A stretch of DNA of 64,000 nucleotides, taken from Chryseobacterium gleum (GTDB lineage: Bacteria > Bacteroidota > Bacteroidia > Flavobacteriales_D > Crocinitomicaceae). The notes below the pieces were generated by a model that was given only the letters and a program-made list of their open reading frames with translations, ran no database searches and was not told the DNA's origin. A program made the translations under genes and the position numbers. Shown one piece after another: positions 1-64,000 of the stretch (within the stretch, counting starts at the first letter, position 1; each line of letters begins with the position of its first letter). The stretch spans positions 124,001-188,000 of the forward strand of contig CAMDAH010000002.1 of NCBI GenBank assembly GCA_945888625.1. Reading direction: 5' to 3'.

Positions 1-1
1 A

Positions 2-187
2 TATGAATGGGATACCTTCAAGTTTTTTCCTGCATTTTTGTTTGGTGGAGTAGAGGCCTTGAAAACATACGGACAGGTTTTTCCGCACCTGAAATTTTGT
101 CCCACCGGTGGACTTACCAAAGAATCGTATCTAGATTACTTAGCCTTGGAAAATGTTATTTCTGTGGGCGGTTCTTGGATAAAATAG
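2..187 (+). CDS. eda: KDPG/KHG aldolase, C-terminal fragment (5' cut by window edge)
   Basis: The open frame from base 2 gives the last 61 residues of a bifunctional 2-keto-3-deoxy-6-phosphogluconate / 4-hydroxy-2-oxoglutarate aldolase, which splits KDPG into pyruvate and glyceraldehyde-3-phosphate. The fragment contains KFFPA, whose lysine is the Schiff-base residue of the family, then CPTGG (phosphate-binding region) and the terminal VGGSW block. The ORF track reports only a different frame here (7..192), because this frame has no start codon inside the window. The rest of the gene and its neighbours lie upstream. It indicates Entner-Doudoroff or uronate catabolism next to this window. Confidence 0.9.
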   Translation, partial: YEWDTFKFFPAFLFGGVEALKTYGQVFPHLKFCPTGGLTKESYLDYLALENVISVGGSWIK

Positions 188-201
188 CTTGATGACCAAT
201 T

Positions 202-1047
202 TTATTTCGTCCTCTTTTGGCAGAGTGGGAACTGTAGTCCAAATACCACATTGAATTGTGTCCACCAAAAATGTTGCGATGCTCGATCTTCTTCGTGCAT
301 AGTGGTTCGAATGTCTGGCATGCTGATAAATCCACCTTTTAACTCACTTTGAATAATTAGGTACTTGAAAAATGTAAGGTGTAGAGCAGCCACACCACCA
401 AAACCAACACCTGATAAATGAAATTCATCGTATCGCGGATTATTTAACAAAGTGGTATTAGTTCTAGGGAGTAAAACCCCAATACCCAATCCTTCATTTA
501 CACTTAATTGAAAGTATTTCTTGTTGATTAATATGTCGGATCGCCTAAATTCGGAATTAAGGTAATTCAAGCCATCGGTATGTTCGAAAAGTAAAAAATT
601 GGGTTTGATAACAAATGATTGCTGGTCATAGACTCCATCGTATGCTGTTCCACTGTTCGAGATGTAACCGTCAATGGTGGAAACTTGATTTGTTTTCATC
701 ACGTATTTCATGTGGTCCGCTCCTAACGAAATTTGGTAATGTTCGTTGATGAAATATCCCATACGAAAGTTGTATTGGGGTATCGTAAATTTCGTAAAGC
801 CAAAATAAACCTTTGGATCAAAGGGTGATTGACGATCATTCGCAATCACATTACTTAAGGTGAAATTATAGTCTGAGCCCGAAAAGTTAATGTCGCTTTT
901 TGAGTAAGCGCCTCTGTTCCAACCCCAGTAAAAGTAAAAGGTTCCTTTCTCTCCCGGCACTTCTTTTTTAGGATAAACTATTTTCTGGGAAAATAAAAAT
1001 GATTGACCTAAGAGCAAAAATAAAGGCAGGATATATATAAATTTCAC
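202..1047 (-). CDS. outer-membrane beta-barrel protein, function unknown
   Basis: 281 residues starting at a GTG. Residues 1-20 form a signal peptide ending at FSQ. The rest is rich in alternating aromatic and polar residues typical of a small outer-membrane barrel (for example FYFYWGWNRGAYSKSDINF), and the protein ends in a strand followed by a short basic tail. No catalytic motif is visible. It converges on the eda fragment and stands alone. A -7-like TAATTTTA box lies only 4 nt upstream of the GTG, so the mRNA may be nearly leaderless. The barrel assignment rests on composition and signal peptide, not on a recognised family. Confidence 0.75.
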   Translation of the reverse strand: MKFIYILPLFLLLGQSFLFSQKIVYPKKEVPGEKGTFYFYWGWNRGAYSKSDINFSGSDYNFTLSNVIANDRQSPFDPKVYFGFTKFTIPQYNFRMGYFINEHYQISLGADHMKYVMKTNQVSTIDGYISNSGTAYDGVYDQQSFVIKPNFLLFEHTDGLNYLNSEFRRSDILINKKYFQLSVNEGLGIGVLLPRTNTTLLNNPRYDEFHLSGVGFGGVAALHLTFFKYLIIQSELKGGFISMPDIRTTMHEEDRASQHFWWTQFNVVFGLQFPLCQKRTK

Positions 1048-1051
1048 GAGG

Positions 1052-1059
1052 TAAAATTA
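1052..1059 (-). promoter_or_regulatory. candidate -7 promoter element of the barrel gene
   Basis: Reading the minus strand gives TAATTTTA, one mismatch from the Bacteroidota TAnnTTTG element, followed by 4 nt and then the GTG start at 1047. The transcription start would fall at or next to the start codon. Confidence 0.4.
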
Positions 1060-1119
1060 ATAAAATTCAAGGTGCTATTATTCTTTTATATTCTGATAAT
1101 TTTATAGTACATTTACACT

Positions 1120-1233
1120 ATGAAAATGACAATCTTTCTTTTTAGCGCTGCTTTAATGATTTCATTGTTATTTTCCTCCTGCTCCTCTAGTAAATCATGC
1201 ACTTGCGCTCAGGTTTTAGCTCAATATAAATAA
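1120..1233 (+). CDS. small lipoprotein (37 aa), too short for the ORF track
   Basis: ATG at 1120 opens a 37-residue frame starting MKMTIFLFSAALMISLLFSSC. A hydrophobic segment is followed by a lipobox-like FSSC, so the mature lipoprotein would be about 17 residues with further cysteines (SCTC). A TACATTTA box ends 4 nt before the ATG. The gene ends 15 nt upstream of the SPFH gene and may be co-transcribed with it. Signal peptide and promoter make it plausible as a real gene, but it is very short and I recognise no family. It could be an entericidin-like peptide, though similarity cannot be judged by eye. Confidence 0.5.
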   Translation: MKMTIFLFSAALMISLLFSSCSSSKSCTCAQVLAQYK

Positions 1234-1248
1234 ATAAACTAACTAATT

Positions 1249-2166
1249 ATGGGAACATTATACATTGTCTTGGGTATTATTGTAGTTGTTGTTTTTACTT
1301 CCTTCTTAACTGTTTCTCAAGGAAGTATTGCCGTGATCACACTTTTTGGAAAATATCAGCGTATTTTAATGCCGGGTTTACGTATGAAAATTCCATTTTT
1401 TGAAAAAATATACAGGCAAATTTCGGTTCAAAATCAAAGTATAGAAATGGAATTTCAAGCCATTACCATTGATCAAGCAAATGTATACTTTAAAAGTATG
1501 TTGCTTTACAGTGTGATGGACGAGCAAGAGGAAACCATCAAGAAAGTTGCGTTTAAATTTATTGGTAATAGGGATTTTATGCAAGCGCTAATTCGTACCA
1601 TCGAAGGTTCAATACGATCGTATGTAGCGAGCCAAAAACAAGCCGAAATACTCGGTTTACGTCATGAGTTAGTGGATAGTGTGAAAAATCAAATCGATAA
1701 TACTTTAGAAATGTGGGGTTACCATTTAATTGACCTTCAAATCAATGACATTACTTTTGATCAAGCGATTATTGAAAGCATGAGCAGAGTGGTTGCTTCA
1801 AACAACTTAAAAGCGGCAGCAGAAAATGAAGGTCAAGCGCTACTTATTACTAAAACGAAAGCAGCTGAAGCTGATGGAAATGCAATTAAAATTGCAGCAC
1901 TCGCCGAAAAAGAAGCGGCTATGTTGCGTGGTCAAGGGGTTGCTTTATTCCGTCAAGAGGTTGCAAAAGGAATGTCAGAAGCAGCGGAGCAAATGCAACA
2001 AGCAAATTTGGATACCAATGTGATTCTTTTTTCAATGTGGACAGAAGCAATAAAAAACTTTGCTGAATACGGAAAAGGAAATACCATTTTCTTAGATGGT
2101 AGTGCCGAAGGAATGCATAAAACAATGCAGCAAATTCAGGCGATGCTTAGTAAAGACAAAAAGTAA
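1249..2166 (+). CDS. SPFH/Band 7 (stomatin-like) membrane protein
   Basis: 305 residues. An N-terminal membrane anchor (about 1-22) is followed by a Band 7/PHB domain with the typical start GSIAVITLFGKYQRILMPGL and a strand-rich section to about residue 160. A long alanine/glutamate-rich helix follows (about 180-250: AAENEGQALLITKTKAAEA). This is the architecture of stomatin/prohibitin/HflK-like proteins, which form large membrane-associated rings and scaffold membrane microdomains or proteases. No partner NfeD or protease gene is adjacent. The secreted nuclease gene begins 21 nt downstream. Confidence 0.85.
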   Translation: MGTLYIVLGIIVVVVFTSFLTVSQGSIAVITLFGKYQRILMPGLRMKIPFFEKIYRQISVQNQSIEMEFQAITIDQANVYFKSMLLYSVMDEQEETIKKVAFKFIGNRDFMQALIRTIEGSIRSYVASQKQAEILGLRHELVDSVKNQIDNTLEMWGYHLIDLQINDITFDQAIIESMSRVVASNNLKAAAENEGQALLITKTKAAEADGNAIKIAALAEKEAAMLRGQGVALFRQEVAKGMSEAAEQMQQANLDTNVILFSMWTEAIKNFAEYGKGNTIFLDGSAEGMHKTMQQIQAMLSKDKK

Positions 2167-2187
2167 AAAACGAGTTCGTATCCAGTA

Positions 2188-3447
2188 ATGTTTCTGCGCT
2201 TAATTCTTATTCTCGTTTTACTAGCTAACTTAAGTGAAGCCTTTAGTCAAACTCCTTTGGAAATTAAAGAAGCGCAGTTAAGGGAAATTCAAACCAAAGA
2301 ACGCGCGATTTCGGATGAAATCGAGGCCTTAAAACTTCAAGATTGTGTTGTAAAATTAAATCAAATTGGTATTCCTCTTAGTCAGTCACCATTGGATATT
2401 GCCGAGCATTCAGCCATGATTCTTGGATTTGATTGTGATTCGAAATTAGCAGCTTGGTCATTCCACGTACTAAGTCCTGATGTTTTAGTTGGTGGTGTTT
2501 CGAGGACAAATGATTTCAGAAAGGATAGTTTAATCGAATGTGGAGATGGCATTGAGCAGGATTATTTCACAAAAAAACTGCAGGAGGATGGCACGTACAA
2601 ATTTGAAAATTTTGGGTTTGACCGCGGCCATTTAGCGCCATCTGCTGACTTTCGCTGGTCGCAAAAGGCCTTGAGTGAATCGTATTTTTATAGTAACATG
2701 ACGCCTCAACGACCAGGTTTTAATCGTGAATCGTGGGCTGAAGTGGAAGATTTAATGCGTCGAATAATCGCGAATACTCCAAAGCCCTATTATATTGTTA
2801 CTGGTCCTGTGTTGGAAAAAAGCCTTCCTAAAGTCGAAAAAGGCCAAAATCATTTGCCTATTCCAGCATTTCATTACAAAATTATCGCGGATGTAAGTGC
2901 TGAAAATCCGAAAGGGATGGCTTTTCTTATGCCGAATAAAAAATGCGATCTGCCACCAAGTGCCTACGTGGTTACCATTGATAGTATTGAAAAATTAACG
3001 GGGCTTGATTTTTTCTCTAAAATAGACGTCACAAACGCACAAAAAATAGAATCAAAAGCTGATTACTCTCTATGGAACGCGCAAACAAAAGAAGGCGATG
3101 TGGAACCGTTGTATGTTTTTGATCTACCCAAAGGGCATTTTAATACCGCTCAAGCACTTTCTAAAGTAGGCAGCAAAGTTTCAATTATTGGAAAGGTGGT
3201 GAGTGCTAAATTCGCAGCGAAATCGCAAGCTACATTTCTTAACCTAGATCAGTCCTTTCCGCACCAACTCTTCACCGTTACGATTTGGAAAGATGCTAGA
3301 CGAAATTTTAGCTATAAACCAGAAGATGATTTGAACGGAAAGTATATTGTCGTTACAGGTCTCGTGGAAATGGATAAAAATGGACTCCCGGTCATTAATG
3401 TGACCAACGAAAAACAAATTAAACTCTGGGAGGAAGAAGAGGAATAA
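2188..3447 (+). CDS. secreted DNA/RNA non-specific endonuclease with C-terminal OB-like domain
   Basis: 419 residues. A signal peptide (about 1-20, ending SEAFSQ) is followed by a short charged coiled coil (about 25-50). The NUC/Endonuclease_NS domain (about 70-280) has the signature DRGHLAPSADF, whose histidine is the general base of the betaβα-Me finger nucleases. SNMTPQ and a downstream asparagine region (FNRESWAEVE) supply the Mg2+ site. The C-terminal ~110 residues (VGSKVSIIGKVVSAKFAAKS onward) look like an OB-fold of the kind that binds nucleic acids. The product probably degrades extracellular DNA or RNA for nutrients. It follows the SPFH gene closely, without an obvious functional link. 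Confidence 0.88.
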   Translation: MFLRLILILVLLANLSEAFSQTPLEIKEAQLREIQTKERAISDEIEALKLQDCVVKLNQIGIPLSQSPLDIAEHSAMILGFDCDSKLAAWSFHVLSPDVLVGGVSRTNDFRKDSLIECGDGIEQDYFTKKLQEDGTYKFENFGFDRGHLAPSADFRWSQKALSESYFYSNMTPQRPGFNRESWAEVEDLMRRIIANTPKPYYIVTGPVLEKSLPKVEKGQNHLPIPAFHYKIIADVSAENPKGMAFLMPNKKCDLPPSAYVVTIDSIEKLTGLDFFSKIDVTNAQKIESKADYSLWNAQTKEGDVEPLYVFDLPKGHFNTAQALSKVGSKVSIIGKVVSAKFAAKSQATFLNLDQSFPHQLFTVTIWKDARRNFSYKPEDDLNGKYIVVTGLVEMDKNGLPVINVTNEKQIKLWEEEEE

Positions 3448-3498
3448 TCCACTCGTTTAAGGGAATTCAAACTGCTTAATTTATTTTTATTTTATTGT

Positions 3499-3516
3499 TT
3501 TAAACAATTGTTTAAA
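3499..3516. promoter_or_regulatory. 18-bp perfect palindrome, candidate TetR operator
   Basis: TTTAAACAATTGTTTAAA is its own reverse complement. It lies 35 nt upstream of the TetR start and just upstream of a -7 box. A further half-site, TGTTTAAA (3522-3529), overlaps that -7 box. This is the position expected for autoregulation of the efflux operon. Binding is inferred, not shown. Confidence 0.6.
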
Positions 3517-3525
3517 TTAAGTGTT

Positions 3526-3533
3526 TAAATTTG
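3526..3533 (+). promoter_or_regulatory. -7 promoter element of the efflux operon
   Basis: TAAATTTG matches the Bacteroidota TAnnTTTG consensus exactly and lies 17 nt before the regulator's ATG. No clear -33 TTG at ideal spacing is visible; the palindrome occupies that region. Confidence 0.6.
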
Positions 3534-3550
3534 TGTCCTAAATTGATTAA

Positions 3551-4174
3551 ATGTCATCTAGTTTATCCACTGAAGAGAAAATAAAAGCTGCTGCTAAGCA
3601 GGTTTTTATTTCGAAAGGTTTTTCGGGATGTACCTCGCGTGAGTTAGCGAAGGCATCCGGGATGAATGTGGCGCTTGTCAACTACTATTTCCGATCGAAA
3701 AATAAATTATTTCAGCTGATCTTTCAAACGGTCATGGAGGAGTTTTTTGAGTCGATGGTGAGTGTTTTTTCGTCGGATTTACCTTTAAAAGAAAAGCTAA
3801 AATTTCTAATTGAGCGTGAATATGCCTTTCTATCGAAACACCCTGAAATTCCACGCTTTATCATCAACGAATTATCTAGGAAGGATACCGATTTGATTGA
3901 GTTGACGCATGTTTTACCTGTGATTTACAATACCGGAGTCATTGAGCAGGCCATCGAAGCGCAGAAAAAAGGAGAAATGAGACAAGTGGATATGGTGGGT
4001 ATCACCTTATTGGTTGTTTCTAATTGTCAATATCCTTTTATGGCCAAACCGTTGATTAAAAACCTTCACAACCTAAGCGATGAGCAATACCAACAGCATA
4101 TTGAGTTGCATAAAGAAATGGTATCAGAAATGATTATCGGCTATTTATTTCCTCCCGCTTCAAAAACGATTTAA
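3551..4174 (+). CDS. TetR/AcrR family repressor of the RND efflux operon
   Basis: 207 residues. The N-terminal TetR helix-turn-helix (about 8-55) reads TSRELAKASGMNVALVNYYF followed by RSKNKLF, the usual end of the recognition helix. The C-terminal helical domain should bind an inducing ligand and form the dimer. It is the first gene of a run with tolC-, hlyD- and acrB-type genes, with only 9 nt to the next. With the palindrome at the promoter this indicates a self-repressing regulator that de-represses the pump when its ligand binds. The inducer cannot be told from sequence. Confidence 0.9.
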   Translation: MSSSLSTEEKIKAAAKQVFISKGFSGCTSRELAKASGMNVALVNYYFRSKNKLFQLIFQTVMEEFFESMVSVFSSDLPLKEKLKFLIEREYAFLSKHPEIPRFIINELSRKDTDLIELTHVLPVIYNTGVIEQAIEAQKKGEMRQVDMVGITLLVVSNCQYPFMAKPLIKNLHNLSDEQYQQHIELHKEMVSEMIIGYLFPPASKTI

Positions 4175-4183
4175 AAATAAAAT

Positions 4184-5482
4184 ATGAAATATAACTTCCT
4201 TATTACCGCAGTATTTTTAAGTTCATTTAGTTTCTTTTCTCAAGTGCTAGATTTAGCTACTTGTTTGAAAATGGCAGATACAGCCAATACCAACATTCGT
4301 AATGCTCGATTAGATATCGATATGAATGCGATTCAGAAAAAAGTGTATTTAGCGTCTCGACTTCCAAAACTTACAGCAACAGGCGATTACAGATATAATG
4401 CGATTATCGCTGGGCAGGTTGTTCCTGGTGAATTTTTTGGTGGTCCTCCCGGTACGTACTCAACAGTACAGTTTGGCGTCCCTTATAATCTTTCAAATAG
4501 CATTCAGCTTACGCAAATTCTGTATAATCCTCAATTAAATTATGGATTTGCGGCTTTAGATATTAATCAAAAAATTGTGGCGGCACAGGAGCGTTTGATG
4601 CAGCAGGACATTAAACAACAGGTGTCAAGCACTTATTTTAACCTTCAAGCGATTGTAAAACAGCTGGAATTCGTTGAATCGAATATCGCTAACCTAACTA
4701 AATTAATTGCCAACCTTCAAAAATCGTATGAATTAGGTTTGGTCATTGAAACGGAGGTGGATAAATTAAAAATTAGCCGTTTAACACTTCTTAACACTAA
4801 ACTTTCAACCGAAGCGACAAAAACTCAATTAAGTTCTTTACTAAAGATACTTATCGGTATTAATTCGGATGGCGAATTAAGCTTAGTAAGCGATGAGATG
4901 ATGGAAAACACCATCTTAGTGGATCAAAACAATATCAATCATCCGGAGCTTGAATTAATGGCAGCACAGAAAGAAATGAACGCGGAAGAAAGAAAGGGGA
5001 CAAAGATGGCCTATTTGCCAAGCCTTTCATTTTATGCTTCGTACAATTACGCATACAACATTAAGCCAAAAGATGATTTCCGAACCGGGATTAATTCTGC
5101 TTTTCTCGGTTTGCATTTAGATTGGACCCTTTTCGATGGTTTCGAAAAATACAACAAGCAAAAAATGAATGCCTTGAATAAGGATAAACTTGATAATCAG
5201 GAAGCGTTGTTGAAAAAGCAATTAGCGCTTCTTAGTGAAACCGCAAAAAATCAAATTGATGTGCAGGCGAGTTCACTGGAGACGGCCAAAGAGCAATTGG
5301 GCCTTGCCAATAAAGTGTATGTGCAAACACAAGCTCAATTTACTGCTGGAACAATTAGCAGCAACGAGTTGATACAAGCGGATAATGCGCTGCAGCAAGC
5401 CCAAACAAATGTAGTGGCGGCTTACATTCAGTTAAGACAAGCAGAATTAGCTTATTTGAGATCAATAGGCAGTATTAAATAA
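4184..5482 (+). CDS. TolC-family outer-membrane efflux channel
   Basis: 432 residues with a signal peptide (ending SFFSQ) and two OEP repeats rich in long coiled-coil helices (for example the stretches around residues 140-200 and 330-420). Conserved features include a leading LDLATCLKMADTANTNIRNA-like segment and the C-terminal LRQAELAYLRSIGSIK end. The trimer would form the outer-membrane barrel and periplasmic tunnel of the tripartite pump encoded by the next two genes. It begins 9 nt after the regulator and ends 32 nt before the adaptor gene. Confidence 0.92.
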   Translation: MKYNFLITAVFLSSFSFFSQVLDLATCLKMADTANTNIRNARLDIDMNAIQKKVYLASRLPKLTATGDYRYNAIIAGQVVPGEFFGGPPGTYSTVQFGVPYNLSNSIQLTQILYNPQLNYGFAALDINQKIVAAQERLMQQDIKQQVSSTYFNLQAIVKQLEFVESNIANLTKLIANLQKSYELGLVIETEVDKLKISRLTLLNTKLSTEATKTQLSSLLKILIGINSDGELSLVSDEMMENTILVDQNNINHPELELMAAQKEMNAEERKGTKMAYLPSLSFYASYNYAYNIKPKDDFRTGINSAFLGLHLDWTLFDGFEKYNKQKMNALNKDKLDNQEALLKKQLALLSETAKNQIDVQASSLETAKEQLGLANKVYVQTQAQFTAGTISSNELIQADNALQQAQTNVVAAYIQLRQAELAYLRSIGSIK

Positions 5483-5514
5483 ATGGAATTGATTAATTAA
5501 AATTAAAGTTTAAC

Positions 5515-6570
5515 ATGAATAAAAGAGTCATCACAGTTAGTATCATTTGCATTGTTCTTATTTCCCTTACCGTTTTTCAATTAATGAAAAATAAAAATAA
5601 GATTGCTAAAGAAATTTACGTTCACGACACATCAACCCCAATTTTGGTAGAAGACGGACGTGCTGAAGTTCATACTTTCGACAGTCAGTTTTCGTTTCTA
5701 GGGACTTTCGAACCTAACCGAATCAATCTGATAGGTTCAGAGGGACAAGGGAAAATAATAAGCCTTAACGTGCAAGAAGGTCAGTTGATAAACCAGGGAG
5801 CAATCTTGTTGCAGTTAGATAATGAAATGCTGCAGTATCAACTTGAAAATTTGGATGTTTCTATCGAAAGTCAGTCCAATGATTTGGAACGCCTTACTGC
5901 TTTGGCAAAATCTGAAGCAGTACCGGCAGTGCAATTGGAAAAAGCAAAATTGGCATTAAAATCTTCTCAAATTCAACGAAAGCAAGTGTTAAAACAATTA
6001 AGTGGAAATGTATTGAAAGCTCCATTTTCAGGCGTTGTTACTAAGAAACTAGTCGATTTAGGTTCGGTGGTCGGTATAGGAACACCTGTTTTTGAAATCA
6101 CCGATATTTCTCAATTAAAATTAACGGTAAGTGTACCAGAAAGAGACATTCAAAATTTTGTGCTTAATCAGCAAGTCTCGGTTAATGTGGATGTTTTTCC
6201 AGGAAAAAGTTTTTCAGGTAAGGTATCACTGATTGGTATTCAAGCGGATAAGATGCATAATTTTAAAGTGCAAGTATTGGTTGCTAATGCCAAAAAAGAA
6301 TTGCGATCAGGAATGTTCGCTACTACCAGTTTATTATCTTCGAATAGCGTAACGGTCTTATCTGTTCCACGCAAGGCTTTGGTTGGTTCTACTAAAAATC
6401 CTGCAGTGTACCTTATCAAAAATGGAAAAGCAACGCTCACTTATTTTACTGCAGGAACCTCAGATGGTGATTATATCGAAGTCATCAATGGCCTAACGAA
6501 AGATGATCGCATCATCCTTAAAGGTCAGGTTAATTTAACGGCTGGATCTCCAGTTAAAACATTGAAATAA
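5515..6570 (+). CDS. RND efflux periplasmic adaptor (membrane fusion protein)
   Basis: 351 residues: one N-terminal membrane segment (about 5-23), then a biotinyl-lipoyl-like half (IISLNVQEGQLINQGAILLQ), a short alpha-hairpin (about 110-155), the second lipoyl half (LKAPFSGVVTKKLVDLGSVV) and a beta-barrel domain ending in a membrane-proximal region. This is the HlyD/AcrA arrangement; the protein bridges the inner-membrane pump and the outer-membrane channel. It lies between the channel and pump genes, 8 nt before the pump. Confidence 0.92.
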   Translation: MNKRVITVSIICIVLISLTVFQLMKNKNKIAKEIYVHDTSTPILVEDGRAEVHTFDSQFSFLGTFEPNRINLIGSEGQGKIISLNVQEGQLINQGAILLQLDNEMLQYQLENLDVSIESQSNDLERLTALAKSEAVPAVQLEKAKLALKSSQIQRKQVLKQLSGNVLKAPFSGVVTKKLVDLGSVVGIGTPVFEITDISQLKLTVSVPERDIQNFVLNQQVSVNVDVFPGKSFSGKVSLIGIQADKMHNFKVQVLVANAKKELRSGMFATTSLLSSNSVTVLSVPRKALVGSTKNPAVYLIKNGKATLTYFTAGTSDGDYIEVINGLTKDDRIILKGQVNLTAGSPVKTLK

Positions 6571-6578
6571 CACCTAAA

Positions 6579-9500
6579 ATGACATTAACAGAATTATCGA
6601 TAAAAAGACCGTCTTTTATAATTGTCCTCTTTACCATTCTAATTGGTGGTGGAATTTTGTGTTATAAGCAGTTAAGTTATGAATTACTGCCTGATTTTTC
6701 TCCGCCAGTATTGATGATTACCACCACTTACCCTGGGGCGTCTCCTAAAACCGTTGAAAATCAAGTGTCTAAGCCACTCGAAGATGCCTTAAGTGGATTG
6801 GAAAATATTGCAGAGGTAACCTCTTTCTCCTTGGATAATGCATCCGTGGTATTGCTTGAATTTACAGCATCTGCAAACATGGATAAGTCAATTCAGGATG
6901 CCCAACGAAAAATAAATAACGTCGAAAATAAGTTACCTGATGGCGCCTTTAAGCCAGTTATTACTAAAATAGAACCGAATGCTTCGCCTGTCCTTCAAGC
7001 AACTGTGGTAGCTACTAAAACTACCGATAGGGAATTGATGGCTCTTATGGAAGATCAAATTCTACCGCAAATTAAGCAGACAAAAGGGGTAGCGCAAATT
7101 CAGATGATTGGGGGTGAAAATCGTGCCTTTAGAATTAATGTCGATAATGATAAATTGAAAATAATGGGGCTGTCCTTATCTTCCATTAATCAAGCCATTG
7201 CGGGAGCTAACGTAGAATTTCCGACCGGAAAGGTTAACAATGATAATGACCAATTTACCGTTCGTCTTTCGGGGAAGTTTATTTCTATTGATCAATTGGA
7301 AAATCTTATCATTTTTTCATCTAGTTCTTCCTCCATTCGCTTAAAGGATGTGGCTGAGGTGCTTGATTCGGAAATTGATAAATCAACGATTTGTCGCTTA
7401 AATGGGGTGAACGGTATTGGGCTCCGAATTAGTAAACAAAGTGATGCCAATGCGGTGAATATGGCGAACGCAACCAAAGAAAAACTGAAAGCCATAGAAG
7501 AAAAATATAAAAATATTGGTCTTCGTTTTACCATAGCGACTGATACCTCCATTCCTACTTTAGAATCTGTTGATGCGGTAATTCATGATTTAGAAATTGC
7601 TATTTTTCTTGTTGCACTCGTTATGCTCTTGTTTTTACATACGCTGCGAAACGCAATCATTGTTCTTATTTCTATTCCAGCGTCGTTAATTTCAACCTTC
7701 ATTGTGATGTACCTGCTGGGTTATACCCTAAACCTCATGACACTTTTAGCCATGTCTTTAGTCATTGGTATTTTGGTGGATGATTCGATCGTGGTTCTCG
7801 AAAATATCTACCGGCATTTGAAGATGGGCAAAGATAAGAGAACAGCTGCTTTAGATGGTCGAAATGAAATTGGTTTTACGGCACTTGCTATTACCTTGGT
7901 TGATGTAGTAGTTTTCTCTCCAGTTGTTTTCATTGATGGTATTATTGCCGATATTCTTCGTCAGTTTTCTGTGGTAGTAGTGGTATCTACGCTCATGTCT
8001 TTACTCGTTTGTTTTACTTTAACCCCTTGGTTGGCATCACGCATGGCAAAGGATATTACTTTAAATCCAAAAAATTGGTTTCATGCGATCTTGGCTTGGT
8101 TTGAAAGAAGAGTTCTCGCTTTTACCGATGCTTATGTTGCGCTAGTGGCTTGGTCCTTAAAACATAAAATAATCATGGGTTCAGCAATTTTACTCATTTT
8201 TATTGCGAGTTTCGGAACGATGGCCCTGGGAATTGTCGGTCAAGAATTTGTTGCTCAAGGTGATCAGGGGAAATTTATGCTTAAGCTGAAATACGATAAA
8301 AGCACTACGTTTAAGGAAAATAATGCGACAACACTCCAAATTGAACAGCTCATTCTGGACCAAAAAGACATGGTGGATATTGTGTTTGCTAATATTGGCG
8401 GCCCAAGTTCTGGCATGGGAGCAGCGGCTTTTGGAGTTGAAAATAAATCAGAGTTGACGGTTAAACTCAAAAAAGACAAACATTTAACGTATCCGACAAT
8501 TCCTTACATGAATAAAATCCGTAAGAAAATTGAAGATAAATTTCCGGGAATTCAGGTCAAGGCCATTAATATGGGAATGATTGAATCGGAGGAGGCGCCT
8601 ATTGAAATATTTTTATCTTCTGATGACAGTGAATTATTGATGAAAGAAGCAAGACGGATAAAAGGCGTTTTACTAGCCATGAAAGGGGCAAAAGACCCCG
8701 TTATTTCAACAGATGATATTACCTCAGAAATTAAGATTGAACTCGATCGCGAAAAAATGGGCCAATTAGGATTGCCAATTGCGGTTGTTGGTATGCAGTT
8801 GCAAAATGGACTAACCGGGAATGATGACGCACAATTCGATGTCAATGGCGAGGAATATGCAATAAAAGTGATGCTAGATAAAGCCAATCGAGAAAATATC
8901 GACGATTTAAAGCAAATTCCTTTTACTGCAACTGATGGAAAACAAGTTCTTTTAGGTGAGTTTGCCACGCTCTCAATTGATAAAGCAAATGGAAGTTTAG
9001 AGCGAAAAAACCGAATTGCAAGTACTACGATTCGTTGTTATGTATTAGGTACTGCCGCAGGGAATGTTGCCAGCGGATTAGATAAATATTTAGAGAAATC
9101 ACCCTTGGATAAAAATGTAAGAATGTTATGGGGGGGAGAAGTTAAGCGACAGAAAGAATCCGTTGGCTCACTCGGTACTGCTATGGGAATTGGTCTCATC
9201 TTAGTGTATTTAATTATGGTTGTTCTTTATGATAATTATGTTTATCCATTCGTTGTCCTTTTTTCCATTCTTGTTGCGCTTGTGGGAGCTATTCTTGCCT
9301 TGAATCTCTCAGCTTCCAGTATGGGGATTTTCACCATGCTTGGCATGTTAATGCTACTTGGTTTAGTCGCCAAGAATGCCATCCTTATTGTTGATTTTAC
9401 TAATAAACTTAAAGAAGATGGGAAATCAACGTATATGGCCCTACTAACAGCTGTTCGGGAGCGAATGCGTCCAATTTTAATGACCACTATTGCCATGGTG

Positions 9501-9692
9501 ATTGGTATGATACCAATTGCATTCGCAACAGGAGCTGGTGCCGTTTGGAAAAATGGATTGGCATGGGTACTTATTGGCGGACTTACTTCGTCGATGTTGC
9601 TAACGATTATCGTTGTGCCTATGATGTATTACGTGGTAGATAGAATTAAAGACAAGGTGGCATCCAGACGGGCGATCAAAGTAAATGCATAA
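6579..9692 (+). CDS. RND-family multidrug efflux permease (AcrB/HAE1-like)
   Basis: 1037 residues, the usual length. The start MTLTELSIKRPSFIIVLFTI is typical of the family. Twelve membrane segments are expected, in two six-helix halves each followed by a large periplasmic loop. TM4 carries GILVDDSIVVLENIYRH with the paired aspartates of the proton relay, and the second half has the matching LLLGLVAKNAILIVDF. The protein exports small molecules by proton antiport through the preceding adaptor and channel. A hydrophobic-drug (HAE) rather than metal (HME) type is favoured by the DD motif. It is the last gene of the operon; a 228-bp gap follows in which I see no gene or terminator. Confidence 0.94.
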   Translation: MTLTELSIKRPSFIIVLFTILIGGGILCYKQLSYELLPDFSPPVLMITTTYPGASPKTVENQVSKPLEDALSGLENIAEVTSFSLDNASVVLLEFTASANMDKSIQDAQRKINNVENKLPDGAFKPVITKIEPNASPVLQATVVATKTTDRELMALMEDQILPQIKQTKGVAQIQMIGGENRAFRINVDNDKLKIMGLSLSSINQAIAGANVEFPTGKVNNDNDQFTVRLSGKFISIDQLENLIIFSSSSSSIRLKDVAEVLDSEIDKSTICRLNGVNGIGLRISKQSDANAVNMANATKEKLKAIEEKYKNIGLRFTIATDTSIPTLESVDAVIHDLEIAIFLVALVMLLFLHTLRNAIIVLISIPASLISTFIVMYLLGYTLNLMTLLAMSLVIGILVDDSIVVLENIYRHLKMGKDKRTAALDGRNEIGFTALAITLVDVVVFSPVVFIDGIIADILRQFSVVVVVSTLMSLLVCFTLTPWLASRMAKDITLNPKNWFHAILAWFERRVLAFTDAYVALVAWSLKHKIIMGSAILLIFIASFGTMALGIVGQEFVAQGDQGKFMLKLKYDKSTTFKENNATTLQIEQLILDQKDMVDIVFANIGGPSSGMGAAAFGVENKSELTVKLKKDKHLTYPTIPYMNKIRKKIEDKFPGIQVKAINMGMIESEEAPIEIFLSSDDSELLMKEARRIKGVLLAMKGAKDPVISTDDITSEIKIELDREKMGQLGLPIAVVGMQLQNGLTGNDDAQFDVNGEEYAIKVMLDKANRENIDDLKQIPFTATDGKQVLLGEFATLSIDKANGSLERKNRIASTTIRCYVLGTAAGNVASGLDKYLEKSPLDKNVRMLWGGEVKRQKESVGSLGTAMGIGLILVYLIMVVLYDNYVYPFVVLFSILVALVGAILALNLSASSMGIFTMLGMLMLLGLVAKNAILIVDFTNKLKEDGKSTYMALLTAVRERMRPILMTTIAMVIGMIPIAFATGAGAVWKNGLAWVLIGGLTSSMLLTIIVVPMMYYVVDRIKDKVASRRAIKVNA

Positions 9693-9920
9693 GTTTTTAT
9701 ACTTTAGGAACAATTAAATATCACACTGAATTATGCTATGTAAAATCACAGATAACTGACGAAGAATATCGGCAATAATACCATCAAAGGAATATACTTC
9801 TTGGAGGTTAAAACAGCAAATTCCTTTATCACAGAGAAGTTTATAAAAGAATGACTTTCAAAAGAATTAGTTAATTTTAATGGCTAGTAGTAAATAAAGT
9901 CTAATTATACATTATTTTAA

Positions 9921-11330
9921 ATGATACGGAAGGATTGGCATGAAGCAGGATTTAATTTTAGGATTTTTATTTCATTTGTCTTGCTCGTTTTACAAACATC
10001 GCTATGTTTCTCGCAAACCCTTACAGCGACTTTCCCTTCTATGGCTGGAGAATTGGTACGCTTTGAAACCTTTAAAGGCATTCAATCCCGTACCTTAGAT
10101 AGCGTTAAAGTAGGTCCAACAGGTATCTTTACCTTTACCTTCAAAACCGACAAACCTGCCATCGGCTACTTGATTACTGCGGCGAATAAACCTTATTTCC
10201 TCATTCTCGATAAAAATGAACGCATTCGTTTAAAGGGGCAACACATTGGGTATCCAGAGAGCATACAAATTATAGAAGGTCAACAAAATCAAGCTTTCGC
10301 AAACTACGCCGCGCATCACCCAAGAAGAGAACAAGCCCTAAGTGCTTGGGGATACTTGGAGAAAATCTATACCATGGATAGTTTATTCGCCACGCAAGAA
10401 GTGCCGTCCAAGGCAATTCAATCGGAAAAAAGTCGAATTAAGCAAGAAGATCAATCTTTCCTCAACAACCTTAACCCTACGTGGTATGTGAGTTGGTACT
10501 TGCCCATGCGAAGGCTCGTAAGCGACGTTTCCACCATTGCTCAATACCGCACTGAAGAAATTCCGTCAACCATTACCGCGTTTCGAAAGCTCGATTATAC
10601 CGACGAACGTCTTTACCGCAGTGGTTTGTTGAAAGATGCCTTGGAAAATCATTTTTGGCTGCTGGAGAATTCTGGTCGTTCCCTAGATTCCGTTTTTATC
10701 GAAATGAAGGTTTCCATCGATTCGATGTTGCTTCACCTTGTGAAAAACGAGAGCCGCTTGAATGAAGTAACGGATTATCTCTTCGACCTACTGGAACGCC
10801 ATTCGTTGTTTGAAGCATCGGAATATTTGGCGCTTAAGGTATTAAACGAGAGCAGTTGCACGATTAATTCCAATTTGGCCAAGCAACTCGAAACGTATCG
10901 CGCCATGAAGAAAGGAAACACTGCTCCCGACATGGAATTTAAGGTCAATTTAAAAACAAGCATTCCTAAACTTAAGAAGTTATCGGAGTTAAAAAGTCCA
11001 TATACCTTAGTCGTCTTTGGTGCCAGCTGGTGCGAAACCTGCAAAGAGGAAGTTCCAAAAATTACCAACTTTTATTCGAAATGGAAAGGCAAAGGGGTGG
11101 AGGTAGTGTATGTTTCCTTAGACGAAAACAAAGAGGCTTTTGAGCAATTTACGCAGTCCTTTCCATTTATTACCTATTGCGATTACGGCAAATGGAATGG
11201 CCCAATTGTATCTGACTATTATGTTTTTGGTACCCCTACCATGTTTTTACTGGATAGCAAACGCGAAATCTTGCTTCGTCCCAATTCCATTAGTCAAATG
11301 GATGCCTGGGTGGATTGGTATTTGAAGTAA
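9921..11330 (+). CDS. secreted thioredoxin-like (TlpA/ResA-type) protein
   Basis: 469 residues. A long N-terminus precedes a hydrophobic signal segment (about 13-30: FRIFISFVLLVLQTSLCFSQ); an internal start is possible but none is clearly better. Residues 35-125 resemble the DUF4369 beta-domain found before thioredoxin folds in Bacteroidota. A helical middle region follows. The C-terminal thioredoxin domain (about 325-469) has VVFGASWCETCKEEVPK, a CxxC active site with Glu-Thr between the cysteines. It probably acts in the periplasm in thiol-disulfide exchange or extracytoplasmic protein maturation. It stands alone. Confidence 0.85.
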   Translation: MIRKDWHEAGFNFRIFISFVLLVLQTSLCFSQTLTATFPSMAGELVRFETFKGIQSRTLDSVKVGPTGIFTFTFKTDKPAIGYLITAANKPYFLILDKNERIRLKGQHIGYPESIQIIEGQQNQAFANYAAHHPRREQALSAWGYLEKIYTMDSLFATQEVPSKAIQSEKSRIKQEDQSFLNNLNPTWYVSWYLPMRRLVSDVSTIAQYRTEEIPSTITAFRKLDYTDERLYRSGLLKDALENHFWLLENSGRSLDSVFIEMKVSIDSMLLHLVKNESRLNEVTDYLFDLLERHSLFEASEYLALKVLNESSCTINSNLAKQLETYRAMKKGNTAPDMEFKVNLKTSIPKLKKLSELKSPYTLVVFGASWCETCKEEVPKITNFYSKWKGKGVEVVYVSLDENKEAFEQFTQSFPFITYCDYGKWNGPIVSDYYVFGTPTMFLLDSKREILLRPNSISQMDAWVDWYLK

Positions 11331-11386
11331 GGGAATATGCAACAAAAAAGCGCTTTTATAATTGTCACTTTTGATGGAGATTTCTA

Positions 11387-11713
11387 TTAATGCAATTGAA
11401 ACAACGAATCTATCTTTTCAATTGAGATGAACGAACTACGAAAAAACGCTTTCTGTTCTTCCGTAAATTCATCCCACGTATTTATTACCGCTTGCTCAAA
11501 TACTGACATTTTCGAATAATCAGGTGATGGTAAAGTTGAATTTGAAAATGTTGAAGGGGCAATAAGTTTTTCAGGTTCTTTTTGTTTCAATGTAGGAAAT
11601 TTAGAATCAGCACTACTGTAATTTTTCTTTGGATAATAGTATTCGTTTTTCTTAAAAACTGAACATGATTCCAAATAGCATATTATTCCGATTAAAGAAA
11701 TGTATTTTATCAT
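11387..11713 (-). CDS. small hypothetical lipoprotein
   Basis: 108 residues with a short hydrophobic N-terminus and a lipobox-like cysteine (YLESC, about residue 17), so probably a membrane-anchored lipoprotein. The mature part is charged and tyrosine/lysine-rich at first, and its C-terminal half (NTWDEFTEEQKAFFRSSF) is predicted helical. That segment vaguely resembles one in the small exported protein at 12691 (WPQERKDWFNTF). It converges with the thioredoxin-like gene. I recognise no family. Confidence 0.6.
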   Translation of the reverse strand: MIKYISLIGIICYLESCSVFKKNEYYYPKKNYSSADSKFPTLKQKEPEKLIAPSTFSNSTLPSPDYSKMSVFEQAVINTWDEFTEEQKAFFRSSFISIEKIDSLFQLH

Positions 11714-11862
11714 AACATTTGACTTATATTGAATCTTGTGAAAATGAATTATCCCTGGATAAAGAACTTAACCATAGGATATAAAACAATTAATAAATAA
11801 TTCTTCAATGGTTACATTAAATCATACGTTTATCCTATTCATAAATAAGCTAAGGCAACTGA

Positions 11863-12621
11863 ATGAAAAAAATGAAACAAATTCAGTTCTTATCGTTAGG
11901 GTTCAAAACGAAAACTAATTATATGAAGATCTTCTTTTTTACCTTTATCTCAGTGAACTCCATCTTTTGTTTTTCACAAGGAACCCAAAAACAATTAAAA
12001 GACCCGACCAGCAACCCTAAGGAAATTTCCACCTTGTTGGCTGCCCTTGATAAAGATGTTTTGGAACCTTTCAAATCATTTTCAAAAAGTAAAATCGTTC
12101 TAAAAGAAGCGAACGAAAGTGAAATCTTGGTCGAAGAAATAAAAATTGGTTGTGGTAATAATTTCTTTTGTGAATCAAAAAATCAGAATGCCATGATAGT
12201 AAGGGGTAAGTGGTGCGGTGATCTCTATTTTTGGGCACCAATAAGCATGGGGACCCAAATTACTGAGGAGGCTTTTCGTAATAATGAATTGTTTACCGGT
12301 GAATGTGTCGACCAAGATTCCGCAGGAAACATAATTGCAAAATACACATTTGAAAACGGGAAATTTATTTCTATTTCTCATTTTCATGAAAACGGGAAAG
12401 TGTTTCAAAAATATGCTTTTGATAAAGGTATTCCGAATGGGATCAGCTCAGAATATGACACAAAAGGAATTTTATATTTCAGCCGCACGTATGAACAAGG
12501 TATTTTAAATGGTCCCTTTTACGAAATTTATTACACCGATGATCCCGATTGTCGAAAACGTATTGATGAAGGCACCTACACTAATAACGAGAAGCTACTC
12601 AATAAATCTGTATGTAATTAG
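11863..12621 (+). CDS. secreted MORN/YwqK-like repeat protein
   Basis: 252 residues. The track start is kept, but ATG 11923 (MKIFFFTFISVNSIFCFSQ) gives a cleaner signal peptide and is probably the true start, leaving 232 residues. The C-terminal half contains MORN-variant repeats (YTFENGKFISISHFHENGK, then YAFDKGIPNGISSEYDTKG, then YEQGILNGPFYEIYY) as in YwqK-family proteins. The N-terminal half has two cysteine pairs and no known motif. The family has no settled biochemical role; some members are listed as antitoxins, but no toxin partner is visible here. Confidence 0.65.
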   Translation: MKKMKQIQFLSLGFKTKTNYMKIFFFTFISVNSIFCFSQGTQKQLKDPTSNPKEISTLLAALDKDVLEPFKSFSKSKIVLKEANESEILVEEIKIGCGNNFFCESKNQNAMIVRGKWCGDLYFWAPISMGTQITEEAFRNNELFTGECVDQDSAGNIIAKYTFENGKFISISHFHENGKVFQKYAFDKGIPNGISSEYDTKGILYFSRTYEQGILNGPFYEIYYTDDPDCRKRIDEGTYTNNEKLLNKSVCN

Positions 12622-12690
12622 ATTTTTAATTCCATAAAGTATCACCAATAAGAACCATTTTAGTAGAATAATTAATAAAAAAATAAAACC

Positions 12691-12954
12691 ATGAAAATAT
12701 TACTTGCTTCATTATCACTTTGCGTAGCCTCGAATTTGCTTTCTCAAACAATTAATAACAACCCTCAACTAACAAGCGTTGCTCAATATTCTGATTCAAT
12801 GGAATATGATTTGAACAAATTCACCTCAGAATATGCCGTTGAAATTTCAACTTGGCCCCAAGAAAGAAAAGACTGGTTTAATACATTCGCATATACTCGG
12901 GGAAACATTAGAATTCCAAAAGAACCAATAGTTCCTCCGAAATGGAATGAATAA
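12691..12954 (+). CDS. small secreted hypothetical protein
   Basis: 87 residues with a clear signal peptide (MKILLASLSLCVASNLLSQ). The mature protein of about 68 residues is acidic at first and ends in a proline-rich tail (RIPKEPIVPPKWNE). No conserved domain is recognised. It lies 69 nt after the MORN-like gene and could share its transcript. Confidence 0.55.
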   Translation: MKILLASLSLCVASNLLSQTINNNPQLTSVAQYSDSMEYDLNKFTSEYAVEISTWPQERKDWFNTFAYTRGNIRIPKEPIVPPKWNE

Positions 12955-13129
12955 CTATCCCTGCCTTGGTCGGACTTCCCGATAATTCGGTAAAATAAAT
13001 TCAATGCTAATAATTTCCTCTTTTCGATAATAAAAAACGATTTTGCTTTGGAACACAATTTCATTGAACAATTTTGATGCAAAAAAGTTATTTTTTTTAG
13101 TTCGGAGTCTGTTTTTTTTTAATCAGGTG

Positions 13130-13159
13130 TTGTATGATAAATAAATAGGTGTATCTTTG
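13130..13159 (+). promoter_or_regulatory. promoter of the ribosomal protein operon
   Basis: TTG (13130-13132), 19 nt of spacer, then TATCTTTG (13152-13159) fit the Bacteroidota -33/-7 pattern well. The leader to rpsL is about 50 nt. No comparably good promoter was noticed inside the following 17 kb, so this one probably drives most of the operon. Confidence 0.75.
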
Positions 13160-13164
13160 CACCC

Positions 13165-13181
13165 CTCAAAGAACGTTTGAG
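13165..13181 (+). promoter_or_regulatory. leader stem-loop upstream of rpsL
   Basis: CTCAAA-GAACG-TTTGAG forms a 6-bp stem with a 5-nt loop directly after the promoter, at the extreme 5' end of the mRNA. It could stabilise the transcript or be part of a leader control element. The stem is short, so significance is uncertain. Confidence 0.35.
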
Positions 13182-13214
13182 TGAATTTTATTTATTACAA
13201 ATTAAGAGTATTTT

Positions 13215-13592
13215 ATGCCTACTATACAACAATTAGTTCGCAAAGGAAGAACTGCGGTGGTTAAGAAAAGTAAATCTGCTGCGCTTGATTCATGTCCTCA
13301 ACGAAAAGGAGTGTGCGTTCGTGTTTACACAACCACACCCAAAAAACCGAATTCTGCAATGCGAAAGGTTGCCCGTGTGCGCCTAACCAATGGTAAAGAG
13401 GTAAACGCGTACATAGGTGGAGAAGGCCATAACCTACAAGAACACTCATTAGTTCTTGTAAGAGGTGGCAGGGTAAAAGATTTACCTGGAGTTCGTTATC
13501 ATATTGTCCGTGGAGCTGAAGATACAGCAGGTGTACAAGGTCGTTCGCAAAGACGATCAAAGTATGGCACAAAGAAACCTAAGCAGAAATAA
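13215..13592 (+). CDS. rpsL: 30S ribosomal protein S12
   Basis: 125 residues, full length. It has [12 protein letters not shown] and [12 protein letters not shown], the loops near the decoding centre where streptomycin-resistance changes occur; both key lysines are the wild-type residue. It is the first gene of the fused str-S10-spc-alpha operon, with 16 nt to rpsG. Confidence 0.98.
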
Positions 13593-13608
13593 TATAAAGC
13601 TTTAAGAA

Positions 13609-14079
13609 ATGAGAAGAAGAAAAGCCAAAAAAATCGCCATTCTGCCAGACCCGAAGTTTAACGAGGTTGTGGTTACCAAGTTTGTTAATAATTTAATGTA
13701 CTCGGGTAAGAAAAGCTTGGCATTTAGAATATTCTACGATGCAATTGAGCTAGTAGATCAAAAATTAGAAGATCAAGCACCACTCGATGTATGGAAAAAA
13801 GCATTGGAAAATGTAACGCCTGCCGTTGAAGTAAAAAGTCGTCGTGTTGGAGGTGCAACTTTCCAAATACCAACTCCTGTTCGTGAAGAGAGAAAATCTT
13901 CTCTTGCAATGAAATGGTTAATTGGGTACTCGCGTAAGAGGAATGAAAAAACAATGGCTCAACGTCTTGCTGCGGAAATAATAGCGGCCTCCAAAGAAGA
14001 GGGTGCAGCCTACAAAAAGAAGGAAGACACCATGAGAATGGCGGAAGCAAATAAGGCATTTTCACACTTTAGATTTTAA
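13609..14079 (+). CDS. rpsG: 30S ribosomal protein S7
   Basis: 156 residues beginning [20 protein letters not shown]7 nucleates assembly of the 3' domain of 16S rRNA and lines the E site. The motif [15 protein letters not shown] is intact. It sits between rpsL and fusA as in most bacterial str operons, with a 7-nt gap to fusA. Confidence 0.98.
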
Positions 14080-14086
14080 TTAAGAA

Positions 14087-16192
14087 ATGGCAAGAGACCT
14101 CAAATACACGAGAAATATTGGAATTGCAGCACACATTGATGCTGGAAAAACCACTACAACTGAGCGAATTCTTTACTACGGTGGGGTTAGCCATAAAATT
14201 GGTGAAGTCCATGATGGCGCTGCTACGATGGATTGGATGGAGCAGGAGCAGGAAAGAGGGATTACGATTACTTCCGCTGCCACTACGTTAAATTGGAAAT
14301 ACCGTGATGAATTGTATCACGTTAACATTATTGACACGCCCGGACACGTTGATTTTACAGTAGAGGTAAATAGATCATTACGTGTTTTAGATGGTTTAGT
14401 ATTTTTATTTTCGGCAGTTGACGGGGTAGAGCCCCAATCTGAAACCAATTGGCGTTTGGCCAACAATTACAATGTACCTAGGATTGGTTTTGTAAATAAA
14501 ATGGACCGACAGGGTGCAGATTTTTTGATGGTTTGTCGTCAAGTTAAAGATATGTTAGGTAGTCACGCACTTCCTTTACAAATTAACATTGGTGCAGAAG
14601 ATGGTTTCTTAGGGGTCGTCGACTTAATAAATTTTAGAGGAGTGGTTTGGAATGAGGCAGATTTAGGTATGACTTTCAAGGAAATTCCTATTCCGGATGA
14701 CGTTATTGACGAGGCACGACAATTACGAAGTGAATTGTTAGAGGCAGTCGCTGAATTCGATGAGTCCCTAATGGAAAAATTCTTCGAAGATGAGAATTCC
14801 TTAACCGAAAGAGAAATATTAAATGCCTTGAGATCAGCCACCATTTCAGGCAAGGTAGTGCCAATGATGTGTGGATCTGCATTCAAGAATAAAGGGGTAC
14901 AAGCCATGTTGGATATGGTGATGGAAATTCTTCCTTCTCCAATGGACATTGATGGTATCACGGGCATTAATCCAAAAACAGATTTAGAGGTTGTAAGACA
15001 GCCATCTGTCTCTGAACCATTTGCCGGATTAGCATTTAAGATAGCAACTGATCCTTTTGTTGGACGCTTGTGCTTCGTTCGAGCTTATTCAGGTAAGTTA
15101 GAAGCTGGTTCGTATGTTTTGAATACGCGTTCTGGAAATAAAGAAAGAATTTCTCGTATTTTTCAAATGCACGCTAATAAACAAAATCAAATTCCTGAAT
15201 TAGGAGCTGGTGATATTGGAGCTGTAGTTGGATTTAAAGACATCAAAACAGGGGATACATTGTGTGCCGAAAATGCTCCTATTATCTTGGAGTCAATGAA
15301 TTTCCCTGAGCCAGTTATCGGTTTAGCTATTGAGCCAAAAACACAGGCCGATACGGATCGTCTTTCCATAGGGCTTAACAAGTTATCTGAAGAGGATCCA
15401 ACTTTTAGAGTGAAGACTGACGAGGAAACAGGTCAAACTATTATTTCTGGAATGGGTGAACTTCACCTTGAAATTATTATTGACAGATTAAAAAGAGAAT
15501 TTAAAGTAGAGGTAAGTCAAGGTGCTCCACAAGTGGCGTATCGTGAAAATATCAACGGAACTGTTGAACACCGCGAAGCTTACAAAAAGCAATCAGGTGG
15601 TCGTGGAAAATTTGCGGATATCTTGGTGCGTATTTCTCCTCAAGATAATCTTGAAAAAACAGGTCTTGAATTCATTAACAGTGTGAAAGGTGGTAACATT
15701 CCTCGTGAATTTATTCCTTCGGTTGAAAAAGGATTTAAAGAATCAATGAAAAATGGTGTACTTGCCGGATTTCCAATGGATTCTATGAAAGTTGAATTGT
15801 TGGACGGTTCCTATCATGCGGTCGATTCAGATTCATTGTCCTTTGAATTGTGCGCTAAAATGGCTTATCGTGCTGCGGTTAAAGGTTGCCAGCCAGCTTT
15901 ACTAGAGCCAATCATGAAACTTGAAGTAGTTACTCCAGAGGAAAATATGGGTGATGTGGTAGGAGATTTAAACAGAAGAAGAGGTATGATGAGAGGGATG
16001 GATGATAGAAATAATGCAAAGGTTTTGAAGGCGGATGTTCCGCTATCTGAAATGTTTGGTTACGTGACACAACTGCGTACAATAACCTCAGGTAGAGCCA
16101 ATTCGTCAATGGAGTTTTCACATTATTCGGAGGCACCAAAAAACGTTGCGGATGAAGTAATTTCAAAAATTAGCGGCAAAACAACTGCATAA
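14087..16192 (+). CDS. fusA: elongation factor G
   Basis: 701 residues, standard length. GTPase motifs are in order: [15 protein letters not shown] (P-loop), DTPGHVDFT (G3), NKMDR (G4) and GSAFK (G5), followed by domains II-V. EF-G moves tRNA and mRNA through the ribosome and helps split it for recycling. The usual next gene of the str operon, tuf, is absent; rpsJ follows after 12 nt. Confidence 0.98.
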
Positions 16193-16204
16193 TTATTATA
16201 GACG

Positions 16205-16510
16205 ATGAGCCAGAAAATTAGAATAAAGTTAAAGTCATACGATTATAATCTTGTGGATAAGTCCGCAGAGAAAATCGTGAAAACAGTGAAATCAACGGGT
16301 GCCGTTGTTAGTGGTCCTATTCCATTACCAACTCACAAGCGTATCTACACAGTATTGCGTTCACCTCACGTAATGAAAAAAGCACGTGAGCAATTCGAAT
16401 TGTGTTCTTACAAGCGTTTGATTGATATATACAGTAGCTCATCAAAAACAGTTGATGCACTAATGAAGTTAGAGCTTCCTAGTGGAGTAGATGTAGAAAT
16501 TAAAGTTTAA
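16205..16510 (+). CDS. rpsJ: 30S ribosomal protein S10
   Basis: 101 residues, full length, starting [20 protein letters not shown]. Besides its place in the 30S head, S10 is the NusE subunit of antitermination complexes. The histidine-bearing loop [15 protein letters not shown] is conserved. First gene of the S10 section, directly joined to the str section. Confidence 0.98.
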
Positions 16511-16526
16511 TATTAATAATTAAGTT

Positions 16527-17141
16527 ATGCCTGGAATAATTGGTCGAAAAGTCGGAATGACTAGTATCTACAGTGCCGAGGGTAAGTCATTACCATGCAC
16601 GCTAATAGAAGCTGGTCCCTGCGTTGTTACACAACTAAAAACGCAGGACAGAGATGGTTACGAAGCCGTTCAATTGGGTTTTGGTGATCGTAAGGAAAAA
16701 AATACGCCTAATGCATTAAAAGGCCATTTTAAGAAAGCGAATACATCACCTAAATCTAAATTAGTGGAGTTCAAAGGTTTTGTAGATGTAAATGTGGGGG
16801 ATGTTATCAACGCTACCTTGTTTGAGGAAGGTGACTACGTGGATGTTATAGGTACTACTAAAGGTAAAGGTTTTCAAGGTGTCGTTCGTCGTCACGGTTT
16901 CGCCGGAGTAGGACAAGCAACGCACGGTCAACACAACAGATTACGTGCGCCAGGTTCGATTGGTGCTTGTTCCTATCCTGCTCGAGTATTCAAAGGGATG
17001 CGAATGGCTGGTCAAATGGGTAATAAAAGACGTTTAGCCCAAAACCTGGAAATTTTGAAGGTATTGGTAGAGAAAAATATAATTATAGTGAAAGGGTCGA
17101 TTCCTGGAGCTAATGGTTCATCTGTAACAATTAAGAAGTAA
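16527..17141 (+). CDS. rplC: 50S ribosomal protein L3
   Basis: 204 residues. The internal loop reaching the peptidyl-transferase centre is present, with GQMG (site of glutamine methylation in many bacteria) near residue 157. The stop codon overlaps the rplD start by one base (TAATG), giving translational coupling. Confidence 0.98.
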
Positions 17142-17767
17142 TGAAAGTAAATATATACGATACAGCCGGAACGCTTACTTCAAATACGGTAACGCTTTCA
17201 GATGATGTTTTTGGTATTGAGCCAAATAATCACGCTATTTATCTTGATGTTAAACAGCACTTGGCTAACAGACGTCAAGGAACACATAAAACAAAAGAAC
17301 GCGCTGAGATTTCAGGTTCTACGAAAAAACTTAAGAAGCAAAAAGGAACTGGTGGTGCTAGAGCGGGTAGTGTCAAATCTGGTACACGCGTTGGTGGTGG
17401 AAGAATCTTCGGCCCAAGACCTCGTAATTATCACTTTAAATTAAATATCAAGTTAAAGAGATTAGCAAGAAAATCAGCTTTCTCTTTCAAAGCGCAAAAT
17501 GAAGGACTAATTGTATTGGAAGATGTTACATTCGCTAACACAAAAACAAAGGAGTTCGTTAATTTAATGAATGTACTGAAGTTAACAAATCAAAAGGTGT
17601 TGTTGATTTTGGGCGAAAAGAACGACAGTGTTTACCTCGCTTCTCGAAACCTTGGTAAAGTTAAGGTCGTAACCGCTGACTCCGTAAATACATTCGATGT
17701 GCTTAACGCAAGAAAGGTAGTATTAACAAGTAGTTCTGTGGGACGCATTGAAGAAATTTTAAATTAA
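17141..17767 (+). CDS. rplD: 50S ribosomal protein L4
   Basis: 208 residues. The extended exit-tunnel loop lies around residues 45-100 (KLKKQKGTGGARAGS, GGGRIFGPRPRNY). In Enterobacteria L4 represses its own operon; nothing in this leader shows whether that applies here. Overlaps rplC by one base. Confidence 0.98.
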   Translation: MKVNIYDTAGTLTSNTVTLSDDVFGIEPNNHAIYLDVKQHLANRRQGTHKTKERAEISGSTKKLKKQKGTGGARAGSVKSGTRVGGGRIFGPRPRNYHFKLNIKLKRLARKSAFSFKAQNEGLIVLEDVTFANTKTKEFVNLMNVLKLTNQKVLLILGEKNDSVYLASRNLGKVKVVTADSVNTFDVLNARKVVLTSSSVGRIEEILN

Positions 17768-17772
17768 GGGTT

Positions 17773-18069
17773 ATGCAAGGAATTATTAAAAAACCAGTAA
17801 TTACAGAGAAGGCAACCATGTCAAGCGAAAAGCAAAACGCCTTTTCCTTCGAAGTAGATAAAAAAGCAAACAAGATAGAAATTAAAAATGCTGTAGAAAA
17901 AATGTATGGAGTTCATGTTGTAGATGTTCGTACAGCAAATTACGGCGGTGGAAAATCTTCTATGAAATACACCAACAAGGGAATTGTTGAGCAAAAAAGC
18001 AAGCAATGGAAAAAGGCCGTTGTTACTGTAGCAGATGGAGAAACGATTGATTTGTTTACTAATTATTAA
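17773..18069 (+). CDS. rplW: 50S ribosomal protein L23
   Basis: 98 residues, starting [21 protein letters not shown]23 sits at the tunnel exit and docks trigger factor and SRP. It contains the central basic extension ([15 protein letters not shown]). The gap to rplD is 5 nt. Confidence 0.97.
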
Positions 18070-18077
18070 TTGAAATA

Positions 18078-18902
18078 ATGAGCTTAAAAAAATTCAAACC
18101 AACATCACCAGGTCAACGGCATAAGATTGCGGTAGACATGAGTGATATTACTGCCTCCAAGCCTGAAAAGAGTTTGGTTTCAAGCATGAAGAAATCAGGT
18201 GGTAGGAATAATGATGGTCGCATGACAATGCGTTACATGGGTGGTGGACACAAGCAAAAATATAGGATTATTGATTTTAAAAGAGATAAATTCGATATCC
18301 CTGCTACCGTCAAAACAATTGAATACGATCCAAACCGTACAGCAAACATAGCATTGCTTTTTTATGCAGACGGTGAAAAAAGATACATAATTGCTCCAAC
18401 AGGTTTGAAAGTGGGTGAGGTAATTTTGTCAGGTAAGTCAGCTACCCCGAATGTAGGTCACGCAATGTTTTTATCTGATGTTCCACTAGGAACGGTTGTT
18501 CATAATATAGAATTGAAACCGGGTAAAGGTGGATCTATTGCTCGTGGTGCCGGTACTTACGGACAGTTGAATGCGAGAGACGGAAGATACGCTATCGTTA
18601 AAATGCCTTCAGGTGAAACAAGGTTAATTCTTACTACTTGTCTAGCAACCATAGGTTCGGTTTCTAATGCTGAACACAACTTATCGGTTTCTGGTAAAGC
18701 AGGAAGATCAAGATGGTTGGGTAGACGTCCACGTGTTAGAGGGGTAGTAATGAATCCTGTCGATCACCCAATGGGTGGTGGTGAGGGAAGAAGCTCAGGT
18801 GGACACCCAAGGTCAAGGAATGGTATGCCTGCAAAAGGGTTTAAAACCAGATCTAAAACAAAGTATTCAGATAAATTTATTATTGAAAGAAGAAAAAAAT
18901 AA
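18078..18902 (+). CDS. rplB: 50S ribosomal protein L2
   Basis: 274 residues. The conserved C-terminal block [18 protein letters not shown] lies close to the peptidyl-transferase centre, with the expected histidine. L2 is needed for subunit association. rpsS follows after 3 nt. Confidence 0.98.
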
Positions 18903-18905
18903 CGT

Positions 18906-19184
18906 ATGAGTCGCTCACTAAAAAAACCTCCATTTATTCATTACAAGATAATGAAGCGCGTTGATGAAGCACAAGCTTCAAAGAGTAAAGCCGTGATTAA
19001 AACTTGGTCTAGGGCTTCAACAATAACACCTGATTTTGTGGGCCTAACTTTCGCCGTTCACAATGGAAATAAATTTATTCCTGTTTTCGTAACTGAAAAT
19101 ATGGTTGGTCATAAGTTAGGGGAATTTTCTCCCACAAGGACTTACAGAGGTCATGGCAATAACAAAAAAGATAAAAAACGATAA
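18906..19184 (+). CDS. rpsS: 30S ribosomal protein S19
   Basis: 92 residues, starting [20 protein letters not shown], with the conserved C-terminal [12 protein letters not shown]. It binds the 30S head together with S13. Separated from rplV by 15 nt. Confidence 0.98.
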
Positions 19185-19199
19185 GCAAAATAGATAGTA

Positions 19200-19598
19200 A
19201 TGGGTGCTAGAAAAAGATTAAGAGCAGATTTGCTCAAGGAAACAAAGAAAAAAACGGCGATTGCTGAATTGAATAATTCAACCATTTCTCCTCGTAAAAT
19301 GAGATTAGTGGCTGATATGATCAGAGGTATGGAAGTGAATAAAGCGTTAAATGTTTTAAATCACAACGCTAAGGATGCTTCGCTTAGCCTTGGAAAGTTA
19401 TTGCTTTCGGCAATTGCTAATTGGGAAGCGAAAAATGAAGGATTGGATGTTACCCAAGAAAATTTAGTGGTAAAAACCATAGACGTTGGTGGTGGTGCTG
19501 TGCTTAAAAGAGTTCAGCCTGCACCGCAAGGAAGAGCACACAGAATTCGGAAAAGGTCAAATCACGTGACTATCATTGTTGATGGCGCAAACAATTAA
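19200..19598 (+). CDS. rplV: 50S ribosomal protein L22
   Basis: 132 residues, slightly longer than the E. coli protein because of an N-terminal basic extension ([20 protein letters not shown]). The tunnel-lining beta-hairpin ([20 protein letters not shown]) is intact. Confidence 0.97.
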
Positions 19599-19604
19599 GA
19601 AGAA

Positions 19605-20324
19605 ATGGGACAAAAAACAAATCCAATAGGTAATAGATTAGGTTACATCACAGGATGGGAATCAAATTGGTTCGGTGGAAAAGACTATAAAGATAAGATT
19701 GTTGAGGATGATCAAATCCGAAAGTATCTAACTGCTCGACTAATTAAAGCAAGTATTTCCAAGATTATCATTGAACGTACACTCAAACTAGTTACGGTTA
19801 CAATAAACACGGCTCGTCCTGGTGTTATTATAGGTAAGGGTGGACAAGAAGTAGACAAATTAAAGGAAGAATTAAAGAAGATAACCAAAAAAGAAATTCA
19901 AATAAATATTTTTGAGGTAAAACGCCCTGAATTAGACGCCAGACTTGTGGCTGATGGTGTTGCTCGTCAACTTGAAGCAAGGATATCTTTTAGAAGAGCA
20001 ATCAAAATGTCTATCGCTACATCTATGAAAATGGGTGCAGAAGGAATTAAAATTAAAATTTCTGGACGTCTTAATGGCGCGGAAATGGCAAGATCGGAAA
20101 TGTATAAAGAAGGTAGAACACCGCTTCACACATTCAGAGCAGATATAGATTACGCACTTGCTGAAGCGCATACCACTTATGGTCGACTAGGTATTAAAGT
20201 ATGGATATGTCGCGGTGAGGTTTATGGAAAAAGAGATTTGTCGCCTAACGTAGGAGTATCTACGCAGTCTAACAATCCAATTCCGAACAATAGACCAATG
20301 GCACCTAGGAGAAAGAAAAATTAA
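19605..20324 (+). CDS. rpsC: 30S ribosomal protein S3
   Basis: 239 residues with the KH domain loop [19 protein letters not shown] (GxxG = GKGG) and the C-terminal S3 domain. S3 lines the mRNA entry channel and has helicase activity on the ribosome. Ends in a basic tail. Confidence 0.98.
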
Positions 20325-20344
20325 AACGGAGTAAATAAAATAAG

Positions 20345-20770
20345 ATGTTACAACCTAAAAGAACAAAATTTAGAAGAGTACAAAAAGGAAGAACTACTGG
20401 ACTTGCTAATCGAGGAGCAACTATAGCTTTTGGTTCTTTTGGTCTCAAAACTTTAGAGCCAGGATGGATTACTTCTCGTCAAATTGAAGCTTCTCGTATT
20501 GCAGTAACGCGCTACATGAAGAGAGAAGGTAAGGTTTGGATACGACTTTTTCCAGACAAGCCAGTTACCTCAAAGCCAGCTGAAGTTCGAATGGGTAAAG
20601 GTAAAGGTGCCCCTAGCCATTGGGTTGCTGTTGTTAAGCCAGGTAAAATTATGTTTGAGGCAGACGGAGTGTCATACGAAGTGGCAAAAGAAGCAATGCG
20701 CTTGGCTGCTCAAAAACTTCCTGTGAAATGTAAGTTTATTGTGAGGAATGATTTTGTTGTACCGATTTAA
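20345..20770 (+). CDS. rplP: 50S ribosomal protein L16
   Basis: 141 residues. [19 protein letters not shown], containing the arginine hydroxylated in E. coli, is conserved. L16 contacts the A-site tRNA and is a late assembly protein. rpmC follows after 10 nt. Confidence 0.98.
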
Positions 20771-20780
20771 GAATAATTAA

Positions 20781-20987
20781 ATGAAACGAGAAGAAATATT
20801 AAAATTATCAAACGAGGATTTATCAAAGCGTTTGAATGAGTATAAAGATCAAATGGTCAGTTTGAAGTTAACCCACAAAATGGCCCCCATCGAAAATCCG
20901 ATGAGAATTACAGGGTTGCGTAAAATAATCGCTCGGTTGTGTACCGAGTTAACAGTTAGAGAAAATACAGCGAAAGCTCAAAATTAA
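20781..20987 (+). CDS. rpmC: 50S ribosomal protein L29
   Basis: 68 residues, two-helix protein starting MKREEILKLSNEDLSKRLNE. It binds near the tunnel exit beside L23. In its normal place between rplP and rpsQ. Confidence 0.97.
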   Translation: MKREEILKLSNEDLSKRLNEYKDQMVSLKLTHKMAPIENPMRITGLRKIIARLCTELTVRENTAKAQN

Positions 20988-20996
20988 AAAGCTTAT

Positions 20997-21254
20997 ATGG
21001 AAAAGCGGAATCTTAGAAAAGAGAGAATTGGTACGGTAACAAGCAACAAAATGGAGAAATCTATTGTAGTTGCTGTGGAACGAAAAGTGAAGCACCCTAA
21101 ATACGGTAAATTCGTTAAAATGACAACCAAGTTTGTCGCACACGACGAAAAAAACGACTGTAACGAAGGGGATACCGTTAAAATAATGGAAACTCGTCCT
21201 TTGAGTAAATCAAAGAATTGGAGATTAGTAGAAATAGTAGAAAGAGCTAAATAA
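20997..21254 (+). CDS. rpsQ: 30S ribosomal protein S17
   Basis: 85 residues with an OB fold; [33 protein letters not shown] is the typical core. An early 16S rRNA 5'-domain binder. Confidence 0.97.
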
Positions 21255-21262
21255 ATTGAATA

Positions 21263-21631
21263 ATGATACAAACAGAATCTAGACTTTCAGTAGCAGATAA
21301 TTCCGGAGCAAAAGAGGTCCTTTGCATTCGCGTGCTAGGGGGTACAAGACGTCGCTACGCTTCCATTGGTGACAAAATTGTAGTTGCTGTAAAAAGTGCT
21401 ATGCCTAATGGGGCTGTAAAAAAAGGAACTGTTGCTAAAGCAGTTGTTGTTCGGACTAAAAAAGAAATTAGAAGACCAGATGGATCGTACATTCGTTTTG
21501 ATGACAATGCCTGTGTAATCCTTAATCAAGCTGGTGAAATGAGAGGAACTCGAATATTTGGTCCAGTTGCACGTGAATTACGTGAAAACAACTTTATGAA
21601 AATTGTTTCATTAGCACCTGAAGTGTTATAA
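21263..21631 (+). CDS. rplN: 50S ribosomal protein L14
   Basis: 122 residues, starting [20 protein letters not shown] and ending [32 protein letters not shown]. It forms part of the intersubunit bridge B8 and is the RsfS silencing-factor site. Very conserved. Confidence 0.98.
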
Positions 21632-21641
21632 TTAGTAGAAT

Positions 21642-21959
21642 ATGCAAAAGAAATTAAATATCAAAGTTGGTGACTCTGTTCGTGTAATGAGTGGAGAATC
21701 TAAAGGACAAGAAGGCGATGTTATTGCTATTGATCGTACCAAAATGAGGGTGACAATCAAAGGGGTAAATATGATTAAAAAGCATAACAAGCCCAGTGCG
21801 GCAAATCCTCAAGGTGGAATTGAAGAGAGAGAGGGTACTGTGCACATCTCCAATCTAATGGTGGTTGTCAATGGACAAGTTACTAGGGTTGGGAGAAAAT
21901 TAAATGAAAATGGTAAATTGGTTAGATACGCTAAAAAATCAGGGGAGATTATAAAATGA
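21642..21959 (+). CDS. rplX: 50S ribosomal protein L24
   Basis: 105 residues with a KOW motif ([20 protein letters not shown]). An initiator of 50S assembly. Its end overlaps the rplE start by 4 nt (ATGA), so the two are translationally coupled. Confidence 0.98.
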
Positions 21960-22510
21960 CAACTTACTCACCAAGACTTAAGGAAAGGTACAACGCTGAA
22001 ATTATTCAGGGTTTAACCGAACAGTTTGGATATTCCTCTGTAATGAGGGTGCCAAAATTGAAGAAAATAGTGCTAAGCCAAGGTGTTGGTGATGCAGTAG
22101 CAGACAAAAAACTTATTGAAAGTGCAGCAGCAGACCTTTCGCGAATCGCAGGTCAGAAAGCAATTACTACTTTGTCCAAGAAAGATATTTCAAACTTCAA
22201 ACTCAGAAAGGGAATGCCAATCGGAACTAAGGTAACGCTTAGAGGTGATAGAATGTATGATTTCCTTGATCGTTTACTTTCTGTGTCCTTGCCAAGAACT
22301 AGGGATTTTAGAGGAATAAATCCAAAGGGGTTCGATGGTAGAGGTAATTTTAACTTGGGTATCAAAGAACATATAATTTTTCCTGAAATAGATATCGATA
22401 AGGTTAACAGAATATTAGGCATGGATATCACTTTTGTAACAAGTGCAGAAAGTGATGAAGAAGCGAAAGCTTTATTAGACGCATTTGGGTTTCCATTTAT
22501 AAAAAAATAA
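21956..22510 (+). CDS. rplE: 50S ribosomal protein L5
   Basis: 184 residues. Binds 5S rRNA in the central protuberance; the block [25 protein letters not shown] is conserved. The gap to rpsN is 3 nt. Confidence 0.98.
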
Positions 22511-22513
22511 GGA

Positions 22514-22828
22514 ATGGCTAAAGAATCAATGAAAGCGCGGGAGCGCAAAAGAGAAAGGTTAGTTGATCGCTACGCAAAAAAACGTGCTGAATTAACTAAA
22601 GTATTAAAATCTACATCTGCTGATGAAAACGTGCAAGCGGAAAAATGGAATGCCATGATGGCGCTTCAAAAGTTGCCTGCGAATTCATCTAAAGTGAGAA
22701 AACACAACAGATGCGGATTAACAGGTCGTCCGAGAGGATACATGAGACAGTTTGGTATTTCAAGGGTTACATTTAGAGAAATGGCACTCAATGGAAAAAT
22801 ACCTGGTGTGAAAAAAGCAAGTTGGTAA
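22514..22828 (+). CDS. rpsN: 30S ribosomal protein S14 (zinc-free type, slightly long)
   Basis: 104 residues. Only one cysteine is present ([13 protein letters not shown]), so this is the zinc-independent S14 form. A segment around residues 33-48 ([15 protein letters not shown]) makes it about 15 residues longer than the 89-residue S14 I associate with Bacteroidota and closer to the ~100-residue enterobacterial length. The C-terminus [14 protein letters not shown] is standard. Confidence 0.96.
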
Positions 22829-22847
22829 TTGAATTAATAAATAGAAA

Positions 22848-23246
22848 ATGACTACAGATCCTATAGCAGACTTTTTAACCCGAATTCGAAACGCGAGTTC
22901 CGCAGGTTTAAAAATGGTTGAAATTCCTGGTTCGAATATTAAACGCGCAATGACGCAGATTTTATTCGATCAAGGTTACATTTTAAACTTTAAATTCGAA
23001 GAAGATGATAAGCAAGGTATTATTAAAATTGCCTTAAAGTATAACATTTCTACGCGGGTTCCAGCAATTACAAAATTACAGCGCGCTTCAAGACCGGGCT
23101 TACGTAAGTATAGCGGCTCAGTTGAAATGCCAAGAGTTTTGAATGGACTTGGTATTGCCATCGTGTCCACGTCGAATGGTGTGATTACAGACAAAGAGGC
23201 AAGAAAATTGAAAGTGGGTGGTGAGGTGTTATGTTATGTATATTAA
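22848..23246 (+). CDS. rpsH: 30S ribosomal protein S8
   Basis: 132 residues, MTTDPIADFLTRIRNASSAG start and the SRPGLRKYSG...GLGIAIVSTSNGVITDKEAR core. A central-domain binder; in E. coli it also represses the spc operon translationally. Confidence 0.98.
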   Translation: MTTDPIADFLTRIRNASSAGLKMVEIPGSNIKRAMTQILFDQGYILNFKFEEDDKQGIIKIALKYNISTRVPAITKLQRASRPGLRKYSGSVEMPRVLNGLGIAIVSTSNGVITDKEARKLKVGGEVLCYVY

Positions 23247-23263
23247 TATTTAAGTTGTAGAAA

Positions 23264-23818
23264 ATGTCAAGAATTGGAAAACTACCTATAAATATCCCGA
23301 GTGACGTTGATGTAAGCATCAATGGTAGCGTGGTGACTGTAAAAGGTAAATTAGGAGAATTAACGCAAGATATTGATGAAAGTATTTCGTTGTCTATTGA
23401 AAACGGAATAATCACTTTTGTAAGAGCGTCTGACGCACCTAATCATCGATCAAAGCACGGCCTTTACCGCGCACTTGTTCAAAACATGATTATTGGTGTT
23501 TCTGAAGGATTTAAAAAGCAAATGGAGGTTATTGGTGTTGGATTTAGAGCAAATGCTGTAGGACAGCAAATCGAATTGTCCCTTGGATTCTCTCACGCTA
23601 TTATTTTAGAGGTGCCGAAGGAAGTTAAATTCACAACCTTAATGGAAAAAGGAAAGGCTCCACTTGTAACCATCGAGTCTTACGACAAGCAATTGTTGGG
23701 CCAGGTGGCAGCAAAAATAAGAAGTATGAGAAAACCTGAACCTTACAAAGGAAAAGGAATACGATTCTTGGGTGAACAAATTAGAAGAAAAGCTGGAAAA
23801 TCAGCTGGTAAAAAATAA
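23264..23818 (+). CDS. rplF: 50S ribosomal protein L6
   Basis: 184 residues, two L6 repeats, with the signature PEPYKGKGIRFLGEQIRRKAGK at the C-terminus. It lies near the sarcin-ricin loop where elongation factors bind. Confidence 0.98.
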   Translation: MSRIGKLPINIPSDVDVSINGSVVTVKGKLGELTQDIDESISLSIENGIITFVRASDAPNHRSKHGLYRALVQNMIIGVSEGFKKQMEVIGVGFRANAVGQQIELSLGFSHAIILEVPKEVKFTTLMEKGKAPLVTIESYDKQLLGQVAAKIRSMRKPEPYKGKGIRFLGEQIRRKAGKSAGKK

Positions 23819-23828
23819 ATAAATAGTC

Positions 23829-24182
23829 ATGGCATTAGATAAAGTATTACGTAGAGCAAAAATTAAGCGAAGAATTCGCAAAAAAATTAGCGGTACCGCA
23901 ATGGTCCCTCGTTTATCTGTCTACAGAAGTAACAAGCAAATTTATGCGCAAATAATCGATGATATTAGCGGTAAAACACTTGCTTCGGCTGCATCACTCA
24001 AAAATGATGACGCACAGAAAGTAGCAAAGTTGAACCAAGCGTCAATCGTTGGAAAACTAATTGCCGATAAAGCAATTAAAGCAGGTATCGAAACAGTTGT
24101 TTTTGACCGAAACGGGTATTTATACCATGGTAGAATTAAATCACTTGCTGATTCCGCTCGTGAAAGTGGACTTAAATTTTAA
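23829..24182 (+). CDS. rplR: 50S ribosomal protein L18
   Basis: 117 residues: a basic N-terminus, then the 5S-rRNA-binding core [19 protein letters not shown] and the C-terminal [26 protein letters not shown]. Confidence 0.98.
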
Positions 24183-24188
24183 TTATAA

Positions 24189-24710
24189 ATGGGTACAACA
24201 GGAAATAAAGTAAAAACAACAGATAGTGCTGATCTCCTTAAGGATAAGTTGGTTGCTGTCAATCGCGTTACTAAGGTAACAAAAGGTGGTCGAACGTTTA
24301 GTTTTTCAGCTATTGTTGTGGTAGGTGACGAAAATGGTGTTGTAGGGCACGGTCTAGGTAAGGCTAAAGAAGTTACGGAAGCAATCACCAAAGGAATTGA
24401 TGATGCGAAAAAGAACTTGATTCGTGTTCCAATTTTGCATGGAACAGTTCCTCACACTCAAATAGGAAAGTATGGAGGTGCTGAAGTACTACTTAAACCA
24501 GCAACTGCCGGTACTGGTGTAATTGCAGGTGGTGCAATGCGCGCTGTACTTGAGAGTGTTGGTGTACACAATGTACTTGCAAAGTCGCAGGGTTCGTCAA
24601 ATCCGCACAACGTGGTTAAAGCAACCATTGATGCGCTATCAAAAATGCGGGATGCATTAGCAGTAGCTCGTCAAAGAGGTATTTCACTTGACAAAGTATT
24701 TAACGGTTAA
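24189..24710 (+). CDS. rpsE: 30S ribosomal protein S5
   Basis: 173 residues with the dsRNA-binding-like N-domain ([20 protein letters not shown]) and the ribosomal S5 C-domain ([17 protein letters not shown]). It contributes to decoding accuracy and the mRNA entry helicase. Confidence 0.98.
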
Positions 24711-24721
24711 TAGATTTTATC

Positions 24722-24898
24722 ATGAGTATTATAAAAATAAAACAAGTTAAAAGTGCCATTAAAAGACCTGCTGACCAAAAGGCAACTATTAAAGCACTTG
24801 GATTTAGAAAATTACATCAAACACTGGAAAAAGAGGGTACTCCTCAAATTCTTGGGATGATAAATAAGGTAAAACACCTGTTAGTTGTTGTTGATTAA
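24722..24898 (+). CDS. rpmD: 50S ribosomal protein L30 (too short for the ORF track)
   Basis: ATG at 24722 opens a 58-residue frame: MSIIKIKQVKSAIKRPADQK onward, ending KVKHLLVVVD. The pattern of an L30 core (I-K-I-x-QVKS-x-I, ATIKALGFRKLHQT, MINKVKHL) is clear. It fills the space between rpsE (11 nt) and rplO (15 nt), its usual place. Confidence 0.97.
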   Translation: MSIIKIKQVKSAIKRPADQKATIKALGFRKLHQTLEKEGTPQILGMINKVKHLLVVVD

Positions 24899-24913
24899 TA
24901 AGAAGTAGAACAA

Positions 24914-25360
24914 ATGGAATTAAATAATTTAACGCCTGCTAAAGGTGCAGTAAAAAAAGAAAAACGAATAGCCCGAGGGCAAGGTTCTGGTCATGGTGGT
25001 ACCTCCACGCGAGGTCATAAAGGAGCTAAGTCCCGTTCTGGTTATTCAAAGAAGATTGGATTTGAAGGTGGTCAGATGCCGCTTCAACGACGTGTTCCTA
25101 AATTTGGCTTCAAAAATATTAACCGTGTCGAGTACAAAGCAATTAATATCGATGCGATTCAAATGTTGGCAGAAACGAAAGGTATAACCGACTTCAATAT
25201 GGATGTCTACAAGGATAACGGTCTAATTTCTAACAATGATTTAGTTAAAATTTTAGGTCGAGGCGATCTGAAAGCTAAAGTTACAGTTGCAGCTCACCAA
25301 TTCTCTGCTAAAGCGATAGAATTGATAGAGGCAAATGGGGGAACACATACACAAATTTGA
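24914..25360 (+). CDS. rplO: 50S ribosomal protein L15
   Basis: 148 residues. The glycine/arginine-rich N-terminus (GAVKKEKRIARGQGSGHGG) threads into 23S rRNA; the C-terminal globular domain ends KAIELIEANGGTHTQI. secY follows after 20 nt. Confidence 0.97.
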   Translation: MELNNLTPAKGAVKKEKRIARGQGSGHGGTSTRGHKGAKSRSGYSKKIGFEGGQMPLQRRVPKFGFKNINRVEYKAINIDAIQMLAETKGITDFNMDVYKDNGLISNNDLVKILGRGDLKAKVTVAAHQFSAKAIELIEANGGTHTQI

Positions 25361-25380
25361 TTTTTATTGCTACCTAATAA

Positions 25381-26739
25381 ATGAAAAGACTAATAACAAA
25401 CTTGCAAAACATCTGGAAAGTTAAGGAGCTTCGGGAACGAATTATTCTGACTTTAGGACTAATCCTTGTGTACAGGGTGGGTTCGTTTGTTATTCTTCCA
25501 GGGGTGAATTATGAAGCATTAAAGGCAGCATCTGAAGGCAGCTCGGAAGGACAAAGAACGCTAGAAAATTTATTGTCAATGTTCTCCGGCGGAGGTTTTA
25601 ACAACGCTTCTGTTATGGCCCTTGGAATTATGCCGTACATTAGTGCTTCCATAATTATGCAATTATTAGGTATGGCTGTTCCAGCTGTGCAGAAAATGCA
25701 AAATGAAGGTGAATCTGGTCGCAAACAAATTAATAATTATACGCGAATCCTTACCATTGTAATTTGTGCATTGCAAGCGCCGAGCTACCTTTCCATGTAC
25801 GTGGAATCTAAAGGGGCACTACCCGCTGATGCAGGTTTGTTTTGGTGGACTCAAACTATTTTAGTACTCGTGGCTGGTTCAATGTTCGCAGTTTGGTTGG
25901 GGGAAAGAATCACTGAAAAAGGAATTGGTAACGGTATTTCATTGCTGATTGCCGTTGGTATTTTATCTCGTTTGCCCGGTGGTTTTATCGCTGAAGTAGG
26001 AAAATCTTTTGAGGCTGGGAATATGATAAAATTGGTACTCGAGATTATCGCTTTCATGTTGGTAGTGTTAGTTACCATATTGATTGTGCAAGGTGTTAGA
26101 CGCATACCACTCAACACTGCCAAACGGGTTGTAGGAGCTCGAGCTGCTGACGCTCAAGGAGCAAGAAACTACTTGCCTATAAAAGTGAACGCTAGTGGGG
26201 TAATGCCAATAATCTTTGCTCAAGCAATTATGACTATTCCTGTTATGATTTTCGTTGGTGCTTCTAGTTCTCAAGGGGAAGGGGGGTTTTTACAACGTAT
26301 GCTTAGCAATCCGTATGGCTTGAGCTACAACATATTATTGTGTATTTTGATTATCGTTTTTACTTATTTTTATACAGCCATCATGATTAACCCACGCAAA
26401 ATAGCGGATGATCTTAAACGAAGTGGCGGTTTTATTCCTGGTGTTCGACCTGGCGAGGATACGGCAAATTATATCGATACCTTGGTTTCTAGAATTACTT
26501 TTCCTGGTTCTTTATTTCTTGCTGCGATAGCAATCATTCCTGCAATTGCTAAGATGGTTGGGGTGAATGATGCGTTTGCTATGTTTTTCGGTGGCACATC
26601 GCTTTTAATCATGGTAGGGGTAGTTTTGGATACCTTACAACAAATAGAAACGTATTTACTAAACAAACACATGGATGGTTTGATGGAAGGAAGTAGAGTA
26701 AAAGGAAGAAGAGCAGCAAACGAATTATCAGGATTTTAA
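25381..26739 (+). CDS. secY: protein translocase subunit SecY
   Basis: 452 residues, ten membrane helices expected. It forms the central channel of the Sec translocon, through which the signal-peptide proteins of this window would pass. Family markers include the N-terminal [19 protein letters not shown], the plug-region glycines and [13 protein letters not shown] in the C-terminal half. infA follows after one base, with no map (methionine aminopeptidase) gene between them. Confidence 0.97.
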
Positions 26740-26740
26740 T

Positions 26741-26959
26741 ATGGCTAAACAATCGTCTATAGAGCAAGATGGAACAATTCTCGAAGCATTACCCAATGCA
26801 ATGTTTCGGGTTGAATTGGAAAATGGACACGTACTTACGGCTCATATTTCTGGTAAAATGAGGATGTTTTATATTAAAATTTTGCCGGGAGATAAAGTAA
26901 AAGTTGAGATGTCTCCGTATGATTTAACAAAAGGACGTATTTCGTTCAGGTATAAATAA
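26741..26959 (+). CDS. infA: translation initiation factor IF-1
   Basis: 72 residues, an S1-type OB fold ([25 protein letters not shown]). It occupies the A site during initiation. One base separates it from secY, so it is probably coupled. Confidence 0.98.
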
Positions 26960-26977
26960 TAGATTAAACTAATTGAA

Positions 26978-27094
26978 ATGAAAGTAAGAGCATCTGTTAA
27001 AAAACGCACAGAGGATTGTAAAATCGTAAAGCGAAAAGGAAGGGTTTATGTAATAAACAAAAAGAATCCAAAATTAAAACAACGACAAGGTTAA
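26978..27094 (+). CDS. rpmJ: 50S ribosomal protein L36, zinc-free form (too short for the ORF track)
   Basis: ATG at 26978 gives 38 residues: [20 protein letters not shown] and then [18 protein letters not shown]. Only one of the zinc-ligand positions (Cys14) remains, so this is the zinc-independent variant. It lies between infA and rpsM as expected. Confidence 0.97.
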
Positions 27095-27104
27095 ATTATA
27101 ATAT

Positions 27105-27479
27105 ATGGCACGTATTGCAGGTATAGATCTACCAAAAAACAAAAGGGGAGTAATTGGTTTAACATACATTTTCGGTATCGGAAGAAGTATGGCTAAGAAA
27201 ATTTTAACTGATAACGGAATTGATGAAAGCATCAAAGTTCAGGAATGGAACGATGATCAACTTGCTTTGATTCGAAATTCAGTGAATGAAGTTAAAACGG
27301 AAGGTTCTTTAAGATCAGAGGTTCAACTTAACATTAAGCGATTAATGGACATCGGTTGTTACCGAGGCATTCGTCACCGTTCCGGTTTACCATTACGTGG
27401 GCAACATACTAAAAACAACTCTAGAACTAGAAAAGGTAAGAGAAAAACAGTTGCGAACAAGAAAAAAGCAACTAAATAA
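27105..27479 (+). CDS. rpsM: 30S ribosomal protein S13
   Basis: 124 residues, starting [20 protein letters not shown], with the C-terminal [21 protein letters not shown] that reaches towards the P-site tRNA. First ribosomal gene of the alpha section. Confidence 0.98.
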
Positions 27480-27489
27480 AAGTTAAAAA

Positions 27490-27876
27490 ATGGCAAAAAC
27501 TAATCAAAAAAAGAAGAAAAACGTCAAAGTTGAAGCAACTGGTGAAGCTCACATCCAAGCTAGTTTCAATAACTTGATTATTTCGCTAACAAACAACGCT
27601 GGCCAAGTTATATCCTGGTCCTCCGCTGGTAAAATGGGATTTAAAGGTTCTAAAAAGAATACGCCCTACGCGGCACAATTGGCAGCAGAGGATGCAGCAA
27701 AGGAAGCCCACGATTTTGGTCTTCGACGTGTGAAGGTTTATGTTAAAGGTCCGGGAGCAGGTAGAGAATCTGCCATTCGCTCATTAAACAATGCGGGCAT
27801 TGAGGTAACAGAAATTGTTGACGTTACGCCTCTACCGCACAATGGTTGTAGACCGCCAAAGAAAAGAAGGGTCTAA
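27490..27876 (+). CDS. rpsK: 30S ribosomal protein S11
   Basis: 128 residues; the platform protein with [20 protein letters not shown] and the terminal [14 protein letters not shown] 57-nt gap, the longest inside the operon, separates it from rpsD. Confidence 0.98.
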
Positions 27877-27933
27877 TATTTTAATAATCAGTCATCGAAG
27901 GAATGCCTTAATTCATGACATAATATCTAAGAA

Positions 27934-28542
27934 ATGGCAAGATATACAGGTCCAACGACCAAAATAGCGAGGAGATTCCGAGATCCAATTTTCGGACCCG
28001 ATAAGGCGCTAGACAAAAGAAGTTATGGCCCCGGTCAGCATGGTCCGTCCAAAAGACGTGGGGGAAAGCAATCAGAATACGCTATTCAGCTTGGTGAAAA
28101 GCAAAAAGCAAAGTACACTTATGGTATTTTAGAGAAGCAGTTCGCTAACATGTTCGAAAAGGCTTCGCGAATGAAAGGAATTACGGGCGAAAACTTGTTG
28201 CAGTTGTGTGAAACTCGTCTAGACAATATGGTTTATCGACTTGGTGTATCGCCGTCTAGAAGAGGAGCAAGGCAGTTGGTTTCCCACCGTCACATTACCG
28301 TTAACGGAGATGTAGTGAATATTCCTTCGTATCATGTGAAGGCAGGTGATGTTGTGGGTGTGCGTGAAAAGTCTAAATCACTTGAAGCAATCGTTTCATC
28401 GCTTGATTCAACTAGTAAAAAATACGATTGGTTAGATTGGGACCGCGCTACAATGTCTGGAAAAGTGTTAAGTATTCCAGGTAGAGAAATGATTCCTGAA
28501 AATATCAAGGAACAGTTAATAGTCGAATTATATTCTAAATAA
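27934..28542 (+). CDS. rpsD: 30S ribosomal protein S4
   Basis: 202 residues. The S4 RNA-binding domain is [20 protein letters not shown] followed by [13 protein letters not shown]. An early assembly protein; in E. coli it regulates the alpha operon. No zinc-binding cysteine cluster at the N-terminus. Confidence 0.98.
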
Positions 28543-28557
28543 TTTTAAAGTAAAAAA

Positions 28558-29550
28558 ATGGCAATTTTAGATTTTCAAAAACCTGACAAGGTTATTATGA
28601 TTCAATCAGATGAATTCAACGGTGAGTTTGAATTCCGTCCACTTGAACCTGGTTATGGAATTACAGTAGGTAATTCTTTAAGAAGAATTTTACTTTCTTC
28701 TTTGGAAGGCTTTGCGATTTCTTCCATAAAAATTGAAGGTGTTGATCATGAATTTACAACACTTAAAGGTGTCGTGGAGGACATCACTGAGATTATTTTA
28801 AGTTTGAAGCAGGTGCGCTTTAAGCAGCAAATCGAAGGAACTGACAATGAAACAGTTATCGTTTCCATTAGTGGACAAAATTCACTAACCGCTGGTGACA
28901 TAGGTAAATTTACAAGTGCTTTTCAGGTCTTGAATCCTGATTTAGTTATTTGTAACATGGAGTCTTCGGTGAAGTTTGAAATGGAATTAACTATCATCAA
29001 AGGTAGAGGGTATGTTCCTGCTGAGGAAAACAAAAACGCGAACGCTTCTTTTGGAACCATTTTTATCGACTCGATCTTTACGCCGATTGTGAATGTTCGT
29101 TATTCTGTTGAAAATTATAGGGTTGAGCAGAAAACAGATTATGAAAAGTTGGTTTTTTACATCACGAGTGATGGGGCAATTCATCCTAAAGAGGCACTTA
29201 AAGAGGCAGCAAAAATTCTTATTCATCATTTCATGTTGTTCTCTGACGAGCGTATAACGCTAGACAGCGAAAGTAAAGCAGAAACAGAGGAATTTGACGA
29301 GTCTTCTTTGCATATGCGTCAACTATTGAAAACCAAACTTGTTGATATGGATCTTTCAGTTCGCGCACTCAATTGCTTAAAAGCAGCTGAAGTGGAATCA
29401 CTTGGCGATTTAGTGGCAATTCCAAAGGCTGATTTGTTGAAGTTTAGAAATTTTGGAAAGAAATCACTAACTGAATTGGAAGACCTTGTCGATAACAAAG
29501 GGCTAAACTTTGGTATGAATGTCGTAAAATATAAATTAGATAAGGACTAG
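28558..29550 (+). CDS. rpoA: RNA polymerase alpha subunit
   Basis: 330 residues. The N-terminal domain (about 1-230, with [20 protein letters not shown]) dimerises and assembles beta and beta'. After a linker, the C-terminal domain (about 255-330, [20 protein letters not shown]) binds DNA and activators. Between rpsD and rplQ, its standard position. Confidence 0.98.
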
Positions 29551-29573
29551 TTCCTATTTAGAACAATTAAGAA

Positions 29574-30449
29574 ATGAGACACGGAAATAAATTAAATCAT
29601 TTAGGTAGAAAATCAGCTCACAGAAAAGCGATGCTTTCGAATATGGCTTGTTCGTTAATCGAGCATAAGCGTATATCTACTACTATTGCAAAAGCAAAAG
29701 CCTTACGGGTTTTTGTTGAGCCATTACTTACTAAATCAAAAACAGATTCTACGCACTCTCGAAGAATTGTCTTTTCGTACTTGCAAAGTAAGGAAGTGGT
29801 CGCTGAATTGTTTAGGGATGTAGCGCCCAAAATTGCAGAACGCGATGGAGGATACACGCGTATCATTCGTTTAGGTTATCGCCTTGGGGATAACGCAGAA
29901 ATGTGTATGATTGAGTTAGTTGACTTTAATGAGTTATATACTAATGAAAAGATTAAAAAGACAACACGTCGTTCAAGAAGGGGTGGTTCAGGTGCTGGTG
30001 TAACATCCAATAATGTTTTATCTGGTGATAATTCAGTTGTTGCTGAAGGAGACGTTGATATTGTTGCCGAGGAGGTAGTTGCTGAAGAAGTGTTAGCCGA
30101 GGAGGTAGTTGCTGAAGAAGTGGTAGCCGAGGAGGTAGTTGCTGATGAAGTGGTAGCCGAGGAGGTAGTTGCTGAAGAAGTGGTAGCTGAGGAGGTAGTT
30201 GCCGAAGAAGTAGTTGCTGAAGAAGTAGTTGCTGAAGAGGTAGTTGCAGTAGAGGTAATTGCTAATGAAGTGGTAGCCGAAGAGGTAGTTGCTGAAGCAG
30301 TGGTAGCTGAGGAGGTAGTTGCTGAGGCAGTGGTAGCTGAGGAGGTAGTTGCTGAGGAAGCTGTTGCTGAAGAAGCTGTTGCAGAAGATGAAACGCCTTC
30401 CGCATCGGATGATGCTGAAGAAGCAACTGATCCAAACAAAGAAGCTTAA
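29574..30449 (+). CDS. rplQ: 50S ribosomal protein L17 with long acidic repeat extension
   Basis: 291 residues. The first ~125 are ordinary L17 ([20 protein letters not shown], ending near the basic [15 protein letters not shown]). The rest is an extension: residues about 164-268 hold 21 tandem pentads of the type VAEEV (variants [25 protein letters not shown]), then [20 protein letters not shown]. The tail is strongly acidic and low in complexity, opposite in charge to the core. C-terminal extensions on L17 occur in Bacteroidota, but this regular repeat is notable. Last gene before the hairpin terminator. Confidence 0.95.
30063..30377 (+). repeat. 15-bp/30-bp coding repeat in rplQ
   Basis: About 21 imperfect copies of a 15-bp unit encode VAEEV-type pentads. 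Many are arranged as a 30-bp double unit (gccgaggaggtagttgctgaagaagtggta-like). Synonymous variation between copies (gaa/gag, gct/gcc) shows the array has partly diverged. Whole-unit gain or loss would keep the reading frame. Confidence 0.9.
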
Positions 30450-30468
30450 GATTTTAACATATGTTGAT

Positions 30469-30499
30469 AAAAAAAGGCGATTTCTAATCGCCTTTTTTT
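30469..30499 (+). terminator. intrinsic terminator after rplQ
   Basis: AAAAAAAGGCGATT - TCT - AATCGCCTTTTTTT is a 14-bp perfect stem with a 3-nt loop ending in a T-run, 20 nt after the rplQ stop. It closes the ribosomal operon, leaving carA with its own promoter. Confidence 0.9.
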
Positions 30500-30530
30500 G
30501 TTTAATCAAGTGCTATTTGCCTTAAGTTAA

Positions 30531-30538
30531 TACCTTTG
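30531..30538 (+). promoter_or_regulatory. -7 promoter element of carA-eno
   Basis: TACCTTTG matches TAnnTTTG and lies 14 nt before the carA ATG, just after the rplQ terminator. A -33 TTG at good spacing is not clear. Confidence 0.6.
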
Positions 30539-30552
30539 TCGAAATTCATAAC

Positions 30553-31656
30553 ATGGAATCTCGCAATCCTGCCATTTTGCTTTTAGAGGACGGAACTGTA
30601 TTTCACGGCTCAGCAATTGGTTCAATAGGGACATCTGCTGGTGAAATTGCATTTAATACTGGAATGACGGGCTATCAAGAGGTGTTTACGGATCCTTCTT
30701 ACTACGGACAATTACTAATTATGACCACTGCTCATATTGGTAATTATGGAACGCATGCTTCTGAGTATGAATCTGAATCGATAAAAATTGCCGGTTTAGT
30801 AACAAAAAAATTCTCTAACGGTTTTTCTAGGCCGTCTGGCCAAATGTCGCTTCAAGACAAATTGGTTCAAAACGGAACGGTAGGTATCTCTGATATAGAT
30901 ACGCGTTCGCTTGTTCGTCATATTCGTGGCAAAGGGGCCATGAATGCTATAGTTTCTTCAGATGTATTTACCATTGATGAGTTAAAGGAAAAGCTACTTG
31001 CTGTTCCCTCGATGGCTGGCCTAGAACTTTCTTCATTTGTCGCGACAAATGAAGCGTATGAAAAAATCCCTGCTAATCCATTGTTTAAAGTGGCATTAAT
31101 TGATTTTGGAGTGAAACAAAATATCATTAATTGTTTGCTAGTTAGAGGATGTCATGTTAAAGTTTTTCCAATGGATGTTAGCTTAACAGAAATACAATCA
31201 TTTAGTCCTGATGGTATTATGCTTTCTAATGGCCCAGGTGATCCTGCTGCTATGCCGAATGCAATTGCTTTGGTTAAGGAAATAGTTGATACATCATTGC
31301 CTATTTTTGGGATATGTCTTGGCCACCAAATTTTAGGATTAAGTCAAGGTCTCAAGACCATTAAGATGTTTAATGGCCATCGTGGGATTAATCATCCAAT
31401 AAAAAACTTAAAGACAGGGAAATGTGAAATAACTACCCAAAATCATGGGTTTGTAATCTCAAAAGATAGCATCGATTCTAATAATAATATAGAAGTAACG
31501 CACATACATTTAAACGATGATACAATTGCAGGTATTGCTTTAAAGAACAAGCCTGTTTTTTCTGTTCAATACCATCCTGAAGCGTCTGCTGGTCCGCATG
31601 ATTCTCGCTACCTATTCGATCAATTCATTGCCAATATGGCGCTTATTAATAATTAA
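30553..31656 (+). CDS. carA: carbamoyl-phosphate synthase small subunit
   Basis: 367 residues. An N-terminal CPSase domain (LLLEDGTVFHG, GEIAFNTGMTGYQE) is followed by a class I glutamine amidotransferase domain. That domain has the nucleophile Cys255 in GICLGHQ and the histidine/glutamate pair in QYHPEAS. It supplies ammonia from glutamine for carbamoyl phosphate, used for pyrimidines and arginine. The large subunit carB is not in the window. Only 3 nt separate it from eno. Confidence 0.97.
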   Translation: MESRNPAILLLEDGTVFHGSAIGSIGTSAGEIAFNTGMTGYQEVFTDPSYYGQLLIMTTAHIGNYGTHASEYESESIKIAGLVTKKFSNGFSRPSGQMSLQDKLVQNGTVGISDIDTRSLVRHIRGKGAMNAIVSSDVFTIDELKEKLLAVPSMAGLELSSFVATNEAYEKIPANPLFKVALIDFGVKQNIINCLLVRGCHVKVFPMDVSLTEIQSFSPDGIMLSNGPGDPAAMPNAIALVKEIVDTSLPIFGICLGHQILGLSQGLKTIKMFNGHRGINHPIKNLKTGKCEITTQNHGFVISKDSIDSNNNIEVTHIHLNDDTIAGIALKNKPVFSVQYHPEASAGPHDSRYLFDQFIANMALINN

Positions 31657-32946
<1,290 letters not shown>

Positions 32947-32960
32947 TTTTTTAGATTTTT

Positions 32961-33998
32961 TCAGGCCAATGCCTTATTCACTCGGTGATTCATGACCTTG
33001 AAAAATAGGGGAGGAATGAAAGCTAAAACCATCATGCCTGGATAACCTGTTGGCATCACGGGTGAATCATCGGAGGTTTCCACTAATTGATAGGGTCGAT
33101 CTGCTTTAAAATGGTGATCGGAATGTCGGCTCAGTTCAAAAAGCACTGCCCGTCCAATCACGTGGTTGGAATTCCAAGAATGTTTCCTTTTCACTTGTTC
33201 GTAGTTGCCATTTTCTCTCTGTTGGCGATATAATCCATAGTGCTCAATATAGTTTACAGTTTCCAATAAGACTATGCCAACTAACGCTGCGAAAAGAAAG
33301 TAAATTAAGACGGTTAATCCGAAGTAGGCATAAATTGAACCCAAAAATAAGGAATGAAGCATTGTGTATTGAATCATTTTATTCTCCAAACTAAACGCAT
33401 GCTTTTTCATGATTTTCATTCGGGTAATTTCAATTTTCCACGCTTGGAAATAACTGCCAATTTGTGATCGAAACCAGAAAACAAAAAGCCATTCGTCTCT
33501 ACGGGCCGTTGCAGGATCACTCTTTGTTCCTACGTTCGTGTGGTGCCCCCTATTGTGATAGGGCAGAAAATGATTTTCTAAAGAACTTAATAAGAGTAAT
33601 TCGCCAATAAAACGTTCGAAACGATTTGAGCGATGTCCAAGTTCATGCCCTATGTTAATTCCTAAAACTCCACACATAAGTCCCATGGATGAAATTCGTC
33701 CGATCAACTCGCTGCTTGATTGCGCCTCTTGAATGTTGAACATGAAATACACCAAGAAGCCAAATTGTATCGGTAACATTAGGTACAGGAGCACTGAATA
33801 AAAGGAATCATTAGCAGCAAGTACTTTTTCTTGTTCAGATAAATTTTGCTGATCTACTTTTAAAATAAGTTCAAAGAAAGGAATGGCTCCAAATAAATAT
33901 AATGCAGGAAGAAAAGCAAGGATTCCGTTATTATGAAAGCTTATCCATACACAAATGGGCAGAGATAAAACGCTTAGGTATTTTAGCTTTTTGAACAT
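32961..33998 (-). CDS. AlkB-like alkane 1-monooxygenase / membrane fatty acid hydroxylase
   Basis: 345 residues from ATG 33998 (MFKKLKYLSVLSLPICVWIS). The track start at 34034 would overlap the upstream gene by 26 nt and adds an unlikely N-terminus. Several membrane helices carry the three histidine boxes of the di-iron AlkB family: HELGHRSNRFE, HNRGHHTNVG and RHSDHHFKADRPYQ. These bind two irons and oxidise a terminal methyl group using O2 and rubredoxin-type electrons. No rubredoxin gene is nearby. It follows the hydroxyacyl-CoA dehydrogenase gene by 10 nt on the same strand, pointing to lipid or hydrocarbon metabolism. The substrate cannot be read from sequence. Confidence 0.85.
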   Translation of the reverse strand: MFKKLKYLSVLSLPICVWISFHNNGILAFLPALYLFGAIPFFELILKVDQQNLSEQEKVLAANDSFYSVLLYLMLPIQFGFLVYFMFNIQEAQSSSELIGRISSMGLMCGVLGINIGHELGHRSNRFERFIGELLLLSSLENHFLPYHNRGHHTNVGTKSDPATARRDEWLFVFWFRSQIGSYFQAWKIEITRMKIMKKHAFSLENKMIQYTMLHSLFLGSIYAYFGLTVLIYFLFAALVGIVLLETVNYIEHYGLYRQQRENGNYEQVKRKHSWNSNHVIGRAVLFELSRHSDHHFKADRPYQLVETSDDSPVMPTGYPGMMVLAFIPPLFFKVMNHRVNKALA

Positions 33999-34008
33999 AA
34001 GGAAAAAA

Positions 34009-34899
34009 TTATTTTGAAAAATTAGGTGAAACAATTAACTCTTTTGTCCCGTGTGCCCATGCATAAAATCCTTCACCGGACTTAATACCTTTTTTGCCCG
34101 CCGTAACCATATTCACCAATAAAGGACAGGGAGCGTACTTGGGATTTCCAAATCCGTCATGTAAAACACGAAGAATGGCTAAGCAAACATCTAATCCAAT
34201 AAAATCAGCCAATTGTAAGGGGCCCATTGGATGCGCCATACCTAATTTCATAACAGTATCAATTTCCTCAACACCGGCAACACCCTCATATAAAGTGTAG
34301 ATGGCTTCGTTAATCATAGGCATCAAAATACGATTGGCCACAAATCCAGGATAATCATTGACTTCAACAGGTACTTTATTTAATTTTCGTGAAGTATCCA
34401 TAATTAAATCTGTTACCTCATCTGAAGTGGAATATCCTCGGATAATTTCAACTAATTTCATTACAGGAACTGGGTTCATGAAGTGCATACCGATTACTTT
34501 ATCCGGACGATTGGTTACAGAAGCAATTTTCGTTATTGAAATGGAGGATGTGTTGCTTGCCAAGATAACTTCAGGAGCACATACTCGGTCTAGCTCATTA
34601 AATATTTTCAATTTTAATTCAATGTTCTCCGTTGCGGCTTCTACCACAAGTTGAACATTTTTCACCCCATTCTCAATACTAGTATCTGTCGTTATATTCA
34701 ATAGCGTATTGAGTTTCTCTGCTTCGCTTAACGTTCCTTTTGATACTTGTCGATCTAGGTTTTTTGTTATTGTTGCTCTTGCTTTGTCTAATGCATCTTG
34801 TGATACATCAATTAGGGTTACGGTATGTCCAAATTGTGCGAAAACATGTGCAATTCCGTTTCCCATTGTACCGGCACCTATAACAGCTAAATTTTTCAT
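34009..34899 (-). CDS. 3-hydroxybutyryl-CoA (3-hydroxyacyl-CoA) dehydrogenase
   Basis: 296 residues. The N-terminal Rossmann fold has IGAGTMGNGIAHVFAQFG for NAD(P). The catalytic region includes NTSSISIT and the family signature HFMNPVPVMKLVEIIRG with the active histidine. The C-terminal helical dimerisation domain has GFVANRILMPMINEA. It oxidises or reduces 3-hydroxyacyl-CoA in short-chain fatty acid, butyrate or PHB metabolism. Its length is that of stand-alone Hbd/FadB2-type enzymes. Its promoter region is shared divergently with the flippase gene. Confidence 0.93.
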   Translation of the reverse strand: MKNLAVIGAGTMGNGIAHVFAQFGHTVTLIDVSQDALDKARATITKNLDRQVSKGTLSEAEKLNTLLNITTDTSIENGVKNVQLVVEAATENIELKLKIFNELDRVCAPEVILASNTSSISITKIASVTNRPDKVIGMHFMNPVPVMKLVEIIRGYSTSDEVTDLIMDTSRKLNKVPVEVNDYPGFVANRILMPMINEAIYTLYEGVAGVEEIDTVMKLGMAHPMGPLQLADFIGLDVCLAILRVLHDGFGNPKYAPCPLLVNMVTAGKKGIKSGEGFYAWAHGTKELIVSPNFSK

Positions 34900-34918
34900 T
34901 CTACGAAGTTTTAATTAG

Positions 34919-34926
34919 CAAATATA
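34919..34926 (-). promoter_or_regulatory. -7 promoter element of the dehydrogenase-alkB unit
   Basis: On the minus strand TATATTTG fits TAnnTTTG exactly, 19 nt upstream of the dehydrogenase ATG. Confidence 0.6.
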
Positions 34927-34933
34927 ATCATAG

Positions 34934-34941
34934 TATCTTTG
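34934..34941 (+). promoter_or_regulatory. -7 promoter element of the flippase gene
   Basis: TATCTTTG fits TAnnTTTG exactly and ends only 6 nt before the ATG at 34948, so the transcript should be almost leaderless. It sits 7 nt from the opposing -7 element. Confidence 0.65.
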
Positions 34942-34947
34942 TGACTT

Positions 34948-36240
34948 ATGCGTTCAAATAGAATAAGTAATATCTTAAAAGGGGATTTTTTTAAATCGTT
35001 TACGGTTTTACTGTCCGGGACGCTTATTGCCCAAGTAATTGGTTACGCAATAGCTCCCATTCTTACGCGCCAATACTCTACAGAAGAAATGGGTGAACTT
35101 GGCTTTTACATGCGACTTACGGGTTTTATTGCTGCCATTGCTACCCTTAGGTATGAAGCCGCTTTACCACTTCCAAAGCGTGATGAACATTCATTTTTAT
35201 TGTATCGTCTTGCCTACTTAATTTCGACGGTTGTATTACTTCTTGTGGCTGTCGTTTTTGCGTTCCTTGTCGTAAGCGGCACTGGAGGTCAATTTGAATG
35301 GTGGTTTTACGTATTTAGTTTATTAGGAACCGCTTTCGTTGTGATTATTAATGTAGGAACAAGTTGGTCAGTGCGAATGGGACAATATCCAATTATTTCT
35401 CGTCATAAAATTGCCAATTCGCTTGTGGCTAATTCGCTGAAATGGTGCTTTTCCTTTTTTCATTTAAGTGCATTCGGTTTAATTTTAGCCACACTTATCG
35501 GGTATTTTGTTTCCAGCTTAGAATTTGCCTTCAACTTTAAGAAAGTAAACAAGAAATTTAAATCGAGTGTTTCTACTAATAAAACAAAGGCATTAATGCG
35601 GGAACACAAAGAATTTCCCACCTTGAATTTACCGCATGTTTTTGTTGATAACGGAAGAGACATGCTAATTGCCACTTTGATTTTTAGTTATTTTTCTGTT
35701 GGTATTTACGGATCCTTTAATCATTCTTATACCATGTTGCGCATTCCTTTAATGCTAGTTGGGGTGTCTTTAGGACAAGTATTCTACAATAAAGCGTCTG
35801 AATTATACAATCAACATAAATCAATAATGCCTTTGCTGACCAGAATGTTATTGCTATTATCGGCTTTGTCTATCGTGCCTTTTTCTATCTTGTTTTTTTA
35901 TGGCGAACCCATCTTCATTTTTGTATTTGGGCCTAATTGGGGCCAGGCTGGTGCCTATTCTGAAACGATGTCAGTGTGGCTGCTTTTTAATTTTATTCTT
36001 TCGCCGATTACAGCGCTTCCCCTTATTTTAGGAAAACAAAAAATTTCATTTTTTTTGGGGATAGTTAGTTCACTTATTCAAGTACTGCCTTTGTGGATTT
36101 TACCTTCGACCTATGGGAACAGTCCAGAGGTATTTGGCTTTACCTTGCAAATAATATCGTATTCACAAGCTGCTTGGTTGGTCCTTACTTTAGTTGTCTT
36201 TTACACGCTAGCGAAAAAGGCAACAGCTGCTAATATTTAA
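34948..36240 (+). CDS. polysaccharide (Wzx-type) flippase
   Basis: 430 residues with about 12-14 hydrophobic segments and the N-terminal pattern FFKSFTVLLSGTLIAQVIGY plus LTRQYSTEEMGELGFYM, common in MOP-family oligosaccharide flippases. It would flip lipid-linked saccharide units across the inner membrane for surface polysaccharide assembly. The other polysaccharide genes lie 1.3 kb downstream beyond the helicase gene. A PST-exporter or lipopolysaccharide-biosynthesis label would be equivalent. Confidence 0.88.
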   Translation: MRSNRISNILKGDFFKSFTVLLSGTLIAQVIGYAIAPILTRQYSTEEMGELGFYMRLTGFIAAIATLRYEAALPLPKRDEHSFLLYRLAYLISTVVLLLVAVVFAFLVVSGTGGQFEWWFYVFSLLGTAFVVIINVGTSWSVRMGQYPIISRHKIANSLVANSLKWCFSFFHLSAFGLILATLIGYFVSSLEFAFNFKKVNKKFKSSVSTNKTKALMREHKEFPTLNLPHVFVDNGRDMLIATLIFSYFSVGIYGSFNHSYTMLRIPLMLVGVSLGQVFYNKASELYNQHKSIMPLLTRMLLLLSALSIVPFSILFFYGEPIFIFVFGPNWGQAGAYSETMSVWLLFNFILSPITALPLILGKQKISFFLGIVSSLIQVLPLWILPSTYGNSPEVFGFTLQIISYSQAAWLVLTLVVFYTLAKKATAANI

Positions 36241-36334
36241 TAACCAATGCCACCTTTACTCAAGTTAAATTATCGGTATTGAATTTAGTTTTATAACGTC
36301 TATACCCGCCTTTTATGTGTACTTTTATAATTGC

Positions 36335-37531
36335 ATGAAATTTACCCAATTAAACCTTAACGAACAATTGTTGGAAGCAATTTCACACATGGGTTTCGAA
36401 GTTGCCACCCCTATTCAAGAATTAGCCATCCCTCAAATTTTAGGTAATAAGGATTTAATTGCTTGCGCCCAAACCGGAACAGGTAAAACCGCGGCATTCA
36501 TACTTCCAATATTAAATAAATTAACGGGAAAAGAAGATTGTTCAATCGACACATTAATCATTGTTCCTACGAGGGAATTGGCTGTTCAGATCGAACAAGA
36601 AATTCAGGGGCTTTCCTATTTCGTTTCCGTTGGCTCAAAAGCAATTTATGGTGGTGGAAGCGGCAAAGATTGGGATCTCCAAAAAGATGCGCTCAAGGAT
36701 GGAATTGACATTATTGTTGCTACACCAGGAAAATTACTTTCGCATATTGCGCAAGGTTATGTGGATTTTTCGAAAGTAAAACATTTAGTATTAGATGAAG
36801 CGGATAAGATGTTAGATATGGGTTTTACAGATGATTTAATGTCAATTATCTCAAAGCTGCCTGAAAAGCGTCAAACACTTATGTTTAGTGCAACTATGCC
36901 AAATAAAATCAGGGAATTAGCCAAGAAAATATTAACGAATCCAGAAGAAATAACACTGTCTGTATCTAAGCCAGCAGAAGGAGTGAAACAAGCCGTATAC
37001 TTGACCTACGATAATCAAAAAGTACCGCTCATTAAGCATATACTCACTGATAGACCCGATTATTCTAGCATCATTATTTTCACTTCGTCAAAAAGTAAAG
37101 TCAACGAAATTGTACATGCTTTGCGCAAAAATGGATTTAAGTCGCAGGGTGTTTCTTCTAATTTAGATCAAAGTGAAAGAGAGGAAGTACTTCTTGGCTT
37201 TCGTTCAAAACGAATTAGAATCATTGTTGCAACTGATGTTATGAGTCGTGGAATCGATATTAAAGAAATTAATTTGATCATCAATTATGATACTCCTTTT
37301 GATGCGGAGGATTATGTGCATCGTGTTGGACGTACTGCACGTGCCAACACAAAAGGCGAAGCAATAACACTTGTGAACGAGAAGGACATGAAAAAACTCT
37401 TGCAAATTCAAAAGTTAATCGAAGCTGAGATTACTCAAATTCCTCTGCCAGATGATTTAGGAGTAGGCCCTGAATTTAAAATTCAATCAAATTCTGAAAG
37501 AAGACCATTCAAAGGAAAGCGTAAGAATTAG
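36335..37531 (+). CDS. DEAD-box ATP-dependent RNA helicase (RhlE-like)
   Basis: 398 residues from ATG 36335 (MKFTQLNLNEQLLEAISHMG). The track start is a GTG 18 nt upstream and less likely. Motifs in order: Q motif (ATPIQELAIPQIL), AQTGTGKT, PTREL, TPGK, DEAD, SAT, then the second RecA domain with TDVMSRGID and HRVGRTAR. A short basic tail (RRPFKGKRKN) suggests RNA binding. It remodels structured RNA during ribosome assembly or mRNA decay, especially in the cold. Its place inside the polysaccharide region looks incidental. Confidence 0.95.
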   Translation: MKFTQLNLNEQLLEAISHMGFEVATPIQELAIPQILGNKDLIACAQTGTGKTAAFILPILNKLTGKEDCSIDTLIIVPTRELAVQIEQEIQGLSYFVSVGSKAIYGGGSGKDWDLQKDALKDGIDIIVATPGKLLSHIAQGYVDFSKVKHLVLDEADKMLDMGFTDDLMSIISKLPEKRQTLMFSATMPNKIRELAKKILTNPEEITLSVSKPAEGVKQAVYLTYDNQKVPLIKHILTDRPDYSSIIIFTSSKSKVNEIVHALRKNGFKSQGVSSNLDQSEREEVLLGFRSKRIRIIVATDVMSRGIDIKEINLIINYDTPFDAEDYVHRVGRTARANTKGEAITLVNEKDMKKLLQIQKLIEAEITQIPLPDDLGVGPEFKIQSNSERRPFKGKRKN

Positions 37532-37574
37532 TCCTATTTGTTAAGTATCAAAAGTTGTTTGAACAAGGAAAAAT

Positions 37575-38609
37575 TCATCTAATTTTGTTGTACAGACCAA
37601 CAAATGCCTTTTTATTCACCTCTTTTGTTGCTCTTTTTTCTATGTGTTCAAGATTAAGTTTTTGAACTTGTGGAATAGAAAGTCGTAAAGATTCTCGAAT
37701 TGATTCACTCAAATCTCCGTTATAGATTATCCCGTTTACACCTGAGTCAATCCATTCTTTGTTGGCAGGTAAGTTAGAAACAATAGGAATGCAACCGTAG
37801 GCCATTGCTTCTAAAAGACTGATTGAAGTGCCATCACTTGAAGGTATAGAAACGTATATCGTAGCACTTTGGTAATTTTCTTTGTTTTGCTCATTATTCA
37901 AAAATCCCACAAATTCATAACTATCAGAGGGTAAGTTTTCAAACGCTAATTTTTCTAATGCAATGGTGTTTTTACCATTTCCAGCAATTTTAATAGACCA
38001 ATCAGCATTTGACTTGAGGAAATCGGCACTTTCTTCAATAATTTTTTCTATTTGATAAAGAGGTGCATGCATCCTATTAGAGTAGATAATTTTTTTCTTT
38101 ATAATTGCATTGTTACTGGTGTCGATATCCACTCCGAAATTTGCGATGAGCACGGTTTTAGAACCAATAAGTTGATGTATTGCCGAAGCCATAAATTGTG
38201 CATCTGCCGTAATTTGATCTGCTTTGTTGAGCGCATACTTGACCATCCAACGATGGAAAAAACTCTTATTCGGTAGCAGTAAAACATCGCTTCCCCAGGT
38301 TGTAAGCACGAGCGGTATTTTTCTTTGATTCGCAAGAGCAGTCATAAAGCCGTACGAATTAGCTTGATGCACGTGGATTATATCAGGTCCAAATGCTTCA
38401 ATAATTTGTTTAAGTGCGCGCACATTTAGCCAAAATTGAATGGGATTTCTTAAGCTGAAATTGATTACTTCGCAGGAAGAAAAATCAACATGCTGATTAC
38501 TCACCACTAAGATTGTTTCAAATTGATCTGCTATTAGGTTGTGAAAATTTCGCAAATGGGTGCTTCCATTACTACCACCTATGAGTAAAAGTTTGTTAAT
38601 CTTCAGCAT
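37575..38609 (-). CDS. glycosyltransferase, family 4 type
   Basis: 344 residues, GT-B fold. The N-domain has HVHQANSYGFMTALA and TTWGSDVLLLP. The C-domain has the nucleotide-sugar-binding pattern SIPSSDGTSISLLEAMAYGCIPIVSN with the E-x7-E-like region. It transfers a sugar during polysaccharide or glycolipid synthesis; donor and acceptor are unknown. It is the last gene of a three-gene minus-strand set and overlaps the upstream polymerase gene by 14 nt. Confidence 0.88.
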   Translation of the reverse strand: MLKINKLLLIGGSNGSTHLRNFHNLIADQFETILVVSNQHVDFSSCEVINFSLRNPIQFWLNVRALKQIIEAFGPDIIHVHQANSYGFMTALANQRKIPLVLTTWGSDVLLLPNKSFFHRWMVKYALNKADQITADAQFMASAIHQLIGSKTVLIANFGVDIDTSNNAIIKKKIIYSNRMHAPLYQIEKIIEESADFLKSNADWSIKIAGNGKNTIALEKLAFENLPSDSYEFVGFLNNEQNKENYQSATIYVSIPSSDGTSISLLEAMAYGCIPIVSNLPANKEWIDSGVNGIIYNGDLSESIRESLRLSIPQVQKLNLEHIEKRATKEVNKKAFVGLYNKIR

Positions 38610-39816
38610 GTGACTCTTTATTGTCGTAATTATTAAATGCCCAGCTCATTCCGAAAATATAGACTAACAGCATATTCTTTTCTGTTAGTGGATTATTCGT
38701 TAATGCGCTAATGGACATTAATAGAATTAATAATACCGCTTGAAGTGCGTAGGGTTCTATCTTTTTGAAGAATTTAATAAAAGGATAAATAAAGATACTC
38801 AAGTAAAACAACAAGCCAATTATTCCATAACGCCACGTCATTAAAAGGTATTCATTTTCTGAATAAATACGATTAACATAAAAAAAGTTTTTGTTTGGCC
38901 CGTAGCCAAAAATTGGATGTTTAATAATCATATTCCACAAAAGTTCCCAAGACTCCCACCGTCCTCTGACAGAACCACTATGAAATGCCGTTCCGTCAAG
39001 CAAACTATTATTGTATGAATTATACTTAAAAAAGGAAGTAACTAACACCCACGCCAAAATGTAAATCGTGCTTGTTCCAATTAATATAGTAAGCCATTGT
39101 TTTAGATTAAATGTTTGACGATGAAATAGGAACATAAAAAATAATATGGCTATAATTATAACCAATATGGTACGTGACTGACACAAAAATGTCATTAGTA
39201 GTGCAGCGAAAAATCCAATCAACTCTTTTTGCTTAAATTTAAAGGGGAAATAAAATATAGTGAACATTCCAAAGAGCAAGCCATTAATATTTGGATTGCC
39301 CATGGTACCAACTAATCGCTTAACGGCAGGACCACCCAAAGAATTTAATCCAAAAAACTGAATGTGAATGCCTCCGTTGTAATAGTTTTCTAGTAAAAAA
39401 TTGATGCCAAATAAATTAAAAAAATGTAATAAATTAACAAGAACTAGTAGGCCAAAAAGTACATGAACAAAGTTTTTGATTGAATTAAAATTTATTAGCG
39501 AAAAAAACAAGATTAAAAGAGCGATTTTTAACATTTTATACACTTCGAAATAAGGATTTAAATCGCTGTAGTTGTTGGTAATGAAAATTGAAATAAAAAT
39601 ATAAACGCTAAAAGCCAGCGGAATAAAGCTATAAAATCGAATGGTGTTATTTTTTCTATTTATCCATACTACCAATAATAGCATAGGGAGTAAAAAGTCT
39701 ATCAATTGAACAGCCGGCATAAAAGCGTTAAGTTTAATGTCCGGAAGAAGGACTGCAGCAAACAATAAAAAGAATCCTAAAAATGATGTGCTGAATTCAT
39801 TTCGCCCAAGCATCAT
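38596..39816 (-). CDS. O-antigen polymerase/ligase-like membrane protein (first of two)
   Basis: 406 residues with about 10-12 hydrophobic segments and one large periplasmic loop (about 255-305) containing the RGRWESWELLWNMIIKHPIFGYGPN region. That resembles the Wzy_C segment (R...W......I..P..G.G) of polymerases and ligases. It would join lipid-linked repeat units or ligate glycan to a carrier. Overlaps the acyltransferase gene by 20 nt. Wzy and WaaL cannot be separated by eye. Confidence 0.8.
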   Translation of the reverse strand: MMLGRNEFSTSFLGFFLLFAAVLLPDIKLNAFMPAVQLIDFLLPMLLLVVWINRKNNTIRFYSFIPLAFSVYIFISIFITNNYSDLNPYFEVYKMLKIALLILFFSLINFNSIKNFVHVLFGLLVLVNLLHFFNLFGINFLLENYYNGGIHIQFFGLNSLGGPAVKRLVGTMGNPNINGLLFGMFTIFYFPFKFKQKELIGFFAALLMTFLCQSRTILVIIIAILFFMFLFHRQTFNLKQWLTILIGTSTIYILAWVLVTSFFKYNSYNNSLLDGTAFHSGSVRGRWESWELLWNMIIKHPIFGYGPNKNFFYVNRIYSENEYLLMTWRYGIIGLLFYLSIFIYPFIKFFKKIEPYALQAVLLILLMSISALTNNPLTEKNMLLVYIFGMSWAFNNYDNKESHAED

Positions 39817-40372
39817 AATTAGATTTTAGTGACGGATTTTCCTTTAAAAATGATTCATCTATTGTTCTCGTATCGCCAATTACTTTAGCAGGATTTCCAC
39901 CAATAATTGAAAAATCAGGAAAATCTCCTTTTACATAGCTATAGGCCGATACGATGCATCCTTTTCCAATATGCGTTTCTGGCATTATGGTGACATGGGG
40001 ACCAATAAATGAAAATTTGCCAATTTCTATATTCCCTTTAACATATCCTTTCATATCAGCGCCAGCATAATTAGCACCATAAATACGCAACGATAAATGG
40101 CTTGAATGACTTGTCATGGTTATAAATGAGGTGAGTTGACAGCCTTCATGAATAATAATCCCTTGGCTTGCCTCAATAAAATTATGATGCCCAATATAAA
40201 CGTTAGCCCCTAATTCTAACGATTCAGGATGATCAATAAATGTACTGCTGGAAATTCGAGTTTTTGGGATTTTGTTTTTGTTATTATCCCTTATTATTCC
40301 GATCATCCTAGGCATCCCAATGGGGAATATTCGACGAATAATTTTTTGAAATAAGCTGTTTGAAACGTACAT
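39797..40372 (-). CDS. left-handed beta-helix (hexapeptide) acyltransferase
   Basis: 191 residues. Hexapeptide repeats run from about residue 50 to 170 (ESLELGANVYIGHHNFI, IGKFSFIGPHVTIMPETHIG, KGCIVSAYSYVKGDFPDFSI) and close with GGNPAKVIG, the common end of WcaF/maltose-O-acetyltransferase-type enzymes. It probably acetylates a sugar of the surface polysaccharide with acetyl-CoA. First gene of the minus-strand set, diverging from the 40484 glycosyltransferase across 111 bp. Confidence 0.85.
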   Translation of the reverse strand: MYVSNSLFQKIIRRIFPIGMPRMIGIIRDNNKNKIPKTRISSSTFIDHPESLELGANVYIGHHNFIEASQGIIIHEGCQLTSFITMTSHSSHLSLRIYGANYAGADMKGYVKGNIEIGKFSFIGPHVTIMPETHIGKGCIVSAYSYVKGDFPDFSIIGGNPAKVIGDTRTIDESFLKENPSLKSNYDAWAK

Positions 40373-40469
40373 TTTCTTTCACTAAGTATAACGAAGTTAA
40401 TAAAAAATAGGAAGTCACTTTTGCTAATTAGGCAAATTAAGACACTGCAGCTCCTTTATTCAATTTCAT

Positions 40470-40477
40470 TACATTTG
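40470..40477 (+). promoter_or_regulatory. -7 promoter element of the plus-strand polysaccharide operon
   Basis: TACATTTG fits TAnnTTTG exactly and ends 6 nt before the ATG at 40484, the same close spacing seen at the flippase gene. Confidence 0.6.
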
Positions 40478-40483
40478 TAATAG

Positions 40484-41635
40484 ATGGAACAATCGAATAA
40501 TCAGGTAAACAACCACGGTCAGAAAGAACTTAAAATTATTCATTTAAGTAGTGCGCACGGGGATAGAGATGTACGTATTTTTCTTAAGGAGTGTTCTTCA
40601 CTTGCAAAAGTGTATCCTAACCAAGTTCATTTGATTTTAGCGGGTGTAGAGGAGAGAACAGAGGATGGTGTTTCGATTCATTCAGTTGCCAAAGTGAGAG
40701 GGGGGAGATTGAGCAGAATGTGGCGTACAGTCAATGAAGTTTCAAAATTAGCTATTGATTTGAAGGGCGATATTTATCATCTCCATGACCCTGAATTATT
40801 GCGTATTGCACAAAAACTAAAACGAAAAGGAAAAATTGTTGTGTATGATGCACATGAAGATTTACCTCGCCAACTATTGGGAAAATCGTATTTGCCATTT
40901 AAGTCCCTATTTGCTATAATATTTGAGCTCTTCGAAAACTTTATCGTTAAAAAGCTCGATGGAGTTGTTTGTGCCACGCCTTATATTGCCGATCGATTTA
41001 AAAAAATAAATCCCAACACGGTAGCGATTAATAATTTTCCCTTAGTCTCGGAGATTGATTTTAGCGTAGTTGCTACTGAAATTAAGGAAAATAAAGTTTG
41101 TTTTATTGGAGGAATAAGTCAAATCAGGGGAACGCGACAGTTAGTTGAGGCAATGGATAAAACAAAGACCAGTTTAGCATTAGCGGGTGTGATAGATGTC
41201 GCATACATGGAGGAATTAGTTGGACTGAAAGGATGGACAAATGTCGATGCTTTGGGTTTTATAAATCGCAAGCAAGCTCTAAAATTAAAACAAACCAGTA
41301 TTGCGGGCATGGTAACTTTTTTGCCTTATCCGAACCATATAAATGCACAACCGAATAAAATTTTTGAATACATGGCGGCAGGGCTTCCTGTCATTGGGTC
41401 TAATTTTCCACTTTGGAAAGAGATCATTGAAGGAAATAATTGTGGTATTTGTGTCGACCCAACAGATAGTACTGAAATAGCGACTGCCATTGATACGATT
41501 GCAAACAACAAAGAATTGGCCAAAGTGATGGGACATAATGGAAGCAGATTAGTAAAAGAAAAATACAATTGGGCAATCGAAGAAGAAAAGTTAGTACTTT
41601 TTTATCAGCAATTAAAAAACGAAGGGAAAGTATGA
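40484..41635 (+). CDS. glycosyltransferase, GT-B family 4 type
   Basis: 383 residues. The N-domain has HLHDPELLRIAQKLKRKG and VVYDAHEDLPRQLL. The C-domain has PNHINAQPNKIFEYMAAGLPVIGSNFPLWKEI, the usual donor-binding E-x7-E pattern. First gene of a five-gene plus-strand polysaccharide operon. Its stop overlaps the next start (ATGA). Confidence 0.9.
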   Translation: MEQSNNQVNNHGQKELKIIHLSSAHGDRDVRIFLKECSSLAKVYPNQVHLILAGVEERTEDGVSIHSVAKVRGGRLSRMWRTVNEVSKLAIDLKGDIYHLHDPELLRIAQKLKRKGKIVVYDAHEDLPRQLLGKSYLPFKSLFAIIFELFENFIVKKLDGVVCATPYIADRFKKINPNTVAINNFPLVSEIDFSVVATEIKENKVCFIGGISQIRGTRQLVEAMDKTKTSLALAGVIDVAYMEELVGLKGWTNVDALGFINRKQALKLKQTSIAGMVTFLPYPNHINAQPNKIFEYMAAGLPVIGSNFPLWKEIIEGNNCGICVDPTDSTEIATAIDTIANNKELAKVMGHNGSRLVKEKYNWAIEEEKLVLFYQQLKNEGKV

Positions 41636-42888
41636 TGCAATCTGTTTTTATTCGTGCTCGGCAATTATCATGGACTGAATGGGCTTTATTGTTTAACGCC
41701 TTAACCATAATTCATTTAAACTTGGTCCCTTACGGAATTGTTCTTTTAGCGATTGCGGTTTTGATTGACTTTTTGCAGAAAAGAGTATTAGTAGAAGTTA
41801 AAATTTATTCGGTTATCTTCCTTTGTATCCCGTTTATTGTTTTTTGTATTGGTTTTATTAATACCGAAAACTTTGCGAAAGCTTTTGAGGACTTGGGGCG
41901 AATATTGCCATTTATTCTGTTCCCTTTTCTCCTTATTTTTACTAAGTCAAATACGAAGTTAAAGCAGCTACTTTTGCACGTTTTTATTATCGGATTATTG
42001 GCCTATTTTCTTTATCATCTGACCATATCCTTCGTGTTGTTTTGCAGGGACGGTGCTGTTTCCCATTTTTTTTATTCCTCATTAGTGGAAAATACAAATT
42101 CATTTTCTATTTTCAACATGTTTGCGATTACTGCTTTAATGGAGTATTTTTTAAAAAATAGCTTGGCTAAGTCAAGGCATATACTCGTAATCGCAACGCT
42201 GTTTTTTTTGGTCCTCATTCAAATGCAAATGCAGAGTAGGGTTATGATATTGGTTACACTTTTTTCACTTATACTTTTGTTTTTTATTTTTTGGAAGCGT
42301 AAAAAAAAGTGGTGGGTAATTTGTTTATTGGCTTTTTCCGTTTTATTATTTCAGCTTCCTGTTTTTCAAGGTCGATTTCAGTCTGGGATTTCTCAAACAA
42401 ATAAAATTCGTACAAACGTAAAGTTGCCCATCAATCAGGACGATGCTCCTATGCAAGTTGGTGATTGTAATTCTTCAGTTTCTTTACGATACCTCGCGCT
42501 AATTTCAGGATATGAAATTATTGTTAAGCATCCAATTGTAGGAGTTGGCAGTGGGGATTGGCTGGATGAATTGGTGGCTAATTATAAAAAAAATAATCGA
42601 TTATGTAATCTGAAGAGAAAAACAGCTCCACATAATCAATACCTTAGGATATTGATTAAACACGGCTTACTTGGTTTTTCTGTTTTTATTTTCTATTTCG
42701 TTTTTCTTTTTCGAACGGCAATTAAAGAATTTCAATTATCGCAGGTGTCTTTTTTGTTTTGTCTCGTTTTTTCATCTATCGGATATGATTTAATGGATGG
42801 GGGAGCTACTGCTCCGTTTGTTGCTTTTTTTGCGAGTATTTTGTTTTTAAAATCGACGAATCAAATAAGTCATAAAGAGGGTGTTTAA
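41632..42888 (+). CDS. O-antigen ligase/polymerase family membrane protein (second of two)
   Basis: 418 residues from ATG 41632, which overlaps the previous stop by 4 nt; the longer track frame starting at 41569 lies inside the glycosyltransferase gene. About 10 membrane segments, with a periplasmic loop near residues 265-340 (VSLRYLALISGYEIIVKHPI, VGVGSGDW, APHNQYLRILIKHGLLG) typical of the Wzy_C domain of O-antigen ligases. The KHPIVGVGSGDW/HNQYL pattern is clearer than in the 38596 protein and favours ligase or polymerase function. Confidence 0.85.
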   Translation: MMQSVFIRARQLSWTEWALLFNALTIIHLNLVPYGIVLLAIAVLIDFLQKRVLVEVKIYSVIFLCIPFIVFCIGFINTENFAKAFEDLGRILPFILFPFLLIFTKSNTKLKQLLLHVFIIGLLAYFLYHLTISFVLFCRDGAVSHFFYSSLVENTNSFSIFNMFAITALMEYFLKNSLAKSRHILVIATLFFLVLIQMQMQSRVMILVTLFSLILLFFIFWKRKKKWWVICLLAFSVLLFQLPVFQGRFQSGISQTNKIRTNVKLPINQDDAPMQVGDCNSSVSLRYLALISGYEIIVKHPIVGVGSGDWLDELVANYKKNNRLCNLKRKTAPHNQYLRILIKHGLLGFSVFIFYFVFLFRTAIKEFQLSQVSFLFCLVFSSIGYDLMDGGATAPFVAFFASILFLKSTNQISHKEGV

Positions 42889-42906
42889 TGCTAGCTATAT
42901 CGAAGG

Positions 42907-43920
42907 ATGAAAAAAATATCTGTAGTTGTTCCGTGCAGAAATGAGTCAATGTTCATAAAGGAATGTATTGAAGCAATTTATCATTGCAGTCTACCTGAGC
43001 AGATCCAACTTTCCGTTTTTGTTGTGGATGGCATGAGTGACGACGGAACACGCGATAAAGTGCTTCAATTGATAAAGATTTTTCCTTCACTTCATTTGGT
43101 GGATAATCAGATGCAACTCACTCCTTTTGCATTTAATATTGGTATAGCTCAGCAAGACTTTGATTATTTGCAAATTGTTGGCGCGCGTCATGTATTAAGT
43201 CCGAACTATTTATCGCTAGCATGGAGTCAGTTGAATGCTGATGCTGACACATGGTGCGTCGGCGGTAAAATCAATAATAAATTCCTAACGAAAACAGGAG
43301 AAATAATATCCAAGGCAATGGCAACTCGATTTGGTATGGGTATTGGTAATTTTAGAACGCTCGATAAATCTGGTTTTACTGATACGGTTACAAGTCCCAT
43401 GTATAGAGCTGATGTCTTTGATAAAATCGGTTATTTCGATGAAGAATTGACTCGAAATCAAGACGATGATTTTAATTTTCGAATTAGTAATGCTGGCGGA
43501 AAAATTTACTATTGCAACGAAATATCACTTAGTTATTATGTTCGCGCCTCTTTTTCGGGTTTGTGGAGACAATTCTTTCAATATGGTTATTGGAAGGTGT
43601 ACGTTAATAAAAAACATCGTGCAATTACAACCTGGAGACAAATGGTTCCGCCAATTTTTGTTTTATATATTGGTTTAATGCTACTGCCAATAACAGTTTT
43701 ACCGGAATATACTTGGCTAGTTATTCTGCCCCTATTAACTTATGTGCTTTTCGCTTCTGTCACGGCAATAAAAGTAGCGAAATTTAATGTTTTTTTTATA
43801 GTGCTTAAGTCGTTTATTTATTTGCACATAAGTTATGGATTAGGTTATTTAGTTGGGATTATTCATTTTCTCCTACTCAATAAAAAGCCATCTAAAAAAC
43901 AAAAAAGAATGTCCCGATAA
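42907..43920 (+). CDS. glycosyltransferase family 2 with C-terminal membrane segments
   Basis: 337 residues. The GT-A start ISVVVPCRNESMFIKECIEA is followed by VVDGMSDDGTRD (donor/metal-binding region) and a later NQDDDFNFRISNAGG with the catalytic acidic residues. The C-terminal ~90 residues contain two to three hydrophobic segments, so the enzyme is membrane bound. It probably extends the lipid-linked repeat unit. Similar to ExoA/succinoglycan-type transferases. Confidence 0.88.
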   Translation: MKKISVVVPCRNESMFIKECIEAIYHCSLPEQIQLSVFVVDGMSDDGTRDKVLQLIKIFPSLHLVDNQMQLTPFAFNIGIAQQDFDYLQIVGARHVLSPNYLSLAWSQLNADADTWCVGGKINNKFLTKTGEIISKAMATRFGMGIGNFRTLDKSGFTDTVTSPMYRADVFDKIGYFDEELTRNQDDDFNFRISNAGGKIYYCNEISLSYYVRASFSGLWRQFFQYGYWKVYVNKKHRAITTWRQMVPPIFVLYIGLMLLPITVLPEYTWLVILPLLTYVLFASVTAIKVAKFNVFFIVLKSFIYLHISYGLGYLVGIIHFLLLNKKPSKKQKRMSR

Positions 43921-43924
43921 TTTG

Positions 43925-43932
43925 TAATTTTG
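43925..43932 (+). promoter_or_regulatory. possible internal -7 promoter element
   Basis: TAATTTTG fits TAnnTTTG and lies 19 nt before the aminotransferase ATG, immediately after the GT2 stop. It may give separate expression of the last two polysaccharide genes. No good -33 is seen. Confidence 0.45.
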
Positions 43933-43951
43933 TGTTAATTAATTAAACCTT

Positions 43952-45157
43952 ATGATTCCATTCTCCCCCCCACGTATTGACCAAAAAATTGTGGATGCTG
44001 TTGTTGAAACGCTCCACAGTGGCTGGATTTCTACCGGTCCGAGGACAAAGCTTTTTGAGAAGAAAATTACCGAATATTGTGGCTGTAAAACTACGGTTGC
44101 GGTGAGTGCTTGGACAACCGGAATGGAGGTTTTCTTGCGTTGGTGGGGCATCGGTCCCGGTGATGAGGTGATAATACCAGTTTATACCTATTGCGCTACG
44201 GCAAATGTTGTCCTACATACAGGTGCAAAACTAATCATGGTGGATATTAATCAGGATGATTTTAATATTTCAATTGAAAAAATAAAGGCCGTGATTACCA
44301 CTAATACGAAGGTGATAATGCCTGTTGATATTGCCGGTCTGCCTTGTGATTACGAGCGAATCTATGAACTTATTGAGGAATTCAAGCCCTTATTTTCACC
44401 TTCAAATGAAAAACAAGTGCAACTGGGAAGGATTTTATTAGCCTCCGATGCTGCGCATAGTTTCGGGGCGCTGTATCATGGTGTAAGGTCAGGTTCGCAC
44501 GCTGACGTTTCCTGTTTTTCTTTCCATGCTGTGAAAAACTTAAGTACGGCTGAAGGTGGTGCGGTCTGTTTTAACCTACCGGATAGCTTTAATCATGATG
44601 AAATCTATAAGGAATTTTGCATCAAAATATTACATGGGCAATCGAAGGATGCGCTCGCAAAAATGCAGAAGGGTGCTTGGCGATATGATGTATTAGAAGC
44701 AGGATACAAATGTAATATGACGGATATTCAAGCGGCAATTGGTTTGATTGAATTAGAACGCTACCAAGAAAATATGGATCGGCGGGCAGAAATTTTTAGG
44801 CAATATTATGAAGGATTTAAATCGGCCGAATGGGCTATTTGCCCTATTTCTGTTGATGATTCAAGGCATACGTCGTATCATTTATTTCAGCTATGTATTG
44901 CTAATGTAACGGAAGCCCAACGAGATGCTATCATGCATGAGATTTTTGAGCAAGAGGTATCTGTGAATGTCCATTTTCAGCCCTTACCACTCTTCACAGT
45001 TTATAAAAAATTAGGGTATTCTATCGAAAATTATCCTGTTGCGTACGCAAAATATGCTTCAGAAATATCACTCCCAGTTTATTTTCAATTAAGCGATTCA
45101 AACGTACAAACTATCATTTCAGCAGTGAAGATTGCCTATAATAAGGTGATGGGATGA
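43952..45157 (+). CDS. DegT/DnrJ/EryC1/StrS-family sugar aminotransferase
   Basis: 401 residues. PLP-dependent fold type I: SDAAHSFGALYHG with the conserved aspartate, and the Schiff-base lysine in CFSFHAVKNLSTAEGGAV. It makes an aminosugar nucleotide from a keto-sugar nucleotide. Together with the following initiating transferase this suggests an amino-deoxy-sugar such as a bacillosamine-like residue at the base of the repeat unit, which is an inference. Its end overlaps the next start by 4 nt (ATGA). Confidence 0.93.
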   Translation: MIPFSPPRIDQKIVDAVVETLHSGWISTGPRTKLFEKKITEYCGCKTTVAVSAWTTGMEVFLRWWGIGPGDEVIIPVYTYCATANVVLHTGAKLIMVDINQDDFNISIEKIKAVITTNTKVIMPVDIAGLPCDYERIYELIEEFKPLFSPSNEKQVQLGRILLASDAAHSFGALYHGVRSGSHADVSCFSFHAVKNLSTAEGGAVCFNLPDSFNHDEIYKEFCIKILHGQSKDALAKMQKGAWRYDVLEAGYKCNMTDIQAAIGLIELERYQENMDRRAEIFRQYYEGFKSAEWAICPISVDDSRHTSYHLFQLCIANVTEAQRDAIMHEIFEQEVSVNVHFQPLPLFTVYKKLGYSIENYPVAYAKYASEISLPVYFQLSDSNVQTIISAVKIAYNKVMG

Positions 45158-45741
45158 AACGATTTTTTGATCTTCTATTTTCAATTATTGTTTTAGTCTT
45201 GTTTTTACCAATTGGTGTTTTAATTGCTAGTTTAATTGTTTTAGATTCAAAAGGGGGCGTGTTTTTTAGGCAGCAGCGGGTAGGGAAGGATGGTGTTTTA
45301 TTTTATGTCTTGAAATTTCGTTCAATGCACCTTAATTCAGCTATGAAAGGTACACTTACAGTTGGCGATGATGCCAGAATTACGCGTATTGGGTCGCTAA
45401 TTCGAAGAGTAAAACTAGATGAATTTCCACAATTTATGAATGTTGTCCTTGGTGATATGAGCATCGTTGGGCCACGGCCTGAAGTTCCTGAATTTGTTGC
45501 TTTGTATTCCGAGGATCAACGAAAAGTATTATCGGTTAGACCTGGAATTACTGATGAGGCATCTTTGGCTTATTTTGAGGAAAATAAACTATTGGCAACT
45601 TCAACCAATCCAAAAAAAACTTATATTGAGGAAATTATGCCTGCAAAGATTACTATTAATCTAGCGTATTTAGAAAACCGAACACTTTTGGCAGATATTA
45701 CAGTAATTGGAAAAACAATCTTGAGAATATTTCGAGCGTAA
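45154..45741 (+). CDS. initiating sugar-phosphate transferase (polyprenyl-phosphate glycosyl-1-phosphate transferase)
   Basis: 195 residues: a single N-terminal membrane re-entrant helix (FFDLLFSIIVLVLFLPIGVLI), then the catalytic domain with FFRQQRVGKDGVLFYVLKFRSM, DEFPQFMNVVLGDMSIVGPRPEVPE and RPGITDEASL. The short, PglC-like form transfers a sugar phosphate to undecaprenyl phosphate, starting the polysaccharide unit. Last gene of the operon. Confidence 0.93.
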   Translation: MKRFFDLLFSIIVLVLFLPIGVLIASLIVLDSKGGVFFRQQRVGKDGVLFYVLKFRSMHLNSAMKGTLTVGDDARITRIGSLIRRVKLDEFPQFMNVVLGDMSIVGPRPEVPEFVALYSEDQRKVLSVRPGITDEASLAYFEENKLLATSTNPKKTYIEEIMPAKITINLAYLENRTLLADITVIGKTILRIFRA

Positions 45742-45785
45742 GCTATTATTTATGTGTTAATTTTTCAAACACTGTATAATTAATT

Positions 45786-45803
45786 GTAATATTGCAATAT
45801 TAC
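45786..45803. promoter_or_regulatory. 18-bp perfect palindrome, candidate ArsR operator
   Basis: GTAATATTGCAATATTAC is its own reverse complement, centred on ATTGCAAT, the octamer that recurs in the downstream array. Binding by the adjacent ArsR is inferred from position and symmetry. Confidence 0.5.
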
Positions 45804-45840
45804 GATATGACAATATGTTTTGCTTTTTTATAACTTCTTG

Positions 45841-46020
45841 TCGTGTTAAGATTAAAGTTATTTTGGCATATTGCAATAAGACGATTAATGCTATTTTTTT
45901 ATCAATTTGGTTTAAAGTTATATTTAGATATTGCAATGAGACGATTAATGCTACTTGTTTATCAATTTAGTTTAAAGTTATATCTGCATATTGCAATAAG
46001 ACGAACGACATTATTTACGT
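45841..46020. repeat. three 60-bp tandem repeats with ATTGCAAT palindromes
   Basis: The three consecutive 60-bp blocks 45841, 45901 and 45961 align without gaps. Each contains tttaaagtta (attaaagtta in the first), ATATTGCAAT(A/G)AGACGA and, in the first two, ttaatgcta. The palindromic octamer ATTGCAAT falls at 45870, 45930 and 45990, exactly 60 bp apart. The third copy is degenerate at its end. They sit upstream of arsR. Confidence 0.85.
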
Positions 46021-46071
46021 GTCAATTAAATTAAAAAGAAATTTATTTCTTTTAACCAATTAAAAAAATAA

Positions 46072-46407
46072 ATGGGAGCTACAAAACACGAAATTTTTCA
46101 AGATCAAATTAACGAAGAAGCAGCAATTTTTAATGCGCTTGGGCATCCAGCAAGGCTAGCAATTGTAAAGACTTTATTGACTTATAAGACCTGTGTTGGT
46201 AATTACCTGACAGAGGAAATTGCTCTTTCACAACCAACAATCTCTCAACATTTGAAAGTACTGAAAAATGTGGGCATTATCCAAGGAACTATTGAAGGTA
46301 AAACTGTTTGTTATTGCCTAAATCATTCGCTTATCCAAAGACTGCGTGTTTTTGTTGGGGATATGCTCATACAATACGATTTACATCAAACTAATTGTAA
46401 CTGTTAA
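46072..46407 (+). CDS. arsR: ArsR-family arsenic-responsive repressor
   Basis: 111 residues with a winged helix-turn-helix: FNALGHPARLAIVKTLL, then LSQPTISQHLKVLKNVGIIQ (recognition helix) and a wing IEGKTVCYCLN. Cysteines are at KTCVGNYL, VCYC and the C-terminal NCNC; these could bind As(III), but the classical ELCVCDL arrangement is not present. First gene of the ars operon; DUF6428 begins 1 nt downstream. Confidence 0.9.
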   Translation: MGATKHEIFQDQINEEAAIFNALGHPARLAIVKTLLTYKTCVGNYLTEEIALSQPTISQHLKVLKNVGIIQGTIEGKTVCYCLNHSLIQRLRVFVGDMLIQYDLHQTNCNC

Positions 46408-46408
46408 T

Positions 46409-46873
46409 ATGAAATATCTTGAATTTAAAGAATCACTGCAAAAGTTAGAAAGTTTGACTTTTATAATGCCAAACGGAATTTTATTTCCCGCTCATTTTCA
46501 TATCACGGAAGTCGGACGTACGCAAAAACAATTTATTGATTGTGGTGGGGTTGTTAGAAACTCAAGTGAAATAAGTCTTCAACTTTGGTTGGCAAATGAT
46601 ACTAATCATTGTTTATCTCCCAAAAAACTGTTGCAAATTTTGGAAGATACGGAAAGTAAAGTAATACTGCCTGATGAAAATGTAGTGTTGGAATTACAGG
46701 GGCAAACCATCGAAAAATATGCCATTTCGTTAACTGAAAAAGGGTTTTTACTCCTTCCAACTCATACGGCATGCTTAGCCGAAGACACTTGTGGAATTAT
46801 CCCTGAGAAAGCAAAATTAGACTTGGCAAACTTAGGAGGTAAATCATGTTCGCCTGGTTCTGGCTGTTGTTAA
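46409..46873 (+). CDS. DUF6428 family protein of arsenic operons
   Basis: 154 residues from ATG 46409 (MKYLEFKESLQKLESLTFIM); the longer track start lies inside arsR. The sequence resembles the DUF6428 proteins found beside arsR/arsC in Bacteroidota: PAHFHITEVGRTQKQFIDCG, LQLWLANDTNHCLSPKKLL. The C-terminal part is cysteine-rich (TACLAEDTCG and KSCSPGSGCC). It is soluble, with no signal peptide. A role in binding or passing arsenite is possible but unproven. Confidence 0.8.
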   Translation: MKYLEFKESLQKLESLTFIMPNGILFPAHFHITEVGRTQKQFIDCGGVVRNSSEISLQLWLANDTNHCLSPKKLLQILEDTESKVILPDENVVLELQGQTIEKYAISLTEKGFLLLPTHTACLAEDTCGIIPEKAKLDLANLGGKSCSPGSGCC

Positions 46874-46883
46874 ATTTAGTTTT

Positions 46884-47507
46884 ATGTACATAGATATATC
46901 ACTTAAAATCGAAAAATTAGTTACGCAATTTGACTTAATTCCTGTCTCAAGAAACTTGGCTTTGCGTCAATTAGCAACGCACATTTTAAGTCATCGGAGT
47001 CAATCTAGTTCTTTACAGCTTCTTTTTGTTTGCACCCACAATTCAAGGCGAAGCCATATGGGGCAAGTATGGGGGCAGTTAGCAGCGAATTATTATAAGG
47101 TGGAAAATGCCAACTCTTTTTCTGCGGGGACAGAAGTGACAGAACTAAATTCCAATGTGATAGAAATGCTTCAAAAAGTTGGTTGCAAGGTGTCGACTTT
47201 TCAAAAAGTATCAAACCCAGCTTATTTAATTGAATTTGGAGAAAATCAATCGCTTACTTGTTTTTCAAAATTGATGGAACACGAAGCAAATCCAAGGGCC
47301 GATTTCTTTGCCATTATGATGTGTACTGAAGCAGAGGCCAATTGTCCTTTTGTTCCTGGAGCTATAGCCAGAATTGGCTTACCTTTTGATGATCCTAAAG
47401 CTTACGATAACACGCCTATGGTTAGCGATGCTTATCTTTCTACTTTTGAAGAAATTGGCGTTCAAATTCTATATCTTTTTAATCAAATTAAGCATGACAA
47501 CTACTAA
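46884..47507 (+). CDS. arsC: arsenate reductase-like low-molecular-weight phosphatase family protein
   Basis: 207 residues. A 45-residue N-terminal helical part is followed by the phosphatase-like P-loop [14 protein letters not shown] (C-x5-R), with later cysteines in [15 protein letters not shown]. This is the Bacteroidota ArsC type related to LMW tyrosine phosphatases, expected to reduce arsenate to arsenite through a cysteine relay. DPKAYD near the end supplies the family's catalytic aspartate region. Overlaps the acr3 start by 14 nt. Confidence 0.87.
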
Positions 47508-48525
47508 AAGACTTTCTTTTCTAGATCGATATCTCACAGGGTGGATTTTTATTGCAATGGCAATTGGAATTGGAATTGGGTATTTCTTCCCCTCTCAAAA
47601 CCAAAATGTAAAAGAAGAAGTTTTCAATCTACCCCTTGCACTTGGATTAATAATTATGATGTATCCTCCGCTTGCGAAAGTGAAATATGAGTCGATGGGG
47701 ACTGTTTTTAAAAACGTGAAGGTTTTGGTATTGTCGCTGGTGTTAAATTGGGTCGTTGGTCCATTGTTAATGTTTGTTTTAGCGATAACTTTTTTAAAGG
47801 ATCTTCCACATTATATGGTTGGTTTAATCATAATTGGACTTGCTAGATGTATTGCGATGGTAATTGTTTGGATAGAATTGGCGAGTGGAAACCGTGAGTA
47901 TGCTGCAGGATTGGTAGCAATGAATAGTATTTTTCAAGTCTTCTTTTTTAGTTTTTATGCTTTTATTTTTCTTTCGTTTCTTCCAAGTCAAATGGGGATT
48001 GAAGCAACAAATGTTTCTGTCGACATGCTCGAAATTGCCAAAACGGTTGGTATTTATCTCGGTATACCTTTTTTATTAGGATTCACTTCTCGCTATTTAT
48101 TGATCAAGATCAAAGGGGAAGCTTGGTTCACCTCTTCTTATTTGCCTGCGGTTTCCCCCTTGACTTTAATCGCTTTGCTCTTTACTATTATGTACATGTT
48201 CTCGCTAAAAGGAGAAATGGTGTTAGCACTACCAGTTGATGTGGTAAGAATTGCAATTCCGATGATTATATACTTTGTTTTGATGTTTGTTATCAGTTAT
48301 TTAATGGCGAAAAAGTTTGGCGCAAAACAAGATGAGGTAACGGCTATTGCTTTTACAGCGACAGGAAATAATTTTGAATTAGCTATTGCTGTTTGTATTG
48401 GGGTTTTTGGCATCAATTCCGGCGAGGCATTTGCAGGTGTTATTGGTCCCTTGATTGAAGTGCCTGCGCTAATCGTATTGGTGAAACTCGCAAATTATTG
48501 GAATGCGAAATGGAAAAGTAGTTAG
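47494..48525 (+). CDS. Acr3-family arsenite efflux permease
   Basis: 343 residues from ATG 47494 ([20 protein letters not shown]); the longer track start runs back through arsC. Ten membrane helices are expected. [12 protein letters not shown] carries the conserved cysteine essential for As(OH)3 transport, and [12 protein letters not shown] is the second family signature. It exports the arsenite made by ArsC. Last gene of the operon. Confidence 0.94.
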
Positions 48526-48706
48526 GTTGATTAGTTAGGAAGTATCAAGAATTAGCCGTGTGATTTCATCGAGATCTGATTATCGTTTATTGTAATTGGT
48601 GAAAAAAATAAAGTAGTGTTGTTCGATTATTATCAGATATTCGTGATTTTTTGTTAGGTTAATAGTGAGTTTTAGTAATTTTAGCAGGATATTCTTTAGC
48701 AAATCT

Positions 48707-49609
48707 ATGAGTAATTGGAATTGGAATTGGTTGGTTATTATTTGTTTCTTTCTGTCGCAATTTGTTTGTTTCGCTCAAGTTGACGAAGAAAGTCAGTTTT
48801 CCGATACGACAGTAATTCCTGCCAAAGTGTTGCTCGTAGTTCCACCTTTTCAGCGGATTTTAGCTGATACTTTATCTATCGGGGAGTTTGATGAGTTGGT
48901 CATCGATTCTTATTGCGCTCGCCAAATGCCTGCCGTGTACGATGCTCTACACTCCTTTCAAACCAGACAAATGGATAATTTTGGTGGGCATTTAAATGAC
49001 AAGGTTAATCTCGGCTTGGAAAATATCCGAAAAAAAGGTTTTAAGTCAGACGTTAAACAGTTTTACATTCAAATTGATCCAAAAACATTAACAGTATATT
49101 GGATTGCGGTTGTTGGACCAAGTACCGACGGTAAGTGTTACGTTAGAGTTGATAGCCGAGGAAGTGCCGGCGGTGGTTTGCCTGCTGTATTGAAACAATT
49201 AAATCGAATGCATGGGTATTACCCGACTTTAGCAGAAGTTAAATTTTATGAGTTAAATGAAAATGTTATAAAATGCTTCAATTGGAATGGCGATACCTTG
49301 AAAGAATTTACCTCCTTCGTCAATATACAACAACATTTTTTTAAATACGCTGACGCTCAAATAGGGTTAAGCATATCGCTCGAGGAATACACAAAAAAAT
49401 ATCCTTTTCATACAAGCGGCAATAATTTACCAGGAACTAAAAATAGACCTCCGGTGACTTACAACTCAAAAAAATACAAGGTTAAGTTAGGAGATACCTT
49501 GTCTGAAATTGCACAAAAATACCACACTTCAGTTGCTAAAATTAAAAAGGCAAACGGGCTAAGATCCAATACCATTCAAATCGGTCAGGTTTTAAAAATA
49601 CCGCGTTGA
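48707..49609 (+). CDS. secreted protein with one C-terminal LysM domain
   Basis: 300 residues from ATG 48707 ([20 protein letters not shown]); the track start is a GTG 42 nt upstream. A signal peptide is followed by about 230 residues of unrecognised sequence (including [20 protein letters not shown]). A LysM domain (about 257-300, [20 protein letters not shown] ... [11 protein letters not shown]) should bind peptidoglycan. The middle region has no hydrolase motif I can identify. Probably a periplasmic, wall-associated protein. Confidence 0.82.
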
Positions 49610-49686
49610 TTATAAGATTTTTTTAAACTTTAACTTAAAGTTGGAAATGACTATTTTTATACTTTAGCTAAAATAGAATTAAACAA

Positions 49687-49920
49687 ATGGAATCTTGCGA
49701 TAATAAAATTCAAAACACCAGTAACTTACAACGTTTAGCAGTGTTAATTGGCGCTATCTGTACCGCACTTTTTTATGTATTGCTCCGTTGCACAATCAAA
49801 GAGTTAACTTTTTTGGATAAGTTTTGGTGTGCATTACCAATTTTCAGTAGTTTGATTGTTACCGATAGGTGTATAATTAAACGCTTCATAAATTTAATAA
49901 TAAACAGAAAAATAAAATGA
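49687..49920 (+). CDS. small membrane protein, hypothetical
   Basis: 77 residues with two hydrophobic segments (LAVLIGAICTALFYVLL and WCALPIFSSLIV) and a basic C-terminus (KRFINLIINRKIK). Its stop codon overlaps the start of a 21-codon frame (ATGA). No family recognised. Upstream a TATACTTTAG stretch could be a weak -7 element. Confidence 0.5.
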   Translation: MESCDNKIQNTSNLQRLAVLIGAICTALFYVLLRCTIKELTFLDKFWCALPIFSSLIVTDRCIIKRFINLIINRKIK

Positions 49921-49982
49921 TAGAAATTGCAATTGCTGTTTGTCTCGGAATATGTTTGTTTCGTTGTTGTTGCGGAAGGTAG
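49917..49982 (+). CDS. possible 21-aa hydrophobic cysteine-rich peptide
   Basis: ATG 49917 overlaps the preceding stop by 4 nt and encodes MIEIAIAVCLGICLFRCCCG plus R. Hydrophobic start and four-residue basic/cysteine cluster could make a membrane-attached peptide. Support comes only from the coupled start; chance is a real alternative. Confidence 0.25.
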   Translation: MIEIAIAVCLGICLFRCCCGR

Positions 49983-50204
49983 TAAACTTAAGAAATTAGG
50001 CCATTTTTTTCGAGTGAATGAACCTTCACGTGCTAATCTGCACCTTTGTGGCAAGATAGCGATCAGCCAATTTAATTAGTTGCTTTTGATTAAACTACGC
50101 ATTTCAAAATTGGCTAAATAAGTTTTAAAACGAATAAAATATTTTACTCAAAGCAAGGCTCGAAGCAGTAAATTTCCTTAAACTTGTTGAAAATTTAATT
50201 CGCT

Positions 50205-53200
50205 ATGCCCTTTCAACAATTTTTTACCAAAAAACGCGTGCGATTATTTTTTTGGATCTTAATTATTATCCCTGTTATCCTCTTTACATTACTTGTTGGC
50301 ATTATTTATTACGGCCAAGATTCTATCGTTCAACACGCTATTGGTATTGCAAATAAAGATATGAAGGGTAGATTTAGTGTTTTGGGGAGTCATATTGCGC
50401 CTTTTGCCAATTTTCCCCAAATATCAATTGACCTTGAACATGTCAAAGTATATGAGTCTAAAAAAAAGAATGCCGATTGTCTAGTTCATGTAAACGATGT
50501 ATATGTTGGCTTTAGTTTGTGGGATATTGTAAGTGGAAACTATACCATAAAGGGAATAAAATTAAAAGACGGCCACATTGATGTTAAACAACACAAAGAT
50601 GGCAGTATTAATATCGCTAATGCACTTGCTTCCGAATTACCACCTGAAAAAGTAGAGGAAGATTTCCACGTGGATTTAAAGGCTATTTCAATCGTAAATA
50701 TTGATATTTCTAAGCTCAACGAAGAAACGAATTTAAAACTGGATATTTTTATTAATAAAGCGAAATCTAAGTTTAAGTCGGACAAAAAAAACATTGATTT
50801 TCGTCTAGAAACTGATTTTTTTATTAGCGTTTTACAAGACGGGGATAGTACTTTTTTTAAACATAAGCACATTCATTTTGACACGCAGTTTACATATAAA
50901 AAAGCCACTAAAATGGCAATTTTTAACGAAACGCAGGTGGAATTAGAAAAGGCTGTATTGGATTTTAATGGCAGTGTTCGCCTTAATAATGACATAGAAG
51001 TAGACTTAAAATTCAAAGGGCATAAGCCAGATTTTAACTTGTTTTTAGCTGTTGCTCCCGATGAATTAAAAGATGCGTTGAGCACTTTTGAAAATCGAGG
51101 AAAGATTTATTTTAATGCAACGGTAAAAGGCAAAACAGCAAATGGCAATCGACCCGCAATAGGGGCTCATTTTGGTTGCAAGGAGGGGTATATAGCGAAT
51201 ATTGAATCAGGAAAAAAAATGAATGACATTGGTTTTGATGGGTATTTTTCGAATGGTAAAAATAGGGACTTGAACACCATGCTTTTTACCCTGAATAATA
51301 TTAAAGTGAAACCAGAAGTGGGAAGATTTAAAGGGAAGTTAAGTGTTTTTAATTTTCTTTCCCCCAACGTAGAAATGCAAGTTGATGCCGATTTAGACCT
51401 TGATTTTCTTGCCAAGTTCACCAAAGCAAAAGAGCTAAAAGATGTTGGAGGAAAAATTTTATTGCAAATGAATTTCCATGATATCATCGATTTTAATCAG
51501 CCTGAAAAAAGCCTCGCGCGTTTAAATGAATCGTATAATTCTAGTCTTAAAGTGGAGAATTTTCACGCAAAAATACCAGGTCTTAGCCTTCCCATCAAAA
51601 ATTTGAATCTTTTTGCCACCTCACAAGGCCATGCGGTAAACTTAAAATACATGAGCGTAACTATTGGAAAGTCAGATTTCGAAATGCTTGGATTTCTAAG
51701 TGATTTACCAGCGATTATTCATCATACCGATATTCCAGTTGAGGCAGACCTAAAAATTCATGCGAATCGAATCGATTTGGCAGAGTTAACAGAGGACGAT
51801 GCCGGTAAAGTAGGGCTCAATGAAGAAGTAAGACAGCTGGATATGAAGCTAAAGTTTATTACTTCTGCTCGTGCCGTTACCGAATCAGAGAACCTGCCGC
51901 TTGGTGAATTTTTCTTGGAAAAATGTAACGCAAAGTTGAAAAATTATCCTCACGCTATTCACGATTTACACGCAGACTTACTCATTGGAAAGCAGGATTT
52001 AACCTTGAAGGATTTCAAGGGATTTGTGGACGCATCCGATTTTCATTTTTCAGGTCTTTTTCATCATTATGACTTCTGGTTTAAACCCAATTTGGAGGGA
52101 GATGCGAAAATCACTTTTGATTTTAAGTCAAATCACTTAAAATTAGCAGAGCTATTGTACTACGGTGGACATAATCATTTGCCATTGGAGTATCGGAAGG
52201 AAGAGTTATCAAATTTTGATTTGAAAGGTCATTCTGATCTACACTTTAAAGCCGGTGAATTTGTAAAAACTGCCGTTCATCTTGATAATCTAACGGGTAA
52301 ATTTAAAACGCATCCGGTTAGTCTAGCAGGGATAAATGGAAAAATAAATTACCAAGCCGACCAACTTTCTCTTGAGCATTTAAAAGGGGTAGTTGGGCAT
52401 TCTGACTTTGATGTGAGTCTTTTGGTGCATCTAGACAAATCAAAGCGGCGTGACTTTATAACGCTGCGCGCAAATCGGATAGATTTGGACGAGTTTTTAA
52501 GTCATTCCACGCAACAACCTACCGAATTACACGGAGCAGAGCATGATAAGGTCTGGAGTATATTTGACGCCGAATTCCCTAATATTGATTGTAAACTCGA
52601 CGTGGGATCTTTCAACTATGATGCCTATACCATTAACAAGTTAACGGCCGATTTCAAGGTTTTTCACGACCACCACGTAGAAGTTAAAAAAATTGGACTA
52701 GAAACAGCTGAAGGTGCTATTTCTGGATCTGGCGTATTTAGCGGAAGGGATAAAAATCACATTTATTTAGAACCAAATTTAACAATACATCATTTAAATC
52801 TGGATAAATTCATGGTGAAGTTTGATAATTTTGGACAAGATTACCTGGTTTCTCAAAATGTTCATGGGTATTTTCAAGGAAAAGTTACAGGTAAAATCCA
52901 CCTCCATGCAGATTTAGTTCCGAAGCTAGATGATTCTAATCTTAAAGTCAATATGACTATCACCAAGGGAAAGTTGGAAAACTATGCGCCTTTAATTGAT
53001 TTGGGAACATATTTTGAAGATAAAAATGTTGCCATGGTACAATTTGATACACTTACAAATGAACTTCTTTTGAGTAACGGAAAATTGAGTATTCCACAAA
53101 TGATTATTTGTTCAAGTTTGGGTTTCTTAAAAATTGAAGGTTCTCAAGGGATCCTTGGAAAAATGGATATGGATTATACCATTGGCGTTCCTTGGGCGAT

Positions 53201-53366
53201 GATTAAGGACGTGGCTAGGAACAAAATTTTTAAAAGGAAAGCAGATGACGATAAAGATCCCGATGAAATCGTAAAAGAAAAAGACGGTGCGAAATACGTC
53301 TATTTTAGAGTGTCTGGTGATTTGGAAAATTACTCAGTAAACCTGATTAAAGGAAAGAAAAAATAA
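50205..53366 (+). CDS. AsmA-like large envelope protein
   Basis: 1053 residues. An N-terminal membrane anchor (about 15-38: RLFFWILIIIPVILFTLLVG) precedes a long beta-rich region of AsmA type. The opening block (VQHAIGIANKDMKGRFSVLG, then LEHVKVYESKKKNADCLVHV) and the C-terminal stretch (LEGSQGILGKMDMDYTIGVP plus a YFRVSGDLENYSVNL end) fit AsmA/AsmA_2 families. These bridge-like proteins are thought to move phospholipids between inner and outer membranes. Convergent with the metallophosphatase gene (8 nt apart). A 222-bp AT-rich leader region lies upstream. Confidence 0.85.
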   Translation: MPFQQFFTKKRVRLFFWILIIIPVILFTLLVGIIYYGQDSIVQHAIGIANKDMKGRFSVLGSHIAPFANFPQISIDLEHVKVYESKKKNADCLVHVNDVYVGFSLWDIVSGNYTIKGIKLKDGHIDVKQHKDGSINIANALASELPPEKVEEDFHVDLKAISIVNIDISKLNEETNLKLDIFINKAKSKFKSDKKNIDFRLETDFFISVLQDGDSTFFKHKHIHFDTQFTYKKATKMAIFNETQVELEKAVLDFNGSVRLNNDIEVDLKFKGHKPDFNLFLAVAPDELKDALSTFENRGKIYFNATVKGKTANGNRPAIGAHFGCKEGYIANIESGKKMNDIGFDGYFSNGKNRDLNTMLFTLNNIKVKPEVGRFKGKLSVFNFLSPNVEMQVDADLDLDFLAKFTKAKELKDVGGKILLQMNFHDIIDFNQPEKSLARLNESYNSSLKVENFHAKIPGLSLPIKNLNLFATSQGHAVNLKYMSVTIGKSDFEMLGFLSDLPAIIHHTDIPVEADLKIHANRIDLAELTEDDAGKVGLNEEVRQLDMKLKFITSARAVTESENLPLGEFFLEKCNAKLKNYPHAIHDLHADLLIGKQDLTLKDFKGFVDASDFHFSGLFHHYDFWFKPNLEGDAKITFDFKSNHLKLAELLYYGGHNHLPLEYRKEELSNFDLKGHSDLHFKAGEFVKTAVHLDNLTGKFKTHPVSLAGINGKINYQADQLSLEHLKGVVGHSDFDVSLLVHLDKSKRRDFITLRANRIDLDEFLSHSTQQPTELHGAEHDKVWSIFDAEFPNIDCKLDVGSFNYDAYTINKLTADFKVFHDHHVEVKKIGLETAEGAISGSGVFSGRDKNHIYLEPNLTIHHLNLDKFMVKFDNFGQDYLVSQNVHGYFQGKVTGKIHLHADLVPKLDDSNLKVNMTITKGKLENYAPLIDLGTYFEDKNVAMVQFDTLTNELLLSNGKLSIPQMIICSSLGFLKIEGSQGILGKMDMDYTIGVPWAMIKDVARNKIFKRKADDDKDPDEIVKEKDGAKYVYFRVSGDLENYSVNLIKGKKK

Positions 53367-53374
53367 CCTTTTTG

Positions 53375-55207
53375 TTACTCAACAATTATTTTTTTGACGT
53401 AGTTTTTGCCACCAATATTTATTTTAAGTGTGTACATTCCAGATGGAAATTTGGAGACATCTATTTTTATCGACTTTGAATTGGGACGCAAAGTCCGTAA
53501 TTCCCGCCCTGTATCATCATTGATGTGAATAGTTCTTATTACCGCCTCACTTTGTATTTGTAGAAAGTCACTCGTCGGATTTGGAAATACGGAAAATGGT
53601 AGCGTGGATTCATCAATAGAACCGATGCAGTCATTCACAACGACTTCATAAGTGGCAGTTGCCTGTTGCCCTGTCAAATTATCGGTTACTGTTAATTGAT
53701 AGCTCGTTGTCTGATTTGGACTTACCGAAAGTTGATTTTCTGATGTGCCATTATTCCAAAGTAAATCAAGGGAATCAGATCCGCCTGATATGGAGCTTTG
53801 CAAGGTAATTGTTTCGCCAATGCAGATAGTATCTGTGGAGTTTTGTAGCGCTAAATTCTTTTTTAGGATGGTAAACTCATCTAAAATTTGTCCATTAGAT
53901 CGTAGGTATTTAGCATCTAAGCGGTTTCGATAAACATCCATGATGAAAGAGCCATAGACGCCACTTCCGTTGTCGCCAAAATGAAAAACAGGATGATTCA
54001 TTGTACCGTCGTTGTTTTCACTTCCCGAATTACCGCAAACTACATAAACGGTTCCATCGCTATTAGTAGCAAATTTATCTTTCACGTAAGCATTCCCTTC
54101 ACTGAACTTACCATTCGTTCCATTTACTAAATTCGTGGCAGGGTTCCACGTAGAGCTATTACCAAAATGGTCTTTGATAAGGTAACTTCGCTCAAACACA
54201 TGGCTGTGTCCGCATACAACAAGGTCAACGTTGTATGACTCTAAAACGGGCACAACGTCTTCGCGCATCGTTTTCATGACAAGCTCCGTAGCTCCATCAG
54301 AGTCATGTGAGCCTTTTGAGTAAGGAGGTTGATGGAAATAAGCAATCGTGAAATCTTGCTGGTTTTGCGACAAATCATCGTGTATGTAATCAATCATGCG
54401 CTGAACTCCCGTTCCGGTTTGTAAGAAATCAAATACCTCGGAATTTAATGAAATAAAATGAACGTTACCGTAATCATAAGAATAGAAAACTTCTAAGTTG
54501 GACGGGTAGCCCCCTGCCTCTGCTTGCTCTGGAACATCGACTATATCGAAGTAAGGTCCTTCATGGTTTTCCAAAGGAATGTTCGAATACGGGATTCCTA
54601 AAAAGGCACTTTGAGCCCAAATTTCATTGTAATCATGGTTTCCCGGTGTTGGCATAAATGGTAACCATGAGAAAATATCCATAAATCCGTTGAGACCAAA
54701 TAGTTTACTTTGGTATTCCGCATCTTTTCCGTCGTTGTATACGTTGTCACCTAACCACAACCACACATCGGTCGCTTGGTTTCCTGTCCAATTTAAATAG
54801 GAAGATTTTACAGCTATTTGTCCAGCATTACCTTTTCCAAAGTCACCAATGGCCCAAATTCGTATCGAATCCTGTGATCCAGAAACAGGATTTGTTTTGA
54901 ACCGATGCATGCTGGTATTCCCACCATAAATTTGTTGATCGCCAACGGCATAGAAATAATTGCTTGATGAAGGCAATCCAGTAATCGTTACCGTATGATC
55001 GGTGGTATTTGAATTCCCAAGCGCCATAGCAGATAAATTTGTCGTATCGGGTCCGTACCATACTGTTGAATTCGTGGCAATGTTGCTTCGCCATTTTATT
55101 ACAATGCTGTTGGGCGTGGGGGTTTGTAAATAGGGGCCACGAACAACTGTTGCAATTTGTGCCGCAAATGGAAAGCTTAATAAAAGAAAAAATAGTAATA
55201 ATCGCAT
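53375..55207 (-). CDS. T9SS-secreted purple-acid-phosphatase-like metallophosphoesterase
   Basis: 610 residues. Signal peptide (1-18); an N-terminal fibronectin-III-like domain of purple acid phosphatases (about 20-110, VVRGPYLQTPTPNSIVIKW). The calcineurin-like core has metal motifs in order: AIGDFG, WLGDNVYNDG, TPGNHDY, YFHQPPYSKGSH, CGHSHVFERSY. An Ig/PKD-like domain (about 455-530) and a C-terminal T9SS sorting domain (about 540-610, VFPNPTSDFLQI ... GMYTLKINIGGKNYVKKIIVE) complete it. It should be displayed on or released from the cell surface, where it hydrolyses phosphate esters. Confidence 0.92.
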   Translation of the reverse strand: MRLLLFFLLLSFPFAAQIATVVRGPYLQTPTPNSIVIKWRSNIATNSTVWYGPDTTNLSAMALGNSNTTDHTVTITGLPSSSNYFYAVGDQQIYGGNTSMHRFKTNPVSGSQDSIRIWAIGDFGKGNAGQIAVKSSYLNWTGNQATDVWLWLGDNVYNDGKDAEYQSKLFGLNGFMDIFSWLPFMPTPGNHDYNEIWAQSAFLGIPYSNIPLENHEGPYFDIVDVPEQAEAGGYPSNLEVFYSYDYGNVHFISLNSEVFDFLQTGTGVQRMIDYIHDDLSQNQQDFTIAYFHQPPYSKGSHDSDGATELVMKTMREDVVPVLESYNVDLVVCGHSHVFERSYLIKDHFGNSSTWNPATNLVNGTNGKFSEGNAYVKDKFATNSDGTVYVVCGNSGSENNDGTMNHPVFHFGDNGSGVYGSFIMDVYRNRLDAKYLRSNGQILDEFTILKKNLALQNSTDTICIGETITLQSSISGGSDSLDLLWNNGTSENQLSVSPNQTTSYQLTVTDNLTGQQATATYEVVVNDCIGSIDESTLPFSVFPNPTSDFLQIQSEAVIRTIHINDDTGRELRTLRPNSKSIKIDVSKFPSGMYTLKINIGGKNYVKKIIVE

Positions 55208-55232
55208 AGCTTTATTTTTGCATATATTTAAT

Positions 55233-55240
55233 CAAAATTA
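55233..55240 (-). promoter_or_regulatory. -7 promoter element of the metallophosphatase gene
   Basis: On the minus strand TAATTTTG fits TAnnTTTG exactly, 25 nt upstream of the ATG at 55207. Confidence 0.5.
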
Positions 55241-55307
55241 TGTACTAAGCTTTTCTTAAATGTTAAGGTAATTTTAAATAAAACAATATTTTTTCACACT
55301 TTTGCAG

Positions 55308-56444
55308 GTGCTTAAATTTATACTATTCTTTTTTTATTTTGGTTTTATTCAATTGGCTATATGTCAAGTGAAAAATCCAAATTTTGTCCGGCGATACATC
55401 AATAAGTTTACTAATGATACGACAGAAAAGGCGGGCTTCCAAAACTTAATCTATCCAATTGCAGCTTATGCACCCGAAACTAAATGGGAGTTTGGTGCGA
55501 GTAGCGTCCTAATCGGTTATGCAAAAAAAGACACAAATAATCGACTATCTGAATTGAGTGTTTTTACATTTTTTACAACCGAAAGGCAATATGGAGCAAC
55601 GATTGAACATGCACTATATGCCGATAAAAATAAGTGGTTTCTCTTGGGGAAGTTGAAAACCCAAAGTTTTCCCCTATCCTACCATGGTATTGGAGCGAAC
55701 AGTGCTAAAGAAAAAATTGCTGTTGTTGAATCTTTCACCTTCAATTGGAAAGAGCGTATACTTCGGAAAATTTGGCGAGATTTTTTTATCGGTCTTGAAT
55801 TGGATTTTCAAAGTTTAAGCCGAGTAAACTTTAAATCGTACACTAATGATGTTTCCCTGTTGACACCTATAGGCTTTCAGGGGTCGAACAATTTGGGGAT
55901 TGGTATTGGACTATTGCACGACAATAGGCAAAATGTGTTAAACGTGCGAAATGGACTTTTTGCAGAAACAGCCTTTTTAAGTTATCGTAAGCGACTGGGG
56001 AGCATCAATAATTTTAGCACATTATTTACTGATTTGAGGTATTTTATTCCAATTCGAACCAGAAATGTGTTGGCAATTCAATCCGTTGGACAATTTACCC
56101 TTGGTGACGCGCCATTCAATCAGTATGCGCTGATGGGTGGAGAAATGATGATGAGGGGTTATTATTTTGGGAGGTTTCGAGACAGAAACTTCATTAGTTT
56201 ACAGACAGAATACAGAATGCTTCCCTTGTTTTTTGCTAAAAAGTTCGGTCTAGCAGTTTTTGCCTCCACGGGAATTATTTATGATAAAGCAATAAACATC
56301 AGTACCATGAACTTAAAATATGCTGGTGGTGCCGGGATTCATTACCTTTTATTCCCCAAAAAAGACGTGTGGACACGCTTTGATTTTGCTGTCAACAATG
56401 AAGGTAAAACCGGCGTTTATCTTTACATGGGTTGTGCGTTTTAG
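55308..56444 (+). CDS. Omp85/BamA-TamA-type outer-membrane barrel protein
   Basis: 378 residues from GTG 55308 (MLKFILFFFYFGFIQLAICQ, a good signal peptide). The TTG at 55302 used in the track lies inside a CACTTTTG -7-like box and is unlikely to be the start. The body has the bacterial surface antigen (D15) barrel features: NLGIGIGLLHDNRQNVLNVRNG, YFIPIRTRNVLAIQ and the conserved MMRGYYFGRFRDRN, which corresponds to the RGY/F motif of strand L6. No POTRA domains precede the barrel, so it is a barrel-only member of unknown function. Confidence 0.8.
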   Translation: MLKFILFFFYFGFIQLAICQVKNPNFVRRYINKFTNDTTEKAGFQNLIYPIAAYAPETKWEFGASSVLIGYAKKDTNNRLSELSVFTFFTTERQYGATIEHALYADKNKWFLLGKLKTQSFPLSYHGIGANSAKEKIAVVESFTFNWKERILRKIWRDFFIGLELDFQSLSRVNFKSYTNDVSLLTPIGFQGSNNLGIGIGLLHDNRQNVLNVRNGLFAETAFLSYRKRLGSINNFSTLFTDLRYFIPIRTRNVLAIQSVGQFTLGDAPFNQYALMGGEMMMRGYYFGRFRDRNFISLQTEYRMLPLFFAKKFGLAVFASTGIIYDKAINISTMNLKYAGGAGIHYLLFPKKDVWTRFDFAVNNEGKTGVYLYMGCAF

Positions 56445-56856
56445 GATGAATTGGGTTGTTAATTTAACCTCTTTACGGGGAATTTATCTACTTTTTTTGA
56501 ATAACATGCGAGTTACTTATCGTTGACTTATTTTATATTTTCTTTTGGATTATGTTTCCTTAATTGCAAATACGGGTGTTCAAATAATAGATTTAAGAAT
56601 TAAATTAAATCATGTAAAGTTTAGAACATTAAAATTCAATTATTTTGAGGGACTTGATAGTTTCTCTCTAAATTATTGGTTTGATGAGTTGATTGAAATC
56701 AAAAACATAGCAAAATTTATTAGAAAGTATGACCTTGAACAATTGGTTAATTAAGAATATCATTATCATCAGCTTGTTATGAAAACATCTTTAATATAAT
56801 ATTTTATTAACATGCCGAAACTAAAGTATATTTATTTTTACTTAAAAAAACAAAAT
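56445..56856. other. 412-bp gap with a possible gene remnant
   Basis: Very AT-rich. It contains only the doubtful frame described separately (56545..56754). A TATATTTA box (56827-56834) lies 22 nt upstream of the phosphodiesterase ATG at 56857 and may be part of its promoter. I see no RNA gene or terminator. Confidence 0.5.
56545..56754 (+). pseudogene. possible 3' remnant of a protein gene
   Basis: The open frame has only a TTG start and a stop just upstream (TGA 56524). Yet its 69 residues (DYVSLIANTGVQIIDLRIKL ... YWFDELIEIKNIAKFIRKYD) have protein-like composition. It could be the tail of a degraded gene, or chance in AT-rich DNA. I do not recognise the family. Confidence 0.25.
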
Positions 56857-58080
56857 ATGAAACTTCAATTTACCCTCGTATCTTTATTCTTCACCTTAAT
56901 CATGTTTGCTTCTCAACCTAGAAAAGTATTGATTATTGGAATAGATGGTGTTCGTACGGATGCTTTACAACAAGCAAACACTCCCAATATTGACGCCTTG
57001 ATTGCTTCAGGTTTTTATACCTATGAGTCCTGGCATGAGGGTATAACAGTATCCGGTCCGTCATGGTCTACCATAATGTGTGGAGTAGAATTTCCGAAGC
57101 ACGGAGTAACCAGCAATTCGTATTCAGGAAGCAACTACAACCAGTACCCCTATTTTACCCGCCTTGCTAAAGATTGTCTACCTGACTTATATGAAGTTCA
57201 AATCGTGCAATGGGCTCCTATGAGCGATAATGTGTACAACGATGGATGGGACCAAAAAATTAAAGTGTGTGATGGATGCGGCGCCAACAGCGTTTCTGCT
57301 GCGCAAACCCAACTGGCCAATCCTAATTTGGATGTACTTTTTGTATATTTTGATGAATGCGACTTAACAGGGCATTCTATTGGATTTAACCCTGCGAATC
57401 CGGCCTACATTGCTGCTATTCAAACCGTTGACGGTCATGTAGGTAGCATATTAAACGCCTTGTACAGTCGTCCGAATTATGCCAATGAAGATTGGATTAT
57501 CTTATTAACCACCGATCATGGCGGCATTGGAACTGGGCATGGAGGAAATACCAATTCAGAACGCAAGATTTGGTGGGTAGGAAGTGGAAACAACCCTGTT
57601 TCAAAACAACTCACCAATGTTGCTGATCCTGGAAGTTATGTAATGGGAAATCATAACGCACAAGTCGCGCTTAACAATCCGTCGCAAGCCGATATCGCGG
57701 TAACAGCACTTGATCATTTATTTAGGGGTACTTCCTGCAATCCTACTGACCCAGCGTTTAACTTAGATGGAACCTCATGGTTGGATTCCTTGCATTCAGA
57801 TCCTATTGTTGCTACTACTGAAATTCAAGAAGATTTCATAAAAATGTACCCCAATCCTGCAACGGATATTCTGAGCATTTGGTTTGAGAATAATGATCAA
57901 CAATCGATATCCTACGTGATTTATAACCTTCAGGGAAAGGCTGTGAAAGAAGAAGAGAATGCTGAAGCAATTAATGCAAATAAGCTCAATATCGATTTAT
58001 CCAAGCTTAGACGAGGAAATTACCTCTTGAAATTTCAAATTGGAGGTAAGCTTCTCACCAAGCCCTTCATTGTAGAATAA
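56857..58080 (+). CDS. T9SS-secreted alkaline-phosphatase-superfamily hydrolase (phosphodiesterase/phosphonate hydrolase type)
   Basis: 407 residues from ATG 56857 (MKLQFTLVSLFFTLIMFASQ signal peptide). The catalytic domain (about 22-315) is that of nucleotide pyrophosphatase/phosphodiesterases: metal aspartate in VLIIGIDGVRTDAL, predicted nucleophile region TVSGPSWSTIMCGVEFPKHG, metal block DECDLTGHSIGF, and TTDHGGIGTGHGG with the last metal ligands. The C-terminus (about 340-407, MYPNPATDILSI ... RGNYLLKFQIGGK) is a T9SS sorting domain, so the enzyme acts at the cell surface. It is paralogous to the 59573 protein. Context suggests an organophosphonate or phosphodiester substrate. Confidence 0.88.
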   Translation: MKLQFTLVSLFFTLIMFASQPRKVLIIGIDGVRTDALQQANTPNIDALIASGFYTYESWHEGITVSGPSWSTIMCGVEFPKHGVTSNSYSGSNYNQYPYFTRLAKDCLPDLYEVQIVQWAPMSDNVYNDGWDQKIKVCDGCGANSVSAAQTQLANPNLDVLFVYFDECDLTGHSIGFNPANPAYIAAIQTVDGHVGSILNALYSRPNYANEDWIILLTTDHGGIGTGHGGNTNSERKIWWVGSGNNPVSKQLTNVADPGSYVMGNHNAQVALNNPSQADIAVTALDHLFRGTSCNPTDPAFNLDGTSWLDSLHSDPIVATTEIQEDFIKMYPNPATDILSIWFENNDQQSISYVIYNLQGKAVKEEENAEAINANKLNIDLSKLRRGNYLLKFQIGGKLLTKPFIVE

Positions 58081-58253
58081 TTGTGTGCTTCTCAAGCGAT
58101 CATAGGTAAAAATATTAGGATAGCATTGAAGATTTTTTCGTTGCTTTCCGTTTATCAATCTATAACTATGATTTATTCAACAAAGATGATCAAGCGTTTC
58201 AAATTTAATATAAAGGGAATAATAAGTTTGGAAAATCATCTTAGTTTAGGTGT

Positions 58254-59528
58254 GTGAAAAAGGTTCCGAATCAAAGTTTATTGTTTTTCTTTTGGTCATT
58301 TACGGCGGTTTTCATGGCCTATTCCACCATGTACGCCTTTAGAAAGCCTTTAAATGCAGGGACCTATGAAGGCGAAACTGTTTGGGGATTTGGATTAAAA
58401 TCGATATTACTTACGAGTCAAATTGTCGGGTACATGCTTTCCAAGTTTATTGGAATCAAAGTGATTTCTGAATTATCTAACACCTCTCGAAAACGCTTAA
58501 TACTTTACCTTATTCTTTTTGCTCATGCCGCACTTTTACTTTTTGCATTAGTGCCTGTTCCATATAAATTCATATGTTTATTTCTCAATGGTTTGCCGCT
58601 GGGCCTCGTTTGGGGGGTGCTTTTTTCGTTTGTAGAAGGAAGGAAACTAACTGAAGCCTTAGCTGCAGGTATCGCCATTGGCGCCATTCTCTCCTCAGGT
58701 TTGGTGAAATCCTTGGCAAGATACCTAATGGATAATGCCTACTTCAATGTACCAGAATTTTGGATGCCCTTCGCGGTTGGTCTTATCTTCCTACCTATAT
58801 TGCTGTTGTCTATTTGGATGTTACAACAAATACCCGAACCTGATGCAGAAGACATCCATCTCAAGACCAAACGGTCTGCCTTAACTGGAAAAAAACGAAT
58901 CCGTTTGTTATTTCTTTTTTTGCCGGGTATACTTTCGTTTGTTTTTTTGTACTTGTGCTTAACGGTATTTCGTGATTTTCGAGATAACTACGCTGTTGAA
59001 ATTATGGAAGCGTCTGGCGAATTCAATTCAGGAGTTTTTATAAAAACCGAACTTCTCGTTGCATTTACCGTTTTGCTAACGACCTCATTGGTCATTTTTG
59101 TAAAAAATAATTCCCGCGCTTTTTTTCTGTGCCAATGGCTCATTTTATTGGGGTTTATCCTTATGTTTCTAGCAGGTATAAGCTTAAGTAATGGGCAAAT
59201 TTCGTTTATAAGTTTTACCATTTTAAGCGGAATTGGCATGGCTATGGGTTACGTGCCTTTTCAAATCGTACTCCTTGAACGTTTTGTTGCGGCTTATCGA
59301 ATCGAAGGAAACGTTGGATTCCTTATGTATTTATCTGATAGTTTTGGATATTTAGCAAGCGTTATTCTCATTTTTTCAGGGGAATTTGGTTGGTGGAATT
59401 TTAACAAAAGTGACCTAATTGTCCAATTGGCGATTTACGGCAGTGCTGCGGGATTGGTGTTTTCGATTTTTGGTCTTATTTATTTCCATCTGCGTGGAAC
59501 TGTCTATGAAAAAGCATTAAATATTTAA
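58254..59528 (+). CDS. DUF5690 family membrane protein, candidate organophosphate/phosphonate transporter
   Basis: 424 residues from a GTG. About 12 hydrophobic segments. The N-terminal AVFMAYSTMYAFRKPLNAGT resembles the start of organophosphate:phosphate antiporters of the major facilitator superfamily (GlpT/UhpT type), in which an arginine in this place helps bind phosphate. A further half-way loop with charged residues (TKRSALTGKKRIR) separates two six-helix halves. Given the surrounding phosphonate genes, import of a phosphonate or a phosphate ester is the likely job. DUF5690 has no established function that I know of. A TAGTTTAG box ends 4 nt before the GTG. Confidence 0.75.
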   Translation: MKKVPNQSLLFFFWSFTAVFMAYSTMYAFRKPLNAGTYEGETVWGFGLKSILLTSQIVGYMLSKFIGIKVISELSNTSRKRLILYLILFAHAALLLFALVPVPYKFICLFLNGLPLGLVWGVLFSFVEGRKLTEALAAGIAIGAILSSGLVKSLARYLMDNAYFNVPEFWMPFAVGLIFLPILLLSIWMLQQIPEPDAEDIHLKTKRSALTGKKRIRLLFLFLPGILSFVFLYLCLTVFRDFRDNYAVEIMEASGEFNSGVFIKTELLVAFTVLLTTSLVIFVKNNSRAFFLCQWLILLGFILMFLAGISLSNGQISFISFTILSGIGMAMGYVPFQIVLLERFVAAYRIEGNVGFLMYLSDSFGYLASVILIFSGEFGWWNFNKSDLIVQLAIYGSAAGLVFSIFGLIYFHLRGTVYEKALNI

Positions 59529-59561
59529 CACTCAATTCATGTTTTAGTCACCTTAGGATTT

Positions 59562-59569
59562 TAAATTTA
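59562..59569 (+). promoter_or_regulatory. possible -7 element before the second hydrolase
   Basis: TAAATTTA is one mismatch from TAnnTTTG and ends 3 nt before the GTG at 59573, within the 44-nt gap after DUF5690. If used, the transcript would start at the GTG. Confidence 0.35.
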
Positions 59570-59572
59570 CTT

Positions 59573-60529
59573 GTGAATTTCAGACTTATTATAATTTTAT
59601 CTTTCCTTTTTTTGTTGTTGAACAGCATGCTTGTGACTGGTCAAAAAACAAAGAAAGTTTTAATCATCGGAATTGATGGTTGTCGTTCAGATGCTTTATT
59701 GAAGGCCAATACACCAACAATTGACTCGTTAATTTCCATTGGATTATTTACTCAAAGTTCATGGCATTTGGGAAAAACTAAATCCGGACCTGGATGGTCG
59801 AGTATGTTAACAGGCGTTTGGGATGCGAAACATCGCGTGCACAACAACCGATTTTCGGGACATCAGTTCGAGAAATACCCTTTTTTTCCAGCATACCTTA
59901 AGGCCTTGGATAGCACGATCAATAGCACTATAATCATAAGTTGGAAATCGCTAGCAAACCTTGCGCCGAAATTTGGTTGGGATCAAAGTATTTTCGCATA
60001 CAACGACGAAGAATGTTTGCAAAAGACCTTACAGTGCCTTTCAACCCGAGATCCAGAAATCATTATGGTACATTTTAATGATGTAGACCACATTGGGCAC
60101 CTTAGTGGTTTTGAACTTGACAACCCAAGATATATCAAAGCAATTGAAGGGTTAGATGAAAAAATAAAACGCCTGTTCTATTACCTTAATAACCGCCCTA
60201 ATTTTACCAATGAAGATTGGTTAATACTCTCGTCCACCGACCACGGAGGAACAAAGCATGGGCATTCCAATAGTAGTGTAATGGAACGTAAAATTTGGTG
60301 GTTGGGTGTGAATTCAGCACTGCCTAAAGGTCAGCTAATTTCACAAGATCCGGGTTCATTTTATTACCCGGAAGTTCCTTTCTGTAGCCATGCTCAAACG
60401 CCAACACCCTATATTGTAGATATTGCAGCAACTGCCTTAGATTTTCTCATGCCCAATTCAAAGGAATTACCCTTAACTTTGGAAGGCAAATCATGGCTTA
60501 ATAAACCTATTTCTAATGCGAAAAATTGA
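59573..60529 (+). CDS. alkaline-phosphatase-superfamily hydrolase, periplasmic (paralogue of 56857)
   Basis: 318 residues from a GTG. A signal peptide (MNFRLIIILSFLFLLLNSML) is followed by VLIIGIDGCRSDALLKANTP, nucleophile region TKSGPGWSSMLTGVWDAKHR, NDVDHIGHLSGF and STDHGGTKHGH, aligning with the 56857 protein along its whole catalytic domain. It has no sorting domain, so it should stay in the periplasm. It overlaps phnX by 14 nt, tying it to phosphonate breakdown. The fold is shared with phosphonoacetate hydrolase and with nucleotide pyrophosphatases, so the bond cleaved cannot be decided from sequence. Confidence 0.88.
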   Translation: MNFRLIIILSFLFLLLNSMLVTGQKTKKVLIIGIDGCRSDALLKANTPTIDSLISIGLFTQSSWHLGKTKSGPGWSSMLTGVWDAKHRVHNNRFSGHQFEKYPFFPAYLKALDSTINSTIIISWKSLANLAPKFGWDQSIFAYNDEECLQKTLQCLSTRDPEIIMVHFNDVDHIGHLSGFELDNPRYIKAIEGLDEKIKRLFYYLNNRPNFTNEDWLILSSTDHGGTKHGHSNSSVMERKIWWLGVNSALPKGQLISQDPGSFYYPEVPFCSHAQTPTPYIVDIAATALDFLMPNSKELPLTLEGKSWLNKPISNAKN

Positions 60530-61322
60530 CACCATCATTTTTGATTGGGCGGGTACCTTAGTAGATTTTGGGTGCATGGCTCCAGTTAAGGTCTTTATTG
60601 AAGTTTTTAGGGAAGTAGGCATAGAAATTACGGAAGCCGAAGCACGCGAACCCATGGGCCTCAGTAAGCGTCAGCATATTATAGCCATTATAAAACAACC
60701 GCGTGTGCAACAATTATGGATAGAACATTTCGGTGAACCTGCAACGAAGCGGGATATTGATATACTATACAAAGCATTTGAGCCGAAACTTTTAGCCTCG
60801 GTTTCAGACTACGTTGAACTCATTCCTGGCGTAGTTGAGACCTTGAACAAATTGCGAAAGCAAGGCATTAAAATCGGTTCTACCAGCGGTTACAGCCGCC
60901 AAGTGCTGGATAAAATCATCTCATTGGCCCAAGCACAAGGCTTGGAGTTAGATTACTCTGTTGCAGGAGATGAATGCAAGGAAGGAAGGCCATCTCCCTT
61001 TATGATTTTTAGAAACATGGAACATTTCAGTACCTATCACACAGATTCCGTGATCAAAGTAGGTGATACGGTTTCCGACATCGAAGAAGGATTGAATGCG
61101 GGGGTATGGACTGTGGCTGTTATTACAGGTAATGAAATTGGAATGTCGAACGGCGATTGGACTGCGCTATCCACTGAGAAAAAGGAAGAAATAATGCATC
61201 ACGCCAAGGATAATTTTAATCGTTACGGTGCACATTTCATCTTAAAAGACCTGAACAGACTCATAGAAGTTATCGAAGAAATTAATCTGATTTTAATTTG
61301 TGAAACCAATAATCAATACTAA
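60516..61322 (+). CDS. phnX: phosphonoacetaldehyde hydrolase (phosphonatase)
   Basis: 268 residues. HAD fold with the phosphonatase variant motif FDWAGTLVDFG (DxAGT), the AP-rich MAPVKVF segment, and the catalytic Schiff-base lysine of the cap domain in EPMGLSKRQHI. GDECKEGRPSP has arginine where most HAD enzymes have lysine, and VGDTVSDIEEG binds Mg2+. It cleaves phosphonoacetaldehyde to acetaldehyde and phosphate, the last step of 2-aminoethylphosphonate (AEP) degradation. The partner transaminase PhnW is not in the window; it may lie downstream. Overlaps the previous gene by 14 nt and precedes the next by 3 nt. Confidence 0.95.
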   Translation: MRKIDTIIFDWAGTLVDFGCMAPVKVFIEVFREVGIEITEAEAREPMGLSKRQHIIAIIKQPRVQQLWIEHFGEPATKRDIDILYKAFEPKLLASVSDYVELIPGVVETLNKLRKQGIKIGSTSGYSRQVLDKIISLAQAQGLELDYSVAGDECKEGRPSPFMIFRNMEHFSTYHTDSVIKVGDTVSDIEEGLNAGVWTVAVITGNEIGMSNGDWTALSTEKKEEIMHHAKDNFNRYGAHFILKDLNRLIEVIEEINLILICETNNQY

Positions 61323-61325
61323 CCT

Positions 61326-62579
61326 ATGAAAACAGTTACAATTTTATTTTTTACAGCCTTTAGTTACGGAATTATGGCGCAATGCCAACCGAGTCCTGCA
61401 ATTACTAACATTTACCAACCCATTGGTGCACTAAACTCACCTAGCGGTGGGCTGCTTACCCCTTCGAACTTTTATGCGAGTCCTGGACAACCCTTTAGCC
61501 AAGTGGTTACGGCAATGGCTCCTGAACAATTGACGGTTGCTAACCCTTTAGGATTTCCACCGACCATTACGGTCAATGTCAATTGGATTAGAGTAACGAA
61601 CATTCAAAATCTTCCTTCATGGGTATCCTATCAATGTGGTGGGCAACTTGACCCCTCGGATCCGTGCAAAATGGCTTATCCAACATGGAGTTGCGTAAAC
61701 GCCTATGCCAATACCGCAAATGGAACAGTACCCTTGAATGAAGTTCCAGGGAGTGTGTATTCGCTAGAAGTCATTGTTGACGCAAATGCGACTATTCTTG
61801 GCACCCAATCGAATTACAACGGAGGAAACATCAGCTTGTATATTTTAAATAGTTTGGTCAATAGCCTTTCCTTTGATTCTTGTAACGGAGGAACAATAAG
61901 CACTACTACTTCAGGGGGATTTAACGATCCAGGAGCCTACGTTTACACATGGAGTAACGGACAACAAACACCTCAAATCAGTAACTTACAAAACGGGTGG
62001 TACACCTGTACAGTGTTGGACCAAGCCACAGGATGGGTTACTACCGATAGCGTTTTAGTAAGTGGGATTCAGCCCGTAATACTAGTGAACGATATTGCCG
62101 TAACGCAACCTACAAACACTAACAATGGCGCAATCAACGTTGCAGTAAGTGGGGGAAATGCTCCATTTAGCTATGCTTGGAGCGGTCCTAATGGTTTCAC
62201 CGCTTCCACTTCCTCTATCACTAATTTGTTTGGAGGTACTTACATCTTGACTGTTACAGATGCCTCGGGTTGCGTTGCTACCAAAACGTATTTTTTAAGT
62301 GCTTTGGGCATTTCAAATAATTCTATAGGACACATTAAGTTATTTCCAAACCCTGCAAATGATTACATTATCGTAAAAGGATTAAAAAGCTCAGAAGCAA
62401 CCGTTGAAATCGCCATTTATTCTTTAGATGGTGCTCGTGTAGCGATGAAAACCTATCACGTAAATGACTCGAAAGTTCAGATTGAAACAGCTGAGTTGGC
62501 CGATGGAAAGTACATGCTTGAAATAATACAATCCAACTTAAGTATTTTCAGGCCTTTTGTTATTAAGCACATGGAATGA
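61326..62579 (+). CDS. T9SS surface protein with SprB-like repeat, inside the phosphonate operon
   Basis: 417 residues. Signal peptide (MKTVTILFFTAFSYGIMAQ); an N-terminal region (about 20-175) with cysteines and VNVNWIRVTNIQNLPSWVSY, of a type seen in other T9SS cargo; two SprB-like repeats (about 185-250 and 252-330, the second reading GAINVAVSGGNAPFSYAWSG); then a sorting domain (about 340-417, KLFPNPANDYIIVKG). It should be on the cell surface. Its start is 3 nt after phnX and its stop overlaps the next HAD gene by 4 nt, so it is translated as part of the phosphonate operon. Ligand unknown; capture of a phosphonate-bearing polymer is possible. Confidence 0.85.
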   Translation: MKTVTILFFTAFSYGIMAQCQPSPAITNIYQPIGALNSPSGGLLTPSNFYASPGQPFSQVVTAMAPEQLTVANPLGFPPTITVNVNWIRVTNIQNLPSWVSYQCGGQLDPSDPCKMAYPTWSCVNAYANTANGTVPLNEVPGSVYSLEVIVDANATILGTQSNYNGGNISLYILNSLVNSLSFDSCNGGTISTTTSGGFNDPGAYVYTWSNGQQTPQISNLQNGWYTCTVLDQATGWVTTDSVLVSGIQPVILVNDIAVTQPTNTNNGAINVAVSGGNAPFSYAWSGPNGFTASTSSITNLFGGTYILTVTDASGCVATKTYFLSALGISNNSIGHIKLFPNPANDYIIVKGLKSSEATVEIAIYSLDGARVAMKTYHVNDSKVQIETAELADGKYMLEIIQSNLSIFRPFVIKHME

Positions 62580-63268
62580 TAAATAATTTTCCAAAAGGAA
62601 TAGAACTCTTCGTTTTTGATATGGCGGGGACAACGGTTGACGAAACCTTTGCGGTTCATGATGCCTTAATTGCAGCATTCGCCAGCGTTGGAAAAAACAT
62701 CACTCGGAACCAAGCGAACCTTTCGGTCGGCGTACCAAAACCTTTGGGAATTGAGTCCATTTTAATAGCTTTCTTTGAACCTGCCAGCTCCGATGAAGTA
62801 TATAAACTTCACAATAAATTTCTCGAAAATATCAATAAATATTACTTGGAAAAACAAATTCAGCCCACTGAAGGAACGCTTGAACTATTCCAAGCACTGC
62901 GATCTAAAGGCATAAAAATAATGTTAGATACCGGCTTTTCAAGTACCACAGCGGATATCATTATTCAACGTTTAGGATGGGAAGCCCTTATTGATGGGAG
63001 AGTTTGCAGCGACGAAGTACCAAACGGAAGACCTCATCCCGATATGATTTATCAGGCCATGGAACAGTGTGGAATTCAACATCCAAACCATGTTGTAAAA
63101 GTAGGCGATACACCAGTCGATATCCAACAAGGGAAAAATGCAAATTGCGCTTACATCATTGCTGTGGATGCAGGAACTTTTCCCAAAGAGTCTTTAGAAG
63201 CTGAAAACCCTGATTTGATCGTAAAAAAATTGAATGAAATCATCCCTCTTATTGAAGCCCATGTATGA
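62576..63268 (+). CDS. phosphonatase-like HAD hydrolase (PhnX-like, TIGR03351 type)
   Basis: 230 residues. The first HAD motif is FDMAGTTVDE (DxAGT as in PhnX). A lysine in VGVPKPLGI aligns with the cap lysine of PhnX. CSDEVPNGRPHPD has the phosphonatase-type arginine, and VGDTPVDIQQG is the Mg2+ motif. It is shorter and lacks the MAP segment of true PhnX. The family is known to sit next to the FAD oxidoreductase found here and has been proposed to act on a relative of phosphonoacetaldehyde. Overlaps the upstream gene by 4 nt and the downstream by 8 nt. Confidence 0.88.
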   Translation: MINNFPKGIELFVFDMAGTTVDETFAVHDALIAAFASVGKNITRNQANLSVGVPKPLGIESILIAFFEPASSDEVYKLHNKFLENINKYYLEKQIQPTEGTLELFQALRSKGIKIMLDTGFSSTTADIIIQRLGWEALIDGRVCSDEVPNGRPHPDMIYQAMEQCGIQHPNHVVKVGDTPVDIQQGKNANCAYIIAVDAGTFPKESLEAENPDLIVKKLNEIIPLIEAHV

Positions 63269-64000
63269 TATAGCAATAATTGGTAGCGGTGTCTTGGGAA
63301 GTTTTCACGCATTTCATGCGGCGAAGGTTGGATTGCGCGTTGCCGTCTTTGAAAAAGACTTAATGCCCATGGAATCGAGCGTTCGTAACTTCGGGCAAGT
63401 GGTACCATCTGGGTTTGCTCCAGGACGATGGCATTATTACGGAAGATATTCCACCAAACTTTATCTCGACTTACAGCAAAAAATAGGCATTGGAGTGCGT
63501 AATAACGGTTCGGTTTACCTCGCAAACACCGCTTGTGAAGCCCAGCTATTGGATGCCTTGCACGAGAGCTTCAACCAAGTAAATTATTCGTCGGAACCGA
63601 TGAATCAGCAGCAAGTTTTATCCCGATGGTCGTCCATGAAAAAGGACTATGTTCGAAGTGGCCTATTTTTCCCTCAGGAAGTTTCTGTGGATCCGCGCAT
63701 CATGATTCACAGAATTCACGGGTACATGATCGAACAAATGGGTGTGGACATGCATTTTCTTTCCCCCGTTATCGAATTGAACGACCGTGGTGATAAGGTT
63801 GAAATTTCCACGAGTAATGGAAAAAAAATTCAAGCGAAACAGGTGATTGTTTGCAATGGCCGAGATTTTAAAATACTATTTCCTGAGCTCTTTAACACTT
63901 CTGATATCGAGGTGTGTAAACTTGCCATGATGGTGACAAAACCTATGCCCGAAATTGAACTCAAAGGAAATATTCTTACCGGTCTCACGATTCGTCGTTA
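63261..64000 (+). CDS. FAD-dependent amine oxidoreductase (TIGR03364 type), 3' cut by window edge
   Basis: The frame from ATG 63261 stays open to the last base (246 residues), so it is absent from the ORF track. It starts MYDIAIIGSGVLGSFHAFHA (FAD-binding GxGxxG) and VAVFEKD, followed by SSVRNFGQVVPSGFAPGRWH and NNGSVYLA, typical of the DAO-type family that accompanies PhnX-like hydrolases. By family context it would oxidatively deaminate an aminophosphonate (AEP, its N-methyl or its hydroxy derivative) to the aldehyde that the HAD enzyme then cleaves. It overlaps that gene by 8 nt. The substrate is inference. Confidence 0.9.
   Translation, partial: MYDIAIIGSGVLGSFHAFHAAKVGLRVAVFEKDLMPMESSVRNFGQVVPSGFAPGRWHYYGRYSTKLYLDLQQKIGIGVRNNGSVYLANTACEAQLLDALHESFNQVNYSSEPMNQQQVLSRWSSMKKDYVRSGLFFPQEVSVDPRIMIHRIHGYMIEQMGVDMHFLSPVIELNDRGDKVEISTSNGKKIQAKQVIVCNGRDFKILFPELFNTSDIEVCKLAMMVTKPMPEIELKGNILTGLTIRR

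Follow-up and report, generated by a model that had tools for sequence, protein, structure and literature searches.

Among the described systems closest to this locus is AepP of Pseudomonas putida BIRD-1, a proven MFS permease for 2-aminoethylphosphonate (AEP). It is related to GlpT, with which it shares 27.75% identity (E 9e-37), and it has been reported in some Bacteroidetes too (PMC8316502). GlpT-like aminophosphonate carriers are therefore already known. In GlpT itself, Pi is bound mainly by R45; K46 and R269 take part when the carrier faces outward and K80 when it faces inward, with further Pi contacts from Y38, Y76, and Y270 (PMC4598623). The ABC phosphonate importers PhnCDE, PhnSTUV, and AepXVW are driven by ATP and built from several subunits, a binding protein among them. 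ABC systems, AepP, and a few symporters are the transporters listed in a 2023 review of phosphonate degradation, which contains no Bacteroid- or TonB- term and does not deal with phosphonate uptake in Bacteroidota (PMC10574752). As for catabolism, PbfD1, a member of TIGR03364, converts N-methyl-AEP into phosphonoacetaldehyde, which is then split by PhnX (PMC10590968).

The window (the whole stretch of DNA analysed here, 64,000 nucleotides long) ends in an operon of phosphonate genes, one of which encodes a protein of the DUF5690 family. The features of this region are as follows:

56812-58080, + strand: PF01663 phosphodiesterase carrying a type IX secretion tail at its C-terminus; its gene ends 173 bp before DUF5690
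58254-59528, + strand: DUF5690 (PF18943) ORF, GTG start, 424 aa, 12 hydrophobic segments; proposed aminophosphonate importer
59573-60529, + strand: second PF01663 phosphodiesterase
60516-61322, + strand: phnX, phosphonoacetaldehyde hydrolase (TIGR01422, 323.8 bits, cut-off 220)
61326-62579, + strand: SprB-repeat protein with a type IX secretion tail
62576-63268, + strand: PhnX-like hydrolase (TIGR03351, 173.6 bits, below the cut-off of 218.9)
63234-64000, + strand: TIGR03364 FAD-dependent aminophosphonate oxidase, cut by the window end (398 aa at full length)
L002:8423-11368 and L002:11302-14265 (about 64423-67368 and 67302-70265 on the window scale): pair of overlapping TonB-dependent receptor genes, on the same contig as the window but past its end

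Counted from DUF5690 on, the gene order is PF01663 phosphodiesterase, phnX, SprB/type IX secretion protein, PhnX-like hydrolase, TIGR03364 oxidase, and the two TonB-dependent receptors, with gaps of 44, -14, 3, -4, -35, -8, and -67 bp. The receptor genes form the end of the operon, so that outer-membrane transport is included in it. The preliminary description had called the DUF5690 protein the only transporter candidate here; this holds for the inner membrane, since it is the sole inner-membrane carrier of the phosphonate run in the window, but not for the operon as a whole, because the two receptors lie just past the window. Scans for promoters and terminators gave results no better than those for shuffled sequences. 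The gene for the SprB-repeat protein (61326-62579) is flanked by phnX on one side and the PhnX-like gene on the other, with hardly any gap to either.

The window protein is a full-length member of PF18943, matching 380 of the 382 positions of the model (E 1.5e-129, 432.7 bits, against a Pfam gathering score of 25 bits). Neither DUF5690 nor PF18943 is mentioned in the open-access literature searched, and the family is without a described function. Hydropathy averaged over a 51-member alignment revealed 12 segments, and a 32-residue basic loop (191-222) separates segments 6 and 7, which corresponds to the 6+6 layout of the MFS and agrees with the major-facilitator layout noted in the preliminary description. 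MFS_1 is the sole second Pfam family recurring more than two times among 40 DUF5690 members. Its matches are weak (six of the 40 with E no higher than 1, the best being 7e-4), and the window protein is not among them. Sequence searches of the PDB with DUF5690, both single and profile, gave no match, and an AlphaFold model built with only two near-identical sequences as input had a pLDDT of 41. The assignment of DUF5690 to a non-MFS type of membrane protein was rejected on the basis of the pocket residues and topology.

An unconstrained full-length profile alignment to GlpT, UhpT, and UhpC placed 9 of the 11 GlpT pocket residues on matching DUF5690 residues. Y38, Y42, R45, K46, and Y76 of GlpT align with Y23, Y27, R30, K31, and Y60, and K80, R269, Y362, and Y393 align with K64, R240, Y333, and Y366. 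Eight GlpT residues of the substrate site (Y38, Y42, R45, K46, Y76, K80, R269, and Y393) all fall on identical residues of DUF5690. Six positions (Y23, R30, K64, R240, Y333, and Y366) are invariant in the 51 DUF5690 sequences. UhpT and UhpC, aligned by the same procedure, match 9 of the 11 residues each, and the intermediate OPA-like profile matches six and the ACS profile three. Eleven other single MFS proteins match 0-4 residues, with the counts for LacY, NarK, XylE, KgtP, and FucP lowered by their having been aligned in part only; EmrD, DgoT, GudP, and ExuT, which were aligned in full, score 1-4. The main motifs are located in three of the segments:

58320-58346, + strand: TM1 motif Y23-S-T-M-Y27-A-F-R30-K31, aligned with GlpT Y38/Y42/R45/K46
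58971-58985, + strand: TM7 motif R240-D241-F-R243-D244, with R240 on GlpT R269 and D241 on GlpT Y270
59337-59351, + strand: TM11 motif D362-S-F-G-Y366, with Y366 on GlpT Y393 and D362 on GlpT G389, both invariant in 51 sequences

The first of them lies within MAYSTMYAFRKPLNAGT, residues 21-37 of the protein encoded at 58254-59528. The likeness of this helix to the start of GlpT/UhpT, with a phosphate-binding arginine, had been pointed out in the preliminary description; the Y-x3-Y-x2-R-K pattern, falling on GlpT Y38/Y42/R45/K46, confirms it. Since the counterparts of Y76, K80, R269, Y362, and Y393 align together with those of TM1, this likeness is part of a wider match.

The overall relationship to the OPA carriers is distant. 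DUF5690 shares with GlpT, UhpT, and UhpC of E. coli the twelve segments, the cationic residues R30/R45, K31/K46, K64/K80, and R240/R269, and five tyrosines, but its identity to them along the whole alignment is only about 17%, it has lost H165 and gained D241 and D362, and it is not matched by the curated OPA model TIGR00881, which reported none of 40 DUF5690 members even at E 1. In profile comparisons, the single-pair E-values were modest, at 1e-4 to 4e-4, for DUF5690 against the OPA sets or UhpT, and 0.06-0.09 against GlpT or UhpC alone; those for the ACS set, the intermediate OPA-like set, and single non-OPA carriers were 0.007 or weaker. As the TIGR00881 model is not matched, DUF5690 is not filed here in the OPA family and is described as working like an OPA carrier. 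The kinship to organophosphate antiporters suggested earlier for this protein thus stands as regards the nine aligned pocket residues and has to be restricted to that of a distant relative of GlpT and UhpT, as judged by sequence, outside the curated model.

AepP is a single-gene MFS-type carrier, as DUF5690 would be; both keep the Pi-binding residues and are encoded beside genes of phosphonate/AEP catabolism. By its published identity to GlpT, AepP is far nearer to the OPA carriers than DUF5690 is. It lies well within the range of ordinary sequence searches, whereas no OPA search picked up DUF5690. DUF5690 also has a signature of its own, consisting of K49, Q56, E128-G-R130, RD(F/I)RD, and D362. 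Judged by these sequence features, it is a separate family, more distant from GlpT than AepP. No protein in the loci of the phnX-bearing plasmids could be named as AepP. The ABC importers PhnCDE, PhnSTUV, and AepXVW have no sequence relation to DUF5690, but they occupy the same position in the gene cluster and do the job that is proposed for it.

The link between DUF5690 and phosphonate catabolism extends well beyond the window. DUF5690 was found over the cut-off in 42 of the 395 sampled Bacteroidota genomes, or about a tenth. TIGR03364, the aminophosphonate oxidase family, is present in 33 of the 395, and 30 of these 33 also contain DUF5690 (odds ratio 292, Fisher p 6e-32, uncorrected for relatedness). 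The two genes are at most 4 kb apart in 24 of the 30 genomes, and in 18 of these 24 the edges of the matches are only about 30-210 bp apart. PhnX over the cut-off was detected in four genomes, all of which have DUF5690. When PhnX or PhnX-like, TIGR03364, Phn-HD, PhnW, PbfA, and PhnY were counted as markers within 9 kb, with representatives of the clusters checked against NCBIfam, phosphonate-catabolism genes were found near DUF5690 in 38 of 52 loci (37 of the 51 examined and the G014 locus, where PhnX follows about 1.2 kb after DUF5690) and in all four plasmid records. Two assignments were rejected and excluded from these counts, namely a "PhnW" in L051, which is a SufS-like cysteine desulfurase, and a "PbfA" in L076, which is a 4-aminobutyrate transaminase; a putative PhnY-like ORF in L059 was excluded too.

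Individual records demonstrate the same arrangement. A Novosphingobium plasmid has the order DUF5690-TIGR03364-phnX, records of Bacteroides finegoldii and Parabacteroides distasonis have DUF5690-phnX-phnW, and in a Phocaeicola record the phnX match begins 115 bp after that of DUF5690. In Acinetobacter and Vibrio, an AEP ABC transporter holds the corresponding place. The adjacency spans many genera, including some outside Bacteroidota. Thus, the phosphonate association noted for the window gene was found again, by co-occurrence and adjacency, with each of the six kinds of marker. SusC/SusD-like pairs occur in 19 of the 51 DUF5690 loci; together with the TonB-dependent receptors, these recurrent pairs point to a possible route of phosphonate uptake across the outer membrane.

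Given this phosphonate-gene neighbourhood and the retention of the residues with which GlpT and UhpT grip phosphate, DUF5690 is a likely importer. The best explanation of the data is that it is probably an OPA-related inner-membrane carrier serving the import step of the aminophosphonate-utilisation operon, and we are slightly more confident still of aminophosphonate import by DUF5690 as such. The survey of other importers is consistent with this. The source genome has no candidate for PhnE, and PhnE over the cut-off is missing in 23 of 26 DUF5690 genomes. The 37 phosphonate-context loci were scanned for other multi-span proteins, and no organic-solute carrier adjoining the operon was observed in any of them; the idea of a further inner-membrane importer next to it was rejected for this reason.

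In two of the 37 loci, the scan did reveal a multi-span protein that by eye looks like a PiT phosphate transporter, and in a Parabacteroides record an annotated phosphate transporter adjoins DUF5690. Pi handling is thus on hand at some of these loci, PhnX releases Pi, and the DUF5690 site fits Pi, all of which would agree with DUF5690 being an exporter of Pi or of another product of phosphonate breakdown. We consider such an exporter very unlikely, as the operon would then be left with no inner-membrane importer in the source genome and in most other loci, and DUF5690 loci stand where proteobacterial loci have AEP importers. The PiT-like proteins near DUF5690-phosphonate loci are located at L074:5999-8254, L090:16751-19048, and L095:886-3141 (the last is annotated so), and they perhaps handle released Pi.

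A membrane sensor reporting external phosphonate to a regulator has also to be weighed, since UhpC, which is annotated as a glucose-6-phosphate sensor, keeps as many pocket residues as DUF5690, and a GAF histidine kinase with a PhoB-like regulator is encoded in the stretches around a few loci. No kinase is regularly adjacent, though; the regulator that does recur, in 21 of 51 loci, is an XRE-cupin protein, and no other importer would remain if DUF5690 were a sensor. This role appears a shade more improbable than that of an exporter.

Not all members of the family share the phosphonate context. Seven of them (L043, L059, L063, L066, L067, L068, and L072) group in a supported clade whose loci show no phosphonate marker; Tyr27 is replaced by Phe in exactly these seven. 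PhnX, PhnX-like, TIGR03364, and PhnW were all absent from four genomes of this clade. A Caulobacter control genome likewise contains DUF5690 and gave no match to PhnX or TIGR03364. The Y27F clade probably does something else, and the importer label should therefore not be extended to every DUF5690 member. One could go further and suppose that DUF5690 in general imports another organophosphate or an organic anion and that the phosphonate neighbourhood reflects some members only, as this clade would suggest. We regard this as unlikely, given that phosphonate context is found on every main branch of the DUF5690 tree (6 label changes versus 12.7 in shuffles) and around every close relative of the window protein.

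For the members in phosphonate context, aminophosphonate import remains the preferred reading, and its steps can be sketched as follows. Phosphonolipids or phosphonate-bearing polymers would be cleaved by exported phosphodiesterases, with release of aminophosphonates. The outer membrane would be crossed through TonB-dependent receptors, which are of the SusC/SusD types in other loci. In DUF5690, R30, K31, K64, and R240 together with Y23, Y27, Y60, Y333, and Y366 would grip the phosphonate, D362 and possibly D241 would hold the ammonium group, and alternating access would carry the substrate inward across the inner membrane. The TIGR03364 enzyme would then oxidise it, most likely as N-methyl-AEP, to phosphonoacetaldehyde, which PhnX would split into acetaldehyde and Pi. 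N-methyl-AEP appears the likeliest substrate because PhnW is absent from the source genome.

The coupling of this transport is the least certain step. Uptake in exchange for the Pi released inside would, on the model of GlpT, be the most natural solution, in which the exchange would carry out the Pi made by the pathway; we hold it only tentatively, at a little short of an even chance. The two acidic positions bear on this question. D362 is acidic in 51 of 51 sequences, as is the D241 position (46 D and 5 E), while six OPA-type proteins have Gly/Asn and Tyr/Ile/Ala there, respectively, none of them acidic. GlpT H165 is not kept, being A144 in the window protein and mostly Phe across DUF5690. 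If the alignment is right, D241 and D362 lie beside the phosphate site, where they may hold the ammonium moiety of an aminophosphonate or else take part in proton coupling. Aminophosphonates might accordingly be imported by H+ (or Na+) symport instead of Pi exchange, with D241 and D362 as the coupling site. The conserved acidic pair, the loss of H165, and a sodium symporter reported in an AEP cluster of Sinorhizobium (PMC10574752) speak for symport, but the complete cationic Pi site, which antiport with Pi requires, is kept, and Pi is made inside by the pathway. Symport is a real yet somewhat doubtful possibility, and we place it below exchange with Pi.

We further suggest, as a proposal that we hold at slightly under even, that DUF5690 makes up a carrier family of its own whose pocket, composed of an OPA-type phosphate site and two carboxylates, is specific for aminophosphonates. 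It would provide the inner-membrane step of loci dedicated to phosphonate use, those of gut Bacteroidales included, whose SusC/SusD or TonB receptors, together with exported phosphodiesterases, would gather phosphonolipids or phosphonate-bearing polymers. If true, a function would be assigned to an uncharacterised family present in about a tenth of the sampled Bacteroidota genomes, and DUF5690 would be a genetic marker for aminophosphonate use. All this raises the question of how a phosphate-exchange pocket was adapted to a zwitterion by added acidic residues.

Regarding its distribution, DUF5690 is absent from all 14 sampled genomes of the genus of the source and present in other genera of the same family. 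Given this absence, the phosphonate operon (58254-64000) may be accessory or acquired. No DUF5690 relatives were found in viral contigs. When genome contigs were scanned for the gene, the sole match was a 99% identical contig. This contig, L003, is filed as Chryseobacterium gleum (a metagenome-assembled genome) and carries a 99% identical copy of the DUF5690 gene and its neighbours; probably either the organism name attached to it is wrong or it was misbinned.

The PhnX-like hydrolases encoded beside TIGR03364 (62576-63268 in the window, and in L054, L077, L082, and L089) all score just under the TIGR03351 cut-off (173-216 versus 218.9 bits). In the window protein, a lysine occupies the place of the PhnX Schiff base, and these Bacteroidota hydrolases may have a substrate of their own.
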